The notes under the pieces are model-generated. The model searched no databases. It worked only from the letters and a program-made list of their open reading frames with translations, and was not told the DNA's origin. From positions 2,356,001 to 2,420,000 of the forward strand of contig NZ_JBGCCJ010000001.1 of NCBI RefSeq assembly GCF_041262565.1: a DNA stretch of 64,000 nucleotides, written 5' to 3'. This stretch comes from Leifsonia sp. EB41. Its GTDB lineage: Bacteria; Actinomycetota; Actinomycetes; Actinomycetales; Microbacteriaceae. Positions 1-64,000 of the stretch are shown here, piece by piece (within the stretch, counting starts at the first letter, position 1; each line of letters opens with the position of its first letter). Position numbers and translations under genes: made by a program.

Positions 1-123
1 CGGGTAGACGTCGAGGTGGATGTCGGTGAGCGCCTGGACGGCACCGAATCCCTTCGACACTCCTCGTAGAGAGAGGATGGGCTCTCGGCTGGACCGCTCC
101 TGGTCGGTGACCGCGGATTCCAT
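1..123 (-). CDS. Sugar ABC transporter ATP-binding protein, N-terminal fragment
   Basis: Only the first 41 codons lie in the window; the gene runs off the left edge. The start ATG is at 121-123 on the minus strand. The visible protein contains LSLRGVSKGFGAVQALTDI, the typical first strand of an ABC ATPase of the ribose/xylose/galactose class (Q/A loop before the Walker A motif, which lies outside). It follows the binding-protein gene in the same direction with a hairpin between them, so it is probably the energising subunit of the same importer. A permease gene would be expected beyond the edge. Confidence 0.75.
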   Translation of the reverse strand, partial: MESAVTDQERSSREPILSLRGVSKGFGAVQALTDIHLDVYP

Positions 124-200
124 CGTCACGGCGTTCTCCTTCGGGCCTGACGCGTCGTACGCGTGTAGCTGTCGGTGCTTGGGCTAACTGTATGGCGGAA

Positions 201-245
201 CCACCCGGTCCGGGGATGCGGGATTCCGCGCCCCGGGCCGGGTGG
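201..245 (-). terminator. Long hairpin between binding-protein and ATPase genes
   Basis: An imperfect inverted repeat folds as CCACCCGG / CCGGGTGG, then CCGGGG / CCCCGG, then GCGG / CCGC around a 4-nt loop, giving about 18 base pairs. It starts a few bases after the stop codon of the binding protein. It has no T-tract, so it probably acts as an attenuator or 3'-end stabiliser that keeps binding-protein mRNA above ATPase mRNA. That role is inferred from the usual arrangement in ABC importer operons. Confidence 0.6.
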
Positions 246-263
246 CCCCTGGTGGTTCGACGA

Positions 264-1382
264 CTACTTGATGCCGTACTTGTCGCACGCCGCCTTGTAG
301 TCCGCGGTGCAGATCATCGCAGCGGAGTTGGGACCGTAGAACTGGTCCTTCACGACCGTGGACTCGATGTTGTCCGTGGTCACCGCGACCGGGGTCAGCA
401 GGATGGACGCGATCTTCGCGCCGCCCGCCGTGGCCACCTGAACGGTCTGCTCGGACGGCTTCTGGCCCTTGGTCAGAGCGATGGCGAGCGTCGCCGCCTG
501 CTCAGCCTCCGGCTTCAGCGCCTTGTAGACCGTCATGTACTGGTCGCCGGCGAGGATCCGCTGGATACCGGCGAGCTCGGCGTCCTGACCGGTGACAGGC
601 GGGAGCGGGCTCACGTTGGCGGCCTTCATAGCGGCGATCGCGCCGCCGCCCGTGCCGTCGTTGGCGGCGTAGACGCCGGTGATCTTCTTACCGAACTGCG
701 ACACCTGGCCGGACACCCAGTTCTGGGCCTGGGCCGGGTCCCATCCTGGTGTGTCGTACTCGGCGAGGACCTTGTAGCCGCTGCTGTCGATGACGCTGTG
801 CGCGCCCTTCTTGAACAGGGTGGCGTTGTTGTCGGTCGGCGAGCCGTTGACCATCAGGATGCCGCTGCCGGACGGGACGCCGTCCTTCTTCAGCTTGTCG
901 ACCAGCGCGGTCGCCTGGAGCTGTCCCACCTTCTCGTTGTCGAACGAGATGTAGTAGTTGAGGTCCGGGCTGTTGATGAGGCGGTCGTAGGAGATGACCG
1001 GGATGTTCTTGGCCTTGGCCTCTCCGACGATCGACGCGGCGGCCTGCCCGTCGAACGGGTCGAGGACGAGCACCTTGACGCCCTGGGTCAGCATGGACTC
1101 GGCCTGCTGCTGCTGCTTGCTGGCGTCGCCGTCCGCGTTCGCGTACAGGACGGTGCAGCCGGAGCAGAGCGACTTGACCTTCGCCTCGAAGTAGGGCTTG
1201 TCCGCCGCCTCGTAGCGGGCCGTGACGGAGTCGGGGAGGAGGAGACCGATCTTGGCGTTCGCGGCGCCCGACGCGTTGTTCGTAGAGGTGTTGCCGGAAC
1301 CGTTCGAACAGGCTGTGAGGGTGAGTGCTGTGGCCAGGATCGCAGCGGACACCATGACCGCTCTCTTGGTGGCGATCTTCAT
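264..1382 (-). CDS. Sugar ABC transporter substrate-binding lipoprotein (xylose/ribose type)
   Basis: This 372-residue protein begins with a lipoprotein signal peptide: positive KIATKR, a hydrophobic stretch, and the lipobox LTAC with the lipidated Cys at residue 25. After a Ser/Asn/Gly-rich linker comes a periplasmic-binding-protein type 1 fold: AKIGLLLPDS, then VLDPFDGQAAASIV and PVISYDRLI, as in XylF and related pentose binding proteins. It would bind a monosaccharide outside the membrane and pass it to the importer whose ATPase gene follows. The start has a strong Shine-Dalgarno GGAGG 7 nt upstream. The ROK repressor gene lies directly upstream in the same direction. Xylose is the likeliest ligand by resemblance but is not proven. 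Confidence 0.85.
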   Translation of the reverse strand: MKIATKRAVMVSAAILATALTLTACSNGSGNTSTNNASGAANAKIGLLLPDSVTARYEAADKPYFEAKVKSLCSGCTVLYANADGDASKQQQQAESMLTQGVKVLVLDPFDGQAAASIVGEAKAKNIPVISYDRLINSPDLNYYISFDNEKVGQLQATALVDKLKKDGVPSGSGILMVNGSPTDNNATLFKKGAHSVIDSSGYKVLAEYDTPGWDPAQAQNWVSGQVSQFGKKITGVYAANDGTGGGAIAAMKAANVSPLPPVTGQDAELAGIQRILAGDQYMTVYKALKPEAEQAATLAIALTKGQKPSEQTVQVATAGGAKIASILLTPVAVTTDNIESTVVKDQFYGPNSAAMICTADYKAACDKYGIK

Positions 1383-1459
1383 TGAAAAACCTCCGATTCG
1401 AAGCCGCCGACGTTGGCGACTGGGTTGAGTGTGTCAGGGGCCGCGGCTTGGCGTCAATA

Positions 1460-1471
1460 CTTGAATTCAAG
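1460..1471. promoter_or_regulatory. Candidate ROK operator, perfect palindrome
   Basis: CTTGAATTCAAG is a perfect 12-bp palindrome in the gap between the ROK gene and the binding-protein gene. On the minus strand it ends just before a TTGACG -35-like hexamer, so a bound repressor would compete with RNA polymerase at the importer promoter. Assignment to the ROK protein is inferred from position. Confidence 0.5.
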
Positions 1472-1530
1472 CTTTCGATAACGGTTCGTCACGGACGGGG
1501 GTCAACGGGGGACACCGGCTCGTCGCGGTC

Positions 1531-2712
1531 TCAGACGGCGACGCCGCCGCCCGTGATCGAGATGCTGTCGACCGCGTGCGCGACCGCGCCGAGGGTCGCC
1601 GCCCGGACGCCGAGCTGGCCCTGGACGATGTCGGGCATCAGGTCCTCGCTGACGATGATCGAGCGTTCGACCGCATGACGCATCGGGCCGAGCAGCAGCT
1701 CCCCGGCGCGGGCGAGTTCGCCACCGACGACGACCCGCTCCGGGTCGAGGAGGTTGCAGAGGTTGGCTGTGGCGATCCCGATGTGCCGGCCGGCGTCCGC
1801 GATCGCGCGGATGCAGCGGGCGTCGCCGGCCATCGCCTGCAGGACGACGTCGCCCAGCTTCAGGCTGCCGAGGTGGTCGCGCAGCTCGTCGAGGACGGCG
1901 GGGCCCCCGGCGATGGCCTCCAGGCAGCCGCGGTTGCCGCAGCGGCAGAGCGGGCCGTTCTCCCGGATCGTGGTGTGGCCGAACTCGCCGGCCACGCCGT
2001 TGTTCCCACGGAAGAGCTGGCCGTTGAGCAGCAGGCCCGCGCCGATCCCGTCGCCGACGTCGAGCGTGATCGAGGTGCGCTTGCCGCGGCCGGCGCCGAG
2101 GCGCGACTCCGCCAGAGCCGTGAGGTTGGCGGCGTTGTCGATGAAGACCGGGCGCTTCACCCGGCGCTCCAGGGCGTCCGCGATCACCACGCCGTCCCAG
2201 CCGCGCATGATGCCGCTGCGCGCGATCGTGCCGGTGGCCCTGTCGAGCGGCGCCGGCACCGCGAGGCCGACCGCCAGAACCTCGTCGCGGGACGCGTCGA
2301 CCGAGTCGAGCATGTCGTTCAGCAGCAGCGCGACCTTGTCGAGCTCGTTGTCCGCGCGGTGGTCCTTGGCCAGCGGCATGTGGTTCTCGGCGACGACCGT
2401 GTTCGCCACGTCCGCCAGCGCGACGCGCAGGTGCCGGGTGGAGAAGTGGACGCCGACCACGAGCCCGAGCGCGTGCGCGAGGGTGACGTGCTGGGCGCGC
2501 CGGCCCGAACGGATGCTCTGCGCGGTGTGCAGCACGCCGGAGGTGGCGAGCTCCTTGACGATGTTGGAGACCGTGGCGGGGGAGAGCCCCGTAGCGCCGG
2601 CCAGCTCCACCTGCGTCAGTCCGCCGTGTTTCTTGATGGCGTCGACAATCCGAGCCCGGTTGGCTTCACGAAGTGAAGTCTGCGAGCCCGGAGTTCGCCG
2701 CTGCGTTGCCAC
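1531..2712 (-). CDS. ROK-family transcriptional repressor
   Basis: The product is a 393-residue XylR/NagC-type repressor. The N-terminus carries a winged helix-turn-helix (VELAGATGLSPATVSNIV, about residues 32-49). The rest is a ROK sugar-kinase-like domain with the glycine-rich ITLDVGDGIGAG and the zinc motif CRCGNRGCLEA following GEFGHT. Proteins of this class bind a sugar or its phosphate and release the operator of a neighbouring transport operon, here the sugar ABC importer. I chose GTG at 2712 because TATCCT lies 7 nt upstream with no Shine-Dalgarno site, which predicts a leaderless mRNA. The open frame extends further upstream to 2799 but that part looks non-coding. Confidence 0.88.
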   Translation of the reverse strand: MATQRRTPGSQTSLREANRARIVDAIKKHGGLTQVELAGATGLSPATVSNIVKELATSGVLHTAQSIRSGRRAQHVTLAHALGLVVGVHFSTRHLRVALADVANTVVAENHMPLAKDHRADNELDKVALLLNDMLDSVDASRDEVLAVGLAVPAPLDRATGTIARSGIMRGWDGVVIADALERRVKRPVFIDNAANLTALAESRLGAGRGKRTSITLDVGDGIGAGLLLNGQLFRGNNGVAGEFGHTTIRENGPLCRCGNRGCLEAIAGGPAVLDELRDHLGSLKLGDVVLQAMAGDARCIRAIADAGRHIGIATANLCNLLDPERVVVGGELARAGELLLGPMRHAVERSIIVSEDLMPDIVQGQLGVRAATLGAVAHAVDSISITGGGVAV

Positions 2713-2719
2713 GACGAGA

Positions 2720-2725
2720 AGGATA
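2720..2725 (-). promoter_or_regulatory. -10 element of leaderless ROK gene
   Basis: TATCCT on the minus strand ends 7 nt before GTG 2712, so transcription would start at or next to the start codon. No clear -35 is visible. Confidence 0.5.
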
Positions 2726-2827
2726 CATGCCGCTCGGGCACGCGGATCATGAGAGTCCTGCCACCGCTCGGCGCCCTCCTTCGCGGCCCTCCAAGCCAAC
2801 GGTTACGGGTTTGTGAGATTCACGACC

Positions 2828-2849
2828 CCCGCCGACCCCGGTCGGCGGG
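2828..2849 (+). other. Perfect 9-bp hairpin upstream of the unknown gene at 2862
   Basis: CCCGCCGAC, loop CCCG, GTCGGCGGG. It lies just before CAGGAT (6 nt from ATG 2862). It could end transcription from elsewhere or act in the promoter region; it has no T-tract. Confidence 0.4.
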
Positions 2850-2861
2850 CAGGATAGACCT

Positions 2862-3248
2862 ATGGCCGACCTGCACGTTCACCCCGACCGCCTGGAGATC
2901 CACCTCACCAGGGCCGAGAAGGTGCTCTCCGTGCGTCGGGAGGATCTGGTGATCCCGCGCGAGAGCATCCGATCGGTCGCGATCACGGAGGACCCGTGGA
3001 TCTGGATCCGCGGCATCCGCGCCCCGGGAGCCGCCGTCCCGCTCACGCTCTCGGTCGGCACCTGGAAGTTCCACGGCGGCAAGGACTTCCTGCTCATCAA
3101 GGGCAAGCAGCGCGCCGCGGTCGTCGTCGACCTCGACGGCGAGGAGTTCTCGCGCGTGATCGTGTCGACGCCGCACGCCGCGAAGCTGGTGGAGGCGCTG
3201 CGCGTGGACGTGGGGCAGATCCCGGCCGACGGGGAGATCATCGACTGA
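2862..3248 (+). CDS. Small conserved-looking protein of unknown function
   Basis: This protein of 128 residues has no signal peptide or membrane segment. The composition is soluble and rich in beta-branched residues, with alternating segments such as SIRSVAITEDPWIWIRGI and TLSVGTWKFHGGKDFLLIKG that could form a compact beta-fold; a PH-like fold is possible but not demonstrated. The codon pattern is strongly GC3-biased and the frame is clean, so it is a real gene. CAGGAT ends 6 nt before the ATG, suggesting leaderless transcription. An AT-rich hairpin follows the stop codon. I do not recognise a function. Confidence 0.7.
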   Translation: MADLHVHPDRLEIHLTRAEKVLSVRREDLVIPRESIRSVAITEDPWIWIRGIRAPGAAVPLTLSVGTWKFHGGKDFLLIKGKQRAAVVVDLDGEEFSRVIVSTPHAAKLVEALRVDVGQIPADGEIID

Positions 3249-3266
3249 CGACGGCCGCGCGAGCGG

Positions 3267-3284
3267 GAAATGATCTTTCATTTC
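3267..3284 (+). terminator. AT-rich hairpin after the unknown gene
   Basis: GAAATGA, loop TCTT, TCATTTC: a perfect 7-bp stem, 18 bases after the stop codon at 3248. It is unusually AT-rich for this genome and lies at the edge of the less GC-biased DUF3800 patch. Confidence 0.45.
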
Positions 3285-3345
3285 AATTTGAGTCAGATGG
3301 GCGCGGCTCCGCTCGGGTGAACACCCCGTGCGGGAACCTGGGTCG

Positions 3346-4108
3346 ATGCTCCTTGCGTACATCGACGAATCGGGAAACACGGGTGACGTGGCTCTAGGAG
3401 GGGCCACCTCCCACTATGTGCTGGGCTGTGTACTCGTGGATGCCGCCAAGTGGTCGTCGGGCTTCGACGAGCTGGTCGATTTCCGGCGACGACTTCGCGA
3501 CGATCCGATTCGCCGTTCCGGTGCGGGCTGAAGTCAAGGCGAACTATTTGATCCGGGCCAGCGGTCCGTTTCGACCGCTTGCCCTGGCACCCGCCGAGCG
3601 TTCGCTTATCTATCGAGCGCATCTCGACATGCTCGCGAAGGTTGAAGCACGAGCTTTCGCAGTCGTCATCGACAAGCAGCAGAACGGCTTGAGCGGTCCG
3701 GCGTGCTTCGAGTTCGCGTGGACGACGTTGCTGCAGCGGCTCGAGCGCACGACCCATTACGAGAATCAGACGATGATGCTCATCCATGATGACGGCGAGC
3801 ATGATGCGGTCCGGCGGATCGTCCGCAAGGCACGCCGGTTCCTCACCGCTGGGGTCCTCGGCGGCGGAGGGACTGTTCGCGTCGATGCTAAGCGTTTCGT
3901 GGACGACCCGGTCGCGAGGGCATCGCACGAGAGTTATTGGATTCAACTGGCCGACCTGGTCGCCTACGCAGGTTTGCGCGCAATTGTGCCTCCGAGTCGC
4001 TCGGTCGCGGCGGTTGCCCCGCAAACGACGTGGATGCAGGTCGGAACTGCTGCTCACTCGGCCGTGAACCGCTATTCGGGCGGTCCTCCAGGGATCGTGT
4101 TCCGTTAA
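3346..4108 (+). pseudogene. DUF3800 domain protein, frameshifted
   Basis: Two overlapping frames together make one DUF3800 protein. The first frame (ATG 3346) gives MLLAYIDESGNTGDV, the acidic hallmark of the family, and runs to FDELVDFRRRLRDDP before a TGA at 3529. The second frame resumes with FAVPVRAEVKANYLIR and carries the later landmarks FAVVIDKQQ and the C-terminal ESYWIQLADLVAYA. The joint is near 3505-3508, where one extra base would restore a 253-residue product (the span is 763 nt, one more than a multiple of three). DUF3800 proteins have an RNase H-like fold and are often found in accessory regions; their substrate is unknown. Codon use is less GC3-biased than in the neighbours, suggesting acquisition by transfer. 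Sequencing error is the alternative to a real mutation. Confidence 0.75.
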
Positions 4109-4115
4109 CGAGAAG

Positions 4116-4137
4116 GCCCCCGGCCTGTGCCGGGGGC
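4116..4137 (+). terminator. Perfect GC hairpin after DUF3800 gene
   Basis: GCCCCCGGC, loop CTGT, GCCGGGGGC: a 9-bp perfect stem starting 8 nt after the stop codon. A second hairpin, CCCGGC-ATAC-GCCGGG, follows at 4152-4167. No T-tract is present. The tandem pair probably ends transcription before the convergent DUF1304 gene. Confidence 0.6.
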
Positions 4138-4249
4138 GGGAAGCGCCTACCCCCGGCATACGCCGGGCTCAGCACTTACAGACAACATAACAGTCGTGCC
4201 TGCGAAGCGGTGGGAGGTCGTACGCATGTCGACCGACCGCGGGCGCGGC

Positions 4250-4639
4250 TCACCCCGCGTGCGCGACCGAGAACAGCACCAGCCCCACCAGCGGCGGCAC
4301 CCCTTGCAGCAGCGCCGCGCCCCAGAACCGGCGCCCCGTCGTGAGCAGCACGATCGCGGCCAGGACCATGCACGCCCCCGTGAAGAACATGATCCCGAAG
4401 CCGACGTGTCGCAGGGTAGTCCAGTACAGCACCAGCCCGACGGCCGTGCCGCCCGCGAGGAACAGGTTGTAGAACCCCTGGTTGTAGGCCATCGGCCGCA
4501 CCACGTCGGCGTCCCGCTGCGTCGTGAGCCCGAATCGGCGCCAGACGTTCGGCGACGACCACAGCATGCTCTCCATCGCGAAGAACACGAGGTGCACGAC
4601 GGCCGCGATCGCGAGGAGGACGGAGCCGAGGATCGTCAT
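4250..4639 (-). CDS. DUF1304 family membrane protein, copy 1
   Basis: The 129-residue integral membrane protein has about four hydrophobic segments: residues 5-25, 55-73, 78-97 and 105-125. It carries the DUF1304 signature RPMAYNQGFYNLFLA and the early FFAMESMLW. The function of this family is not known. A second DUF1304 gene (5893-6273) lies on the other side of the FAD monooxygenase, so the two paralogues bracket that gene. TAGTCT ends 6 nt before the ATG, with only G/C between, suggesting a leaderless mRNA. That -10 shares two bases with the -10 of the divergent FAD gene. Confidence 0.85.
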   Translation of the reverse strand: MTILGSVLLAIAAVVHLVFFAMESMLWSSPNVWRRFGLTTQRDADVVRPMAYNQGFYNLFLAGGTAVGLVLYWTTLRHVGFGIMFFTGACMVLAAIVLLTTGRRFWGAALLQGVPPLVGLVLFSVAHAG

Positions 4640-4645
4640 GGGGGG

Positions 4646-4655
4646 AGACTACGCT
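4646..4655. promoter_or_regulatory. Overlapping divergent -10 elements
   Basis: TAGTCT (minus strand, 4651-4646) serves the DUF1304 gene starting at 4639, and TACGCT (plus strand, 4650-4655) serves the FAD monooxygenase starting at 4664. They share the TA at 4650-4651, so two polymerases could not occupy both at once. Confidence 0.5.
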
Positions 4656-4663
4656 GCGTGGTG

Positions 4664-5884
4664 ATGGAATCGCTGCAGGCATCCTGCGCCATCTCCGGGG
4701 GCGGACCCGCCGGGATGATGCTCGGGCTGATCCTCGCCCGCGCCGGGCTCGACGTGGTCGTGCTGGAGAAGCACGCCGACTTCTTCCGCGACTTCCGCGG
4801 CGACACCATCCACCCGTCGACCGTCGGCGTGCTCGGCGAGCTCGGACTGCGGGACGCCTTCCTCGGCCTCCCGCACACCAGCATCCGCACGCTCGACGCT
4901 GTCGTCGACGGCACCCGGCTGCACCCGATCGACTTCGGGAGACTGCCGCCGCCCGACGACTTCCTCGTCCTCGCGCCGCAGTGGGACTTCCTGACGTTCC
5001 TCGCCGGGCAGGCCGAGCAGTATCCGAACTTCCGGCTGCTGATGCGCACCGAGGCGACGGGGCTGATCCGCGACGGCGACGCGGTGCGGGGGCTCACCGC
5101 GGAGGGACCGGACGGACCCGTGCGGGTGGAGGCCGACCTCACCGTCGCGGCGGACGGCCGCGACTCCGTCCTCCGCGCCGCCGCGGGCCTGCGTCCCCGG
5201 CGGTTCGGCGTGCCCATCGACGTCATCTGGTTCCGCCTCCCGAAGCCCGCGCAGACCCAGCCGTCGACGCTCGCCTACCTGGGCGACGGCGCGATGGTGA
5301 TCACGATCGACCGCGGCGACTACTTCCAGACCGGCCTCGTGATCGCGAAGCGCGGCATCGACGCGCTGCGCTCCGCCGGCCTCCCGGCCTTCCGCTCGGC
5401 TGTGGCGGGCGCCGCTCCGTTCCTGCGCGAGTCGTTGGAGACGATCACCGACTGGGAGCCCCTGAAGCTGCTGAGCGTCCAGATCGACCGGCTGCCGCGC
5501 TGGTACCGGCACGGCTTCCTCGCCATCGGGGACGCCGCGCACGCGATGTCCCCGGCCTTCGGCGTCGGCGTCAACTACGCCGTGCAGGACGCCGTCGCCG
5601 CCGCGAACGCGCTCGCCGCAGCGCTCCGCGACGGTCCCGTCGACCTCCGCCTCCTCGACGCCGTGCAGCGACGTCGCCTCCCGCCGGTCGAGTGGATGCA
5701 GCGCATCCAGCTCGCAGCCCACCGCGGCATCTCCCGCCCCGGCGCCGGGCCGCTGCTCTCGCGCTCGCCGTCGCCCGCGCTGCGGCTGGCCATCGGCGCG
5801 GCCACCCCCGTCGCGCAACGTCTCACCGCGCGCCTGATCGGCCGCGGCCTCCGACCCGAGTCGGTCGCGCCGTCCCTGCGCTGA
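4664..5884 (+). CDS. FAD-dependent monooxygenase (PHBH/UbiH-like)
   Basis: The protein of 406 residues has the class A flavoprotein monooxygenase layout. Near the N-terminus is the Rossmann motif ISGGGPAGMMLGLILARAG followed by VVVLEKH. Mid-protein is the DG-type motif VAADGRDSVLRAAAGL. The second FAD motif GFLAIGDAAHAMSPAFGVG lies at about residues 285-303. Such enzymes use NAD(P)H and oxygen to hydroxylate aromatic or related substrates; the substrate here is unknown. ATG 4664 was chosen because the Rossmann fold begins about ten residues later; in-frame GTGs at 4658 and 4661 are possible. The long frame upstream of it is not coding. TACGCT lies 8 nt before the ATG. It is flanked on both sides by DUF1304 genes on the opposite strand. 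Confidence 0.85.
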   Translation: MESLQASCAISGGGPAGMMLGLILARAGLDVVVLEKHADFFRDFRGDTIHPSTVGVLGELGLRDAFLGLPHTSIRTLDAVVDGTRLHPIDFGRLPPPDDFLVLAPQWDFLTFLAGQAEQYPNFRLLMRTEATGLIRDGDAVRGLTAEGPDGPVRVEADLTVAADGRDSVLRAAAGLRPRRFGVPIDVIWFRLPKPAQTQPSTLAYLGDGAMVITIDRGDYFQTGLVIAKRGIDALRSAGLPAFRSAVAGAAPFLRESLETITDWEPLKLLSVQIDRLPRWYRHGFLAIGDAAHAMSPAFGVGVNYAVQDAVAAANALAAALRDGPVDLRLLDAVQRRRLPPVEWMQRIQLAAHRGISRPGAGPLLSRSPSPALRLAIGAATPVAQRLTARLIGRGLRPESVAPSLR

Positions 5885-5892
5885 GCGCCGGG

Positions 5893-6273
5893 CTACGAGA
5901 ACAGCATGAGGACGATGCCGATCAGCGGCAGGATGCCCTGGATGAGCGCCGGCCGCAGATACCCGCGCCCGGTCGTCACGAGCACGACGGACGCCGCCAG
6001 CATGCTCCCCATCGTGAAGTAGATGAGCGCCAGCCCGGCCGGGTGGGCCCCCACGCCGAACAGGATCAGCCCGATGATCGCGCCGATCGCGAGGAAGAGG
6101 TTGTAGAACCCCTGGTTGTAGGCCATCGGCCGCGTGGTGTTCGCCGCCGCCTGATCGGCGACCCCGAACCGCTTCCACACGGCGGGCCGCACCCATCCGA
6201 CGCTCTCCATGAAGAAGATCCCGACGTGGAGCGCAGCAGCCAGCGTGACGACGACGGTCGCGAGCACGATCAT
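5893..6273 (-). CDS. DUF1304 family membrane protein, copy 2
   Basis: A 126-residue membrane protein, paralogous to the gene at 4250-4639: both share RPMAYNQGFYNLFLA, an FxMES motif near the N-terminus and a TTGR-G---A-L-QG-LPL-G tail. It is convergent with the FAD monooxygenase, its stop lying 8 nt from the stop of that gene. TAGGCT ends 6 nt before the ATG, again the leaderless pattern. The pair may have arisen by duplication around the flavoprotein gene or by separate retention; sequence identity appears moderate. Biochemical function is unknown. Confidence 0.85.
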   Translation of the reverse strand: MIVLATVVVTLAAALHVGIFFMESVGWVRPAVWKRFGVADQAAANTTRPMAYNQGFYNLFLAIGAIIGLILFGVGAHPAGLALIYFTMGSMLAASVVLVTTGRGYLRPALIQGILPLIGIVLMLFS

Positions 6274-6301
6274 GCGGTCAGCCTAACGGCAGCGACGCGA
6301 A

Positions 6302-7324
6302 TCAGGCCCGAACGTCGACCACGGTCCGCCCACGCAGCCGTCCGGCCAGGATGTCCTCCGCCGCCGCGATGGCCTCCGCGAGCGGGACGAACCGCGTCAT
6401 CGCGGCGAGCGCCTCCTCGTCCAGGTCGGTCGCCAGCCGCCGCCAGGCCGTCTCGCGGACCGCGGCAGGCGCCTCCACGGAGTTGATCCCGACCAGCGTC
6501 ACCGCCCGCAGGATGAACGGCATCACCGTGGCCGGGAGGTCCGGCCCCTGCGCGAGCCCGCACGCCGCGACCGTCCCGCCGTACCGGGTCTGCGCGAGCA
6601 CGTTCGCGAGCGTGTGGCTGCCGACGGAGTCCACGGCGCCGGCCCACTTCTGGCTCTGCAACGGCCGGCCCTCCAGGGACAGCTCGCCCCGGTCGACGAT
6701 CGCCGTCGCCCCGAGGTCCGTGAGGTAGCCCTCGAGCTCCTCCGGGCGACCCGTGGAGGCCGTAACCGGATAGCCGAGTTTCGCCAGCAGGGCGATGGCG
6801 ACCGACCCGACCCCGCCCGCCGCTCCCGTGACCAGCACACTCGAACCGGCGGCGTGCACGGCCTCCGGCAGGACCCCGTTGCGCTCCAGCGCGAGCACGG
6901 CCAGCATCGCCGTGAACCCCGCCGTCCCGATCGCCGCGGCCTGCTCGGAGCTCAGCGCGTCCGGCACCCGCACCAGCGCGTCCCCGCGCACTCGCGCCCG
7001 CTCGGCCAGCCCGCCGTGGTGGCTCTCCCCGATCCCGTCGCCGTTGAGCACGACCCGGTCTCCCGGCCTCCACCGCGGATCGTCGGAGGCCTCCACCACG
7101 CCCACCAGATCGATCCCCGGGATGAGCGGCGACACCCGCGCGACCCCCGGCTTCCCGGCGATGGCGAGCCCGTCCTTGAAGTTGAGGTCGGAGAACTCGA
7201 CGGCGACCGTGACGTCCCCCGGCATGAGGAAGGCGTCGGTCAGTCGCCGCACCTCAGCGGTGTGCGCGAGGATGCGGGACCCCTCCTTCTCCTGTTCGAT
7301 GACGATGGCGCGGAAGTCGTTCAT
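6302..7324 (-). CDS. YhdH/AcuI-type quinone oxidoreductase (acrylyl-CoA reductase family)
   Basis: The 340-residue product is a zinc-independent medium-chain dehydrogenase/reductase. It has the N-terminal GroES-like domain with VEFSDLNFKDGLAIAGKPGV and PGIDLVGVV, and the nucleotide-binding domain with VLVTGAAGGVGSVAIALL (about residues 150-167). The C-terminus carries FILRAVTLVGINSVE, typical of AcuI/YhdH. Members reduce acryloyl-CoA or other enones with NADPH. The gene follows the PEP-mutase-like gene by 45 nt in the same direction with AGGAC before the ATG, so the two are probably one operon. A role in propionate or acrylate metabolism would fit the nearby prp genes but is inference. Confidence 0.85.
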   Translation of the reverse strand: MNDFRAIVIEQEKEGSRILAHTAEVRRLTDAFLMPGDVTVAVEFSDLNFKDGLAIAGKPGVARVSPLIPGIDLVGVVEASDDPRWRPGDRVVLNGDGIGESHHGGLAERARVRGDALVRVPDALSSEQAAAIGTAGFTAMLAVLALERNGVLPEAVHAAGSSVLVTGAAGGVGSVAIALLAKLGYPVTASTGRPEELEGYLTDLGATAIVDRGELSLEGRPLQSQKWAGAVDSVGSHTLANVLAQTRYGGTVAACGLAQGPDLPATVMPFILRAVTLVGINSVEAPAAVRETAWRRLATDLDEEALAAMTRFVPLAEAIAAAEDILAGRLRGRTVVDVRA

Positions 7325-7369
7325 TCTTGTCCTTCGGTCGTGGCGACGGGGTGGGCGATCGCGCCCGAC

Positions 7370-8146
7370 TCAGTTCAGCGTCGGGACATCCCGCGGCAGC
7401 TCCCCGCCCGCGTACAGCTCCGCGGCCGTCCGCTGCACGGCGGCGAGCGCCACCCGCTGCGGCCACGGCCCGTACGAGACCCGCGCGACCCCCAGCTCGT
7501 GCAGCCGCGCCGGCGGCAGCGACCCGGGCACCGCGATCACGCTCAGCTTGCGCGCCCCGAGCCCGGCGACGAGCTGCGTCACCGTCTCCTCGTCGAGGCG
7601 GCCGGGCACGAACACGCAGGTCGCACCCTCGTCCAGGAACGCCCGCCCGCGCCGGATCGCCTCCTCGGTCTTCTCCGCCGCCGTCGGGTAGGCGTTCCTG
7701 ATCCAGACGTCCGTGCGTGCGTTGAGCGCGAACGGCACGCCCTCGGCGTCGGCCGCCGCGACGGCCGCCCGGACGTGCGCGACCGCGTCCTCGAACGGAC
7801 TCACCTGGTCTTCCAGGTTCGCCCCGACCGCGCCGACGCCGATCGCCCGGCGGATCGTCTCGCCCGGGTCGCCGTACCCGGCTTCGAGGTCCGCGCTCAC
7901 CGGGAGGTCGGTGGTCGCGACGATGCGCCCGACCATGTCGAGCATCAGGTCGAGCGGGATGTTCTCGCCGTCCTCGTACCCGAGCGCCGCCGCGATCGAG
8001 TGGCTGGCCGTCGCGAGCGCGCGGGTCTCCGGGAGGGCCGCGACGGCTTTCGCGCTGATCGCGTCCCAGACGTTGACGACCTGCAGCAGTTCGGGGGCGT
8101 CGTGGAGACGGCGCAGCTCGGCGCCGCGTTCCGTGATGGTGGTCAT
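7370..8146 (-). CDS. Isocitrate lyase/PEP mutase superfamily protein
   Basis: The 258-residue TIM-barrel protein has the PEP mutase/isocitrate lyase signatures: VNVWDAISAKAVA at the N-terminus, LPVSADLEAGYGDP (metal-binding acidic residues) at about 80-93, GANLEDQ, then FALNARTDVW. It is closest to the oxaloacetate-decarboxylase-like or carboxyvinyl-carboxyphosphonate-like group rather than true isocitrate lyase, which is longer and has the KKCGH motif. It probably breaks or makes a C-C or C-P bond of an oxaloacetate-like substrate; the exact reaction is not deducible. TAGGGT ends 6 nt before the ATG (leaderless). It heads a likely two-gene unit with the YhdH-type reductase. Confidence 0.85.
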   Translation of the reverse strand: MTTITERGAELRRLHDAPELLQVVNVWDAISAKAVAALPETRALATASHSIAAALGYEDGENIPLDLMLDMVGRIVATTDLPVSADLEAGYGDPGETIRRAIGVGAVGANLEDQVSPFEDAVAHVRAAVAAADAEGVPFALNARTDVWIRNAYPTAAEKTEEAIRRGRAFLDEGATCVFVPGRLDEETVTQLVAGLGARKLSVIAVPGSLPPARLHELGVARVSYGPWPQRVALAAVQRTAAELYAGGELPRDVPTLN

Positions 8147-8152
8147 GACGCC

Positions 8153-8158
8153 ACCCTA
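8153..8158 (-). promoter_or_regulatory. -10 element of the PEP mutase-like gene
   Basis: TAGGGT on the minus strand, 6 nt before ATG 8146. Across the 22 bp to 8180 lies the divergent TAGGAT of the LssY_C gene. Confidence 0.5.
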
Positions 8159-8179
8159 CGACCCGCGCCCGACGCGCTC

Positions 8180-8185
8180 TAGGAT
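8180..8185 (+). promoter_or_regulatory. -10 element of the LssY_C gene
   Basis: TAGGAT, then GAGCGC, then ATG 8192: a 6-nt gap and no Shine-Dalgarno site. Confidence 0.5.
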
Positions 8186-8191
8186 GAGCGC

Positions 8192-9709
8192 ATGGCGGGT
8201 GCCGCTGAGCCGGAGGGGCCGCCGCGAGCGGAGCCCGCGGTGGGCGGGGGAGGGCCGTCCGACGCGCCGACCGCCCTTTCTGCCGCGGCCGCACCCGGCC
8301 CGGTCAAGACCCTCTCCGCCACCGGCCGTCGGGTGTCCGTCAACGCCGTCGTCGACAACCTCTTCTTCGTGTTCGGGGGCGTCGCGGCCGTCTGGCTCGC
8401 GTTCCTCATCTTCACCGAGAGCTTCTCGTGGGGCTGGTTCCTGCTGCTCTTCTTCGTCGTCTTCTGGATCGTGCTCGCCTACCTGGTGCTTCCGCGCCTG
8501 CACCGCATCCTCACCCAGATCTACGTGCCGGACTACTTCATCGGCCGCGCCCGCACCAGCGACGGCCTCCTCGGAGACCCGATCAACCTGGCGCTGCTGG
8601 GGTCGGAGGCGCAGCTCGACGAGGCGATGACCGCTGCCGGGTGGACGCGCGCCGACGATGTGACCGCCGCCTCGAGCCGTCGCATCATCACCTCCACGCT
8701 GTTGCGCCGGAGCTATGACGAGGCGCCGGTGAGCCCGCTCTTCCTGTTCGGGCACCAGCAGGACGTCGCGTACCAGCAGGAGGTGAAGGGCAATCCGGCC
8801 AAGCGTCACCACGTCCGGTTCTGGCGGTGCCCGGAGGGCTGGCTGCTACCGGGAGGCCACCGCGTCGACTGGCTGGCGGCCGGGACCTTCGACCGCTCGG
8901 TGGGCTTCTCGTTGTTCACACTCCAGATCACGCACAAGATCGACGCGAACACGGACATCGAACGCGACCACATCGTCTCGACGCTGACGAGCGCCGACAT
9001 CGGCGCGGAGGTCGCTGTGATCCGGGACTTCTCGTCCGGCTATCACGCCCGCAACGGCGGCGGCGACGCCATCGAGACCGACGGCGACCTCCCTGTCGTC
9101 GACCTGTCGGAGGTGCTGGTGGAGCCCCGCGCCGTCGCAGTCGCCTCGGACGCGGACCAGCGAAGGCTCGCCCGCGTCGAGCACCGCCCGGTGCCCACGA
9201 CGCTTGGCTTCCTGCTCATGGTGCTGCGTGTGCTGGCGGGCGTGCTGACCGTGGTGCTCACCGTCCTGGCCTGGCCGCTGTTCATCCGGTCGGAGCTCGT
9301 ATCCGCGACCGGCAAAGCCCTGACCGCCGCGGAACAGCAGAGCGCCGACCTGGTCTTCGGGATCGCGATGGGACTGTTCGCCGCGGGCCTGGTGTTCTAT
9401 TTCGCGATCGCTCTGCTCGTCTTCACAGGGAGCAACTGGGCCCGGATCGTCGCCATGTCGTACAGCGCCCTGCTGATCGTCCTCGCCGCGATCGACTTCT
9501 TCAACGGCGGCGAGCAGGTCACCCTTCGCACCAACATCCTCGGCCTCCCGCTCGACATCCTGGTGGTGCTCGCCCTGTCATCCCAGCGCGCACGGTTGTG
9601 GGCCCGGCGCCCCCGCTTGCGCGAGCGACGCGGAAGGCCCTCCGACGCGAGCGCCCAGGGATCGGCCACGCCCGCCCAGGAGCCCGCCGCCCAGCAGCCC
9701 GTCACCTAG
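8192..9709 (+). CDS. LssY C-terminal domain membrane protein
   Basis: This protein is 505 residues long. A Pro/Ala/Gly-rich cytoplasmic head of about 40 residues is followed by two membrane helices (NLFFVFGGVAAVWLAFLIF and FLLLFFVVFWIVLAYLVLP), then an LssY_C-like domain: LLGSEAQLDEAMTAAGWTRAD, VSPLFLFGHQQDVAYQQEV, and HHVRFWRCPEGWLL with the conserved FDRSVGFS and HKID-N-D-ER. After a charged linker come about four further membrane helices (about 345-480). LssY was named in Legionella, but the role of the C-terminal domain is unknown, and here it is not joined to a PAP2 phosphatase. The gene is monocistronic, convergent with the antiporter gene. Confidence 0.8.
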   Translation: MAGAAEPEGPPRAEPAVGGGGPSDAPTALSAAAAPGPVKTLSATGRRVSVNAVVDNLFFVFGGVAAVWLAFLIFTESFSWGWFLLLFFVVFWIVLAYLVLPRLHRILTQIYVPDYFIGRARTSDGLLGDPINLALLGSEAQLDEAMTAAGWTRADDVTAASSRRIITSTLLRRSYDEAPVSPLFLFGHQQDVAYQQEVKGNPAKRHHVRFWRCPEGWLLPGGHRVDWLAAGTFDRSVGFSLFTLQITHKIDANTDIERDHIVSTLTSADIGAEVAVIRDFSSGYHARNGGGDAIETDGDLPVVDLSEVLVEPRAVAVASDADQRRLARVEHRPVPTTLGFLLMVLRVLAGVLTVVLTVLAWPLFIRSELVSATGKALTAAEQQSADLVFGIAMGLFAAGLVFYFAIALLVFTGSNWARIVAMSYSALLIVLAAIDFFNGGEQVTLRTNILGLPLDILVVLALSSQRARLWARRPRLRERRGRPSDASAQGSATPAQEPAAQQPVT

Positions 9710-9734
9710 GAGGCCGCCACCCGGTACTCCACCT

Positions 9735-11327
9735 TCACATCAACTTCTTCCCCTCCGCCCCTCCCGCCTTCAGCGCCGACTCCTCGGCGTCCAGGAAGGC
9801 GAGCACCGACCGCACGGCCGGCTCCTGGTACCGCCCTTCGGCCCGCGCTTCGAGGACCGCCTGCCGTTCCGCCACGATCATCGACCGCCGCAGCTTCCGG
9901 TACTCGAGCGGGGCAGGGACCTCCGCGTCCGGAACCGGGTTCTCGAGCGCTTCCGAGAGGAAGACCGCGTTGACGCGCAGCCGTTCGATCACCCGCTCGT
10001 CCTCCTGCCCGGTCACCCGCGACTCCAGGTGCTCCAGCCCGGCCGCCTGCGCCTCGGCGAGGAGCCGCTCCATCTCGCCCGCCTCCTGAGCGAAGTCCGG
10101 GGGCGGCAGCTTCAGCCGGCGGATGACCCACGGCAGCGCGAGTCCCTCCAGCAGAGTCGCCACCACCACCACGAACGCCAGGAACTGCAGGAATTCGCGA
10201 TGCGGCGTCGACTCCGGCAGCAGGAACACCGCCGCGAGCGTCACCACACCGCGGATCCCGGCGAACGACACCGCGATGCCGGTCGGCCAGGTCCAGCCGC
10301 GCTCCCGGAGGCGTTGCGGCCCGTACCGGTACAGCGCGGTCGTCCCGACCATCCACAGGAACCGCGCCAGGAACAGCGCGAGCAGCACGGCGATGCAGAT
10401 CCACACGGTCTCGGAAACCGTGATGCCCGAACGGAACGCCGAGTTCAGGATGCTCGACAGCTCCAGCCCGATGAAGAGGAAGACCGCGTTCTCGAGCAGG
10501 AACTCGATCGTTCGCCAGTTGATCGTCTCCGCGATCCTGGCCTCCGCCGTCTGGATGGTGGGCGAGCGGTAGCCGAGGTACAGGCCGGCCACGACGACCG
10601 ACAGGATGCCCGACCCGTGAAGGAACTGCGACGGGATGAACGCCAGGTACGGCGTGATCAATCCGATGGACGTGTCCAGCACGGGGGAGCGGAGCTGCTT
10701 GCGGATGAGCGAGAGCACCCACCCCACAAGGAGGCCCATCCCGACCCCGACCACGACCGCGATCACGAAGTCGCCGGCGATGGCCCACGGGTTCACGATG
10801 CTGACGATCGCGGCGATGCTCGCGTTCAGCGCCACCAGGGCGGTCGCGTCGTTGAGCAGGCTCTCGCCCTCCAGCACGGTGACGAGTCGCCGCGGGAGGT
10901 GCACCCGGCCCGCGATCGCCGTCACCGCCACCGTGTCCGTCGGCGCCACCACCGCCCCGAACGCGAAGGCCGCCGCGACCGTGATCGCCGGCACCACCAG
11001 CCATGTCGTGAAGCCGACCACGACCACCGTGAACACCACGAGCCCGACCGAGAGCAGGAGGATGCCGTCGCGCCTGGCGCGCACGTCCACGATCGACGTC
11101 TGGATGGCCGCCGCGAACAGCAACGGAGGCAGCAGCCCGTAGAGCACGACCTCCGGCTCCAGCGCCACCTGCGGCACCCCGGGGATGAAGGACGCGATCG
11201 CGCCCACGACCACCAGCACGACGGGCGCCGACCAGTTGACGCGCCGCGAGAGGCCAGTGACCGTGACCGTGACGACGACGAAGGACACGATCCAGACGAT
11301 GGTGGTGACCGGATCCATGAGGTTCAT
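9735..11327 (-). CDS. Na+/H+ antiporter, CPA1 family
   Basis: The product has 530 residues with about 12 membrane helices. Conserved CPA1 motifs are visible: GLLPPLLFAAAIQT, FGAVVAPTDTVAVTAI (membrane acidic residue for ion exchange) and VLEGESLLNDATALVAL (the ND motif). The last 110 residues are a hydrophilic, charged, helical tail (EAGEMERLLAEAQAAGLEHL) that probably regulates transport in the cytoplasm. It would expel Na+ for protons and support pH and salt homeostasis. Start choice is uncertain: ATG 11327 gives MNLMDP, ATG 11318 gives MDP; neither has a clear Shine-Dalgarno site. Confidence 0.88.
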   Translation of the reverse strand: MNLMDPVTTIVWIVSFVVVTVTVTGLSRRVNWSAPVVLVVVGAIASFIPGVPQVALEPEVVLYGLLPPLLFAAAIQTSIVDVRARRDGILLLSVGLVVFTVVVVGFTTWLVVPAITVAAAFAFGAVVAPTDTVAVTAIAGRVHLPRRLVTVLEGESLLNDATALVALNASIAAIVSIVNPWAIAGDFVIAVVVGVGMGLLVGWVLSLIRKQLRSPVLDTSIGLITPYLAFIPSQFLHGSGILSVVVAGLYLGYRSPTIQTAEARIAETINWRTIEFLLENAVFLFIGLELSSILNSAFRSGITVSETVWICIAVLLALFLARFLWMVGTTALYRYGPQRLRERGWTWPTGIAVSFAGIRGVVTLAAVFLLPESTPHREFLQFLAFVVVVATLLEGLALPWVIRRLKLPPPDFAQEAGEMERLLAEAQAAGLEHLESRVTGQEDERVIERLRVNAVFLSEALENPVPDAEVPAPLEYRKLRRSMIVAERQAVLEARAEGRYQEPAVRSVLAFLDAEESALKAGGAEGKKLM

Positions 11328-11417
11328 CTTGGCCGCAACGCGAAACGGCCAGCAATGGTTCCCACGAATCGGTGGAGAACTCGCCGAAGCCGGAGACTGT
11401 GGAGGACTACGGCTGCG

Positions 11418-12305
11418 TCATGCGGCGTGCGCGGCGCACTCCACCACGTCGCACTCCTCGCACACCACCAGCTGCTCCCGGCACGACGGATCGCTGCAGT
11501 TCCGCATCCGGTCGGTCGCCGTCCCGCACGCCGCGCAGCGCCCGACCACCGCGGAGTGGTCCGAGAACCGCACCGACCCGCGCCCGTCGAACACGTACAG
11601 CGACCCTTCCCACAGCCCGTCGTCCCCGAAGCGCTCGCCGTAGCGGACCACGCCGCCGTCGAGCTGGTAGACCTCGCCGAACCCGCGCGAACGCATCAGC
11701 CCGGACAGCACCTCGCAGCGGATTCCGCCGGTGCAGTACGTCACGACCGGCTTGTCCTTGAGGTGGTCGTACCGTCCGCTTTCGAGCTCGGCGACGAACT
11801 CGCGGGTCGTCGCCACCTCGGGCACGACCGCCCCGCGGAACCGGCCGATCTCCGCCTCGAACCGGTTGCGTCCGTCGAAGAACACCACGTCGTCGCGGGA
11901 GTCCAGGAGCGCGTGCAGCGCATCCGGGTCCAGCCGTGAGCCTCCGCCGACGACGCCGGACGCATCCACCCGGAGCTCCGACGGCGCACCGAACGACACG
12001 ATCTCCTCGCGAACGCGCACCGACAGCCGAGGGAAGTCCAGGCTCCCTCCCGAGACGTCCAGCCCCGACCCGTCGCTCCACTTCACGTCGAGGTCGTGGA
12101 AGGCCGCGTAGTCCTTGGTCTTGCGCAGGTACCGCTTGAGCGCGCCGAGCTCCCCGCCCAGCGTCCCGTTGATGCCGTCCTTCGACAGCAGGATGCGCCC
12201 GCGCAGCCCGAGCGCCTCACACAGATCGCGCTGCCACAGCCGCACCGCATCCGGGTCCGACAGCGGTGCGAAGGCGTAGTAGAGGAGGACTTTCGCGACG
12301 GGCAC
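11418..12305 (-). CDS. trhO: tRNA uridine(34) hydroxylase, rhodanese family (TrhO/YceA)
   Basis: The 295-residue protein has the TrhO layout: an N-terminal acylphosphatase-like domain ([12 protein letters not shown], then [16 protein letters not shown]), a rhodanese domain with the catalytic loop [11 protein letters not shown] (Cys about 191), and a Cys-rich C-terminus (CAACGT, CSDPSC, CEECD) likely binding zinc. TrhO hydroxylates uridine 34 of tRNAs to 5-hydroxyuridine in an oxygen-dependent manner, aiding wobble decoding. GTG 12305 was chosen because TAGCAT ends 6 nt upstream of it, the leaderless pattern, and the protein start matches the family. Confidence 0.9.
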
Positions 12306-12311
12306 CGGGGG

Positions 12312-12317
12312 ATGCTA
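12312..12317 (-). promoter_or_regulatory. -10 element of trhO
   Basis: TAGCAT on the minus strand with a 6-nt gap of C/G to GTG 12305. Confidence 0.45.
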
Positions 12318-12386
12318 GCAGCGGCGACTGCGAGAACAGACAGATTCGTTAGTCATCCGTTCAGCGGAATGGACCAGAGTGGTTGT

Positions 12387-13175
12387 ATGCGAACCATCGT
12401 CATCCTGCCCACGTATAACGAGCGGGAGAACATCGGACCCGTGGTCGGCCGCATCCGCGCCTCGGCCCCGGAGGTCGACGTGCTCGTGGTCGACGACGGT
12501 TCGCCGGACGGCACCGGCGAGATCGCGGACGCGCTCGCCGCGACCGACGCCAACGTCAAGGTGCTGCACCGCGCAGGCAAGGAGGGCCTCGGCGCCGCCT
12601 ACCGGGCCGGCATGGCCTGGGCGCTCGACGACGGGTACGACGCGGTGGTCGAGATGGACGCCGACGGCTCGCACCGCCCGGAGGAGCTGCCCTCCCTGCT
12701 CGCAGCGCTCCGCCACCTCCCGCAGGGCGATGCGGCGGACGGCGCCGACCTCGTGCTGGGCTCCCGCTGGGTCCAGGGCGGCGGCGTGGTCAACTGGCCC
12801 GCGCGCCGGCGGTTCCTCTCCAAGGGTGGCAGCACGTACTCCCGCTTCTGGCTGGGCGTCCCGGCGAAGGACGTGACCGGCGGCTACCGCGCGTTCACCG
12901 CCGATGCGCTCCGCCGCATCCACTTCGAGGACGTCGAGAGCCAGGGCTACTGCTTCCAGATCGACATGCTGCGCCGCGCATACGACGCCGGCCTCAGTGT
13001 CGTGGAAGTGCCGATCACGTTCGTCGAGCGCGAGCACGGTGTCTCCAAGATGAGCGGCGGCATCGTCGCCGAGGCCATGTTGCGGGTGACCGGCTGGGGG
13101 ATCGTCGGGCTCCCGCGCCGCTTCCGCCGGCGTCCCGTCCCCGCCACCGTGACGGAGACGACGCAGCGGGCGTAG
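12387..13175 (+). CDS. Polyprenol monophosphomannose synthase (GT2)
   Basis: This 262-residue GT-A glycosyltransferase lacks the membrane anchor domain. It begins MRTIVILPTYNERENI and has VDDGSPDGTGEIA, the metal-binding DAD (residues about 91-93, MDADGSHRP), LGSRWVQGG and the acceptor loop DVTGGYRAF, all typical of dolichol/polyprenol-phosphate mannosyltransferases (Ppm1/Dpm1). It transfers mannose from GDP-mannose to polyprenyl phosphate at the inner face of the membrane, feeding lipoglycan and protein mannosylation in actinobacteria. No Lnt-like partner is adjacent. ATG 12387 is preferred over an in-frame ATG at 12369 because family proteins start there and CAGAGT ends 6 nt upstream. Its TAG stop forms part of the next gene's -10. 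Confidence 0.9.
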   Translation: MRTIVILPTYNERENIGPVVGRIRASAPEVDVLVVDDGSPDGTGEIADALAATDANVKVLHRAGKEGLGAAYRAGMAWALDDGYDAVVEMDADGSHRPEELPSLLAALRHLPQGDAADGADLVLGSRWVQGGGVVNWPARRRFLSKGGSTYSRFWLGVPAKDVTGGYRAFTADALRRIHFEDVESQGYCFQIDMLRRAYDAGLSVVEVPITFVEREHGVSKMSGGIVAEAMLRVTGWGIVGLPRRFRRRPVPATVTETTQRA

Positions 13176-13178
13176 CGT
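13173..13178 (+). promoter_or_regulatory. -10 element of the YbhB gene, overlapping the upstream stop codon
   Basis: TAGCGT, then GAGCGCT, then ATG 13186: a 7-nt gap. The first three bases are the TAG stop codon of the mannosyltransferase gene. Confidence 0.5.
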
Positions 13179-13185
13179 GAGCGCT

Positions 13186-13716
13186 ATGTCGAAAGATCCG
13201 CTGGAGCGCTTCGGCGCCGTTCCTCAGTTCACGGTCACGAGCGACGACGTCGCCGACGACCGCCCGCTCGGCCGCGCGCAGTGGGGCGCGGGCGGAGGCG
13301 GTGGCGATGTGTCGCCGCAGCTTTCCTGGAGTGGGTTCCCCGCCGACACGAAGAGCTTCGCCGTCACCATCCACGACCCGGACGCCCCGACCGGCTCGGG
13401 CTTCTGGCACTGGGCCGTCTACAACATCCCGGCGTCGGTGACCTCGCTGCCATCCGGCGCGGGAGCGGAGGGCGGCGGGAGCCTCCCGCGGGGCGCCGCC
13501 ATGCTCTCCAACGAGCTGCGCTCGAAGAGCTTCACCGGTGCCGGCCCGCCTCCCGGAACCGGCACGCACCACTATCACGTGGTCGTGCACGCCCTCGACG
13601 TCGACCACCTCGACCTCGACCCGGAGTCGACGCCGGCCGTGCTGGGCTTCAACGCGCACTTCCACTCGCTGGGCCGCGCCGTGGTCACCCCGGTCGCGAC
13701 CGCAGGGGACATCTAG
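13186..13716 (+). CDS. YbhB/YbcL family PEBP-like protein
   Basis: The protein has 176 residues of phosphatidylethanolamine-binding-protein fold. Landmarks are DVSPQLSWSGFPADTKSFAV, the ligand-site DPDAPTGSGFWHWAVYNIP and the C-terminal GTHHYHVVVHALDV. Bacterial YbhB/YbcL proteins are described as Raf-kinase-inhibitor-like; their physiological role is not settled. There is no signal peptide, so it is cytoplasmic. An in-frame GTG at 13177 also exists, but ATG 13186 fits the 7-nt gap from TAGCGT. The gene is convergent with the LysE gene, 4 nt apart. Confidence 0.9.
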   Translation: MSKDPLERFGAVPQFTVTSDDVADDRPLGRAQWGAGGGGGDVSPQLSWSGFPADTKSFAVTIHDPDAPTGSGFWHWAVYNIPASVTSLPSGAGAEGGGSLPRGAAMLSNELRSKSFTGAGPPPGTGTHHYHVVVHALDVDHLDLDPESTPAVLGFNAHFHSLGRAVVTPVATAGDI

Positions 13717-13720
13717 CCGC

Positions 13721-14359
13721 TCAGTGCTTGTTGCCGGTGAGGGCGAGCACGCCGCCCAGCCCGATCATCATCACGCCCCCGGTCGCACCGAGCCGTTCGA
13801 CCCGCTTGGGGGACCGCCCGAACCACGCCCGGGCGGTTCCCGCGGCGAGCGCCCACACGCTGTCGAATGTCAGCGCCAGCAGCAGGAACACCACCCCGAG
13901 CTCGAAGAGCTGCACCGGGATGCCGCCCGCCTTGTAGTCGACGAACTGCGGCAGCGCCGCGACGAAGAAGACCAGAGACTTCGGATTGGTGACCCCGACC
14001 AGCATCCCCTCGCCGATGATCCGCCAGCGCGACCTCCGCGGAGGCGTCGCCTCGTGCGTCACCGCGGTGTGCCTGCGGTGCCGGATGGCCTGCACGCCGA
14101 GGTACATCAGGTACGCCGCTCCCGCGTACTTCACGATCGTGAACGCCACCATCGACTGCGCGACGAGCGCCCCCACGCCGAGCGAGACCGCGACGATGAG
14201 CGGCAGCATCCCGAGCGCGTTGCCGAGCACGCTCAGCAGGCCGCCGAGCCTCCCGAGCGCCAGCGACCGCCCGATCACGAACAGCACGCTCGGTCCTGGG
14301 ATCACGATGAGCGCGATCGACGCGAGCGCGAACGCGAGCAGGGAGGGCGGCGGGACCAT
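13721..14359 (-). CDS. LysE/RhtB family amino-acid exporter
   Basis: The 212-residue membrane protein has about six helices and the family signature VIPGPSVLFVIGRSLALG near the N-terminus, followed by LLSVLGNALGMLPLI and KYAGAAYLMYLGVQAI. These exporters remove excess basic amino acids, homoserine or threonine. The gene is divergent from prpD. Its -10 TACGCT ends 6 nt before the ATG and lies only 7 bp from the divergent TAGGTT of prpD. Substrate is not predictable. Confidence 0.88.
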   Translation of the reverse strand: MVPPPSLLAFALASIALIVIPGPSVLFVIGRSLALGRLGGLLSVLGNALGMLPLIVAVSLGVGALVAQSMVAFTIVKYAGAAYLMYLGVQAIRHRRHTAVTHEATPPRRSRWRIIGEGMLVGVTNPKSLVFFVAALPQFVDYKAGGIPVQLFELGVVFLLLALTFDSVWALAAGTARAWFGRSPKRVERLGATGGVMMIGLGGVLALTGNKH

Positions 14360-14365
14360 AGCAGG

Positions 14366-14384
14366 AGCGTAGGCGAGGTAGGTT
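14366..14384. promoter_or_regulatory. Divergent leaderless promoters of lysE-like gene and prpD
   Basis: Minus strand: TACGCT (14371-14366), 6 nt before ATG 14359. Plus strand: TAGGTT (14379-14384), 6 nt before GTG 14391. The two hexamers are 7 bp apart, so each promoter's -35 region lies within the other gene. Confidence 0.5.
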
Positions 14385-14390
14385 CGTTAC

Positions 14391-15962
14391 GTGAAGCTCC
14401 ACAACGTTCGTGTGCACAGAAGCGACGAGCACCTCGCCCGTCAGGATCAGCTCGCCTGGAAGATCGCGGAGGTCGCCGCCGACCCTGTGGAGGTCGACTC
14501 CGAGGTCGCCGACATGGTGATCAACCGCGTCATCGACAACGCCGCCGTGGCCGCGGCCTCCCTCACCCGCAGGCCGGTCGTATCGGCCCGCTCGCAGGCG
14601 CTGGCCCACCCGCTGCCGTCCGCGCAGCTCGAGGAGCTGACGGCCTCCGCCGACCATCCGCAGGACGGCTCGACGGTGTTCGGCGAACCGCAGCGGACCC
14701 GGGTCAGCCCGGAGTGGGCCGCCTGGGCGAACGGCGTCGCCGTGCGCGAGCTCGACTACCACGACACCTTCCTCGCCGCGGAGTATTCACACCCCGGCGA
14801 CAACATCCCGCCGATCACCGCCGTCGCCCAGCATGCCGCCCGCGCCTACGGCCTGACCGGCCGCGACCTGGTGCGCGGCATCGCGACCGGCTACGAGATC
14901 CAGATCGACCTCGCGAAGGCGATCAGCCTGCACGCGCACAAGATCGACCACGTGGCCCACCTCGGCCCGAGCGCCGCGGCCGGCATCGGGACACTGCTGC
15001 ACCTGCCGCCGGAGACGATCTTCCAGGCCATCGGCCAGGCGCTCCACACCACGACTGCCACCCGCCAGTCGCGCAAGGGGGAGATCTCGAGCTGGAAGGC
15101 GCACGCGCCCGCGTTCGCCGGCAAGATGGCCGTCGAGGCGATCGACCGGGCGCTGCGCGGCGAGACCAGCCCCACCCCGATCTACGAGGGCGAGGACGGC
15201 GTGATCGCCTGGCTGCTCGACGGCCCGAGCGCCTCCTACGACGTGCCGCTGCCGGAGGCCGGCGAGGCCAAGCGCGCGATCCTCGACTCGTATACGAAGG
15301 AGCACTCCGCCGAGTACCAGGCGCAGGCCTGGATCGACCTCGCGCGCAAGCTCCACAAGGAGCACCCGGAGGCCGCCGACCCGGAGCGTGTGGAGAGCAT
15401 CGTCATCCACACCTCGCACCACACGCATTACGTGATCGGCTCCGGCGCGAACGACCCGCAGAAGTACGACCCCACCGCGTCGCGCGAGACGCTGGACCAC
15501 AGCATCCCGTACATCTTCACGGTCGCGCTGCAGGACGGCGGCTGGCACCACGTGGAGTCCTACCTGCCGACCCGTGCCGCGCGCCCCGACACCGTCGCGC
15601 TGTGGGGCAAGGTCACCACGACCGAGGACCCGGAGTGGACCCGCCGCTACCACTCGATCGACCCGGCCGAGAAGGCGTTCGGCGGCCGCGTCGTCATCAC
15701 GCTCGCGGACGGCCGCGTGATCGAGGACCAGATCGCCGTCGCGGACGCCCACCCGCTCGGCGCCCGGCCGTTCGCCCGCGCCGACTACGTCGCCAAGTTC
15801 CGCTCGCTGGCGGCGGAGGTGCTGGAGGAGGCCGAGATCGAGCGCTTCCTCGCCCTCGCCGAGCGCCTCCCCGAGCTGTCCGCCGCCGAGCTCGGCGGCC
15901 TCACCATCACCGCGCGTCCCGGCCTGCTGGCCGGATTCCCCGCGCCGAGAGGACTGTTCTGA
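14391..15962 (+). CDS. prpD: 2-methylcitrate dehydratase (MmgE/PrpD family)
   Basis: The product of 523 residues is full length for PrpD. Recognisable segments are [52 protein letters not shown] (active-site region), [16 protein letters not shown] and the C-terminal [16 protein letters not shown]. It dehydrates 2-methylcitrate to 2-methylaconitate in the methylcitrate cycle for propionyl-CoA. It starts at GTG 14391 with TAGGTT 6 nt upstream, and its TGA overlaps the ATG of prpB (ATGA), so translation is coupled. It heads prpD-prpB-prpC with no adjacent regulator. Confidence 0.93.
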
Positions 15963-16861
15963 TGCTGTATTCCTCCCTTCCCGCGCATGAGAAGCGCGCG
16001 GCGTTCCGGGCGCGGCTGGCGTCCGGCGAGCTCGTCAGGATGCCCGGCGCCTTCAACCCGCTGAGCGCGCGCCTCATCGAGCGCAAGGGCTTCGAGGGCG
16101 TCTACATCTCCGGCGCCGTGCTGTCCGCCGACCTCGGCCTCCCGGACATCGGGCTCACCACCCTTACCGAGGTGGCCGGCCGCGCGGCCCAGATCGCGCG
16201 GATGACCGACCTCCCGACGCTCGTCGACGCCGACACCGGCTTCGGCGAACCGATGAACGTCGCCCGCACGGTGCAGACGCTCGAGGACGCCGGAGTCGCC
16301 GGCCTCCACATCGAGGACCAGGTGAACCCGAAGCGCTGCGGTCACCTCGACGGCAAGCAGGTCGTGGACGAGGACACCGCGCTCAAGCGCATCCGCGCCG
16401 CCGCCGACGCCCGCCGCGACCCGAACCTACTGATCATGGCGCGCACCGACATCCGCGCCGTGGAGGGGCTGGAGGCCGCGATCGACCGGGCGAAGGCTCT
16501 GGTCGACGCTGGCGCCGACGCGATCTTCCCCGAGGCCATGGCCGACCTCGCCGAGTTCGCGGCAGTCCGCGCCGCGGTGGACGTGCCGATCCTGGCCAAC
16601 ATGACCGAGTTCGGCAAGAGCGACCTGTTCACGGTCGACCAGCTCCGCGACATCGGCGTGAACATCGTCATCTGGCCGGTCTCTCTGCTCCGCCTGGCGA
16701 TGGGAGCCGCCGAGCGCGGCCTCGACCAGCTCCTGGCGGAGGGCACCCTGGAGCCGATGCTCGGATCGATGCAGCATCGCGCTGAGCTGTACGACCTGAT
16801 TGACTACGAGGGCTACAACGCGTTCGACACTTCGGTGTTCAATTTCGAAGTGCGCCGCTGA
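15962..16861 (+). CDS. prpB: Methylisocitrate lyase
   Basis: The 299-residue PEP mutase-fold enzyme has GAFNPLSARLIERKGFEGVYISGAV (split here over the substrate site), VDADTGFGEP for metal binding, and the catalytic loop KRCGHLDGKQ that distinguishes isocitrate and methylisocitrate lyases. IMARTDIRAVEG follows. It cleaves 2-methylisocitrate to pyruvate and succinate. ATG 15962 overlaps the prpD stop by one base pair step (ATGA). It lies 58 nt before prpC, and the three genes form one operon. Confidence 0.95.
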   Translation: MLYSSLPAHEKRAAFRARLASGELVRMPGAFNPLSARLIERKGFEGVYISGAVLSADLGLPDIGLTTLTEVAGRAAQIARMTDLPTLVDADTGFGEPMNVARTVQTLEDAGVAGLHIEDQVNPKRCGHLDGKQVVDEDTALKRIRAAADARRDPNLLIMARTDIRAVEGLEAAIDRAKALVDAGADAIFPEAMADLAEFAAVRAAVDVPILANMTEFGKSDLFTVDQLRDIGVNIVIWPVSLLRLAMGAAERGLDQLLAEGTLEPMLGSMQHRAELYDLIDYEGYNAFDTSVFNFEVRR

Positions 16862-16919
16862 GCGCTGCTCACAGCCGCATCAGCACGAGTCACGACCACA
16901 GCAGCGAAGGAGCAGCACA

Positions 16920-18044
16920 ATGACCGACCCCGAGATCCACAAGGGCCTCGCCGGCGTCGTGGTGGACACCACGAACATCTCGTCCGTGAACCCGCAGACC
17001 AACTCGCTGCTGTACCGCGGCTACCCGGTGCAGGAGCTGGCCGCGAACTGCTCGTTCGAGGAGGTCGCCTGGCTGCTGTGGAACGGCGAGCTGCCGACGC
17101 CGGACGAGCTGGCCGGGTTCGTGAACCTGGAGCGCAGCCTCCGCCGCATGGACGACCGGACCCGCCGGGTGCTGGACGACATCCCGGCGTCCGCGCACCC
17201 GATGGACGCCCTGCGCACCGCGGTCAGCCAGCTCGGCGGCATGGACCCCACGCTGGAGCAGGAGAACGGCATCCTCGACCCGGAGCTCAACCACAGCCGC
17301 GCCGTCTACCTCTTCGCCCAGCTCCCGACGATCGTCGCGTACATCCAGCGCCGCCGTCGCGGGCTCGACCCGGTGGAGTCGCGCGACGACCTCGACTACG
17401 CGGAGAACTTCCTCTGGCTGACGTTCGGCGAGGTGCCGGACGACGTGGTCGTGAACGCCTTCCGCGTCTCGCTCGTGCTCTACGCGGAGCACTCGTTCAA
17501 CGCCTCGACGTTCACCGCGCGCGTCATCGCGTCCACCCTGTCGGATGTCTACTCGGCCGTCACCGGCGCCATCGGCGCACTGAAAGGCCCGCTGCACGGC
17601 GGCGCGAACGAGGCCGTCATGCACACCTTCGACGAGATCGGCAGCGCCGAGCGGGCCGAGGCGTGGCTGGACGACGCCCTCGCCGAGAAGCGCAAGATCA
17701 TGGGCTTCGGCCACCGCGTCTACAAGAACGGCGACTCCCGCGTCCCGACCATGCGCGCCTCCCTGGAGACGCTGGTCGAGCACTACGACCGCCAGGACAT
17801 GCTCGACCTCTACGACGCGCTCGAGAAGGCGATGGGCGACCGCAAGAACATCAAGCCGAACCTGGACTACCCGTCCGGCCCGGCCTACAACCTGATGGGC
17901 TTCGACACCGAGACCTTCACCCCGCTGTTCGCCGCGGCCCGCGTCACCGGCTGGACCGCCCACATCTTCGAGCAGTACGCCGCCAACTCCCTCATCCGCC
18001 CGCTCTCCCTGTACACCGGCCCCACCGAGCGCCACCTCCCCTAA
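16920..18044 (+). CDS. prpC: 2-methylcitrate synthase / citrate synthase family
   Basis: The 374-residue enzyme is a type II-like citrate synthase of the length usual for PrpC. It has GLAGVVVDTTNISSVN, LLYRGYPVQELA, LKGPLHGGANEAVM with the catalytic His, GFGHRVYKNGDSR with the second His, and the Asp-containing LDYPSGPAYNLMGF. Placed after prpD and prpB it most likely condenses propionyl-CoA with oxaloacetate to 2-methylcitrate; some activity with acetyl-CoA is common in this family. AAGGAG lies about 12 nt before the ATG. The operon ends at a 12-bp hairpin with a T-run. Confidence 0.93.
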   Translation: MTDPEIHKGLAGVVVDTTNISSVNPQTNSLLYRGYPVQELAANCSFEEVAWLLWNGELPTPDELAGFVNLERSLRRMDDRTRRVLDDIPASAHPMDALRTAVSQLGGMDPTLEQENGILDPELNHSRAVYLFAQLPTIVAYIQRRRRGLDPVESRDDLDYAENFLWLTFGEVPDDVVVNAFRVSLVLYAEHSFNASTFTARVIASTLSDVYSAVTGAIGALKGPLHGGANEAVMHTFDEIGSAERAEAWLDDALAEKRKIMGFGHRVYKNGDSRVPTMRASLETLVEHYDRQDMLDLYDALEKAMGDRKNIKPNLDYPSGPAYNLMGFDTETFTPLFAAARVTGWTAHIFEQYAANSLIRPLSLYTGPTERHLP

Positions 18045-18066
18045 CCCCAACTCTGTCTTCCGCAAG

Positions 18067-18120
18067 CAACGGAGGAGACCCGCCCCACCATGGGCCGGAT
18101 CTCCTCCGTTGACTGCTTTT
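18067..18120 (+). terminator. Hairpin with the repeated AACGGAGGAGA core, after prpC
   Basis: CAACGGAGGAGA (18067-18078) pairs perfectly with TCTCCTCCGTTG (18100-18111) around a 21-nt loop that can itself pair, and TTTT follows at 18117-18120. This is a plausible intrinsic terminator of prpC. The right side GGCCGGATCTCCTCCGTTG (18093-18111) recurs exactly at 61266-61284. Confidence 0.65.
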
Positions 18121-18138
18121 CCGGGGTCAGCGCGCCTC

Positions 18139-18149
18139 GATCTCCTCCG
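18139..18149 (-). repeat. Half-copy of the GATCTCCTCCG repeat at the thiolase 3' end
   Basis: GATCTCCTCCG on the plus strand lies just past the thiolase stop codon (minus strand). It matches the right arm of the elements at 18100-18111 and 61271-61283 but has no obvious paired left arm of its own. On the minus strand it could pair with or decay from the neighbouring element. Confidence 0.4.
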
Positions 18150-18152
18150 CTG

Positions 18153-19359
18153 TCAACGCCACAGCAGCAGCGCATCCCCCTGGCCGCCGCCACCGCACAG
18201 CGCCACCGCCGCCCGTCCGGACCCCCGCCTGGCCAGCTCATGCGCCGCATGCCCCGCCAGCCGTGCCCCCGACGCTCCAATGGGATGCCCCAACGCGATC
18301 GCCCCGCCGTGGATGTTGACCTTCTCCGCATCGAGGTCCAGGTCGGCCGTCGACTGCAGGGCCACCGCCGCGAACGCCTCGTTGATCTCCACCAGGTCGA
18401 GGTCGTCCACACTCCACCCGGCCCGCTTCAGCGCTGCGTTGATGGCGTTCGACGGCTGGGAGTGCAGGGAGTTGTCCGGCCCCGCGACCTGCCCGCTGGC
18501 CCCGACGACGGCGAGCCACTCCAGCCCGAGCCGCTCGGCGTTCTCCCGCGAGGTGAGGATCAGCGCCGCCGCGCCGTCGCTCAGCGGCGACGAGTTGCCC
18601 GCGGTGAGCGTCCCGCCCTCCGCGAAGCTCGGCCGCAGCTTGGCCAGCACGTCCACCGTCGAGTCCGGACGCACGCCCTCATCCACCGCCACGACGATCG
18701 GGTCGCCCTTGCGCTGCGGGATGCTGACCGGTGCGATCTCGTCCGCGAAGACCCCGGAGGCCGCCGCCGCGCCCGCGCGCTGGTGGGACGACGCAGCGAA
18801 CGCGTCCTGCGCCTCTCGCGTGAGGCCGAGCTTCTCCGTGTAGCTCTCGGTCGAGGCGCCCATCGAGATCTTGTCGAACGCGTCGGTCAGCCCGTCGTAG
18901 GCGGCTGTGTCGAGCGCTTCGAGCGAGCCGTAGGTCCAGCCCTTCCGCGAGCCGGGGAGGATGTGCGGGGCGTTCGTCATGGACTCCTGACCGCCTGCCG
19001 CGACCCACGGTCGCCTCGCCGGCGCGGATGAGTCGAGCGGCGTCGATCACGGCCGCCAGTCCGGACAGGCACACCTTGTTGATGGTCGTCGCCGGCACGT
19101 CCCAGCCGATCCCGGCGGCGATGGCCGTCTGCCTGGCCGGGTTCTGGCCCGCGCCGGCCTGGAGAACCTGCCCGAAGATCACGGTGTCGATGTCGGACGC
19201 CTGGAGCCCGGACTGCTCGATCGCCTTCCGAAGCGCGACCGTGCCGAGCTGCACGGCGGTCTGGCTCGCGAGCACGCCGGTCACCTTGCCGAGCGGGGTG
19301 CGCGCGGCGGACAGGATGACGACATCGTTCGGGCGGGGTTCGGGGATGCTGCTGGTCAT
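18153..19359 (-). pseudogene. Acetyl-CoA acetyltransferase (thiolase), frameshifted
   Basis: Two minus-strand frames join to one thiolase. The first (ATG 19359, AAGGAG 11 nt upstream) gives VVILSAARTPLGKVTG and the acyl-accepting Cys in INKVCLSGLAAV (about residue 97), then degenerates after LIRAGEATVG. The second resumes as QESMTNAPHILPGSRKG and carries VEINEAFAAVALQS, the GHPIG histidine motif and CGGGGQGDALL with the second catalytic Cys. One extra base in the CCC at 19004-19006 explains the break: the span is 1207 nt, one more than a multiple of three, and removing one base gives a normal 401-residue enzyme. It would catalyse acetoacetyl-CoA formation or cleavage. All catalytic residues are intact, so recent mutation or sequencing error is likely. 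Confidence 0.85.
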
Positions 19360-19477
19360 TGCGGGGCGACTCCTTCGTCGGCTGATTCTCTCCACCCATT
19401 GTCATCCACAGGTGGAGGCCGCTGGTCAGTTCTCCACAGATTGAGACGATCGGCCACGAACGACCCCGTCCGGTTCC

Positions 19478-19483
19478 TAGCGT
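19478..19483 (+). promoter_or_regulatory. -10 element of radC
   Basis: TAGCGT, then GGACGC, then ATG 19490: a 6-nt gap with no Shine-Dalgarno site. Confidence 0.5.
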
Positions 19484-19489
19484 GGACGC

Positions 19490-20242
19490 ATGTCCGAGTC
19501 GGAAGAAGCAGAGGAGTCCCTTGCCCATGTACCGAATCACGACCGTCCACGGGAGCGGATGCGCCGGCTCGGCGTCGGTTCGCTCACCGACGACGAAGTC
19601 CTCGCTCTCGTCCTCGGCTCCGGCCAGGTGGGGCGGAGCGTCCTGTCCCTGGCGCGCGCCATCCTGGGCCGCTGCGGCGGGTTCCCCGGGCTCGCGACGA
19701 TGGACTTCGCCCGGCTGGAGACCCTGCCGGGCGTCGGCCCCGCGACCGCCGGCCGGCTCGTCGCCATCATCGAGATCTGGCGCAGGGCCGGGCGGTCATC
19801 CGCCTGGACGCGGCTGGTCGATCACGACGCCATCGCGGAGGTGGTCCGACCCGAGCTGCTGCACCGCGACAGCGAGCGGTTCGTTGTGGTCGTCGCCGAT
19901 CGCGCCGCCCGGCCCCTGGAGCTCGTGCTCGTGCGCGACGGCGGCGTCGACGAGCGGTCCATCCAGCCGGCCGACATCCTCCAAGCCGTGCTCACTCGCG
20001 GCGGGCGCTCGTTCGCCGTCGCGCACAATCATCCGGCGGGATCGCTCGACCCGTCCGTGGCCGACACCGTCCTCACCCGCAGGCTCGACCAGGCGGCGGC
20101 CACCATCGGGCTCCGCTTCCTCGGCCACATCCTGGTGGCCGGCGAACAGTGGACCGCGCTCTCGGCTACGGGGTCAGTCGCGTCGGTCCGCGGAAGAGAT
20201 AGGTCGTCTCGCGCAGGTTGGCGAGGTGCAGCATCAGCATGA
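19490..20242 (+). CDS. radC: RadC-family JAB-domain protein
   Basis: The 250-residue protein has an N-terminal helix-hairpin-helix region (RRLGVGSLTDDEVLALVLGSG, then LETLPGVGPATAGRL) and a C-terminal JAB/MPN domain with the metal motif AHNHPAGSLDPSVAD. RadC proteins were once linked to DNA repair; their biochemical role is still unsettled. The last 77 nt overlap the 3' end of the convergent AspRS gene; the normal family C-terminus falls at about GHILVAGEQWTALSA, so the final 30 residues look like a read-through tail. Confidence 0.85.
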   Translation: MSESEEAEESLAHVPNHDRPRERMRRLGVGSLTDDEVLALVLGSGQVGRSVLSLARAILGRCGGFPGLATMDFARLETLPGVGPATAGRLVAIIEIWRRAGRSSAWTRLVDHDAIAEVVRPELLHRDSERFVVVVADRAARPLELVLVRDGGVDERSIQPADILQAVLTRGGRSFAVAHNHPAGSLDPSVADTVLTRRLDQAAATIGLRFLGHILVAGEQWTALSATGSVASVRGRDRSSRAGWRGAASA

Positions 20243-21494
20243 GCACGCGCGCCAGCCCCATCCCGAATCCGCCGTGCGGCGGGATGCCGTAGCGGAACGT
20301 CGCGAGCACGTCCTCCAGCTCCTCCACCGAGAGGCCCTTGTCCACGGCCTGCTCCTCGAGGACCTCGACGCGGTGCTCGCGCTGGGCGCCCGTGGAGATC
20401 TCGACCCCGTTGAAGATCAGGTCGTAGCTCTTGGTGATCGACGGGTCCTCGGCGTGGCGCATGTGGTAGTACGGCCGGATGCTCGAGGCGTAGTCCGTCA
20501 GGAACACGAACTCGTGTCCGTAGGTCTCCTTCACATAGGCGGAGATGCGGCGCTCGCCCTCGGGGTCCATGTCGTCGTCCGCGCGCGGGACCTCGTAGCC
20601 CTGCTCGGCCACGATGCGCTTGGCCTCGGCCAGGGGGATGCGCGGGAACGGGGTCGTCGGAACGGTGACCTCGACGCCGAACAGCGCCTCGATCTCCGCG
20701 CCGTGCTTCTCCTTGACCGCCGTGAAACCGGTGACCAGCAGGTCCTCGTGCACCTTCATGACGTCCTCGTGGCTGTCGATCCAGCTCAGCTCGGTGTCGA
20801 CGCTCGTGAACTCGGTCGCGTGCCGGCTGGTGAAGCTGGGGTCGGCACGGAACGCCGGGCCGATCTCGAACACGCGGCCGAAGCCGGCGGCCTGCGCCAT
20901 CTGCTTGAAGATCTGCGGGCTCTGGGCGAGGTAGGCGGTCGTCTCGAAATAGGGCAGCTCGAAGAGCTCCGCGCGCGACTCGGACGCCGACGCCATGAGC
21001 TTCGGGGTGTGGATCTCGATGAAGCCGTTGTCCACCCAGTACTGGCGCATCGCGTGCTCGAGCGTGGTCTGCACGCGGAAGATGAGGTTGTGCTTCGGCT
21101 CGCGGAGGTCGAGGAACCGCCAGTCCATGCGCTTGTCGATGCCGCTGTCTGCGGCGATCGGCGTCTCGGGGATGGCGGCCGTCTCGACTTCGAGGGTGTT
21201 CAGCTTGATCTCGATGCCGCCGAGCTTGACCCGCTCGTCGTGCTTGAGCTCGCCGGTGGCACGCACGAACGACCCCTGCGACAGACCGGAGATGGTCGTC
21301 GCGGGCTCGTCGGCCACCACGGCGCCGTCCTCGTCGACCGTGCGCGGATTGACGAGCTGAACAGCGCCCGACTCGTCGCGCAGCACGACGAACTGCACCT
21401 TCTTCTGGTCGCGGACGGTTTCGACCCATCCGGCGACACTCACGGGGCCGTCGGGCAGAGCGGCGAGGTCTTTGATCAAAACGCGTGCGGTCAC
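20166..21494 (-). CDS. aspS: Aspartyl-tRNA synthetase, archaeal/non-discriminating type
   Basis: This 442-residue class IIb synthetase is shorter than the roughly 590-residue bacterial AspRS and lacks the GAD insertion, so it belongs to the archaeal type. It has an OB-fold anticodon domain (VSVAGWVETVRDQKKVQFVVLRD), motif 2 region FEIGPAFRADPSFTSRHATEF, the flipping loop region and motif 3 GFGMGLARVLMLMLHLANLR, ending in RLTP. Such enzymes may charge both tRNA-Asp and tRNA-Asn, with GatCAB completing Asn-tRNA. GTG 21494 is preferred to TTG 21503: TAGGCT lies 8 nt upstream. Its 3' end overlaps radC. Confidence 0.9.
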   Translation of the reverse strand: MTARVLIKDLAALPDGPVSVAGWVETVRDQKKVQFVVLRDESGAVQLVNPRTVDEDGAVVADEPATTISGLSQGSFVRATGELKHDERVKLGGIEIKLNTLEVETAAIPETPIAADSGIDKRMDWRFLDLREPKHNLIFRVQTTLEHAMRQYWVDNGFIEIHTPKLMASASESRAELFELPYFETTAYLAQSPQIFKQMAQAAGFGRVFEIGPAFRADPSFTSRHATEFTSVDTELSWIDSHEDVMKVHEDLLVTGFTAVKEKHGAEIEALFGVEVTVPTTPFPRIPLAEAKRIVAEQGYEVPRADDDMDPEGERRISAYVKETYGHEFVFLTDYASSIRPYYHMRHAEDPSITKSYDLIFNGVEISTGAQREHRVEVLEEQAVDKGLSVEELEDVLATFRYGIPPHGGFGMGLARVLMLMLHLANLRETTYLFRGPTRLTP

Positions 21495-21588
21495 GATCGA
21501 CAAGCCTACCGCTCGCCATTACCGCCCGAGAGGGGAGGCCGGCTGCCCAGCACTCCCACGCTCAGTGAATTCAAGGCAAGGCGCTCCG

Positions 21589-21594
21589 TAGACT
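21589..21594 (+). promoter_or_regulatory. -10 element of the tlpA/ccs operon
   Basis: TAGACT, then GGTGCG, then GTG 21601, a 6-nt gap. It drives the phosphatase gene and, through GTGA overlaps, the cytochrome c maturation genes. Confidence 0.5.
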
Positions 21595-21600
21595 GGTGCG

Positions 21601-22308
21601 GTGGTAGCAAGCCAGGTACATCTCGTCCGTCACGGAGAGGTGTTCAATCCCGACGGCATCCTGTACGGCAGGCTGGCGGGCTTCGGGCTGTCCAAGCTCG
21701 GCCATCGGATGGCGCAGGCCGCCGCCGACGATCTGGCCGCCCGCTCCCGCCCGGTGTCCCTGCTGCGCATGTCACCGCTTCAGCGCACCCGCGAGTCGAT
21801 GGCGCCGATCGCGGCGGTCTTCGGCCTGGAGCCCGAGGTGGACGAGCGCATCATCGAGCCCACCAACCACTTCGAGGGCACCAACATGCGCCGTGCCCTG
21901 AAGAACCCGGCCAACTGGCCGTTCATCGTCTACCCGCCCCGGCCGAGCTGGGGCGAGGCCTACACCAGCATCGAGAAGCGGATGCGGGAGGCCGTCGACG
22001 ACGCGTTCGACTCCGTCGAGTCCGGCGACGTCGTCCTGGTCAGCCACCAGCTCCCGATCTGGGTCATGCACCTCTCGGCAGCGGGCGAGCGGTTCCCGCA
22101 CGACCCGCGCAAGCGGCGCTGCGCGCTCTCCAGCATCACAACCTTCGAGCGGACCACCGAGCCGGCCCCGGCACCCCAGCCGCGCCCCGGCGAGGCGCAG
22201 GTCCCGGCCGACCCGGATGCCCCGCCCGTCGTCCGGGTGGTGGAGGTCGGCTACGTCGAGCCTGCCGCCAGCCTGAGCAACGCCGCGACCGATGTGGGGG
22301 CCGTGTGA
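21601..22308 (+). CDS. Histidine phosphatase family protein (phosphoglycerate mutase-like)
   Basis: The protein of 235 residues begins VASQVHLVRHGEV with the catalytic RHG motif at about residues 10-12, and the second His lies in VVLVSHQLPIWVMH. Surrounding motifs (SPLQRTRESMAPIA) are those of the branch-1 histidine phosphatases. Substrate is unknown; it is not a glycolytic mutase by length or context. It leads a run of genes for cytochrome c maturation, its stop overlapping the next start (GTGA). The C-terminal 40 residues are Pro/Ala-rich and probably disordered. Confidence 0.85.
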   Translation: MVASQVHLVRHGEVFNPDGILYGRLAGFGLSKLGHRMAQAAADDLAARSRPVSLLRMSPLQRTRESMAPIAAVFGLEPEVDERIIEPTNHFEGTNMRRALKNPANWPFIVYPPRPSWGEAYTSIEKRMREAVDDAFDSVESGDVVLVSHQLPIWVMHLSAAGERFPHDPRKRRCALSSITTFERTTEPAPAPQPRPGEAQVPADPDAPPVVRVVEVGYVEPAASLSNAATDVGAV

Positions 22309-22925
22309 CCTCCGTCCGACTCCCCGCGCGCCGCCGCCTAGCGCTCCTCCTTCCCGCGGCCGCCGCGGCCACGGCGCTCCTCCTCTCCGGGTGCACGTCC
22401 AACGACGCCCTCGCCAACCAGTACCGCTCCGGCAACGGCCAGAACTACATCGCAGGCGACGGCAGCGTGAGCGAGTACGCGGCGGCGAACCGCGGCGCCC
22501 CGGTCGCCTTCTCCGGCAAGCTCGCCGACGGCACCTCGGTGTCCTCGAAGGACTACGCAGGCAAGGTCCTCGTCGTGAACTTCTGGTACGCGGGCTGCCC
22601 GCCGTGCCGGGTGGAGGCGCCCGACCTCGAGTCGCTGTCGCAGAAGTACGCGTCGCAGGGCGTCAGCTTCCTCGGCGTCAACCTCTACGACTCCGCGAGC
22701 ACCGCGGCCAGCTTCGAGCAGGACAAGGGAGTGACCTACCCCTCCGTCCTCGACCGCGACACCGGGTCCGTCCTGCTCGCCTTCAGCAAGACCGTCCCAC
22801 CCAAGGCCACACCGACCACGATCGTGATCGACAAGCAGGGCCGCGTGGCCGCCCGTATCCTCGGCGCCATCCCGGACAAGAGCATCCTCGACTCGCTCAT
22901 CTCCGACGCCGTGGCCGGGAAGTGA
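22305..22925 (+). CDS. TlpA/ResA-like thiol-disulfide oxidoreductase lipoprotein
   Basis: The 206-residue protein has a lipoprotein signal (Arg-rich start, hydrophobic stretch, lipobox LLSGC with Cys 30) and an extracytoplasmic thioredoxin fold: VVNFWYAGCPPCRVEAPDL with the redox pair Cys 98 and Cys 101, GVNLYDSASTAASFEQDKG, and the cis-proline region ATPTTIVIDKQG. Such proteins reduce the heme-binding CXXCH cysteines of apocytochrome c, receiving electrons from CcdA, which is encoded next. GTG 22305 overlaps the upstream stop, and its own stop overlaps ccdA, both as GTGA. Confidence 0.9.
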   Translation: MTSVRLPARRRLALLLPAAAAATALLLSGCTSNDALANQYRSGNGQNYIAGDGSVSEYAAANRGAPVAFSGKLADGTSVSSKDYAGKVLVVNFWYAGCPPCRVEAPDLESLSQKYASQGVSFLGVNLYDSASTAASFEQDKGVTYPSVLDRDTGSVLLAFSKTVPPKATPTTIVIDKQGRVAARILGAIPDKSILDSLISDAVAGK

Positions 22926-23665
22926 CCGTGAACGTCGGTCAGATCGTCTTCAGCGGCCAGCTCCTGCTCGCACTTCCCATCGCGCTCCTCGCGGGACTGG
23001 TCTCGTTCGCCTCCCCGTGCGTGCTCCCGCTCGTGCCCGGCTATCTCGCCTACGTCGGCGGGATGAGCGATCCGGGCGGCAAACGCGACCGCAGCCGGGT
23101 CCTGACCGGGGTCGCCCTGTTCGTCCTCGGCTTCGCCGTCGTCTTCATCGCCTACGGAGCCGCTTTCGGCGCGCTCGGCCTGTGGCTAGTCCGCTGGCAG
23201 GAGGTGGTCATCCGGGTGCTCGGCGTGCTCGTCATCCTGATGGGCCTCGTCTTCATCGGCCAGTTCTCGTTCCTGCAACGCACCATCAAGCCGACCTGGC
23301 GTCCGGCGACCGGCCTGATCGGGGCGCCGCTGCTCGGCGTCGTGTTCGGGCTGGGCTGGACGCCGTGCATCGGCCCGACCCTCGCGGCGATCAGCGCTCT
23401 GAGCGTCGGCAGCGGATCCCCGTGGCGCGGAGCCCTGCTCGGGCTCTTCTATTGCATCGGCCTCGGCATCCCGTTCCTGTTGGTCGCACTGGGCTTCGAC
23501 TGGGTCGCCGGCTCCGTGGCCTTCCTCAAGCGGCACATCCGGGTCATCAACATCATCGGCGGTGCGCTGCTCGTCGTCATCGGAGTCATGATGGCGACCG
23601 GTCTCTGGACCGCCATGATGTCGCAGTTCCTGGGGGTGATCTCCGGCTTTGTCCCGGCCATCTGA
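22922..23665 (+). CDS. ccdA: Cytochrome c biogenesis protein CcdA
   Basis: This is a 247-residue, six-helix membrane protein of the DsbD/CcdA family. It has the first-helix motif FASPCVLPLVPGYLAYVGG and the second WTPCIGPTLAAI, each contributing one redox Cys, as in CcdA. It carries electrons from cytoplasmic thioredoxin to the TlpA/ResA lipoprotein. GTG 22922 overlaps the previous stop; an in-frame GTG at 22928 is the alternative. The 3' end overlaps resB by 17 nt. Confidence 0.93.
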   Translation: MTVNVGQIVFSGQLLLALPIALLAGLVSFASPCVLPLVPGYLAYVGGMSDPGGKRDRSRVLTGVALFVLGFAVVFIAYGAAFGALGLWLVRWQEVVIRVLGVLVILMGLVFIGQFSFLQRTIKPTWRPATGLIGAPLLGVVFGLGWTPCIGPTLAAISALSVGSGSPWRGALLGLFYCIGLGIPFLLVALGFDWVAGSVAFLKRHIRVINIIGGALLVVIGVMMATGLWTAMMSQFLGVISGFVPAI

Positions 23666-25274
23666 CCACATCGACGTCGCGCCTCCGCGCGAGGACCCGA
23701 ACGTCGTCCAGCCCAAGCTCGGCCCCCTCGGCTGGCTGCGCTGGGCCTGGCGTCAGCTCACGAGCATGCGCACGGCGCTGTTCCTGCTGCTGCTGCTCGC
23801 GATCGCGGCAGTCCCCGGCTCGCTGTTCCCGCAGCGCGGCGCCGACCCGAACGGCGTCACCAAGTACTTCAGCGACAACCCGCAGCTCGCACCGGTGCTC
23901 GACAAGTTCCAGCTCTTCGACGTCTACACGTCGTTCTGGTTCTCGGCCATCTACCTGCTGCTCTTCGCATCGCTGATCGGCTGCATCATCCCGCGCACGG
24001 CGCACCACTTCCGCGCCTTGCGGGCCCGCCCGCCGCGCACGCCCGTCCGGCTCACCCGGATGTCAGCCTTCCAGGCGCGAATCCTCCCCGCCGAGCTCCG
24101 CGCGGACGCCCCGAACCCGATCGAGGCGGCGCGCCAGGTGCTCCGCCGGTCGCGCTATCGGGTGTCCCTCTACCAGGACGCCCGATCGACCTCGGTTTCC
24201 GCCGAGCGCGGCTACCTGCGCGAGACCGGCAACCTCGTCTTCCACATCGCTCTGCTGGGCGTACTGGTCGCCGTCGGCATCGGCGGAGGCTTCGGCTACA
24301 CCGGCCAGAAGGTGGTCGTCGTCGGCCAGAGCTTCGTCAACAGCCTGCCGTCCTACAACTCGTTCAACCCGGGGAGGTTCTTCTCCGACGGATCGCTCGA
24401 GCCGTTCTCCATCCGGGTCAACAGCCTGGATGTCGCGTACGAGACCAAGAACCCGAACGCCAAAGGCACACCGCTCGACTACACCGCGAAGGTGACGACG
24501 ACGGGTCCGGGCGACACCTCGAGCGATTCGACGATCAAGGTCAACGAGCCGCTGGCGATCGGCGGCACGAACGTCTATCTGCTCGGCAACGGCTACGCGC
24601 CGACCATCACCGTCCGCGATCCGAAGGGCAAGGTGGTGTTCAGCGACTCGGTCCCGTTCATCGCAGAGGACGCGCAACTCACCTCGCTCGGCTGGGTGAA
24701 GGTGCCGGACGGCCTCCGGGAGCAGGTCGGCATGATCGGCTTCTTCTACCCGACGGTCGGCAAGAGCGCGACGGCCGCCGGCGCCCTGACCTCGACGTTC
24801 CCCGGGCTGAACGATCCCGTCCTCAGCCTCAACGTGTACGCCGGCGACCTCGGTGTCGACAGCGGCGTCCCGCAATCGGTCTACAGCTTGAACACCGACA
24901 AGATGTCCCAGCTCGCCGGCCCCGGCACGAAGACCAAGGCGCTGCAATTGAAGCCGGGACAGACCGTCGAACTCCCGAGCGGGCTCGGCACGATCTCGAT
25001 GGGCGACGTCAAGCGCTACGCGTCGCTCGACGTCCACCACGATCCCGCGCAGGGCTGGGTCCTGCTCTTCGCGATCCTCATCCTCGGCGGCCTGCTGACA
25101 TCGCTCTTCGTGCCGCGCCGCCGCATCTGGGTCAAGGCCGTCGAGAACCGCGACGGCTCACTGACCCTGGAGTACGCTGGCCTCGCCCGTGGTGAGGACC
25201 CCAACCTCCTCGCGGCTGTGACCGCCGTCGCCGACGAGCACACCGCACTCCTCACCCGAACCCCGACGAATTAG
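23649..25274 (+). CDS. resB: Cytochrome c biogenesis protein ResB (Ccs1)
   Basis: The 541-residue membrane protein has the ResB layout: helices at about 42-60 and 95-112, the motif SMRTALFLLLLLAIAAVPGS followed by PQRG, a third helix at about 195-215, a long extracytoplasmic domain, and a last helix near residue 465 before the C-terminal tail. With CcsB it forms the system II heme exporter and cytochrome c heme lyase. The start is TTG 23649, inside the end of ccdA; no better start exists before the conserved part. Its TAG stop is the first half of the ccsB -10. Confidence 0.92.
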   Translation: MSRPSDHIDVAPPREDPNVVQPKLGPLGWLRWAWRQLTSMRTALFLLLLLAIAAVPGSLFPQRGADPNGVTKYFSDNPQLAPVLDKFQLFDVYTSFWFSAIYLLLFASLIGCIIPRTAHHFRALRARPPRTPVRLTRMSAFQARILPAELRADAPNPIEAARQVLRRSRYRVSLYQDARSTSVSAERGYLRETGNLVFHIALLGVLVAVGIGGGFGYTGQKVVVVGQSFVNSLPSYNSFNPGRFFSDGSLEPFSIRVNSLDVAYETKNPNAKGTPLDYTAKVTTTGPGDTSSDSTIKVNEPLAIGGTNVYLLGNGYAPTITVRDPKGKVVFSDSVPFIAEDAQLTSLGWVKVPDGLREQVGMIGFFYPTVGKSATAAGALTSTFPGLNDPVLSLNVYAGDLGVDSGVPQSVYSLNTDKMSQLAGPGTKTKALQLKPGQTVELPSGLGTISMGDVKRYASLDVHHDPAQGWVLLFAILILGGLLTSLFVPRRRIWVKAVENRDGSLTLEYAGLARGEDPNLLAAVTAVADEHTALLTRTPTN

Positions 25275-25277
25275 GCT
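25272..25277 (+). promoter_or_regulatory. -10 element of ccsB, overlapping the resB stop codon
   Basis: TAGGCT, then TGCACTC, then GTG 25285, a 7-nt gap. TAG (25272-25274) is the resB stop. Confidence 0.5.
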
Positions 25278-25284
25278 TGCACTC

Positions 25285-26367
25285 GTGACCGAAACCCTGT
25301 CCCAGTTGTCCACGGTCTTTATCTATGTGGCGATGGGGTTCTACGCGGCCGCGTTCATCGCGTTCGCGCTCGACCTCGCCCGCAGAGGAGCCAGAGCCAC
25401 GGCCGAGGAGGCCGCGGTCGTCCCGAGCGCGGTCGCCCGACGGGCGGAGGTCGCCCAACCGGTGGGAGCGACGGCCGCGCGGATGTCCGCGTCCGGCGGT
25501 GGTGCAGTAGCGCCTCCCTCGACGCCGCCGTCGTCCGCGCTCGGCCGGCTGTCGTCGCGGATCAGCACCCGGCTCGAGGACGACGTGATGAACGGCGCCG
25601 CCTCGTCGGTGTCGATCAAGTGGGCGTTCGGTCTCACCATCGTCGGCTGGGGGTTCCACCTGATCGCCGACGTCCTGCGCGGCATCGCGGCCGACCGGGT
25701 GCCGTGGGCCAACATGTGGGAGTTCTCGATGACCGGCACGCTGGTCATCGTCGGCGTCTTCCTGGTCGCTAACCTCAAGTGGGACATCAAGTACCTCGGC
25801 ACGTTCATCATGGGCCTGGTCCTGGTGCTGCAAGGGATCGCCTTGCTCCGGTACTACGTCCCGGTGGTCCCGCTGCAGCCGGCGCTGCAGTCGTATTGGC
25901 TCGTGATCCATATCATCGTCGCCGTGCTGGGCACGGCGTTCTTCGCACTCGGCTTCGCGCTGTCCGGTCTCCAGCTCCTGCAGTACCGACGCGAACGACA
26001 GGTCGAGGAGTCGCGTCCCCAGCAGTTCAAGTTCCTCGCGACGCTCCCCAGTGCGGTCGCTTTGGAGAACCTCGCGTACCGGATCAACATCGTCGGCTTC
26101 ATCGCCTGGACCTTCACGCTGATCGCCGGAGCCATCTGGGCCGAGAAGGCGTGGGGTCGGTATTGGGGCTGGGACACCAAGGAAGTCTGGACGTTCATCA
26201 TCTGGGTGATCTACGCCGGCTACATCCACGCGCGGGCGACGCGCGGCTGGCGCGGATCGCGTTCCGCGTGGCTCGCGATCATCGGCTTCGCCGCGGTGCT
26301 CTTCAACTTCGGCGTCGTCAACGTGTTCTTCCACGGACTGCACGCCTACTCGGGGCTCGGATCCTGA
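25285..26367 (+). CDS. ccsB: c-type cytochrome biogenesis protein CcsB
   Basis: This 360-residue membrane protein has the tryptophan-rich heme-handling WWD motif WGRYWGWDTKEVWTFI near the C-terminus and conserved His residues in helices (FHLIADVL, VIHIIVAVLG). A 60-residue Ala/Pro/Ser-rich loop (about 35-95) separates the first helix from the rest and varies among actinobacteria. Together with ResB it moves heme across the membrane and attaches it to apocytochrome c. It starts at GTG 25285, probably from its own leaderless promoter as well as by read-through. A terminator hairpin follows. Confidence 0.93.
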   Translation: MTETLSQLSTVFIYVAMGFYAAAFIAFALDLARRGARATAEEAAVVPSAVARRAEVAQPVGATAARMSASGGGAVAPPSTPPSSALGRLSSRISTRLEDDVMNGAASSVSIKWAFGLTIVGWGFHLIADVLRGIAADRVPWANMWEFSMTGTLVIVGVFLVANLKWDIKYLGTFIMGLVLVLQGIALLRYYVPVVPLQPALQSYWLVIHIIVAVLGTAFFALGFALSGLQLLQYRRERQVEESRPQQFKFLATLPSAVALENLAYRINIVGFIAWTFTLIAGAIWAEKAWGRYWGWDTKEVWTFIIWVIYAGYIHARATRGWRGSRSAWLAIIGFAAVLFNFGVVNVFFHGLHAYSGLGS

Positions 26368-26389
26368 CCGGATCAGCTCCTCCCGCATG

Positions 26390-26419
26390 ACGCGGTCGCC
26401 CTCGGGGCGGCCGCGTTTT
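26390..26419 (+). terminator. Intrinsic terminator after ccsB
   Basis: ACGCGGTCGCC, loop CTCGG, GGCGGCCGCGT, with the U-run TTT at 26417-26419 after the stem: an 11-bp stem with one G-U pair. It ends the cytochrome c operon before the rRNA promoters. Confidence 0.75.
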
Positions 26420-26492
26420 CGCGTTCCAGGGGGAGACTTCCGCGGAATCACGCGGATCCGGCCCTGCGACACGCCCGGGATGTTCCCGGAAT

Positions 26493-26521
26493 TTGCGACG
26501 TCCCGGAGGCCTGCGTAAAGT
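26493..26521 (+). promoter_or_regulatory. rRNA operon promoter, distal (candidate P1)
   Basis: TTGCGA (26493-26498), 17-bp spacer, TAAAGT (26516-26521). It lies about 510 bp before 16S. Confidence 0.5.
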
Positions 26522-26611
26522 ACTTACTTGTCACCCCAAAGGTGCGGGAGAGCGGAAGAGCTCCCCGGCCTCAAGCGGGACCGAATCCTTAGCCTAGCGG
26601 CAAATCTCAAC

Positions 26612-26641
26612 TTGAAAGAGTTGCTTTGCTGCGCTTAGGAT
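26612..26641 (+). promoter_or_regulatory. rRNA operon promoter, middle (candidate P2)
   Basis: TTGAAA (26612-26617), 18-bp spacer, TAGGAT (26636-26641). Confidence 0.5.
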
Positions 26642-26736
26642 TAACACCCCACTCACTGAGCAGGTCTGACCGGTTCGGTTCGTGCAAATCGGATGTATCC
26701 CACGATGGATGAACGAGAGAGCGCGAAACGGCCAAC

Positions 26737-26764
26737 TTGACAAACTGACTGAGAGTGGTAAGGT
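26737..26764 (+). promoter_or_regulatory. rRNA operon promoter, proximal (candidate P3)
   Basis: TTGACA (26737-26742), 16-bp spacer, TAAGGT (26759-26764): the best sigma-70-type match in the window. A leader of about 265 nt follows, holding TTGAGAACTCAACAG at 26821-26835, which recurs in modified form in the 16S-23S spacer (28840-28854) and probably serves antitermination or processing. Confidence 0.7.
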
Positions 26765-27035
26765 AGAGAAGTTGCCTCACAGAGAAGCCCGAGAGGGTTG
26801 AAGGTGAGAGCGTCCGATCCTTGAGAACTCAACAGCGTGCACAATGTCAAATGCCAAAAACCTCGGCATTGACCCGAAGACCTCGGTCTGAAAGTCGATG
26901 CATGAGATTCCTTTGGATTAGAAACAGAATGTCAGTAGATATTCGAAACTAGTCAAGACAAACTCGCAGGAGACGAGATATTCCTCTCCGATCCTGCACT
27001 ATGTTTCCAGTCGCTTGCGACTTGGAGCAAAACAT

Positions 27036-32087
<5,052 letters not shown>

Positions 32088-32221
32088 AATCACTACTCTC
32101 ATACCGTTGTAAGGCGGGTATGAGGGGCTGAGATTGCCCGCGTCCACTATGTGGTTCTCGATGTACGGTCGAGAACTGATTCAAGCTAAAGCTTGATCGT
32201 TCACTTTGATACATCAATAGT
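32088..32221 (+). other. 23S-5S spacer
   Basis: About 134 nt with no tRNA. A hairpin TTCTCGA-N7-TCGAGAA is visible at about 32155-32175, a likely RNase processing site. Confidence 0.6.
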
Positions 32222-32338
32222 GTTTCGGCGGCCATAGCGAGAGGGAAACGCCCGGTTACATTCCGAACCCGGAAGCTAAGACTCTCTGCGCCGATGGTAC
32301 TGCAGGGGGGACCCTGTGGGAGAGTAGGACACCGCCGG
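32222..32338 (+). rRNA. 5S ribosomal RNA
   Basis: About 117 nt from GTTTCGGCGGCCATAGCG to AGGACACCGCCGGAC, with the conserved CCCGGTTACATTCCGAACCC loop and the closing GGCGG/CCGCC stem. It completes the 16S-23S-5S operon. Confidence 0.95.
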
Positions 32339-32351
32339 ACTTCTTTGTGAG

Positions 32352-32379
32352 ATGGCCACCCAGTGATGGGTGGCCATTT
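32352..32379 (+). terminator. rRNA operon terminator
   Basis: ATGGCCACCCA, loop GTGA, TGGGTGGCCAT, then TT: a perfect 11-bp stem 14 nt after 5S. Confidence 0.85.
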
Positions 32380-32470
32380 CGCGTTAACGGCACAATTCGC
32401 TCGGGCGATGCCCGGGGCGATCCACGCACATAGGCTGGGCGCAAACCCCGGCACCCCGACAGGAGAAGTC

Positions 32471-34270
32471 GTGAGCGACACACCGGCAGACGACGACAGG
32501 ACGTCCGCCTCGAGCGGCAGCGACCGCGGTCGAGGCACGGATCGCCCACGCAACAGCAGCGGCCGGGACGGCGATCGCTCCGGCGGCGCCCCGCGGCGAG
32601 ACTCGGGTCAGGGCTATGGGCGGTCCCGGGACCGCGATGGCGCGGACCGCAAGGGCGGCTCCGGCGGATCCTCCCGCACCGGTGGCCCGAGCCGGCCGCG
32701 AGACGGTCAGTGGAGTCGCGACGGTCAGCGAGGCGGAGCTCAGCGCAGTGACGCGCAGGGCCGCGGAGGGCAGGGACGCGACGGATATCGCGGCGGACAG
32801 AACCGTGATGGCCAGAGCCATGACAACCAGAACCGCGGCGGTCAGAACCGCGATGCTCAGCGCCGTGACGGCCAGGGCGGTGGCGGTCAGTGGAACCGTG
32901 ACGGTCAGGGCCGCGGTCCGCGGACCGGTGGCGGTCAGGCCCGCGATGGGCAGCGTCGCGAGGGCCAGTGGAGCCGCGATGGTCAGCGTCGTGACGGTCA
33001 GGGTGGCGGCGGTCAGCGGAATCGCGACGGTCAGGGCCGCGGTCCGCAGAGCGCTGGCGGTCAGGCCCGCGATGGGCAGCGTCGTGAAGGCCAGTGGAAC
33101 CGGGACGGCCAGCGCCGCGACGGCGAGCAGGCTCGTGGCCAGCGAGGCGGTTCCTGGGACGCCACGCGTTCGCGTGATGGGTCCGGATCCCGTGGGTTCG
33201 CCGGCGGCCGCGACGGCGCCGGGTCCCGGGGCGGTCAGGGTTCGTACGGTGATCGGGCAGGTCGTCCGGCCGGCGCCGGTGGCTCGCGAGGTTATGGCCG
33301 CTCCGACGACAAGCTGTGGACGAGGGACGGTCGTCCCGCGCGCGGTGATCGCGACGCCCGTGCGCACGAGTACGAGCTCAGCGCAGAAGAGGAGCTGGCT
33401 CGAGAACTCCGGTCGGTACGTCCACGGCACGATGACCCCGACCTCCCCGCGGATGTCGAGGCGCGCGACCTGCCGAAGGAAGCTCGCGTCGAGCTCAAGA
33501 CGCTCAGCAAGGACAACGCCGACTGGGTCGCGCAGCACCTGGTCATGGCCGGGCGCCTGATCGACGAGGACCCGGAGCTCGCGCACCGTCACGCCCTGTC
33601 GGCCGCGCGACGTGCCGGACGCATCGGTGTGGTGCGCGAGACGCTCGCCATCACTGCGTATGCGAGCGGGGACTTCGCGCTCGCGTTGCGCGAACTCCGC
33701 ACCTACCGGAGGATCACCGGATCCAACGACCAGATCGCGTTGATGGTGGACAGCGAGCGCGGGGTCGGCCGACCCGACCGCGCGCTCGAGCTGGGACGGT
33801 CGATCGACCGCAGCACGTTGCCGTCCGAGGTCCAGGTCGCGCTGGCGATCGCCATGTCGGGCGCCCGGCTCGACCTGGGGCAGGAGGAGGCCGCACTGGC
33901 CGAGCTGGAGATCCCGCAGCTCGACCCGAACCGCGCGTTCACGTGGAGTCCGGACCTCTTCCACGCCTATGCCGAGGTGCTCGAAGCACTCGGCCGCGAC
34001 GCCGACTCCGCGTCCTGGCGCGAGCGCGCCGAACGTGCCGAGCTCGCGCTCGAGGAGGCGCAGGCCGACGCCGAACTCGAAACGGTCCACGTGATCGAGG
34101 AGGAGTTCGAGCTGGCCGTGGTGATGGATGACCTCGAGTCGTTGGAAGCGGACGAAGGTGCCGACGATGCTGTGGCCGGCGAAGCCGACGCCGGGTCGAC
34201 CGACGAGGCCGCGACCGATGAGACCACGGAGGACGAGCCGCACGATGGCGCTGTTTCGACGGACGAGTGA
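32471..34270 (+). CDS. Disordered RDGQ-repeat protein with C-terminal TPR-like domain
   Basis: The 599-residue protein has three parts. Residues 1 to about 295 are low-complexity, rich in G, R, D, Q and S, built from short RDGQ/QRRDGQ/RGGQ units and two near-identical 42-residue blocks; this resembles RGG-type RNA-binding disorder. Residues about 300-540 are helical and TPR-like (LIDEDPELAHRHALSAARRA, then ITAYASGDFALALRELRTYR). The last 55 residues are very acidic. By order (TPR-like protein then HAD-IIA phosphatase) it corresponds to the Rv1691-Rv1692 pair of Mycobacterium tuberculosis; that match is from memory of the locus. Function is unknown. GTG 32471 was chosen for its AGGAG 5 nt upstream; the frame upstream reaches into the rRNA terminator. 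It overlaps the next gene by 26 nt. Confidence 0.8.
   Translation: MSDTPADDDRTSASSGSDRGRGTDRPRNSSGRDGDRSGGAPRRDSGQGYGRSRDRDGADRKGGSGGSSRTGGPSRPRDGQWSRDGQRGGAQRSDAQGRGGQGRDGYRGGQNRDGQSHDNQNRGGQNRDAQRRDGQGGGGQWNRDGQGRGPRTGGGQARDGQRREGQWSRDGQRRDGQGGGGQRNRDGQGRGPQSAGGQARDGQRREGQWNRDGQRRDGEQARGQRGGSWDATRSRDGSGSRGFAGGRDGAGSRGGQGSYGDRAGRPAGAGGSRGYGRSDDKLWTRDGRPARGDRDARAHEYELSAEEELARELRSVRPRHDDPDLPADVEARDLPKEARVELKTLSKDNADWVAQHLVMAGRLIDEDPELAHRHALSAARRAGRIGVVRETLAITAYASGDFALALRELRTYRRITGSNDQIALMVDSERGVGRPDRALELGRSIDRSTLPSEVQVALAIAMSGARLDLGQEEAALAELEIPQLDPNRAFTWSPDLFHAYAEVLEALGRDADSASWRERAERAELALEEAQADAELETVHVIEEEFELAVVMDDLESLEADEGADDAVAGEADAGSTDEAATDETTEDEPHDGAVSTDE
32885..33136 (+). repeat. Two tandem 126-bp coding repeats
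   Basis: Copies at 32885-33010 and 33011-33136 are nearly identical (42 codons each). Each copy codes GQ(W/R)NRDGQGRGP, then GGQARDGQRREGQW, then RDGQRRDG. Shorter RDGQ-coding units of 6-12 codons surround them. The tract would be prone to slippage and length variation between strains. Confidence 0.8.
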
Positions 34271-35264
34271 CACTGTGACGCCGTTGGCCGGTGTCGACCT
34301 TGTGCTGGCCGACCTCGACGGGGTCGTCTACACGGGGCCGAACGCGATCCCGTACGCCGTCGACAGCTTGAACCGTGTGGCTGAAACCGTCAGGGTCGGT
34401 TACATCACGAACAACGCGTCTCGGACCGATGCGTCCGTGGCCGCGCATCTGCGCGAGCTGGGGCTGCATGTCGAGCCGCGTGACGTGGTCACCTCGCCGC
34501 AGGCCGCCGTCCGGCTGCTGAGTCAGCATGTGCCGGCGGGATCAACGATCCTCGTCGTCGGCGGGGACGGCCTGGTGGACGAAGTCCAGAAGGGCGGGTT
34601 CTCCGTCACGCGCTCGGCCGACGACGATCCCGCCGCGGTCATCCAGGGCTTCTCGCCCGACATCGGTTGGGCGCAGCTCGCGGAGGCGTCGTTCGCCCTC
34701 CAAGGACGCAGCGACAGCGAGCGTCCGTGGATCGCGACGAACACGGACTGGACCATCCCGGTCGAGCGCGGCATCGCGCCGGGCAACGGGACGCTGGTCT
34801 CCGCAGTCCACACCGCTGCCGGCCGGCTCCCGCTCGTCGCGGGTAAACCCGAGGTGGCGATCTTCGAGGAGGCCGTCGCCCGCTTCGATGCCACGAAGCC
34901 GCTGTTCATCGGCGATCGGCTCGACACGGACATCCTCGGCGCGAACCGCGCGGGGATCGACTCGGTGCTCGTGCTCACCGGGATCGACCGCGCCAAGCAG
35001 CTGCTCGCGGGGGACGCGAACTCGCGGCCGACTTACATCCTGGGCGATCTGCGCGGGTTGGATGAGCCGTATCCGGAGGCGAAGACCGCGAAGAACGGTG
35101 CGGTCACGGTCGGGAAGTCGACCGTCGCGATCGACGGCAACGATGTCCGCATCCTCAGCGAGGGCGACGATGAGCTCGACCTGCTGCGGGCGGCGTGCCG
35201 GGCGATCTGGGATTCGGGACGCGCGATCTACGGACTCGAGGTGCCCGAGCGGCTGTACGGCTGA
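34245..35264 (+). CDS. HAD-IIA family phosphatase (glycerol-3-phosphate phosphatase-like)
   Basis: The 339-residue enzyme has the HAD motifs DLVLADLDGVVYTG (nucleophile and general-acid Asp), YITNNASRT (motif II), KPEVAIFEEA (Lys of motif III) and FIGDRLDTDILGANRAG (acidic motif IV), with the type IIA cap between motifs II and III. Relatives include NagD, phosphoglycolate phosphatase and the mycobacterial D-glycerol-3-phosphate phosphatase Rv1692, which lies in the same order after a TPR-like gene. Substrate is therefore probably a small phosphate ester. ATG 34245 has GGAGG about 11 nt upstream and lies inside the end of the repeat-protein gene. Confidence 0.88.
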   Translation: MALFRRTSDTVTPLAGVDLVLADLDGVVYTGPNAIPYAVDSLNRVAETVRVGYITNNASRTDASVAAHLRELGLHVEPRDVVTSPQAAVRLLSQHVPAGSTILVVGGDGLVDEVQKGGFSVTRSADDDPAAVIQGFSPDIGWAQLAEASFALQGRSDSERPWIATNTDWTIPVERGIAPGNGTLVSAVHTAAGRLPLVAGKPEVAIFEEAVARFDATKPLFIGDRLDTDILGANRAGIDSVLVLTGIDRAKQLLAGDANSRPTYILGDLRGLDEPYPEAKTAKNGAVTVGKSTVAIDGNDVRILSEGDDELDLLRAACRAIWDSGRAIYGLEVPERLYG

Positions 35265-35288
35265 CGCTCTCGGTTCCTCGCACCGCTG

Positions 35289-36281
35289 TCAGAGCGCCGC
35301 CGCGTGCTCCACGATCCGGTAACAGCGGCGCACGCGGTCGAGCCACCACTCGGTCCGATCGTCCGGGGCCGCGAGGCGGTCGAGCTGTGCCGTCGACACC
35401 CGCGGGCGGCCGACGGGGATCGCACCGTCCACCGGGATGAGCGGCGACTCTGCGACATCGTGCTCGAACAGCGCCACGGTGCCGAGGCCGCAGTCGAACG
35501 CGAGGTCGGGGACAGCGGCGGCGAGCTGCGCACCCATCGCTATGCCGACCGAGGTGTCCAGTGCGCTGGAGATGACGACCGGGAGGCCGGCCTCCGCCAC
35601 GATCCGCAGCGCTGCATGGATGCCGCCGAGCGGCTGGGCCTTGATGACGAGCAGGTCTGCGGCACCGGCGCGCGCGACCTCCAGCGGGTCGCTCGCCTTG
35701 CGCACGCTCTCGTCGGCGGCGATCGGGATGTCCATGTAGCGCGTGCGCCGGCGGATCTCGGCCAGCTCCTCAACGGTCGCGCAGGGCTGCTCGACGTACT
35801 CGAGGTCGAACGGGGCGAGCGCGTGGATGGCGTGCTCGGCCTCGTCCACGTTCCACAGGCCGTTCGCGTCGATGCGCACGCGGCCCTCCGGACCGAGGTG
35901 CTCGCGGACCGCTCGGACGCGGGCCACATCCTCGGCAAGGGTCTGGCCGGGTTCGGCGACCTTCACCTTGGCGGTGCGGGCACCCGGGTATCGGTCGAGG
36001 ACGGCGGCCACGTCAGCCGCCGCGACGGCCGGGACGGTGGCGTTGACGGGGATCCTGTCGCGAAGAATCGCGGGGGAGGTCCGCCAGCCGAAGTCGATCG
36101 CGGCGTGCAGCCAGGCGGCGGACTCCTGGTCGTCGTACTCGACGAAGGGGGAGAACTCCGTCCAGCCCTCGGGGCCCTCGAAGAGGACGGCCTCCCGGAC
36201 GGTGATACCGCGGAACCGGGAGCGCATCGGGAGCCGGACGACGCGCGCTGTCCCTAACAGGTCGGTGAGTTCGGGCAGCAT
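35289..36281 (-). CDS. menC: o-Succinylbenzoate synthase
   Basis: The 330-residue enzyme of the enolase superfamily has the barrel motifs AKVKVAEPG (catalytic Lys region), VRIDANGLWNVDEA, YVEQPCATVEEL, PIAADESVRK and VIKAQPLGGIHAAL. It dehydrates SHCHC to o-succinylbenzoate in menaquinone synthesis, between MenH and MenE. It is divergent from menB; CAAACT ends 6 nt before its ATG, fitting leaderless transcription. Confidence 0.93.
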   Translation of the reverse strand: MLPELTDLLGTARVVRLPMRSRFRGITVREAVLFEGPEGWTEFSPFVEYDDQESAAWLHAAIDFGWRTSPAILRDRIPVNATVPAVAAADVAAVLDRYPGARTAKVKVAEPGQTLAEDVARVRAVREHLGPEGRVRIDANGLWNVDEAEHAIHALAPFDLEYVEQPCATVEELAEIRRRTRYMDIPIAADESVRKASDPLEVARAGAADLLVIKAQPLGGIHAALRIVAEAGLPVVISSALDTSVGIAMGAQLAAAVPDLAFDCGLGTVALFEHDVAESPLIPVDGAIPVGRPRVSTAQLDRLAAPDDRTEWWLDRVRRCYRIVEHAAAL

Positions 36282-36287
36282 TGCACC

Positions 36288-36332
36288 AGTTTGGCACGCG
36301 GCCCGATTTCGCAGTGCGCTCGACCGTAGGCT
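36288..36332. promoter_or_regulatory. Divergent menC/menB promoter region
   Basis: Minus strand CAAACT (36293-36288) is 6 nt from menC ATG 36281; plus strand TAGGCT (36327-36332) is 6 nt from menB ATG 36339. No Shine-Dalgarno site precedes either start. Confidence 0.45.
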
Positions 36333-36338
36333 TGTGGC

Positions 36339-37250
36339 ATGTCTTCGGCAGTATCAGACCTCTTCGACCCCGCGGTGTGGACGGACGTCCCCGGATTCGG
36401 GGGGCTCACCGACATCACGTACCACCACGACGTGAGCGGGCGCATCGCGCGGATCGCGTTCGACCGGCCCGACGTGCGCAATGCCTTCCGCCCGCACACG
36501 GTCGACGAGCTGTACGCAGCGATGGACGACGCCCGCACGAACCCGAAGATCGGGGTCGTGCTGCTGACGGGCAACGGGCCGAGCCCGAAGGACGGCGGCT
36601 GGGCGTTCTGCTCGGGAGGCGATCAGCGCATCCGCGGCCGGGACGGGTACAAGTACGCCGAGGGCGAGACGGCGTCCGGCATCGACGCTGCGCGCAGCGG
36701 TCGGCTGCACATCCTCGAGGTGCAGCGGCTGATCCGGTTCATGCCCAAGGTCGTCATCGCCGTCGTCCCCGGGTGGGCGGCGGGAGGCGGCCACTCGCTG
36801 CACGTGGTGTGCGACCTCTCCATCGCGAGTGCGGAGTACGGCAAGTTCAAGCAGACCGACGCCGACGTGGGGTCGTTCGACGCCGGCTACGGGAGCGCGT
36901 ACTTCGCGCGTCAGGTCGGGCAGAAGTTCGGGCGCGAGGTGTTCTTCCTGGCCCGCGAGTACTCGGCGCAGCGCGCGTACGAGATGGGGGCGGTGAACGC
37001 AGTCGTTCCGCACGCCGAGCTGGAGGCGACGGCGGTCGAATGGGCGCAGGAGATCCTGACCAAGTCGCCCACGGCGATCCGGATGCTCAAGTTCGCCTTC
37101 AACGCGGTGGACGACGGGATGGTCGGGCAGCAGGTGTTCGCGGGGGAGGCGACGCGGCTGGCGTACGGGACCGACGAGGCGGTCGAGGGGCGCGACGCGT
37201 TCCTCGAGAAGCGGGAGCCGGACTGGTCGCCGTTCCCGTGGCAGTACTGA
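36339..37250 (+). CDS. menB: 1,4-Dihydroxy-2-naphthoyl-CoA synthase
   Basis: The 303-residue crotonase-fold enzyme has the MenB features: FDRPDVRNAFRPHTVDELY, LLTGNGPSPKDGGWAFCSGGDQRIRG (split over the oxyanion region), VVPGWAAGGGHSLHVVCDL, and the catalytic DADVGSFDAGYGSAYFAR. It cyclises OSB-CoA to DHNA-CoA. MenE follows after 61 nt in the same direction. Confidence 0.95.
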   Translation: MSSAVSDLFDPAVWTDVPGFGGLTDITYHHDVSGRIARIAFDRPDVRNAFRPHTVDELYAAMDDARTNPKIGVVLLTGNGPSPKDGGWAFCSGGDQRIRGRDGYKYAEGETASGIDAARSGRLHILEVQRLIRFMPKVVIAVVPGWAAGGGHSLHVVCDLSIASAEYGKFKQTDADVGSFDAGYGSAYFARQVGQKFGREVFFLAREYSAQRAYEMGAVNAVVPHAELEATAVEWAQEILTKSPTAIRMLKFAFNAVDDGMVGQQVFAGEATRLAYGTDEAVEGRDAFLEKREPDWSPFPWQY

Positions 37251-37311
37251 GTGGGTGCGGTGCGGATGCACGCGATCGGAGCGGGCGGATGGCCGCAGTG
37301 GTGAGGGCGAG

Positions 37312-38505
37312 GTGACGCGACCGTATCGAGTGGTGGACGCCCGCCGGACGCGGGAGGTCTTCGCGGCGTTGAGGGAGGCGCTCTCGGAGGGCGGTGCGGC
37401 GGTCGTGCCGCGGAACGTGGGCGCGGATGGCGCTCTGCCGAGCGGCGCGGGAGGCGGGGGTGGTGCGTGGCCCAGCGCGATGGAGCGGGCTCCGCAGAAT
37501 GTTGCGCTCGTCATCGAGACGTCCGGGTCGACCGGGGTGCCGAAGCGGGTCGCCCTCTCCGCCGACGCGCTGCTGGCCAGTGCGGCCGCCTCCGCCGGCG
37601 TGATGGGAGGTCAGGGGCAGTGGCTGCTCGCCCTCCCGGCGCACTACGTGGCCGGAGCGCAGGTGCTGGTCCGGTCGCTGGCGGCCGGGACGGAGCCCGT
37701 CGTCTACGGCGATGGCCACTTCGATCCACTGCGGTTCGCCGGGGTGGCGGGCGAGCTGGCCGATGACCTCCGCTACACGTCGCTCGTCCCGGTGCAGCTC
37801 GCGCGGCTCGTCGACGCGGCCGAAGGCGGGGCCCGCGAGGTTGGAGCCGCCTTGCGCAGGTTCGACGGCATCCTCGTGGGCGGGCAGGCCCTCGACCGAG
37901 GGCTGCGTGAGCGGGCCGAAGCGCTGGGGGCGCGGCTCCTCGCGACGTACGGGTCGAGCGAGACGGCGGGCGGGTGCGTCTACGACGGGGTTCCGATCGG
38001 GCCGACCGTCGTCCGGGAGGTGGACGGGCTGCTCGAGATCAGTGGGCCGACGCTCGCGGAGGGCTACCTCGGCGATCCTGAGCGGACGGCGGCGGCGTTC
38101 CACGAGGAGGACGGCGTCCGGTGGTACCGCACGGGTGACCTCGGGGAGGTGCGCGATGGGCGCGTGATCGTCCGCGGGAGGTCGGACAACGTCATCATCT
38201 CGGGTGGCGAGAAGGTGCTGCTGGACACGGTCGAGAGACTCGTCCGCTCGTGGGACGGGCTCGGGGACGCGGTCGTCGTCGCGGCCGAGGACCCGCGGTG
38301 GGGACAGGTCCCGGTCGTCGTCACGACGGGCAGTGCCGAGCTCGCCGGACTCCGGAGCCTGGTCGCCGAGCAGCTCGGGCGCGCCGCGGCGCCCGCCCGG
38401 ATCGTGACCGTCGGCGAGCTCCCGCACCTCAGCAGCGGCAAGCCGGACCGGATCGCGGCCGCGCGGCTCGCGCGTGGCGACGCCGACGAACGGCCTGGGG
38501 CATAG
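37312..38505 (+). CDS. menE: o-Succinylbenzoate-CoA ligase
   Basis: The 397-residue member of the ANL adenylate-forming family is short, as usual for actinobacterial MenE. It has VIETSGSTGVPKRVALS (ATP loop), ATYGSSETAGGCVYDG, the hinge region WYRTGDLGEVRDGRVIVRGR with RSDNVIISGGEKV, and the C-terminal Lys in SSGKPDRIAA. It activates o-succinylbenzoate to its CoA ester. GTG 37312 was chosen because the conserved RPYRVVDARRT region begins right after it; GAGG lies upstream. Confidence 0.92.
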   Translation: MTRPYRVVDARRTREVFAALREALSEGGAAVVPRNVGADGALPSGAGGGGGAWPSAMERAPQNVALVIETSGSTGVPKRVALSADALLASAAASAGVMGGQGQWLLALPAHYVAGAQVLVRSLAAGTEPVVYGDGHFDPLRFAGVAGELADDLRYTSLVPVQLARLVDAAEGGAREVGAALRRFDGILVGGQALDRGLRERAEALGARLLATYGSSETAGGCVYDGVPIGPTVVREVDGLLEISGPTLAEGYLGDPERTAAAFHEEDGVRWYRTGDLGEVRDGRVIVRGRSDNVIISGGEKVLLDTVERLVRSWDGLGDAVVVAAEDPRWGQVPVVVTTGSAELAGLRSLVAEQLGRAAAPARIVTVGELPHLSSGKPDRIAAARLARGDADERPGA

Positions 38506-38515
38506 CGGTTGTTGT

Positions 38516-38521
38516 TACGAT
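38516..38521 (+). promoter_or_regulatory. -10 element of menA
   Basis: TACGAT with a 7-nt gap to GTG 38529 (10 nt to ATG 38532). Confidence 0.5.
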
Positions 38522-38528
38522 TCCCACT

Positions 38529-39515
38529 GTGATGAGCCAGAACAACCCTCGAATGCAGCGGATGGCGCCGCCCCCGGCGCGCGGACCTCGTGGCGGGCGG
38601 AGCGGGCGACCGGGCGCCAAGGCCTCCGCCGTGCGTCCGGCCACGGCATCCGACTGGATCGCCGGCGCGCGGCTGCGGACGCTTCCGCTCGCTGTCGCTC
38701 CCGTGCTCATCGGCGTCGGCGCGGCGAAGGTCGTGGAGGGCGCGGGCATCTGGCACCCGATCCGCTCGCTGCTCTGCTTGGCGGTCGCCGTGCTGCTCCA
38801 GATCGGCGTCAACTACGCCAACGACTACTCGGACGGCATCCGCGGCACCGACCAGTACCGGGTCGGGCCGGGTCGCCTCACCAGCTCGGGCAAGGCCGCG
38901 CCCAAGAAGGTGCTCACTGTCGCCCTCACCTTCTTCGGCCTCGCGGCGGTCGCGGGGCTCATCCTCGTCCTGCTCACCCAACTCTGGTGGGTGCTCATCG
39001 TCGGGGCCGCTGCCATCGCGGCCGCCTGGTTCTACACCGGGGGCAAGCGTCCGTACGGCTATTACGGCCTCGGCGAGGTGTTCGTCTTCGTCTTCTTCGG
39101 GATCGTCGCCACGGCGGGCACGACCTACATGCTGGCGAAGACGGTGAACCAGGAGGCCTGGCTCGGCGGCGTGATCGCCGGACTCATCGCGTGCGCGGTG
39201 CTCATGGTCAACAACATCCGCGACATCGAGCCCGACCGGCTCGCCAAGAAGCGCACGCTCGCCGTCCTGCTCGGCAACCGCGCCTCCCGGATCGTGTTCT
39301 GCGTGTTCCTGCTCGTGCCGTTCGGCATCCTCGCGGTGCTGGCGCTGTTCTACCCGTTCGCGTGGTTCGGGATGTTCGCGCTGCTCGCGGCGCTGCCGGC
39401 GTGCGTCATCACCCTGTTCGGCAAGACGCCGCGCGAACTCATCACGGCGCTGCAGCTCACCAGCCTCACCGGGCTGCTCGTGGCGCTCGCGCTCGGCGCG
39501 GCCTACGCCTTCTGA
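38529..39515 (+). CDS. menA: 1,4-Dihydroxy-2-naphthoate polyprenyltransferase
   Basis: The 328-residue UbiA-family membrane protein has about eight helices, the first Asp motif NYANDYSDGIRGTD and the second NNIRDIEPDRLAKKRT, which bind the Mg-polyprenyl diphosphate. A basic, Pro/Gly/Arg-rich cytoplasmic head of about 35 residues precedes the first helix. It joins DHNA to the prenyl chain, giving demethylmenaquinone. GTG 38529 fits the 7-nt gap from TACGAT; ATG 38532 is one codon later. Its last 13 nt overlap the convergent DUF4229 gene. Confidence 0.94.
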   Translation: MMSQNNPRMQRMAPPPARGPRGGRSGRPGAKASAVRPATASDWIAGARLRTLPLAVAPVLIGVGAAKVVEGAGIWHPIRSLLCLAVAVLLQIGVNYANDYSDGIRGTDQYRVGPGRLTSSGKAAPKKVLTVALTFFGLAAVAGLILVLLTQLWWVLIVGAAAIAAAWFYTGGKRPYGYYGLGEVFVFVFFGIVATAGTTYMLAKTVNQEAWLGGVIAGLIACAVLMVNNIRDIEPDRLAKKRTLAVLLGNRASRIVFCVFLLVPFGILAVLALFYPFAWFGMFALLAALPACVITLFGKTPRELITALQLTSLTGLLVALALGAAYAF

Positions 39516-39817
39516 CCCGGCGCGTTCTTGTGGGCCTCGCCCGCAGCGGCCTCCGCCTGCGCGGCGTCGATCGCCTCGTCCTCGGCGTCGTCCGCTGACG
39601 GAGCCGGCTTGTCGCGGTGGCGTGCCGCGTACAGGTCGGACGCGACAGCGTGGCGCTGCTTGGCGAGCAGGATGTACGAGAGGCACAGGCCGATGAGGGC
39701 CGCGGCGATGACGGACGCGTACCAGACGATTCCGAGCAGAAGCAGGATCACGAGCGGCACCGCGAACAGCACGAGGCGCAGCACGGTGTAGGTCAACCAA
39801 GAGGGAATCCGCTTCAC
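39503..39817 (-). CDS. DUF4229 small membrane protein
   Basis: The 104-residue protein has two membrane helices (TYTVLRLVLFAVPLVILLLLG at about 9-29 in two pieces, and ASVIAAALIGLCLSYILLA) and an acidic/Ala-rich cytoplasmic tail. The layout matches DUF4229, common beside menaquinone genes in actinobacteria; function unknown. It begins at GTG 39817 with TAAGCT 6 nt upstream. The start and promoter face the divergent PLDc_N gene. Confidence 0.8.
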   Translation of the reverse strand: MKRIPSWLTYTVLRLVLFAVPLVILLLLGIVWYASVIAAALIGLCLSYILLAKQRHAVASDLYAARHRDKPAPSADDAEDEAIDAAQAEAAAGEAHKNAPGQKA

Positions 39818-39823
39818 CCTCCC

Positions 39824-39853
39824 AGCTTAGGCAGACTCGCTGAGAGTTACGAT
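39824..39853. promoter_or_regulatory. Divergent -10 elements, DUF4229 gene and PLDc_N gene
   Basis: Minus strand TAAGCT (39829-39824), 6 nt from GTG 39817. Plus strand TACGAT (39848-39853), 6 nt from ATG 39860. Confidence 0.5.
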
Positions 39854-39859
39854 GTAGGC

Positions 39860-40213
39860 ATGGTTCGCCTCTGGATAGTCCTCGGCGTCGCAGCCGCGGT
39901 TTTCTACATCTATTCGGTGGCAGACTGCGCCCTCTTCGACCGTTCCAGGGTGCGTGGCCTACCCAAGCCCGTGTGGGTGCTCGTCATCGTCCTGTTCCCG
40001 ATCATCGGCGGGATCCTCTGGTTCCTGATCGGCCGCGGCCGACGACGCACGGAGGTCGGCCGGAGGATCAGCGCCCCGGACGACGACCCCGCCTTCCTCG
40101 GCAAGCTCCGGATCGACCACGACCAGGAGGAGCGCATCCGCCGGCTCGAGAAGGAGCTGGCCGACCTCGACGACAACGGTCCGGACGACCAGACCGGCCG
40201 ACGGGATGGGTGA
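39860..40213 (+). CDS. PLDc_N domain small membrane protein
   Basis: The 117-residue protein has an N-terminal helix ([20 protein letters not shown]) and a second ([21 protein letters not shown]), the pattern of the phospholipase D N-terminal-like domain found alone in many actinobacterial proteins, then a charged coiled-coil-like tail ([16 protein letters not shown]). It has no HKD motif, so it is not a phospholipase. It overlaps menD by 8 nt and so is probably cotranscribed with it. Confidence 0.8.
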
Positions 40214-41981
40214 CCCGCGGGTCTCGGAAGAGCCCGCGGCGGTGGAGCAGACCGGGAACCCGGCGACCGACTACGCGCTCGCGCTCCTCGCCGGCTTCGT
40301 GGAGGCGGGTGTCTCCGACATCGTCGTGAGCCCGGGATCGCGCTCTCAGGCGCTCGCGCTCGCCGCGGCCGAACTCGAACGCGCGGGCGCCGCGCGGCTG
40401 CACGTGCGGATCGACGAGCGCGTCGGCGGCTTCCTCGCGCTCGGGCTGACCCGGGAGACCGGCGCCCCGACGGTGATCGTCACGACCAGCGGCACGGCGA
40501 CCGCGAACCTCCACCCGGCCGTGCTGGAGGCGCACGAGGCCGGCATCCCGATGATCGTCGTCACAGCGGACCGGCCGAGCGAGCTGCGCGGCATCCGCTC
40601 GAACCAGACCACGCGGCAGGACGGGCTCTACGGGACCGTCGTGCGCGCCAGCCATGACGTCACGGCGCCCGTCGGCGCGGAGGGCGAGCAGGAGGAGGCA
40701 CGGACGCTTGCGCGTTCCGCCGTCGAGGAGGCCGTGGGCGCGTCGACCGCGGATCCCGGGCCTGTGCACCTCAACGTCGGATTCCGCGAGCCGCTGTCGG
40801 TCGCGGTCCCGCCCGTGCGGGGAGTCGCCCCCGGCGACCTGCCGGCGACGGCCGGACCGGCGGCGCTCGGCCGTGAGGTCGTGGAGCTGCCGGATGGCCC
40901 GTTGACGGTCGTGGTCGCCGGAGCGGACGCCGGAGTCGCGGCGGCGGAGCACGCCCGCGCGGGCGGCTATCCGTTGCTCGCGGAGGTGTCGAGCGGCGCC
41001 CGCTTCGGGCCGGAGCTGGTGGTCGCGTACCGCGAGCTGCTGCGGGACGAGTCTTTCGGCGCCCGGGTCCAGCGGGCCGTCGTGTTCGGGCATCCCACGC
41101 TCAGCCGGGAGGTCCCGGCCCTGCTTCTGCGCGACGACGTCGAGGTGCTGGTCGTCGCGCCGACCGGTCGCGAAGCGTACAACCCGGGCCGGCGCGCACG
41201 GGTCGTCGGCGGAGTCAGTGCGCCCGCCGGCGTCGACCTCCGCAGCCCGGAGGTGCGGTCGTGGGTCGGGAGCTGGGTCTTCGCGAGCCGGCGCCTGACC
41301 GAGGAGGCCGAGCGGGCGGCAGACCCCGCGGCATCCGCCCCCGACGTCGAGAAGGCGCGATCGTACGAGCCGGCCGACGCGCTCGCGTTCGCGCGCGCCG
41401 AGCTGGCCGCTGTTCGCGCGCCGATCACCCGGCCGCTGCTGGCGGAGGCCCTCTGGCGGTACACCTGGCCGCACGACCGGCTCGTGCTGGGAGCGTCCCG
41501 CCTCATCCGGGACGCCGACCGGCTGGTTGCGGGGAAGAAGATCGTGGTGCACTCCAACCGTGGCCTCGCGGGCATCGACGGGACGATCGCGACGGCCACG
41601 GGCATCGCGCTCGCCGCCGAGGCGCGGGCGATGGAGGCCGGCGCTGCCGCAGGTGTCACCCGGGTGCTGCTCGGCGACCTCGCCCTGCTGCACGATGTGG
41701 GCGCGTTGCTCGGAGGGGCCGGGGAGGCGCGCCCACACCTGCAGGTCGTGGTCGGCAACGACGGCGGCGGGACGATCTTCGACGGGCTGGAAGTCGCGGC
41801 GACCGCGCCGGCCGAGGCGTTCGACCGGGTGCTGTACACGCCGCAGGCGGTCGACCTGTCGGCGCTCGCTCGCGCGTACGGCTGGGAGTACGGGCGTGCC
41901 CGCACCAAGGGTGAGCTCGACCAGGCGTTGTCGGCGCCGCCGGCGGGAGCGAGCATCCTCGAGGTGCCGCTGGCGCGCTGA
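40206..41981 (+). CDS. menD: SEPHCHC synthase (MenD)
   Basis: The 591-residue thiamine-diphosphate enzyme has the N-terminal [17 protein letters not shown] and the catalytic-Glu region [53 protein letters not shown], and the C-terminal ThDP-binding [13 protein letters not shown]. It condenses isochorismate with 2-oxoglutarate, the first committed step of menaquinone synthesis. It ends the men cluster; menF and menH are not in the window. Confidence 0.94.
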
Positions 41982-42017
41982 GCGGTCGCGACCGTCGGGG
42001 AGGGAGAGCGAGTCCTC

Positions 42018-42944
42018 CTACAGGCTGTCCGGGTCCAGGTTGAGCGCCGTCGAGGCGAGCAGGTACTGGTTGCCGCCGTCGCCGGGCAGGTCCGGGTTGA
42101 GCCAGAGGAGCCACTCCACCGGGATGCCGAAACGATCCGCGACGGCCGTCGTCGTGTCGCCCTGCGCGACCTCGTAGCGTCGCGGGGCGCCGCTCGCGGT
42201 CTTCGCCGTCACCGCGCCGGCCGCGTTGGGCCGGGCTCCCGAGTCGACGGGGTGCACATTCGACGGACGGACAGGCACCGACCAGCGGACCGTGTCCACT
42301 GCGAGCACCTTGTCCGGGCCGAGCTCCTGCGGCACTCCGTCGAACGATGCCGCTGAGGAGTAGGTCACGAGCGTGCCGAGATAGGACGGCTGGCCGGCGC
42401 CGGCCAGCAGCGCCGTGGACGCCGCGGCAGGGGCGGAGGTCGGGCCGCCGAGCTGGTGGTCCCCGACGCCGTGATAGGTCAGGCCGTCGCCGACGCGCGG
42501 CGCGATGTCGATGAAGGTGACCGACACCGGGACCGGGACCGTCGAGGTGAAGTTCGAATACTGCGCCGAGTAGGTGTTGTCCCCGTTCGAGACCACCCGG
42601 TAGTGGAAGTGGATGCTGCCCTTGGGCGACGCGACGCTCGCCTCCGCGACCACGGTGCCGGCCGGGACCGGCGTCAGCGTCGGCGGCGGAACCGGCGTCG
42701 GCGTGGGTGTGGGAGTCGCCGTCGCCGTGCCGTAGCTGCGCTCGTCCGCCATCGGCGTCGTGGTGGGTTTCGGCGTCCGCGAGTGCGTCGGCGCGGCGGC
42801 CGGTCGGCCTCCGCCCGCGAACAGCGCGCAGCCCGCCAGCACCGAGACGACGGCGACAGCGGTGACCGCGACGGCCGCCGTCCGTCGAGCGCGTGCGCGA
42901 GCGGCTTTCGACGCAGTGAGACCCCGGAATATTCGATTCAGCAC
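42018..42944 (-). CDS. Lipoprotein with LysM-like C-terminal domain
   Basis: The 308-residue precursor has an Arg-rich start, a hydrophobic stretch and the lipobox VLAGC (Cys about 33), then a Pro/Thr-rich linker (ATATPTPTPTPVPPPT) suited to spanning the cell wall, a beta-rich middle region of unknown type (VVAEASVASPKGSIHFHYRV), and a C-terminal LysM-like module RRYEVAQGDTTTAVADRFGI that may bind peptidoglycan. GTG 42944 has a purine-rich GAGGGGG about 8 nt upstream. It lies back to back with the thioesterase gene. Function is unknown; attachment to membrane and wall is inferred. Confidence 0.75.
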   Translation of the reverse strand: MLNRIFRGLTASKAARARARRTAAVAVTAVAVVSVLAGCALFAGGGRPAAAPTHSRTPKPTTTPMADERSYGTATATPTPTPTPVPPPTLTPVPAGTVVAEASVASPKGSIHFHYRVVSNGDNTYSAQYSNFTSTVPVPVSVTFIDIAPRVGDGLTYHGVGDHQLGGPTSAPAAASTALLAGAGQPSYLGTLVTYSSAASFDGVPQELGPDKVLAVDTVRWSVPVRPSNVHPVDSGARPNAAGAVTAKTASGAPRRYEVAQGDTTTAVADRFGIPVEWLLWLNPDLPGDGGNQYLLASTALNLDPDSL

Positions 42945-43018
42945 GATTTCCCCCTCGCAGAACCCTAGCGGGCTTGGAGAGGGTCCACAACGAAGATGAG
43001 GAGCGCTTGGCGCATCAC

Positions 43019-43024
43019 TAACAT
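43019..43024 (+). promoter_or_regulatory. -10 element of the thioesterase gene
   Basis: TAACAT, then GACGGC, then GTG 43031: a 6-nt gap. Confidence 0.5.
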
Positions 43025-43030
43025 GACGGC

Positions 43031-43582
43031 GTGCACATGATCTTCCGGACGATGCTCCACGCATTCCTCTCCCGGTTCGGCGCGCGCCTCGACCACTGGG
43101 ACGTGGCCCGCACCCGCTTCCGGGTGCTGCCGACGGACCTCGACATCCTCAAGCACATGAACAACGGCGTATACCTGTCGATCGCCGATATCGGGCGGTT
43201 CGACCTGCTTCGCAGGAACGGCGTCTGGGGGATCTTCGAGCAGCGTGGCTGGTATCCGGTGGTCGCGTCGGAGACCATCTCGTTCCGCAAGTCGCTGGAG
43301 CTCTGGCAGTCGTTCGTGGTCGAGTCGCGCATCCTCGGTTTCGACGAGAAGGCCGTCTACGTCGAGCAGCGCTTCACGGTCGACGGCGAGATCTACACCC
43401 AGGCTTTCATCCGCGGCCGCTTCCTGAAGCGCAGCGGTGGCGTGGTCTCCATCGAGGAGCTGCTGGAGGCCGTCGGGCCCGCGCCGACCGATTTCACCAT
43501 CCCGGAGTGGCTGCTGGAGTGGGGCGCGGACGCAGCGCTGCCCTCGACGCGTGCGGAGGCGCCGAGCGTCTGGGCCGATTGA
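43031..43582 (+). CDS. Acyl-CoA thioesterase, hotdog fold (4HBT type)
   Basis: The 183-residue protein resembles the YbgC/FcbC-like hotdog thioesterases: RVLPTDLDILKHMNNGVYLSI carries the conserved Asp and the HMNNG helix start, followed by ETISFRKSLELWQSFVVES and VYVEQRFTVDGEIYTQAFIRG. It would hydrolyse an acyl-CoA thioester in the cytoplasm; since it lies close to menD, a role on DHNA-CoA is conceivable but unproven, and its length and N-terminus fit a generic acyl-CoA thioesterase better. Confidence 0.82.
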   Translation: MHMIFRTMLHAFLSRFGARLDHWDVARTRFRVLPTDLDILKHMNNGVYLSIADIGRFDLLRRNGVWGIFEQRGWYPVVASETISFRKSLELWQSFVVESRILGFDEKAVYVEQRFTVDGEIYTQAFIRGRFLKRSGGVVSIEELLEAVGPAPTDFTIPEWLLEWGADAALPSTRAEAPSVWAD

Positions 43583-43608
43583 GCTGTGGGCCGACTGAGC
43601 GCTGCCGC

Positions 43609-44979
43609 TCAGGCCGGACCGAACGCGAAGACGCCCTCCGGGTCGTAGCTGGCGCGCGCCTCGGTGAGCCGAGCGCCCACGTCGGCCGGCCAGGAGGCCG
43701 CGAACGTGGCAGGGTCGGTCAGGTCGGCCGCCCAGTTGACGTTGGTGACCGCGGAGATGCGGTGCTCCAGCGCGCGGGAGATCGCCTCTGCCGACGCGGG
43801 CGCGGCGGAGTCGAAGGTCGCGGGATCGGCAGCGATGGCGCTCAGGGTGAAGCCGCTGTCGCGTCCGCCGACCGCCGTGCCGTCGTTCGTGTCGCGCCGG
43901 GCTGCACCGCCGAGCTGGCGGATCTCCACGGCGAGGAAGGGCGAGTCGACCTTCGGGCCGGCGACGTCGAGCAGGGCGTCGCCGTCCGCGGCGTCGAAGT
44001 CGTCGAGCATGAAGCCGCGGATCCAGGCCGGGGAGCCCTCCTCCGGGTCATTGTGGATGGTCGCGACAGCCGTCGTCGGGATCTCGCCCACGAAGTCGAG
44101 GAAGACCGGCGCCGCCGAGCGGATGGGGGCGAACAGGCGCTCGCCCTCCGCTGCGTCGCCCGGGTAGGCGAACCGCACGCTCAGCACGGTGCGTCCGCGC
44201 AGCGGCGGAGGCGGCCCGTCGACGTCGGGGATGCGCAGCAGGACGACGGAGGTGGTGGCCACCTCGCCGAGCGAGCCCGCCCAGTCGACCCACGCGCGGA
44301 AGGCCGGCTCGATGGCCTCGCCCTCGAAGAACACGCTGCCCGCGTAGAGGGTGGTGAGCGGCACCAGTTCGAGCGTCATCTCCGTGACGACACCGAGGCC
44401 GCCCTTGCCGCCGCGGAGCGCCCAGAACAGCTCAGAGTGCGAATCGGCGTCGGCCGTCACGATCTCGCCCTCTGCGGTGACGACGCGGAATCCGCGCACC
44501 CAGTCGGCGGTGAAACCGTGCGTGCGGGCGAGCGGGCCGAGGCCTCCGCCGAGCGTGTAGCCGACCGCGCCGACGCTGGTCGAGGAGCCGGTGACCGGGG
44601 CCAGCCCGAACTCGGCGGACGCGACGATGACCGGCGCCCAGCGGACTCCCGCGCCGAGCCGGACGAGCCGGGACGCGGGATCGACGTCGATGGCGTCGAG
44701 TGCGCGGGTGGAGACGATGAGGCCGCCGATGATCGGGGCCTCCGAGCCGTGGCCGGTGGCCTGGACGCGTACCGGGAGGCCCTGCTCGCGGGCGAAACGC
44801 ACGGCCTCCGCGACGTCCTCCTCGCCGGCGACGGCGACCACGACATCCGGGTCGTGGATGACGGTGGGATTGAAACAGGCGACTTCGGCGGCGAGCCCCT
44901 CGTCGCCGCGCACGTAGACGGTTCCGTGGACGCGGTCGCGGAGGCGCGCGACGGCGTCGGCTTCGATCTCGATTCCCAT
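43609..44979 (-). CDS. FAD-binding oxidoreductase (PCMH/BBE type)
   Basis: The 456-residue flavoprotein has the PCMH FAD domain: VRVQATGHGSEAPIIGG (a His that often binds FAD covalently), RLVRLGAGVRW, VGYTLGGGLGPLARTHG, and DSHSELFWALRGGKGGLGVV, then a substrate domain. It resembles the 6-hydroxy-D-nicotine oxidase/berberine bridge group, which oxidise alcohols, sugars or amines. Substrate unknown. TAGGTT ends 6 nt before the ATG (leaderless). Confidence 0.85.
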   Translation of the reverse strand: MGIEIEADAVARLRDRVHGTVYVRGDEGLAAEVACFNPTVIHDPDVVVAVAGEEDVAEAVRFAREQGLPVRVQATGHGSEAPIIGGLIVSTRALDAIDVDPASRLVRLGAGVRWAPVIVASAEFGLAPVTGSSTSVGAVGYTLGGGLGPLARTHGFTADWVRGFRVVTAEGEIVTADADSHSELFWALRGGKGGLGVVTEMTLELVPLTTLYAGSVFFEGEAIEPAFRAWVDWAGSLGEVATTSVVLLRIPDVDGPPPPLRGRTVLSVRFAYPGDAAEGERLFAPIRSAAPVFLDFVGEIPTTAVATIHNDPEEGSPAWIRGFMLDDFDAADGDALLDVAGPKVDSPFLAVEIRQLGGAARRDTNDGTAVGGRDSGFTLSAIAADPATFDSAAPASAEAISRALEHRISAVTNVNWAADLTDPATFAASWPADVGARLTEARASYDPEGVFAFGPA

Positions 44980-44985
44980 GAGGCG

Positions 44986-44991
44986 AACCTA
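44986..44991 (-). promoter_or_regulatory. -10 element of the BBE-type oxidoreductase gene
   Basis: TAGGTT on the minus strand, 6-nt gap to ATG 44979. Confidence 0.5.
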
Positions 44992-45060
44992 GGGGAGGCC
45001 ACCGACACGCGGCCAGCCCCGTCGTCGGCGCCGCAGTGCGCCGCAGTCAGCCGCGTGACG

Positions 45061-45066
45061 TAGCAT
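45061..45066 (+). promoter_or_regulatory. -10 element of the DNA glycosylase gene
   Basis: TAGCAT, then GCCGTGC, then ATG 45074: a 7-nt gap. This favours ATG 45074 over ATG 45065, which overlaps the hexamer. Confidence 0.5.
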
Positions 45067-45073
45067 GCCGTGC

Positions 45074-46027
45074 ATGACCGCCGTGCTCCCCGCCGACGCC
45101 CCCTCCGGGCGCGCCGTGGAGACCGTGTACCGCCCGGACGGTCCACTGGACCTCTCCGGCACGCTGGGCCAGCTCGGCCGCGGGGCGTACGACCCGACGA
45201 CCACCTGGGACCTCGGCGGGATGTGGCGCACCTGGCGCACACCGGAGGGGCCTGCGACGCTCCGCGTCCTCCGGCCCGCGGCCGACGGCAGTGTCGCGGC
45301 GGCGGCGTGGGGTCCCGGCGCGCACTGGGTGATCTCCGCAGTGCCCGGGCTGCTCGGCCGCGGCGACGACTGGTCGGCGCTCGACGTCGGGTCGCATCCG
45401 CTGCTGAGGCAGAGCCTGCATCGCAACCCCGGGCTCCGTCTGACGCGCACGGGGCTCGTGCTGGAGGCGCTCCTCCCGGCGATCATCGAGCAACGGGTCA
45501 CCAGCCTGGAGGCCTACCGCTCCTGGGCGCGGCTGCTGCGCTGGTACGGCGAGCCGGCGCCGGGGCCCGCGCCGGAGGGGATGCGGGTGGTGCCCACGCT
45601 CCAGCAGTGGCGCGGCATCCCGTCGTGGGACTGGCATCGCGCCGGGGTGGATCCGCGGCGCGCCCGTGCCGTCCAGGCGGTGCTCGTGCTGGCTCCGTCG
45701 CTGGAGCGCGCGATCGGCGCCGCCGCCTCCCTCGACGCCGCGGAGACCGCCCTCCGCACCATCTCCGGCGTCGGGCAGTGGACCGCGGCCGAGACCCTGC
45801 AGCGCTCGCACGCGCATCCCGACCTGGTCAGCGTCGGCGACTACCACCTGGCGCATCAGGTCGGCGAGGCGCTCACCGGCTCGCGCGTGGACGACGACGG
45901 CATGCTCGAACTGCTGGAGCCGTGGCTCGGCCAGCGTCAGCGCGTCGTGCGGCTGATCCTGGCCAGCGGGTTCCGGTTCCAGCGCCGGGGGCCGCGCATC
46001 ACGCTGCAGGACCACCGCTGGCACTGA
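45074..46027 (+). CDS. DNA-3-methyladenine glycosylase family protein (HhH-GPD)
   Basis: The 317-residue protein has the AlkA-like HhH-GPD core: LLPAIIEQRVTSLEAYRSW, then the hairpin and catalytic Asp segment TISGVGQWTAAETLQRS and VSVGDYHLAHQVGEAL. It would remove alkylated bases from DNA as the first step of base excision. The N-terminal 90 residues are a beta-rich domain usual in this actinobacterial subgroup. The gene appears monocistronic. Confidence 0.88.
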   Translation: MTAVLPADAPSGRAVETVYRPDGPLDLSGTLGQLGRGAYDPTTTWDLGGMWRTWRTPEGPATLRVLRPAADGSVAAAAWGPGAHWVISAVPGLLGRGDDWSALDVGSHPLLRQSLHRNPGLRLTRTGLVLEALLPAIIEQRVTSLEAYRSWARLLRWYGEPAPGPAPEGMRVVPTLQQWRGIPSWDWHRAGVDPRRARAVQAVLVLAPSLERAIGAAASLDAAETALRTISGVGQWTAAETLQRSHAHPDLVSVGDYHLAHQVGEALTGSRVDDDGMLELLEPWLGQRQRVVRLILASGFRFQRRGPRITLQDHRWH

Positions 46028-46061
46028 GCGGCGGCCGGAGCTGCAGCCGGCGCAGGAGTGC

Positions 46062-46616
46062 TCAGCCGGTGGTGCCGTTCCGCTGCGCGGTCTGGTGCTC
46101 GACGCGGATGTCGTGGTCCAGCTCGCGGCACAGCGTCTCGTAGTGCTCGCGCATCGCCGGGTAGTAGTCGTCCCAGCTCGGCAGCGGCTTGCCGTTGTGC
46201 GCCGCCACGAGGCGGTCGAGGTAGTAGTCCCAGCCGATGCAGTAGTCCGCCGAGGTGCCGACCGCGCGCAGGCGCTGGCCGAAAGTGACGGTCGTGTGAC
46301 CGCTCGCCTCGGTCAGGTGGACGAACATCACGAGCGAGTCCGGCGCTTGGCCGACGTCGACGTGGAGGCGGTGCGGGGCGTCGCAGAGCATGACGGCGAC
46401 GTTCTGCCACTCCGCGCCGTCGCCCTCGGCGTTCATCCGGAACTTGACCGCGCCGGTCGAGCCCGTGCCGGTGTACTCCCCGATCCACTCGGCAAGCCGG
46501 GGAGACCTGCTGAAGTAGGTCCACACCTCCTCGATCGGAGCTTTGAAGATGCGGTCGAGCACCACGTACACTCCGTCGTCCTTGCGTACGAGTCGTCCTG
46601 TCGGCTGCGGCATCAT
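46062..46616 (-). CDS. SRPBCC (START/AHSA1-like) protein
   Basis: The 184-residue protein has the Activator-of-Hsp90-homologue fold pattern: VLDRIFKAPIEEVWTYFSRSPRLAEWIGEY (split), GAVKFRMNAEG, and the C-terminal helix CIGWDYYLDRLVAAHNG. Bacterial members bind small hydrophobic ligands or act as helper proteins; role unknown. AGGAGGT lies 5 nt before ATG 46616, one of the few strong ribosome binding sites in the window. About 130 nt of non-coding DNA without clear features separates it from the next gene. Confidence 0.82.
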   Translation of the reverse strand: MMPQPTGRLVRKDDGVYVVLDRIFKAPIEEVWTYFSRSPRLAEWIGEYTGTGSTGAVKFRMNAEGDGAEWQNVAVMLCDAPHRLHVDVGQAPDSLVMFVHLTEASGHTTVTFGQRLRAVGTSADYCIGWDYYLDRLVAAHNGKPLPSWDDYYPAMREHYETLCRELDHDIRVEHQTAQRNGTTG

Positions 46617-46750
46617 GGTGACCTCCTACAGAGTCCCCCTCGTGATCCACACACTAGTCACCGGTTCGCGATTCCGGCAGGGGGCCACGCCTGGGTGTCG
46701 CGTGCGAGTCCTTCCAGTCCTCGAAGGCCAGACATCGCAGGCGAGTGCGA

Positions 46751-48340
46751 TCAGCCCTCCAGGACCGCCATCGCCGCGTTGTGGCCGCCGAGCCCGCTCA
46801 CCGCGCCGCCGCGGCGCGCTCCCGAGCCGCAGAGCAGGATGCGCGGGTGCCGTGTCGCGACGCCCCAGCGCTCGGCCGGGGTGCGCAGGTCGTCGCCGTC
46901 CTCCGCGAACGGCCAGGACAGCGGTCCGTGGAAGATGTTGCCGCCCGGCATGTTGAGCGCGTGCTCGAGGTCGCGGGTGGTCTTCGTCTCGATGCACGGG
47001 TTGCCGTCGCCGTCGGTGAGCAGGAGGCTCTCGACCGGCTCGGCCAGCACCGAGTTCAGGGAGGCGAGCACGGCGTCCTGGAGCCGCTGGCGGGTGGCGT
47101 CGTTGTTGTCGTCGGTCAGCCAGCGGTCGGGGGTGTGCAGGCCGAACACCGTGATGGTGTGCGCGCCGCTCTCCGCGAGCTCGGGGTCCAGGATGCTCGG
47201 GTCCGCGAGCGTGTGGCAGTAGATCTCGCAGGGCAGGAGCTCCGGCATCACGCCGCGCAGCATCCCGTCGTGGGCGGACTCGAGCTGCGTGAGCGTCTCG
47301 TTGATGTGGAACGTGCCGCCGAACGCCGCGGCCGGGTCCACCGACTCGTCGCGCAGCCGCGGCAGCCGCTCCAGGAGGAGGTTGACCTTGACCTGGGCGC
47401 CCTCCGCGCGCGGACGGGGCGGGTCGGCGGTCTCGCCCAGGAGGCGGTCGAGCACATCCGGAGCGACGTTGACGAGCACGGTGCCGCCGTCCACCCGGCG
47501 CTCGTGGCCGTTGCGCGTGTAGGAGACGGTGCCGTCCGGGCTGATGGAGGTGACCTCCGCGCCCGTGACGATGCGCGCGCCTGCCTCGCGGGCGACGCGG
47601 GCCAGCTCGCCGGTCACCGAGCCCATGCCGCCGACCGGGACGTCCCACTCGCCGGTGCCCTGACCGATCACGTGGTAGAGGAAGCAGCGGTTCTGGGACA
47701 GGTCGGGGCTGTCGACGCTGGCGAACGTGCCGATCAGCGCGTCCGTCGCCGCGACGCCGCGCACGAGGTCGTTGCGGAGGCGGGACTCGATGAAGCCGCC
47801 GATCGGGCGCTCGATGAGCGCGTCCCAGAGCTCGTCGTCACCGACGAGGGCCTTCGCCTCGCTGCGGGTGAGCAGAGGCTCGGTGACCGTGGGCCAGAGC
47901 GCGCGGGCCACGGCGCCCGTGGACTCGTAGAAGCGGTCGAACGCCTCGGCGTCGTCGGCGGCGCCGATCCGGGCGAAGGACGCAGCGGTGGCCTCCGCAT
48001 CGGTGTTGTCGATGAGGAGGCCCGCGCCATCGGGGTCGCCGGGCACCGGCGTATAGGAGGAGTAGCGCCGCCGGGCCAGCCGGATGTCGAGGCCGAGGTC
48101 TTCGATGATCCGCTGCGGCAGCAGGCTGACCAGATAGGAGTAGCGCGACAGCCGGGCCTCCACGCCGGGGAACGCCTGGGCGCTCACGGCCGCGCCGCCG
48201 ACGTCGTCCAGTCGCTCGAGCAGGATGACGCTGCGTCCTGCTTTGGCGAGGTAGGCGGCGGCAGTGAGGCCGTTGTGCCCGCCGCCGACGATCACGACAT
48301 CGTGGCTCGCGGCTGCGGGAGAGGCTGCGGGGTCGGTCAT
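46751..48340 (-). CDS. FAD-dependent oxidoreductase, phytoene desaturase-like (PYROXD2-type)
   Basis: The 529-residue flavoprotein starts with DVVIVGGGHNGLTAAAYLAKAGRSVILLE, a Rossmann fold with the GHNG variant typical of this group, and continues with GRSVILLERLDDVGGAAV. The C-terminus has the second FAD contact ILLCGSGARRGGAVSGLGGHN. Relatives are the PYROXD2 and carotenoid-desaturase-like amine oxidases; the substrate is not known and there are no carotenoid genes nearby. TAGGCT ends 7 nt before its ATG and overlaps the LysR stop codon. The neighbouring LysR gene is in the same direction and could regulate it. Confidence 0.85.
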   Translation of the reverse strand: MTDPAASPAAASHDVVIVGGGHNGLTAAAYLAKAGRSVILLERLDDVGGAAVSAQAFPGVEARLSRYSYLVSLLPQRIIEDLGLDIRLARRRYSSYTPVPGDPDGAGLLIDNTDAEATAASFARIGAADDAEAFDRFYESTGAVARALWPTVTEPLLTRSEAKALVGDDELWDALIERPIGGFIESRLRNDLVRGVAATDALIGTFASVDSPDLSQNRCFLYHVIGQGTGEWDVPVGGMGSVTGELARVAREAGARIVTGAEVTSISPDGTVSYTRNGHERRVDGGTVLVNVAPDVLDRLLGETADPPRPRAEGAQVKVNLLLERLPRLRDESVDPAAAFGGTFHINETLTQLESAHDGMLRGVMPELLPCEIYCHTLADPSILDPELAESGAHTITVFGLHTPDRWLTDDNNDATRQRLQDAVLASLNSVLAEPVESLLLTDGDGNPCIETKTTRDLEHALNMPGGNIFHGPLSWPFAEDGDDLRTPAERWGVATRHPRILLCGSGARRGGAVSGLGGHNAAMAVLEG

Positions 48341-48347
48341 GGCTCAG

Positions 48348-48353
48348 AGCCTA
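48348..48353 (-). promoter_or_regulatory. -10 element of the PYROXD2-like gene, overlapping the lysR stop
   Basis: TAGGCT on the minus strand, then CTGAGCC, then ATG 48340: a 7-nt gap. Its TAG (48353-48351) is the LysR stop codon. Confidence 0.5.
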
Positions 48354-49256
48354 AGGGATGTGCTCCGGGGGCACCGCCTCGGCCAGCGCCCGGCGGGCGG
48401 CGACCACGCCGGGGGCCGACGCCGACGAGCGCCGCGCGGACGTGAAGATGGTGCGCCGGGGCGATCCGGGGAGGGGGAGGAGCGCCACTTCGGGCCGCGC
48501 GCCGGCCCAGACCAGGTCGGGGAGGAGGCCGACCGCGTTGCCCGACGCGACCAGCCGGATGTGCGTCACCAGGTCGGCGGTCTCGAACCGCACATCCGGC
48601 TCGAAGCCGGCGGCGCGGCAGAGCTGGACGGCCCAGGTGCGCGACACCGTCCCCTCCGGCTCCAGCACCCACGGGAGGTCGGCGGCGTGCGTGAGGGAGG
48701 TCGCGCGGATGCGCGCGGCGCGGTCGGCCGAGGTGGCGAGGTGGATGCCGTCGGCGGCCAGTGCGGTGCGGTCGAGGTCCGCGCGGAGCGGTCGGGTGCT
48801 GCCGGGGTACTGCTCGGCGACGGCGAGGTCGAAGTCACGTGCCGAGACGTCGAAGAGGCCCTGCTCGGGCTCCCGCTCGGTGACCTCCACCCGCAGTTCG
48901 GGGTAGTCGCGGGCGAGGGCCGCGACTGCCGCAGGGAGGATCGCGTGGGCGGCGGACTGGAAGACCGCGACTCGGACGACCCCGGCCACGGTCGCGGCGG
49001 AGCCGGCGACGGCGGCCTCCGCGGAGTCGAGGGCGTCGAGGATGGCGGCGGCGCGCTGGGCGAGCAACTCGCCCTGCGGCGTGAACTGCAGGCGGCGTCC
49101 GGACTTCACGAGGAGGACGGCGCCTGCCTCGTGCTCCAGCGTGGCGAGCTGCTGGGAGACGGAGGACGGGCTGTAGGAGAGGGCCGCCGCGACGCCGGCG
49201 ACGGTGCCGCGGATCCTCAGTTCGTGGAGGAGGCGGAGTCTGCGGATGTCGAGCAT
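48351..49256 (-). CDS. LysR-family transcriptional regulator
   Basis: The 301-residue protein has the N-terminal winged helix-turn-helix (LRLLHELRIRGTVAGVAAAL, then SYSPSSVSQQLATLEHEAG) and a type 2 periplasmic-binding-like effector domain. It is divergent from putA, so it may control proline use, its own gene, or the FAD oxidoreductase downstream. ATG 49256 gives MLDIRRL, the usual family start; ATG 49265 is three codons earlier. A dyad GAACGATATTGTTC lies 21 bp upstream of the ATG. Confidence 0.88.
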   Translation of the reverse strand: MLDIRRLRLLHELRIRGTVAGVAAALSYSPSSVSQQLATLEHEAGAVLLVKSGRRLQFTPQGELLAQRAAAILDALDSAEAAVAGSAATVAGVVRVAVFQSAAHAILPAAVAALARDYPELRVEVTEREPEQGLFDVSARDFDLAVAEQYPGSTRPLRADLDRTALAADGIHLATSADRAARIRATSLTHAADLPWVLEPEGTVSRTWAVQLCRAAGFEPDVRFETADLVTHIRLVASGNAVGLLPDLVWAGARPEVALLPLPGSPRRTIFTSARRSSASAPGVVAARRALAEAVPPEHIP

Positions 49257-49276
49257 GCCAACCATTCGGTCTAGGT

Positions 49277-49290
49277 GAACGATATTGTTC
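49277..49290. promoter_or_regulatory. Candidate LysR operator dyad
   Basis: GAACGATATTGTTC is a near-perfect dyad (GAAC, ATAT centre, GTTC). TTC-N9-GAA at 49265-49279 overlaps it. AT-rich in a GC-rich genome and placed in the lysR/putA divergent gap. Confidence 0.45.
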
Positions 49291-49331
49291 GGAAACGTTC
49301 GCTATTGCCGATGGTAAACCACGTCGAGAAT

Positions 49332-49367
49332 GTATCCACAGGCATCGGCGACTGCGACTTATCCACG
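49332..49367 (+). promoter_or_regulatory. Two DnaA-box-like nonamers upstream of putA
   Basis: GTATCCACA (49332-49340) and TTATCCACG (49359-49367), same orientation, 27 bp apart. Each is one mismatch from TTATCCACA. Chance occurrence cannot be excluded. Confidence 0.3.
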
Positions 49368-49405
49368 GATTCCCGGACATCGCGCATCGCCTCAGGAGCG
49401 AGGAA

Positions 49406-49411
49406 TACAGT
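49406..49411 (+). promoter_or_regulatory. -10 element pointing to ATG 49419 upstream of putA
   Basis: TACAGT, then CGTGGAC, then ATG 49419: a 7-nt gap, the leaderless pattern seen throughout the window. The ATG opens a GC3-biased frame that is out of phase with the PutA frame. Confidence 0.5.
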
Positions 49412-49504
49412 CGTGGACATGGTTGAAGACACGGACGACGCACGCACGCTGCGGACCGAGGCGCCGAGCGCGCCTGTGGCCGGCGCGCACGCTGCCGGCG
49501 AGGT

Positions 49505-52500
49505 GTGCCGCCCGCGCAACTGGCTCAGGAGGCCGTCGAGCTCGTCCGGCGCTGGCTCGCCGAGAGCGCCCGCAGCGGCCAGGCCGCACCGCGCGATCCC
49601 GCCGCCGAGCGACTGGCCGGCGTGCTGCGCGACCCGCGCGGGCTCGACTTCGCGGTCGGGTTCGTCGACGGTGTGGCACGGCCGCAGGACCTGTTCGTGG
49701 CCGGATACAACCTCCAGCGGGTCGCCAAGAAGATCCCGGCCTTCCTGCCCTGGTACATGCGCGCGGCCATCTGGCTCGGCGGAGTCTTCGGGCCGGTGCT
49801 GCCGTGGGTCGTCATCCCGATCGCGCGGCGCGTGCTGCGCAGCATGGTCGGGCACCTGGTGGTCGATGCGACGCCCGAAAAGCTCGGGCCGGCGATCGCG
49901 CACCTGCGCTCGCCGAGGGACCCGGAAGGGCACGGCGCGCGCCTCAACCTCAACCTGCTCGGCGAGGCCGTGCTGGGCGAGGAGGAGGCCGCTCGGCGGC
50001 TGGAGGGCACGCGTGCGCTCCTGTCCCGCGACGACGTGGACTATGTCTCCATCAAGGTGTCGTCCATCGCCTCCCAGCTCTCGATGTGGTCGTTCGACGA
50101 GACGGTCGACCGGGTCGTGGAGCGGCTCGTGCCGCTGTACGAGCTCGCCGCGGCCTCGCCGTCGCCCAAGTTCATCAACCTCGACATGGAGGAGTACCGC
50201 GACCTCGACCTCACGATCGCGGTCTTCGAGCGCATCCTCGGCCGCCCGGGGCTGCTCGGGCTGGAGGCGGGGATCGTCCTCCAGGCGTACCTCCCCGACG
50301 CGTTGGACGCACTCCAGGGGCTGACGGAGTGGGCCGCGCAGCGCCGCGCCCAGGGCGGCGCGCCCATCAAGGTTCGCGTCGTGAAGGGCGCGAACCTCGC
50401 GATGGAGCGCGTGGACGCAGCGATCCACGGCTGGCCGCTCGCGACCTACGGGAGCAAGCAGGCGACCGACACCAACTACAAGCGCGTCCTCGACTGGGCG
50501 CTGACCCCGGAGCACGCCGACGCCGTCAAGATCGGCGTCGCCGGGCACAACCTGTTCGACGTCGCGTACGCCTGGCTACTCGCCTCGCACCGCGGCGTGA
50601 CCGGCCGCATCGACTTCGAGATGCTTCTCGGCATGGCGACGGAGCAGGCGGAGGCCGTCAAGCGCACGGTCGGGCAGCTCCTGCTCTACACGCCCGTGGT
50701 GGACCCGGGCGAGTTCGATGTCGCGATCTCGTACCTCATCCGCCGGCTGGAAGAGAACGCGAGCCAGGAGAACTTCATGTCGGCCGTGTTCGAGCTGGGC
50801 TCGGACCGCGGGCTGTTCGACCGGGAGCGGGACCGCTTCCTGGCGTCGGTCGCCGAGCTGGCGGCGGACGCCTCGCCGCGCGGGGCGGCTCCGCTGCCCA
50901 ACCGGCAGCAGGACCGCTCGCGCGAGTGGGAGCAGGAGACGGCGGAGTCGTTCACGCGACCGCCTGCGGTGGACGCGGAGGCGTCGCTCGGCAGTGGCTC
51001 GGCAGCGCCGGAGGAGGGGCTCACCAGCGTCGTGCTGGGGCTGACCCGGGGGTCGGGTGGGGTCACGCTGGAGCCGCCCGCCGTCGCGGGCGCCGCTTCG
51101 ACCGGATTCCAGAACACCGCGGACACCGACCCGTCGCTCGCGGCGAACCGGGCGTGGGGGCGGCGCATCCTGGCCCGCTCGGCCACCAGCGACCTGGGCG
51201 TCAACACCATCGCGGCGGCGGAGGTCACGGACGCCGGTCACCTCGACCGCATCCTGACCGCCGTCCGCTCGTCGGGCGCCGCGTGGGGCACCCGGCCGGG
51301 CTCCGAGCGCGGAGCCGTCCTCGACCGGGCGGGGCACGCGCTGGAGGCCAACCGCGACCGCCTGATCGAGGTCATGGCGAGTGAGACGGGCAAGACGATC
51401 GCCGAGGCGGACGTCGAGGTGAGCGAGGCCGTCGACTTCGCGCACTACTACGCCTCGCTCGCGCGCGAGCTCGACGCGGTGCAGGGCGCGGTGTTCGTGC
51501 CCTCCGCGCTGACGGTCGTCACGCCACCGTGGAACTTCCCCGTCGCGATCGCCGCCGGCGGCGTGCTGGCGGCGCTCGCCGCGGGCAGCGGTGTCGTCAT
51601 CAAGCCGGCCCCGCAGGCACGTCGTGCCGCGGCCGTCATGGTCGAGGCGCTGTGGGAGGCCGGCATCCCGCAGGACCTGCTCGCGCTCGTCGACGTCGCG
51701 GAGAACGACCTCGGGCGGCGGCTCGTGGCGGACCCCCGCGTCGACCGCGTCATCCTGACCGGCTCGTATGAGACGGCCAAGCTGTTCCGTTCCTGGCGGC
51801 CGGAGCTCCCGCTGCTCGCCGAGACGAGCGGCAAGAACGCCATCATCGTCACGCCGAGCGCCGACTACGACCTCGCCGTGGCCGACATCGTGAAGAGCGC
51901 GTTCGGCCACGCCGGGCAGAAGTGCTCGGCGGCGAGCCTGGTCATCCTCGTCGGCTCCGCAGCGCGTTCCGAACGCTTCCGCAACCAGCTGGTGGACGCG
52001 ACGAAGAGCATGCGCGTCGGCTACCCGCAGGACCCGGTGAGCCAGATGGGGCCGCTGATCGAGCCCGCATCCGGCAAGCTGCTGCACGCGCTGACCACCC
52101 TCGGCGCCGACGAGGAATGGCTCGTCGAGCCGCGCCCCCTCGACGACACCGGCCGCCTGTGGTCACCGGGCATCCGCACCGGCGTGCAGCCGGGGACCTA
52201 CTTCCACCTCACCGAGTTCTTCGGCCCGGTGCTCGGGATCATGACCGCGAGCAGCCTCGAAGAGGCGATCCGGTACCAGAACGCGATCGAGTACGGCCTC
52301 ACCGCCGGCCTCCACTCGCTCGACTCCGACGAGCTGGCGCAGTGGCTCGAGACGGTGGAAGCGGGCAACCTCTACGTCAACCGCGGCATCACGGGTGCGA
52401 TCGTGCGGCGTCAGCCGTTCGGCGGCTGGAAGCGCTCGTCGGTCGGCGCCGGCACCAAGGCGGGCGGCCCCAACTACCTGCTCGGCCTCGGCTCCTGGCA

Positions 52501-53134
52501 GCCGGAGTCGGGCGCGTCCAGCTCCAGCCTCCACCTGCGCGGTCTGGAGCCCCGTGTCCAGGACCTGATCGAATCCGGGCAGTCATCGATGGACTACCCC
52601 GCGTTCGACCTCGTCCGCCGCTCGGCGCTCAGCGACGCGATCGCGGTGGCCACCGAGTACCACCAGGCGAAGGACGTCTCCGCGCTCGGGGTGGAGCGGG
52701 ACATCTTCCGCTACCGGCCGGTCCCGGTCGCCATCCGGCTCTCGGAGGGCAGCGGCCTGCCCGAGCTGCTGCGCGTGATGGCGGCGGCGACGGTCGCGCG
52801 GTCGGCGTTCACGGTGAGCACGAGCATCGCGCTGCCGCGCGGAACGCAGCAGCTCCTCAAGGCCCGTGAGGTGGAGGTCGTGGTCGAGACGGACGAGCAC
52901 TGGCTGTCGCGCGTGCGGGGCCGCCGTATCGCGGCCCACCGCATCCGCCTCATCGGCGGTGACCCGGTGGCGCTCGCGACGGCTCTCGGCGGGACGCCGG
53001 ACGTCGCTGTCCACAGCGGTGCGGTCACCCCGTCCGGGCGGATCGAGGTCCTGCCGTTCCTCCACGAGCAGGCCATCTCGATCACCAACCACCGCTTCGG
53101 CAACCCGACGACGTTCTCGGAAGGGGTGATCTAG
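49505..53134 (+). CDS. putA: Bifunctional proline dehydrogenase / glutamate-semialdehyde dehydrogenase PutA
   Basis: The 1209-codon open frame holds both steps from proline to glutamate. The FAD proline dehydrogenase barrel (about 60-400) shows INLDMEEYRDLDLT, VLQAYLPDALDAL and VRVVKGANLAMERVDA. The aldehyde dehydrogenase (about 540-1010) has VVTPPWNFPVAIAAGGVL, catalytic Glu in LLAETSGKNAIIV (about 773) and Cys in GHAGQKCSAASLV (about 807). A C-terminal ALDH-like extension of about 190 residues follows, as in longer PutA types. No DNA-binding domain is present. GTG 49505 opens the frame, but a leaderless promoter points to ATG 49419 in another frame (MVEDTDDARTLRTEAPSAPV), so the true product is probably 1238 residues with one base missing near 49503. 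Its 3' end overlaps the next gene by 4 nt. Confidence 0.9.
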   Translation: MPPAQLAQEAVELVRRWLAESARSGQAAPRDPAAERLAGVLRDPRGLDFAVGFVDGVARPQDLFVAGYNLQRVAKKIPAFLPWYMRAAIWLGGVFGPVLPWVVIPIARRVLRSMVGHLVVDATPEKLGPAIAHLRSPRDPEGHGARLNLNLLGEAVLGEEEAARRLEGTRALLSRDDVDYVSIKVSSIASQLSMWSFDETVDRVVERLVPLYELAAASPSPKFINLDMEEYRDLDLTIAVFERILGRPGLLGLEAGIVLQAYLPDALDALQGLTEWAAQRRAQGGAPIKVRVVKGANLAMERVDAAIHGWPLATYGSKQATDTNYKRVLDWALTPEHADAVKIGVAGHNLFDVAYAWLLASHRGVTGRIDFEMLLGMATEQAEAVKRTVGQLLLYTPVVDPGEFDVAISYLIRRLEENASQENFMSAVFELGSDRGLFDRERDRFLASVAELAADASPRGAAPLPNRQQDRSREWEQETAESFTRPPAVDAEASLGSGSAAPEEGLTSVVLGLTRGSGGVTLEPPAVAGAASTGFQNTADTDPSLAANRAWGRRILARSATSDLGVNTIAAAEVTDAGHLDRILTAVRSSGAAWGTRPGSERGAVLDRAGHALEANRDRLIEVMASETGKTIAEADVEVSEAVDFAHYYASLARELDAVQGAVFVPSALTVVTPPWNFPVAIAAGGVLAALAAGSGVVIKPAPQARRAAAVMVEALWEAGIPQDLLALVDVAENDLGRRLVADPRVDRVILTGSYETAKLFRSWRPELPLLAETSGKNAIIVTPSADYDLAVADIVKSAFGHAGQKCSAASLVILVGSAARSERFRNQLVDATKSMRVGYPQDPVSQMGPLIEPASGKLLHALTTLGADEEWLVEPRPLDDTGRLWSPGIRTGVQPGTYFHLTEFFGPVLGIMTASSLEEAIRYQNAIEYGLTAGLHSLDSDELAQWLETVEAGNLYVNRGITGAIVRRQPFGGWKRSSVGAGTKAGGPNYLLGLGSWQPESGASSSSLHLRGLEPRVQDLIESGQSSMDYPAFDLVRRSALSDAIAVATEYHQAKDVSALGVERDIFRYRPVPVAIRLSEGSGLPELLRVMAAATVARSAFTVSTSIALPRGTQQLLKAREVEVVVETDEHWLSRVRGRRIAAHRIRLIGGDPVALATALGGTPDVAVHSGAVTPSGRIEVLPFLHEQAISITNHRFGNPTTFSEGVI

Positions 53135-53487
53135 GGGGTTACCGGGCCGTCGGGCAGCTCCCACGAGTGCGACTGCGGCCAGCGCGCCGGGATGCTGCCG
53201 GTCGTGCGGCGATGGAGGTCGCCGTTATCGCTGACCCACACGTGCATGCGGCGGTAGACGGTCGGGTACGTCGAGCCGGTGAGGAAGCCCGCCGTGAGGA
53301 GGGCCGGGAGCCACACCAGTGGGTTGATCACTTCCAACGCCATGCGCCAGGGCGGCGGCATGACGAGATGGCGCAGCCACATCTCCTCGGCGCGCAGATC
53401 GCCGTCGAGATGCCAGTCGTCGTTCATGCGGCGCATCAGCTCCGTCCGAAGCTTCTGCTGCGCCATCGTGTGCATGGTGTCGATCAT
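53131..53487 (-). CDS. Small hypothetical protein with one or two membrane segments
   Basis: The 118-residue protein has a charged N-terminus (AQQKLRTELMRRMNDDWHLD), a hydrophobic stretch (VINPLVWLPALLTAGFLTG, about 54-72), and a C-terminal beta-like part (MHVWVSDNGDLHRRTTG). It overlaps the putA stop by 4 nt, tail to tail. GC3 bias supports coding. I recognise no family. Confidence 0.55.
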   Translation of the reverse strand: MIDTMHTMAQQKLRTELMRRMNDDWHLDGDLRAEEMWLRHLVMPPPWRMALEVINPLVWLPALLTAGFLTGSTYPTVYRRMHVWVSDNGDLHRRTTGSIPARWPQSHSWELPDGPVTP

Positions 53488-53523
53488 GCCGTAACCGGCG
53501 ATCGGAACCGCTGAAGCGACGCG

Positions 53524-53799
53524 CTACTCCTCCTCTTCCTCCAGCTCGAGGAGTTCGTCGGCGGCGTCGCGGTTGCCGAGAGCCGCCAGCCGGCGCAGCT
53601 CGTCGAGATCGCCGCGCTCGGCGGCGAGTTCGACCAGGGCATCCTCGGCGTCGGAGCTGCCGGCGTCGGCGAGTCGCCGCAGGAGGGCGAGGTCCTCGGC
53701 CTCGATGGCGGCCTCGACGGCGAGGGCGACGGCGTCCGGATCGGACGGCAGCGGGACGTCGGTCGGCGGGCCGGGGTCCGGCGGGGGTGTGGCGGGCAT
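53524..53799 (-). CDS. Small acidic hypothetical protein
   Basis: The 91-residue protein has a Pro-rich head (MPATPPPDPGPPTDVPLP), two helical repeats of the type AIEAEDLALLRRLADAGSSD and AAERGDLDELRRLAALGNRD resembling Sel1/ankyrin-like helices, and an acidic tail ending EEEEE. ATG 53799 with AGGAG 6 nt upstream is the start; the frame continues upstream without coding signal. Divergent from the aldo/keto reductase gene. Function unknown. Confidence 0.6.
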   Translation of the reverse strand: MPATPPPDPGPPTDVPLPSDPDAVALAVEAAIEAEDLALLRRLADAGSSDAEDALVELAAERGDLDELRRLAALGNRDAADELLELEEEEE

Positions 53800-53835
53800 G
53801 GCACTCCTTCCGATGAGCGCCACCTTACCCGGGGC

Positions 53836-53841
53836 TACGCT
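53836..53841 (+). promoter_or_regulatory. -10 element of the aldo/keto reductase gene
   Basis: TACGCT, then GAGGCGC, then ATG 53849: a 7-nt gap. Confidence 0.5.
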
Positions 53842-53848
53842 GAGGCGC

Positions 53849-54697
53849 ATGACCGAGAACCCGCCCACAGCCGCCGTGCCCGCGATCCCCCTCAACGCCG
53901 GGACCAGCATCCCGCAGCTCGGCCTCGGGACCTGGCCGCTCGACGACGCGGAGGTCGAGCGCGCCGTCGTCGCGGCGGCCGGGCTCGGCTACCGCCACGT
54001 CGACACCGCGGCCAAGTACGGCAACGAGACCGGCGTCGGCCGGGGCGTGCGCGGCAGCGGGCTCGACCGCGAGGAATGGTTCGTCACGACCAAGCTCGAC
54101 GGCGGCTACCAGGGCGACGACCGCGCCGTCGCCGGGCTCGACGCGAGCCTCGGACGGCTCGGACTCGACTACGTCGACCTCCTGCTCATCCACTGGCCGC
54201 TGCCCGGACGCGACCGGTACGTGTCCACCTGGGAGACCTTCATCCGGCTCCAGGAGAGCGGCAAGGCGCGCGCGATCGGCGTCTCCAACTTCAAGCCCGG
54301 CCACATCGACCGGCTCATCGCCGAGACCGGGGTGACGCCCGCGGTCAACCAGATCCAGCTCAGCCCGGCCATCCCGCGCCGCGAGCAGCGCGCGTACGGG
54401 TCAGAGCACGGCATCGTCACCGAGTCGTGGAGCCCGATCGGCGGCTCCGGCGACCTGCTCGCGGCGCCGGTGCTCGCGGAGGTCGCGGCGAAGCACGACC
54501 GCACTGTGGGGCAGATCGTGCTCCGCTGGCATGTCCAGAACGGCCTCGTCGCCATCCCGAAGTCGCGCAACCCCGAGCGGATGGCGGAGAACCTCGCGGT
54601 CTTCGACTTCGAACTCGACGCGGACGACATCGCGGCGATCGACAGCCTGGACGAGGGGCCGGACGCGGGAGTGGACTCCGACCACACCGGGCACTGA
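53849..54697 (+). CDS. Aldo/keto reductase
   Basis: The 282-residue TIM-barrel oxidoreductase of the AKR family (AKR5-like) has IPQLGLGTWPLDD, GYRHVDTAAKYGNETGVGRG with the catalytic Asp and Tyr, WFVTTKLDGGY with the catalytic Lys, LIHWPLPG with the His, and the NADPH-binding IPKSRNPERMAENL. It reduces aldehydes or ketones such as 2,5-diketogluconate or methylglyoxal; substrate unknown. Confidence 0.9.
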   Translation: MTENPPTAAVPAIPLNAGTSIPQLGLGTWPLDDAEVERAVVAAAGLGYRHVDTAAKYGNETGVGRGVRGSGLDREEWFVTTKLDGGYQGDDRAVAGLDASLGRLGLDYVDLLLIHWPLPGRDRYVSTWETFIRLQESGKARAIGVSNFKPGHIDRLIAETGVTPAVNQIQLSPAIPRREQRAYGSEHGIVTESWSPIGGSGDLLAAPVLAEVAAKHDRTVGQIVLRWHVQNGLVAIPKSRNPERMAENLAVFDFELDADDIAAIDSLDEGPDAGVDSDHTGH

Positions 54698-54742
54698 CGC
54701 GGCGGCACTTCTGCGCGCCCGTCGACCCGCGTCAGTCCCGCG

Positions 54743-56255
54743 TCAGACCCGGACGAGCGGCAGCCGCACCGTCACCACGAGACCGCCGGTCGGCGCGTTC
54801 GCAAGCTGGACCGAGCCTCCCGCTGCGCCTGCCAGCGCCGCCACGATCGCCAGGCCGAGGCCGCCGCCTCCACCGGCGCGGGAGGTGGTGCGGGCCCCGT
54901 CGGCGCGGGTGAAGCGGTCAAGGGCCACCGGGATGAACTCCTCCGGCATCCCCGGGCCCGAGTCGTGCACGGTGAGCACCACCCACTCCGGCTCCACGCG
55001 CAGCGCGGGCGCTCACGACATCCTCCACCGCGGCCGGCCGCGGCTCCGGCGGCACGACCTCGATCGGGCCGTCCACTACGTCGCTCAACCGCGGCACCGG
55101 CCCGGTGTCCGAGCGGGCGTCCCTGGCGCGGATCGCCGTGATCGCGTTGCCGAGCAGGTTGTCGAGGATGCGCCCGAAGTCCGTGGGCGAGAGCGCAACC
55201 CTGGCGTCCGCGCTCGGTCGACGCTTGGGGTCGTACTCGAAGTCCACCGAGATCGAGCCGACATCCTCGGCGCTGCTGACCAGGAGTCGAGCGCGGTCGA
55301 TCGCGTCGGTCAACTCGTCCACCAGCGTGCGCCAATCGATGCGGCCGCTGGACGGGCCGGCCTCGATCCGCGAGAGCTCCAGCAGGTTGTTGGCGAGCGT
55401 GCCCAGGCGCAGGGCGGTCGAGTGGGAGGAGCGGATGTCGTCCAGCAGCGCGTCGGCGTCGCCCGCGTCCAGCTCGGCCAGCTCCAACTGTCCGCGCAGC
55501 ACGGCCAGCGGCGTGCGCAGCTCGTGGCTGGCGTCCGACACCATCTGCCGCTCGCGGTCGGCGGACGCCCGCAGCCGGCGGATCAGGTCGTTCAGGGTGG
55601 TCGCCAGCTCGGACAGCTCGTCCTGGGCCGGGCCCACCGTCAGCAGGCCCGCGGCGTCATCGGTCCCCGTCGGCTCGCCGCCGGCGATCCGGTCGGCCTG
55701 CTCGCGCATCCGGCTCACCGGTCTCAGCGCTGTGCGGGCCAGCAGCCACGACGCCCCGCCGAAACCGAAGATGAGCACACCGGCGCCGATCAGCAGCGCG
55801 AGGGTGAGGCGGTCGAGGATGAGCGAGGTGGTCTCGTCGTTGCGCGCGGCGACCACGTGCATCGTGCCGCGCTTGGTGACCACCGGCTTCACGAGCACCT
55901 CGTAGGTGTCGTCCTGGATCTGCACCGTCGTCGCCGAGGGCGGGAAGGACAGCAGGTGGTCGATCCGGTTCTCCAGCCCCGTCGGCAGCGTGGAGTCGAG
56001 GATGACGCCGTTCGAGTCGACGATGCCGAGCTCCTGGCCGCCGCCGGGCAGGTCGAACGGCCCGGACGGGTTCGCCAGCACCGACGCGGCGGGGGCGGTG
56101 ACGTCGTTGTTGAGGAGAGTGACGGTCGCGTTGTGGAGGATGGAGGACACCCCCACCCGGATGACCACCACCGCGACCAGGCCGAACAGGGTGGCGACGA
56201 TGAGACTGCCGATCGTGATGCGCGCGGAGATCGACAGGCGCCGCAGCCAGGTCAC
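54743..56255 (-). pseudogene. Two-component sensor histidine kinase, frameshifted
   Basis: The first minus-strand frame (GTG 56255) codes a membrane sensor kinase: helix at about 13-35, an extracytoplasmic sensor of about 120 residues, a second helix near 160-180, a HAMP domain, and the dimerisation box MVSDASHELRTPLAVL with the phosphorylated His (about 244), then the N box (DNLLGNAITAIRA). After PRPAAVEDVVSA the frame is lost. A second frame continues with EWVVLTVHDSGPGMPEEF (G1 box) and RAGGGGGLGLAIVAALAG (G2 box). One extra base near 55000-55018 explains the break; the span is 1513 nt, one more than a multiple of three, and correction gives 503 residues. Start overlaps the response regulator stop (GTGA), so the two are one operon. 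Confidence 0.85.
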
Positions 56256-56986
56256 GGCGCCGGCGTCTCCGTCGTCGCCTTGGCCTCGGTCTTGTCGCCC
56301 TTCGACTCCAGTGCGTTCTTCGCGTCCAGCCGGTAGCCGCGGCCGCGCTCCGTCACGATGGACAGGCCCGCGCCCGCCAGGTCGAGCTTCTTGCGCAGGT
56401 AGGAGACATACTGGTCGATGACGTTGGTGCCGATGTTGTCCGTCGTGCCCCACACCGACTCGAGGATGTCGGCGCGCGACAGCGTCTTGTCGGGGTTCGT
56501 GGCGAACAGCCGGAGCAGAGTGAACTCCCGGCGACTGAGCGGCATCTCGTGCCCGGAGACCAGCGCCTGGTGCTCGTGCGAGTCGATGGTGAGCCGGCCG
56601 ACGCTGACCTGCGGCCGCATCCCGGTCGGTTCCCGGCGCAGCAGCGCGCGCACACGCGCGGCCAGCTCGGCGAACGCGAACGGCTTGGTCAGGTAGTCGT
56701 CGGCGCCCGAGTCGAGGCCGTGCACGCGGTCCTCGATGGCGTCGCGCGCCGTGAGGAGCAGGATCGGCATCGGGTTGGCGGCCTCCCGGATGTGCCGGCA
56801 CAGCTCGAAGCCGCTCATCCCGGGCAGCATGACGTCGATCGCGGCGGCGGAGAAGGTGTCCCCGCGCAGCGCGATGAGGGCGTCGACGCCGTTGGTGACC
56901 AGGGTGACGTCGTATCCTTCGGCGGCGAGACCCCGCTCGACGAGGCCTCCCATGTCCGGATCGTCTTCGACAACGAGCAGCTTCAT
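56252..56986 (-). CDS. OmpR-family response regulator
   Basis: The 244-residue regulator has the receiver domain MKLLVVEDDPDMGGLV with the acidic pocket, phospho-acceptor Asp about 51 in AAIDVMLPGMSG, the Thr/Lys in LLTARDAIEDR and DDYLTKPFAFAE, and a winged-helix OmpR effector domain (LSRREFTLLRLFATNPDKTL, then NVIDQYVSYLRKKLDL). It is cotranscribed with and before the histidine kinase gene. The last 20 residues are a Lys/Glu/Ala tail. Target genes are not known. CACGAT ends 6 nt before the ATG. Confidence 0.93.
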   Translation of the reverse strand: MKLLVVEDDPDMGGLVERGLAAEGYDVTLVTNGVDALIALRGDTFSAAAIDVMLPGMSGFELCRHIREAANPMPILLLTARDAIEDRVHGLDSGADDYLTKPFAFAELAARVRALLRREPTGMRPQVSVGRLTIDSHEHQALVSGHEMPLSRREFTLLRLFATNPDKTLSRADILESVWGTTDNIGTNVIDQYVSYLRKKLDLAGAGLSIVTERGRGYRLDAKNALESKGDKTEAKATTETPAP

Positions 56987-57075
56987 GCGCCCATCGTGCC
57001 ACTGATCGCCGTGGTCGCGCTCGGATCGGAGGGTCGGCGGCTTGACGTCTGCTGAATGTTTTCGCAGAACGGTCG

Positions 57076-57501
57076 TCAGGTTTCCTCCACCACGGACTTG
57101 AGCGAGCCCAACGTCATGCCCCAGTTCTCGCTCATCCGCTCGGCCTCCGCCGTGTCGGCGCAGCCGTCCTGGGTGATGGTCACCTCGGTGCCGCCTGCGT
57201 CGTCGGCGAGCAGGTAGGAGACGGTCTGGTAGCTCTCCGGAACGTCCGGTTTGCCGCTCAGCGGGCTGTAGTAGCTGGAGACGAGGCGCTCGCCGGGGAC
57301 GACCTCCAGGATCGTGCCCTTGTCCTCGTACGGCTTGCCCTCCCACTCGCCGCGGTAGCGGATCGGGCTGCCTTCCTGCCAGTCTGTCTCCACGCGGCTG
57401 CCGAACAGGTAGCGCGCGATCGTGTCGGGGTCGGTGATGGCGTGCCAGACGTCGGCGCGCGGGACGTCGACGTGGATGGTCGCTCGTGCTGTCGTGGTCA
57501 T
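57076..57501 (-). CDS. SRPBCC domain protein (AHSA1-like)
   Basis: The 141-residue protein has the AHSA1 pattern TIHVDVPRADVWHAITDPDTIARYLFG, then RGEWEGKPYEDKGTILEVVPGERL and the C-terminal helix SENWGMTLGSLKSVVE. Many such genes sit beside ArsR regulators; here it stands alone, 90 nt before the response-regulator start in the same direction. The ligand is unknown. ATG 57501 is used; an upstream in-frame start at 57516 adds five residues. Confidence 0.82.
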   Translation of the reverse strand: MTTTARATIHVDVPRADVWHAITDPDTIARYLFGSRVETDWQEGSPIRYRGEWEGKPYEDKGTILEVVPGERLVSSYYSPLSGKPDVPESYQTVSYLLADDAGGTEVTITQDGCADTAEAERMSENWGMTLGSLKSVVEET

Positions 57502-57550
57502 GGGGACAGCATCCACCCGTCGGCCACCGGCGGATAGAAGATTCGCGACG

Positions 57551-57988
57551 TCAGCTGTTGCCGCGGTTGATGAGCCGGGAGAGGACGATCGCGCTGCGGG
57601 TGTGGTCGACGTTCGGCGCCAGGCGCACCTTCTCGAGTGCGGCCTCCAGGCTCGGGATGTCGCGCGAGCGGATGTGGACGATCGCGTCGGCGCTTCCGGT
57701 GACGGTGCCCGCGTCGACGACCTCCGGGACCGCGGAGAGGATGCGCAGCAGCTCCTCGGGTGAGACGGTGCCGCGGCAGAACAGCTCGACGTAGGCCTCG
57801 GTGCTCATCCCGTCGATGGCCGGGTCCACCTGGATGGTGAAGCCGCGGATGACGCCGTCCCCGACCAGCTTGTCGACGCGGCGCTTGACCGCCGAAGCGG
57901 ACAGGCCGACGACCCCGCCGATGTCGCCGTAGCCGGCGCGCGCGTTCTGACGGAGCAGGTCGAGGATGCTGCGATCGAGGTTGTCCAC
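57551..57988 (-). CDS. Lrp/AsnC-family transcriptional regulator
   Basis: The 145-residue protein has the AsnC winged helix-turn-helix (LDRSILDLLRQNARAGYGDI, then VVGLSASAVKRRVDKL) and a RAM effector domain with VSPEELLRILSAVPEV. It is divergent from rocD, so it probably senses an amino acid such as ornithine, arginine or proline and controls rocD. It starts at GTG 57988; TATGCT lies 6 nt upstream (leaderless). The gene order matches the common Lrp-rocD arrangement. Confidence 0.9.
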   Translation of the reverse strand: MDNLDRSILDLLRQNARAGYGDIGGVVGLSASAVKRRVDKLVGDGVIRGFTIQVDPAIDGMSTEAYVELFCRGTVSPEELLRILSAVPEVVDAGTVTGSADAIVHIRSRDIPSLEAALEKVRLAPNVDHTRSAIVLSRLINRGNS

Positions 57989-58321
57989 GGCGCAAGCATA
58001 CGGTGAATCTTTGCGCGGAGGTGGAGGTTACGCGGGAATCGTGCGCGATTTCGCAACGGATGAGCGCGATGGTGAATCGGGTTGCGTTCGTCTCGAAATG
58101 CCCGCACGAATGCTGCGAATCGTGGCCTTGTGCGGCGATTTCGTGCGCGAAGACGCAGCCAATCGCCGACATCCGCGTGTGAGACTAGCTCACAGCTTCG
58201 GTGGCGCGCCGTGACGTCCCGGCCGGCGATGACGCCTGCCCGCGACGGCTGGGCCCGTCGCCGACCTCCGCACGACGACCTGCCGCACGATGGCGTGCCG
58301 CACGACCCAGAGAGGACGACC
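57989..58321. promoter_or_regulatory. Lrp/rocD divergent regulatory region
   Basis: This 333-nt gap is less GC-rich than the genes. The Lrp -10 TATGCT is at 58000-57995 (minus strand). Short TGCG/CGCA dyads recur: GTGCGCGATTTCGCAAC (58041-58057) and a related copy at 58131-58148; GGTGAATC occurs at 58002-58009 and 58071-58078. These spaced, related half-sites fit cooperative Lrp binding. A clear rocD -10 was not identified. Confidence 0.5.
58178..58194. promoter_or_regulatory. Palindrome TGTGAG-N5-CTCACA upstream of rocD
   Basis: A perfect inverted repeat with 6-bp arms. It resembles a CRP/GlxR site (TGTGA-N6-TCACA) except that the inner spacing of the 5-bp arms is 7, so binding by a Crp-type protein is doubtful. 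Confidence 0.4.
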
Positions 58322-59584
58322 ATGACCGACACCGTCGCCCACCGCATCCACCCGTCCACCCCCGCGCCGACGGGGCGCCAGGCCCAGGCGATCGCGCTCG
58401 AGGACGAGCACGCGGCGCACAACTACCATCCGCTCCCCGTCGTCATCGCGGAAGGACAGGGCGCCTGGGTCACCGACATCGACGGCCGCCGCTACCTGGA
58501 CTGCCTGGCCGCGTACTCAGCCGTCAACTTCGGCCACTCCAACCCGCTGCTGCTGGACGCCGCACGTGCCCAGCTCGACCGGATCACGCTCACCAGCCGC
58601 GCCTTCCACAACGACCAGCTCGGCCCGTTCGTCACCGAGCTCGCCGCGCTCGCCGGCAAGGACATGGTGCTGCCGATGAACACGGGCGCGGAGGCCGTCG
58701 AGACCGCGATCAAGGTGGCGCGGGCGTGGGGCTACCGGGTGAAGGGCGTGCCGGACGGGCGCGCGAACATCGTCGTGATGGCGGGCAACTTCCACGGCAG
58801 GACCACCACGATCGTGAGCTTCTCCGACGATCCGGATGCGCGTGACGGGTTCGGACCGTACACGCCGGGATTCCGCAGCGTGCCGTACGGGGACGCCGCC
58901 GCCGTCGCCGACGCGATCGACGCCGACACGGTCGCGGTGCTGGTGGAGCCGATCCAGGGCGAGGCGGGTGTCGTCGTGCCGCCGCCGTCGTTCCTCCCCG
59001 CACTGCGCGCGCTGTGCGACGAGCGACGCGTTCTCCTGGTGGCCGACGAGATCCAGTCGGGTCTCGGACGGGTCGGGGCGACGTTCGCGTGCGACCTGGT
59101 GGGTGTCGTGCCCGACCTCTACCTGCTCGGCAAGGCGCTCGGCGGCGGGATCGTCCCGGTGTCGGCGGTCGTCGGGAACCGCGACGTGCTGGGCGTCCTC
59201 CACCCGGGCGAGCACGGGTCGACGTTCGGCGGGAACCCGCTGGCCGCCGCGGTCGGCCGCGCCGTCGTCGCACTGCTCGCGACCGGTGAGCCCCAGGAGC
59301 GAGCCGAACTCCTCGGCCGCCGCCTCCACGGCGACCTGGCGCGGCTGATCGGCCACGGAGTGCAGGAAGTGCGCGGCGCGGGCCTCTGGGCGGGCATCGA
59401 CATCGACCCTGCGCTCGCCACGGGGCGCGAGGTGTGCGAGCTGCTGATGGAGCGCGGGGTGCTCGCGAAAGATACGCACGGCTCGACCATCCGGCTGGCG
59501 CCGCCGATCGTGGTGGAGCCGGGGGACCTCGACTGGGCGGTGGAGCAGTTGGAGGGGGTGCTGCGGGAGTTGGGGGAGAGGTGA
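58322..59584 (+). CDS. rocD: Ornithine-oxo-acid transaminase
   Basis: The 420-residue PLP enzyme is a class III aminotransferase. It has YHPLPVVIAEGQGAWVTDIDG, NTGAEAVETAIKVARAWGY, the PLP-contact GNFHGRTTTIVSFSDD, EPIQGEAGVVVPP, LLVADEIQSGLGRVG and the Schiff-base Lys about 271 in YLLGKALGGGIVPVSA, as in ornithine aminotransferases. It converts ornithine to glutamate semialdehyde, which PutA's dehydrogenase domain can oxidise to glutamate. It is controlled, by context, by the divergent Lrp protein. The start is preceded by GAGAGGAC. Confidence 0.93.
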   Translation: MTDTVAHRIHPSTPAPTGRQAQAIALEDEHAAHNYHPLPVVIAEGQGAWVTDIDGRRYLDCLAAYSAVNFGHSNPLLLDAARAQLDRITLTSRAFHNDQLGPFVTELAALAGKDMVLPMNTGAEAVETAIKVARAWGYRVKGVPDGRANIVVMAGNFHGRTTTIVSFSDDPDARDGFGPYTPGFRSVPYGDAAAVADAIDADTVAVLVEPIQGEAGVVVPPPSFLPALRALCDERRVLLVADEIQSGLGRVGATFACDLVGVVPDLYLLGKALGGGIVPVSAVVGNRDVLGVLHPGEHGSTFGGNPLAAAVGRAVVALLATGEPQERAELLGRRLHGDLARLIGHGVQEVRGAGLWAGIDIDPALATGREVCELLMERGVLAKDTHGSTIRLAPPIVVEPGDLDWAVEQLEGVLRELGER

Positions 59585-59670
59585 AGGTGGTTATCCTCCT
59601 GTGGAGTCTTACGTACAGAATGTGAATCCCGGGGTTCACCTCTGCGTCGGGTAGTGGCAACATGGGCGCC

Positions 59671-61188
59671 ATGAGTAACACCCACAGATCCAACGGACCC
59701 GAAGGCGAAGCGGAGGACGGCGGAGCGACCGCCACCACCACCGCCCCCACCGACTCCAGTCACGGGTTCTTCGGGCAGCCGCGCTCGCTCGCCAACATCT
59801 TCGGGGTGGAGATGTGGGAGCGGTTCTCCTTCTACGGGATGCAGGGCATCCTTCTCATCTACTTGTACTACAGCACGGCCAAGGGCGGCCTCGGGATCGA
59901 CCAGGCGACCGCTGCCGGCATCGTCGGCGCATATGGCGGTGCGGTCTACCTTTCCACGATCCTCGGTGCGTGGCTGGCGGACCGGCTGTTCGGTTCCGAG
60001 CGGGTGCTGTTCTGGAGTGCTGTCGTCATCATGGCGGGGCACATCTCTCTCGCCCTGCTGCCCGGTGTCGCCGGCGTGATCGTCGGTCTCCTCCTGGTCG
60101 CCGTCGGCAGCGGTGGCTTGAAGGCGAACGCGACGCGCATCGTCGGGACGCTCTACGACGAGCACGACTCCCGTCGTGACGCAGGGTTCTCGCTCTTCTA
60201 CCTCGGCATCAACCTGGGCGCGTTCTTCGGGCCGCTGCTGACCGGGCTGCTGCAGTCCACGCTCGGCTTCCACTGGGGCTTCGCGCTCGCCGCGGTCGGG
60301 ATGGCGATCGGCCTCATCCAGTACTCGCTGGGTCGCAAGCGCCTCCCCGATCTCGCGCGCGAGGTGCCGCACCCGCTGCCGCGCACGCGTCTCCCGCTGG
60401 TGATCGGGATCGGCGTGGCCGGCGTCATCGTCATCGTCGCCCTCGTCCTCACCGGGCTCATCAACGCGATCAACCTCGCCCTCTGGGTCATCGGCATCAC
60501 CATCGTCGCGGCGATCGCCTACTTCGTCGTCATCCTCAGCTCGAAGCTGCTGAGCGGCACGGAGCGCAGCCGGATCGTCGCCTTCATCCCGCTCTTCATC
60601 ACGAACGCGGCGTTCTGGTCGCTGTACCAGCAGCAGTTCACAGTGGTGACGATCTACTCCGACAAGCGGCTCGACCGGATGCTGTTCGGGTGGGAGTTCC
60701 CGGTCTCGTGGGTGCAGTCCATCAACCCGATCTTCGTCATCATCCTGTCCGGCGTCTTCGCGGCGATCTGGACCAAGTGGGGTGCGAAGCAGCCGTCGAC
60801 GCCGCTGAAGTTCGCGGCCGGGACGGTCGTCATGGGCCTGGCGTTCTTCCTCTTCCTGTTCTGGGTCGGCGGCGGAGCGAACAGCACGCCGCTGCTCGCG
60901 ATGATCGGCATCCTGCTCGTCTTCACGATCGCGGAGCTGCTGATCTCGCCGGTCGGCCTGTCGGCGTCGACGAAGCTGGCGCCGCACGCGTTCCAGGCGC
61001 AGATGGTGGCGCTGTACTTCCTGTCGGTGGCGCTGGGGACGGCGATGTCGGGGCAGCTCGCGAAGCTGTACTCGCCGGCGACGGAGGGCATCTACTTCGG
61101 GGTGATCGGCGCGGTCGCGGTGGTGATCGGCGTGGTGCTGGCGGTGATGAGTCCGTGGGTGCTGCGGATGATGCGCGGGGTGCGGTAG
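59671..61188 (+). CDS. POT/PTR-family peptide transporter
   Basis: The 505-residue proton-coupled oligopeptide transporter has about 14 helices. It shows the family motifs WERFSFYGMQGILLIYLYY and GAYGGAVYLSTILGAWLADR (proton and substrate site), and FSLFYLGINLGAFFGPLL (PTR2 signature). It imports di- and tripeptides. A 35-residue Ser/Thr/Ala-rich tail precedes the first helix. ATG 59671 is preferred to ATG 59662. The gene is followed directly by the large inverted-repeat element. Confidence 0.92.
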   Translation: MSNTHRSNGPEGEAEDGGATATTTAPTDSSHGFFGQPRSLANIFGVEMWERFSFYGMQGILLIYLYYSTAKGGLGIDQATAAGIVGAYGGAVYLSTILGAWLADRLFGSERVLFWSAVVIMAGHISLALLPGVAGVIVGLLLVAVGSGGLKANATRIVGTLYDEHDSRRDAGFSLFYLGINLGAFFGPLLTGLLQSTLGFHWGFALAAVGMAIGLIQYSLGRKRLPDLAREVPHPLPRTRLPLVIGIGVAGVIVIVALVLTGLINAINLALWVIGITIVAAIAYFVVILSSKLLSGTERSRIVAFIPLFITNAAFWSLYQQQFTVVTIYSDKRLDRMLFGWEFPVSWVQSINPIFVIILSGVFAAIWTKWGAKQPSTPLKFAAGTVVMGLAFFLFLFWVGGGANSTPLLAMIGILLVFTIAELLISPVGLSASTKLAPHAFQAQMVALYFLSVALGTAMSGQLAKLYSPATEGIYFGVIGAVAVVIGVVLAVMSPWVLRMMRGVR

Positions 61189-61190
61189 AG

Positions 61191-61292
61191 CCCGTCGGCA
61201 ACGGAGGAGATCGCGAGCGACACTCCGTGGCGTAGCAGTGAACGGAGGAGATCGGCGGCCGGTGTGGCCGGATCTCCTCCGTTGCCGACGGG
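61191..61292. repeat. Nested inverted-repeat element with the AACGGAGGAGATC core
   Basis: Outer arms 61191-61212 and 61271-61292 are perfectly complementary over 22 bp (core AACGGAGGAGATC / GATCTCCTCCGTT). A second copy of the left arm, AACGGAGGAGATC at 61241-61253, can pair with the same right arm, and the 17-nt region between them holds GGCC pairs, so two foldings compete. GGCCGGATCTCCTCCGTTG (61266-61284) is identical to the prpC terminator at 18093-18111. It lies 3 nt after the transporter stop codon. Confidence 0.7.
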
Positions 61293-61327
61293 AGCGGGGC
61301 GCGGGCGCGTGCGGGCATACTGGGGGC

Positions 61328-61990
61328 ATGGGTGAACGGGGTGACGGGGCTCGGGTTCTTGCGGTGTGCCGGGTAGCGCAGCTGCGGCCGGATGACGGCA
61401 ACGTGGGTGTGACGGCGATCGACAAGCAGCCGGTGGAGTCACGGCTCAAGGTGCGCGGGCTCGGACTCTACGGCGACGTGCAGGCCGACCGCAAGCACCA
61501 CGGCGGCTCCACGAAGGCGCTCTACGCGTACGCCGACGAGGCCGCCGCGTGGTGGGCCGCGGAGCTCGGCCGGCCCATCCCGCCCGGGCTCTTCGGCGAG
61601 AACCTGCGGACGTCCGGCCTGGACGTCGACGGCGCCGAGATCGGCGAGCGCTGGCGGATCGGCGAGAAGCTGGTGGTCGAGGTGACCTGTCCGCGCACTC
61701 CGTGCGCGACGTTCCAGCGCCGGATGGGCGAGCCGCAGTGGGTGCGCCGGTTCAGCGAGGCGGGGCGAGTGGGCGCGTACCTGTCGGTCGTGCACGCCGG
61801 GACGGTGGGCGCGGGCGACGCGGTGGAGGTCGTGCGGCGGCCGGGACACGGCGTGACGATCGCGTCGTGGTTCACGGCGGCGGACGCCGACCAGGCCGAG
61901 GCGCTGATGGCGGCGGAGGCCGCCGGTGGGCTCGAACTCGCACGGGAGATGCGGGAGTCGATCGCGACGGTGCGCGGCCGCGCGGCGTGA
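61328..61990 (+). CDS. MOSC domain protein
   Basis: The 220-residue protein has the MOSC fold: KVRGLGLYGDVQADRKHHGG, ALYAYADEAAAWWAAELGR, PGLFGENLRTSGLDV (FGENL signature), and the conserved Cys in VEVTCPRTPCATFQRRMGE. MOSC proteins handle molybdenum cofactor-bound sulfur; the stand-alone YiiM-like group detoxifies N-hydroxylated compounds. The FGEN and CPRTPC motifs fit the YiiM group. CATACT ends 6 nt before the ATG. Confidence 0.9.
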   Translation: MGERGDGARVLAVCRVAQLRPDDGNVGVTAIDKQPVESRLKVRGLGLYGDVQADRKHHGGSTKALYAYADEAAAWWAAELGRPIPPGLFGENLRTSGLDVDGAEIGERWRIGEKLVVEVTCPRTPCATFQRRMGEPQWVRRFSEAGRVGAYLSVVHAGTVGAGDAVEVVRRPGHGVTIASWFTAADADQAEALMAAEAAGGLELAREMRESIATVRGRAA

Positions 61991-62004
61991 CGCGCGGAGG
62001 CCGC

Positions 62005-62889
62005 CTAGTCCTCGTCCAGCCCCAGCTCGCGCCGCCAGTGCGCGAGGAACTCCGCTCCGGCGGTGTCGTGCACAGCGTCGCCGATCGTGATGACCTCGTA
62101 CGGCCGGTCCAGCACACCGTCGGCCGGCCGCACATCCACGTGGGCGACCTCCCGGCCGGTGCTGTGGACGTAGTCGGCCATCTTGTAGTCGCTGCGGGAG
62201 TCGCCGATCGACCTCCAGCGGTGCGGCAGCGCGCCGCGCTCGGCGAAGTAGTCGAACGCGCGCTGGGCGCCGCGGTCTTTGTCGAGCAGCACGGACTCGA
62301 TGTCGGTGGAGATGATCGTCGGGTCGATGCGGAAGGGAACATCCCCCGCAGCGTCCGGGACGACGCGCTCGCCGTAGCGGAGCCCGAGGCCCAGGCCGGT
62401 CAGGAGGTCGAAGGCGGCGTCCTGGAAACGGGACTGGGCCTCCTGGTACGTCTCCGCGTCGACATCGGTGCGCTGCTCGACGGAGATCATCGCGCGCTTC
62501 GTCTCGTCGAAGAACATCGTGTCGGCGAAACGCTCCCGGACCAGCGTCCGGATGCCGTCGACCGCCGCAGCGGGGAGGGCGACCGACGCGTCGACCGCGA
62601 CCTCACCCATCCCGTCACCCGTGATCGGCGCCCACGCGCCGCCCTTCTCGAACACGCCGAACATCCGCGCGCCGTGCGACTCCAGCGCGTCGCCCAGGCC
62701 CGCGTCGCACAGCGGAGCGACCACCTGGTGGCGGATGAAGTCGCCGGAGCGGCCGGTGATGAACGCGATCGGCACGCCCGCGGCCGTCATCGCGACCAGG
62801 TCGGTGACGATGCTGCGGATGGCGATGGTCCGGGTGACGGGGCTGGCGATCGGGCCGTCGACGTCGAAGAGGAGTCCGAGGTTGTGCAC
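62005..62889 (-). CDS. HAD-superfamily hydrolase
   Basis: The 294-residue protein has HAD motif [15 protein letters not shown] (nucleophile Asp), motif II in [12 protein letters not shown], a Lys region at [14 protein letters not shown] and motif [16 protein letters not shown], the layout of Cof-like or trehalose-phosphatase-like type IIB HADs. Substrate is unknown. GTG 62889 gives [12 protein letters not shown], the natural family start, with the longer frame upstream lacking coding features. It is divergent from panD within a perfect inverted repeat. Confidence 0.8.
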
Positions 62890-62892
62890 GCT

Positions 62893-62939
62893 CCATTCTC
62901 CCGCGCGGGACGAGTGCGCCCCGAACCGCGGGAGAATGG
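62893..62939. promoter_or_regulatory. Symmetric divergent promoter region, HAD gene and panD
   Basis: CCATTCTCCCGCG (62893-62905) and CGCGGGAGAATGG (62927-62939) form a perfect 13-bp inverted repeat with 21 bp between. Each arm read outward contains GAGAAT, a possible -10 (GAGAAT is 3 nt short of the best consensus but keeps A2 and T6). The repeat could therefore be two mirrored promoters or one operator covering both. Confidence 0.5.
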
Positions 62940-62965
62940 ATACCAGGCCACGAAAGGAACGTCCC

Positions 62966-63403
62966 GTGCTCCGCACCATGTTCAAGTCGAAGATCCACCG
63001 CGCCACCGTCACCCACGCCGACCTCCACTACGTCGGCTCGCTGACCGTCGACCTCGACCTGATGGAGGCCGCCGACCTGCTGCCCGGCGAGCAGGTCGCC
63101 GTCGTCGACGTGACCAACGGCTCCCGGTTCGAGACCTACCTGATCGCCGGTGAGCGCGGCAGCGGGGTCATCGGGGTGAACGGGGCGGCGGCGCACCTGG
63201 CCGAAGTCGGCGACACCGTCATCGTCATCTCCTACGCGCAGCTCGACAACGCCGAGGCGCGGGAGTTCGTGCCGACGGTCGTGCACGTCGACGGCGGCAA
63301 CCGCATCCTCGCGGTCGGCGCCGACCCGGCGGAGGCGCTGAGCGAGGGCGTGAGCGTCCCGCCGTTCGCGGTGCCGTCCGCCGCCGGCACCGTGGTCGCG
63401 TGA
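62966..63403 (+). CDS. panD: Aspartate 1-decarboxylase
   Basis: The 145-residue pyruvoyl enzyme has the full PanD pattern [20 protein letters not shown]. Self-cleavage is expected between Gly 24 and Ser 25 (YVG-SLTVD) to make the pyruvoyl group. [21 protein letters not shown] and the C-terminal [11 protein letters not shown] follow. It makes beta-alanine for pantothenate and CoA. GTG 62966 has AAGGAA 6 nt upstream; the conserved LRTMFKSKI starts at the second residue. It overlaps the next gene (GTGA). Confidence 0.95.
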
Positions 63404-63930
63404 CGTACCAAGCGACCGAGCGCATCCACACCGTCGAGGCGCGGCGCATCGAGCTGGAGGCCGAGGTGCCGTTCGCCCAGCTCCGGCGCGCATTCGAGGA
63501 GCAGGTGCCCGAGCTCGATCGGAGGTTGCAGAGCGGCCTCCTGGACCAGGGCGCGGACTGGTCGACGCTGACGCGCATGCTCGAGGGGCCCGGGACGCAC
63601 GGCCTCGTGCGGTTCTGGACCGACGACCCCCGCCCGGTCATGCGGGTGGGCGGCGTCGACACGGCCAGCGTCAGCTATCTCGTCGGCGACTACGCGACGG
63701 CCGCACGGATGTACCGACACGACGCGGGCGCGCTGCTCTATGCGCCGCTGCGCGTCGAACTGCACGACGCGGGTGGAGGCCGCACCGTGCTCAGCGTCGA
63801 GCAGCCGAGCGCGCCGCTGCGCGGGTTCGGCAACAACAAGATCACGCAGGCCGGCTACGAGCTGGACCGGAAGCTGGGCGACTTGCTCGAAGACCTCGGG
63901 CTTCCGCGCCCGAGCGTGCTGCGCCTGTAG
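63400..63930 (+). CDS. DUF302 family protein
   Basis: The 176-residue protein has the DUF302 segment [28 protein letters not shown] near residues 90-118 (shown in parts), with [20 protein letters not shown] before it and [20 protein letters not shown] after it. DUF302 proteins are small soluble domains of unknown function, sometimes linked to stress. GTG 63400 overlaps the panD stop, so it is cotranscribed with panD. Confidence 0.75.
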
Positions 63931-63940
63931 CTGCCGGCGG

Positions 63941-64000
63941 TCAGGGCTCCCGCAGCCCCCAGGCCTGCCCGTAGCCGCCCTCGGTCACCGGCCGCTCCAT
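63941..64000 (-). CDS. C-terminal fragment of an unidentified protein
   Basis: The last 20 codons of a minus-strand frame, ending TVTEGGYGQAWGLREP-like (visible: RPVTEGGYGQAWGLREP, stop TGA at 63943-63941), run to the window edge. The sequence stops too soon to name a family. An ATG falls exactly at 64000-63998 but the gene probably starts further right. Confidence 0.4.
   Translation of the reverse strand: MERPVTEGGYGQAWGLREP

Follow-up and report, generated by a model that had tools for sequence, protein, structure and literature searches.

The palindromes found at two sites of the window (the whole stretch of 64,000 nucleotides analysed here) are best explained as REP-like, non-autonomous mobile DNA of Leifsonia. 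They would belong to a system resembling that of REPs and RAYTs, with a gene for a Vsr-like nuclease (gene A) as partner, a reading to which a probability of about 0.57 is given. The AbiEi-type winged helix in the N-terminal part of the gene A protein would recognise the repeated word, its C-terminal Vsr-like (MTES_1575) nuclease domain would nick at or beside the word, and the nick would feed replication- or recombination-dependent copying into new gaps. The partnership between gene A and the repeats is correlative and has exceptions; judging from the sequences, gene A may drive the repeats rather than track them.

Each of the two sites holds one 84-bp unit made of three boxes. A 13-nt word (box1) is repeated 41 bp on (box2), and its inverse follows 30 bp further (box3). 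The forward consensus reads GTCGnn, AACGGAGGAGATC, a 28-bp linker ending in GCAGnn, AACGGAGGAGATC, 17 bp and GATCTCCTCCGTT, with a semi-conserved motif, CGACACGCCG, in the linker between the first two boxes. The features of the window are as follows.

18068..18151, minus strand: site 1, complete 84-bp unit with word W1 in reverse orientation, in the convergent gap between a citrate synthase gene, whose stop codon ends at 18044, and a thiolase gene lying on the minus strand from 18153 onwards
18068..18080, plus strand: site 1 box3, AACGGAGGAGACC on the plus strand
18098..18110, minus strand: site 1 box2, GATCTCCTCCGTT on the plus strand, within the hairpin arm described earlier
18139..18151, minus strand: site 1 box1, GATCTCCTCCGCT on the plus strand
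61200..61283, plus strand: site 2, complete 84-bp unit with word W1, forward-oriented and flanked by a POT-family transporter gene with its end at 61188 and by a MOSC-domain gene
61200..61212, plus strand: site 2 box1, AACGGAGGAGATC
61241..61253, plus strand: site 2 box2, AACGGAGGAGATC
61271..61283, minus strand: site 2 box3, GATCTCCTCCGTT on the plus strand, within the hairpin arm described earlier
61991..62004, no strand: unit-free convergent gap past the MOSC gene (14 bp in the window), from the comparison of orthologous gaps

A preliminary description of these sites had reported a 19-mer, GGCCGGATCTCCTCCGTTG, as the right arm of a hairpin at 18093-18111 and 61266-61284. The arm is indeed identical at both sites and the hairpins are as described, and the third partial copy placed at 18139-18149 proved to be box1 of site 1 (18139-18151); two boxes of site 2 had been overlooked. 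With up to two mismatches, GGATCTCCTCCGTT has seven matches in the window compared with 0.74 expected, a number reached by none of 100 shuffles. Six of these make up the two clusters and the seventh is the 16S rRNA 3' end. A scan of the window using the geometry only retrieved exactly these two units, and none in five shuffles.

The preliminary description had left it to a genome search whether the palindrome recurs beyond chance, and many further copies were found. The genome from which the window was taken (the source genome) is a single contig of 4,162,015 bp, in which 85 boxes were counted when one mismatch was allowed, against 0 for the reversed pattern. The 31 loci extracted from it comprise 35 clusters, 30 of which contain a complete 41/30 unit, with 45 complete units altogether. 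A model built from 44 of these 45 units (of two overlapping units in L034, one was omitted) gave 102 hits in the source genome, the second highest number among 28 Leifsonia genomes, with at most 149 candidates scored per genome in all model counts. Based on a crude codon-usage gene caller, such that some long context gaps may hide missed genes, convergent gaps hold 20 of the 35 clusters, unidirectional gaps 11 and divergent gaps four, whereas 18% of gene pairs are convergent (P = 3e-7). Some units overlap predicted gene ends. The linker of 15 of the 45 units contains the motif CGACACGCCG (up to two mismatches), at one and the same offset in 12 cases, compared with 4% among shuffled linkers. 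The units are short imperfect palindromes, extragenic and high in copy number, which favour convergent and unidirectional gaps near 3' ends, as is the case for REPs. Among the options offered in the preliminary description, the REP-like repeat is supported by this copy number and location, and by the presence and absence of units between species.

An exact search for the hairpin pattern in the GTDB collection returned 21 stretches, all of them from Leifsonia (the window's own and near records were possibly excluded), and model hits over the 28 Leifsonia genomes ranged from 0 to 122. Outside the genus, ATCTCCTCCGTT occurs 0 or 1 time per genome in 32 genomes. The gap between the POT and MOSC genes holds a unit in G000, G020 and G024 and none in G008 and G010, where it is filled differently, while the convergent gap past the MOSC gene has one unit in G020 and G024 and none in the window, G008 or G010. 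In the citrate synthase gap, one unit is present in G000, G008 and G010, two in G020, and three complete units plus a degenerate fourth in G024; overall, this gap holds a unit in eight of the 28 genomes, with three words. As illustrated by these orthologous sites with and without a unit, units are gained, lost and tandemly amplified in gaps. The flanks of the orthologous gaps are too diverged for target duplications to be read. The largest W1 array among the loci whose gene context was determined consists of 22 boxes over 825 bp (L046 1931-2755, in G024).

Besides copy number and presence or absence between species, the word itself varies on one and the same geometry. G012 has 0 model hits, but AACTCCGGA forms 29 pairs there with the spacing of the units, and in most of them the linker contains CGACACGCCG or a close variant. 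Its AACTCCGGA elements lie in convergent gaps in 16 of 26 cases, and three of the 26 element gaps have both neighbours in common with one of the 35 gaps of the source genome. Across the 28 genomes, 66 AACTCCGGA pairs at unit spacing were found in eight genomes (control 0) and 24 AAGGGAGGA pairs also in eight (control 0). A scan based on geometry, run alongside a control spacing, gave 5 matches (control 1) over 180 kb of G012, 6 (control 3) over 200 kb of G003, 4 (control 2) over 220 kb of G013 and 2 (control 1) over 319 kb outside the genus; the 200 kb scanned in G004, gene A among them, yielded no unit (control 1). Compared with the control spacing, the scan is convincing on its own for G012 only. 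Related palindromes of irregular build, with the word TCCGTTCGAGCGGA, occur in G004. Another family of palindromes, ATTCGTGCCGAAT, is clustered in five Leifsonia genomes at the following positions.

L277 1185-1409 (G026): ATTCGTGCCGAAT cluster
L283 2284-2324 (G021): ATTCGTGCCGAAT cluster
L216 12537-13037 (G010): ATTCGTGCCGAAT cluster
L238 2731-2771 (G003): ATTCGTGCCGAAT cluster
L053 361-401 (G002): ATTCGTGCCGAAT cluster

The Y1/RAYT transposase profile PF01797 had no match in any of the 28 Leifsonia genomes at E 0.001, compared with matches in 5 of 14 control genomes, and a RAYT was therefore rejected as the partner. One and the same gene, gene A, is bracketed in four genomes by clusters some 970 bp from each other. 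Since this gene was chosen through its bracketing units, the partner search was not exhaustive. Its product combines an AbiEi-type DNA-binding domain with a Vsr-like (MTES_1575) nuclease domain: AbiEi_4 matches above the Pfam cut-off, while MTES_1575 (34.5 bits versus a cut-off of 38.2) and DUF559 fall just below. Residues E185, D212, E222, D224, H229 and D238, which we take to be the candidate catalytic residues of the Vsr-like nuclease, are conserved at 96-100% in 53 gene A-type sequences (the query and 52 loci matching over 200 residues). The structure prediction, made with an alignment of two sequences, had a mean pLDDT of 54, and a sequence search of the PDB with the gene A protein returned nothing up to E = 1.

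Gene A is found at one locus in 24 of the 28 Leifsonia genomes. A biotin carboxylase gene adjoins this locus in 23 genomes, and a Na+/H+ exchanger gene lies on the other side of gene A in 20, including G017, where the exchanger alone is adjacent. Exact 9-nt boxes of the words W1-W3 adjoin gene A in 22 of the 24 genomes, as opposed to none of the four in which the locus lacks the gene (Fisher, 7e-4, phylogeny ignored). The flanks in G006 and G007, whose words were judged by eye, are excluded from the 22, and the box counted in G004 is part of that genome's own word TCCGTTCGAGCGGA, 16 nt common to both flanks. By relaxed criteria, units are present on both sides of gene A in 15 of the 24 genomes. 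Read from the carboxylase, the left unit is constantly on the minus and the right one on the plus strand, with an extra overlapping call in G003. No such units were found at the six paralogue loci of gene A that were examined, at least six more such loci lying outside the sample. In the source genome, gene A is frameshifted near residue 250 and matches in two frames (C1:3389377-3390224), which reflects either decay or a sequencing error. Two other genes lie between boxes. A T5orf172/MUG113 gene (L033, about 2993-3523; C1:3084492-3085019) has W1 boxes on both sides, its end overlapping a box; it was considered as a partner and has one match in the source genome. A GNAT acetyltransferase gene (L014 2835-3404) lies between two W1 clusters, and its predicted 3' end runs into the second.

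Low copy number goes with the loss of gene A. The four genomes without the gene at the locus, G018, G021, G001 and G026, have 4, 6, 7 and 1 model hits respectively, compared with 37-94 in related genomes. Kinship was taken from a tree of two loci, in which G018 is sister to G023 (94 hits, support 1.00), G026 is grouped with G009 and G015 (37 and 49 hits, support 0.95) and G021 with G001 is grouped with G014, G013 and G019 (52, 50 and 47 hits, support only 0.12). Three independent losses of gene A are probably the simplest reading of this tree. A one-sided rank test of gene A against copy number, uncorrected for phylogeny, gave P = 0.015. The source genome has a frameshifted gene A and yet the second highest repeat load of the 28. 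Furthermore, gene A is present with few model hits in G006 (2), G007 (1) and G004 (0), W1-W3 boxes being absent beside it in the first two. The word at gene A is the main word of the genome in G000, G020, G024, G008, G010, G025 and G022 (W1) and in G012 (W3). In G027, W3 is found at gene A despite 47 model hits versus nine W3 pairs, and in G016 despite 36 model hits and no W3 pair; in the remaining genomes the match is mixed. With G027 and G016, as well as G004, G006 and G007, as exceptions, the word and gene A are not strictly in step.

Among 32 related genomes outside Leifsonia, 19 carry an MTES_1575-type homologue of gene A. Exact words of at least 15 nt common to both 400-bp flanks were identified at 7 of 30 homologue loci versus none of 47 control genes (P = 1.4e-4 in a rank test). 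The controls were drawn from other genera of the family and are not paired with the homologue loci by genome, and the seven loci may include long direct repeats of other origin. Several of the shared words are palindromic by eye. In G045, which belongs to another family, CGACACGCCG is found as inverted pairs beside the gene and at two other sites within 100 kb (three pairs, control 1), bordered by the word seen at its gene or a close variant. For G036 and G033, 100-kb samples searched at one mismatch showed the words at the gene only, and neither the G054 words tested nor one of the two G045 words had copies elsewhere clearly above the control. Tandem units with CGTCCGGTTTCCGGACG or a near form are present on both flanks of the MTES_1575 homologue at L335 (G054), and a near-identical long hairpin on both flanks of the homologue at L313 (G038).

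The preliminary description saw the hairpin as pairing a Shine-Dalgarno mimic with an anti-Shine-Dalgarno mimic, the last 18 bases of the right arm matching the 16S 3' end in 15 of 18 positions. This count is correct but holds for bases 1-18 of the arm; its final 18 bases match in 7. That the units are RNA elements, namely terminators, 3'-end stabilisers or a small RNA mimicking both sequences, is very unlikely, even though they stand close behind stop codons, mostly in convergent gaps, and W1 resembles the 16S tail beyond chance (11/13, P about 7e-4 against random words), as does W2. The resemblance is confined to this one box-word type: the other five of the seven words tested are at the random-word level, and the AACTCCGGA elements of other Leifsonia combine the same geometry and the same linker motif with a different word. 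In the 45 units of the source genome, box2 and box3 mismatch as often as they do with partners shuffled (P = 0.18), the same is true of the inner stem (P = 0.38), and box2 and box3 pair perfectly in eight. The covariation term was -0.02. An RNA mimic is therefore not supported: other words are carried on the same geometry and linker, and box2 and box3 show no covariation. Based on these results, Shine-Dalgarno/anti-Shine-Dalgarno mimicry as a general function and an RNA hairpin under selection were both rejected. The conserved part is the word as a DNA sequence, and nothing indicates that a hairpin RNA is kept. As for the suggested terminators, the position of the units is compatible with termination as a side effect, but no intrinsic terminator (GC hairpin plus U-tract) was found at 17900-18300, the region scanned around site 1. 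At gathering thresholds, Rfam detected nothing but the rRNAs in the window and no described RNA at the units.

Rather unlikely, too, is the possibility that the repeats are REP-like and moved by another enzyme or by recombination, with gene A merely lying in a repeat-prone gap. In its favour, the gap of gene A holds ATTCGTGCCGAAT palindromes in two of the four gene-less genomes (G026 and G021), the citrate synthase gap gathers units in its three words with no nuclease gene, and a minority word stands at gene A in G027 and G016. Against a bystander gene stand the boxes in 22 of 24 gene-bearing versus 0 of 4 gene-less genomes, the low copy number that accompanies its loss, the words shared by the flanks of homologues in other genera and the constant orientation of the flanking units. 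The AbiEi_4 domain of gene A might instead indicate a regulator whose own control sites are the boxes at the gene, the dispersed copies forming its regulon, as AbiEi antitoxins bind inverted repeats in promoters (accessible text of PMC7319586). This is highly improbable given that the copies lie mainly 3' of genes, with only four of 35 clusters in divergent gaps, and that copy number varies from 0 to 122 between species. Box1 and box3, as inverted copies at the unit ends, recall the terminal inverted repeats of a MITE moved in trans by the DDE transposase of an insertion sequence; the third, internal box at a fixed spacing makes this extremely improbable, and no target duplication could be read in the diverged flanks. 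REP-like mobile DNA with gene A as partner is the preferred reading. A wider version of it is put forward tentatively, at somewhat less than even odds: that Leifsonia and related Actinobacteria possess, apart from RAYTs, a REP system of a second kind, whose words are recognised and spread by an AbiEi winged helix joined to a Vsr-like nickase and diverge by lineage, while the geometry and CGACACGCCG persist, the linker even in another family.

Compared with known systems, the Leifsonia units are closest to REP/BIME/REPIN elements and their RAYT (TnpA-REP; 'REPtron'), as covered by the accessible parts of PMC3116915, PMC3733652 and PMC8266576. Both are short, palindromic, extragenic and present in many copies, often as oppositely oriented pairs, and located near 3' ends and in convergent gaps; RAYT, like gene A, is a single-copy, mostly vertically inherited partner gene with repeats in its flanks. 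Unlike in REP/RAYT, the candidate partner combines an AbiEi winged helix with a Vsr-like nuclease domain, Y1 being found in 0 of 28 genomes, and the units have three boxes at 41/30 with a linker. A GTAG (or CGTC) tag is absent; GCAG stands two bases before box2 and GTCG two before box1. By analogy, the likeness to REP-RAYT is one of working rather than of membership, as the Y1 enzyme and the GTAG tag were looked for and not found. According to the accessible text of PMC3733652, CGTC-tagged REPs are likewise palindromic repeats that 'apparently lack a dedicated transposase', but they have 8-9 bp stems and 4-5 bp loops and occur mostly in alpha-Proteobacteria; its main text, as far as accessible, mentions neither Leifsonia nor Actinobacteria. 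The antitoxins of AbiEi type IV toxin-antitoxin systems share the AbiEi_4 winged helix with gene A and bind inverted repeats (PMC7319586, accessible text), whereas the C-terminal part of gene A is nuclease-like and its neighbours are biotin carboxylase and Na+/H+ exchanger genes. The literature searched contained no report of these repeats, nor of MTES_1575/DUF559 proteins with dispersed palindromes, and the pairing of the Leifsonia repeats with gene A may be new, being described in none of the papers searched. With the MTES_1575/DUF559 Vsr-like nucleases, gene A shares the 34.5-bit match (cut-off 38.2) and the conserved acidic and histidine residues. The MTES_1575 REase is classed as a Vsr fold in the accessible part of PMC3710099, and a DUF559 Vsr-like protein of Caulobacter triggers a DNA damage response in the absence of a cytosine methylase (PMC12907096, accessible part). 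What spreads REP-like repeats without a Y1 transposase is called an open question in PMC3733652 (accessible text). With a candidate non-HUH partner, natural losses of it and related species that use other words, this question becomes directly testable in Leifsonia, and if the preferred reading is true, a role would be given to a nuclease family that 19 of the 32 related genomes from beyond Leifsonia carry.
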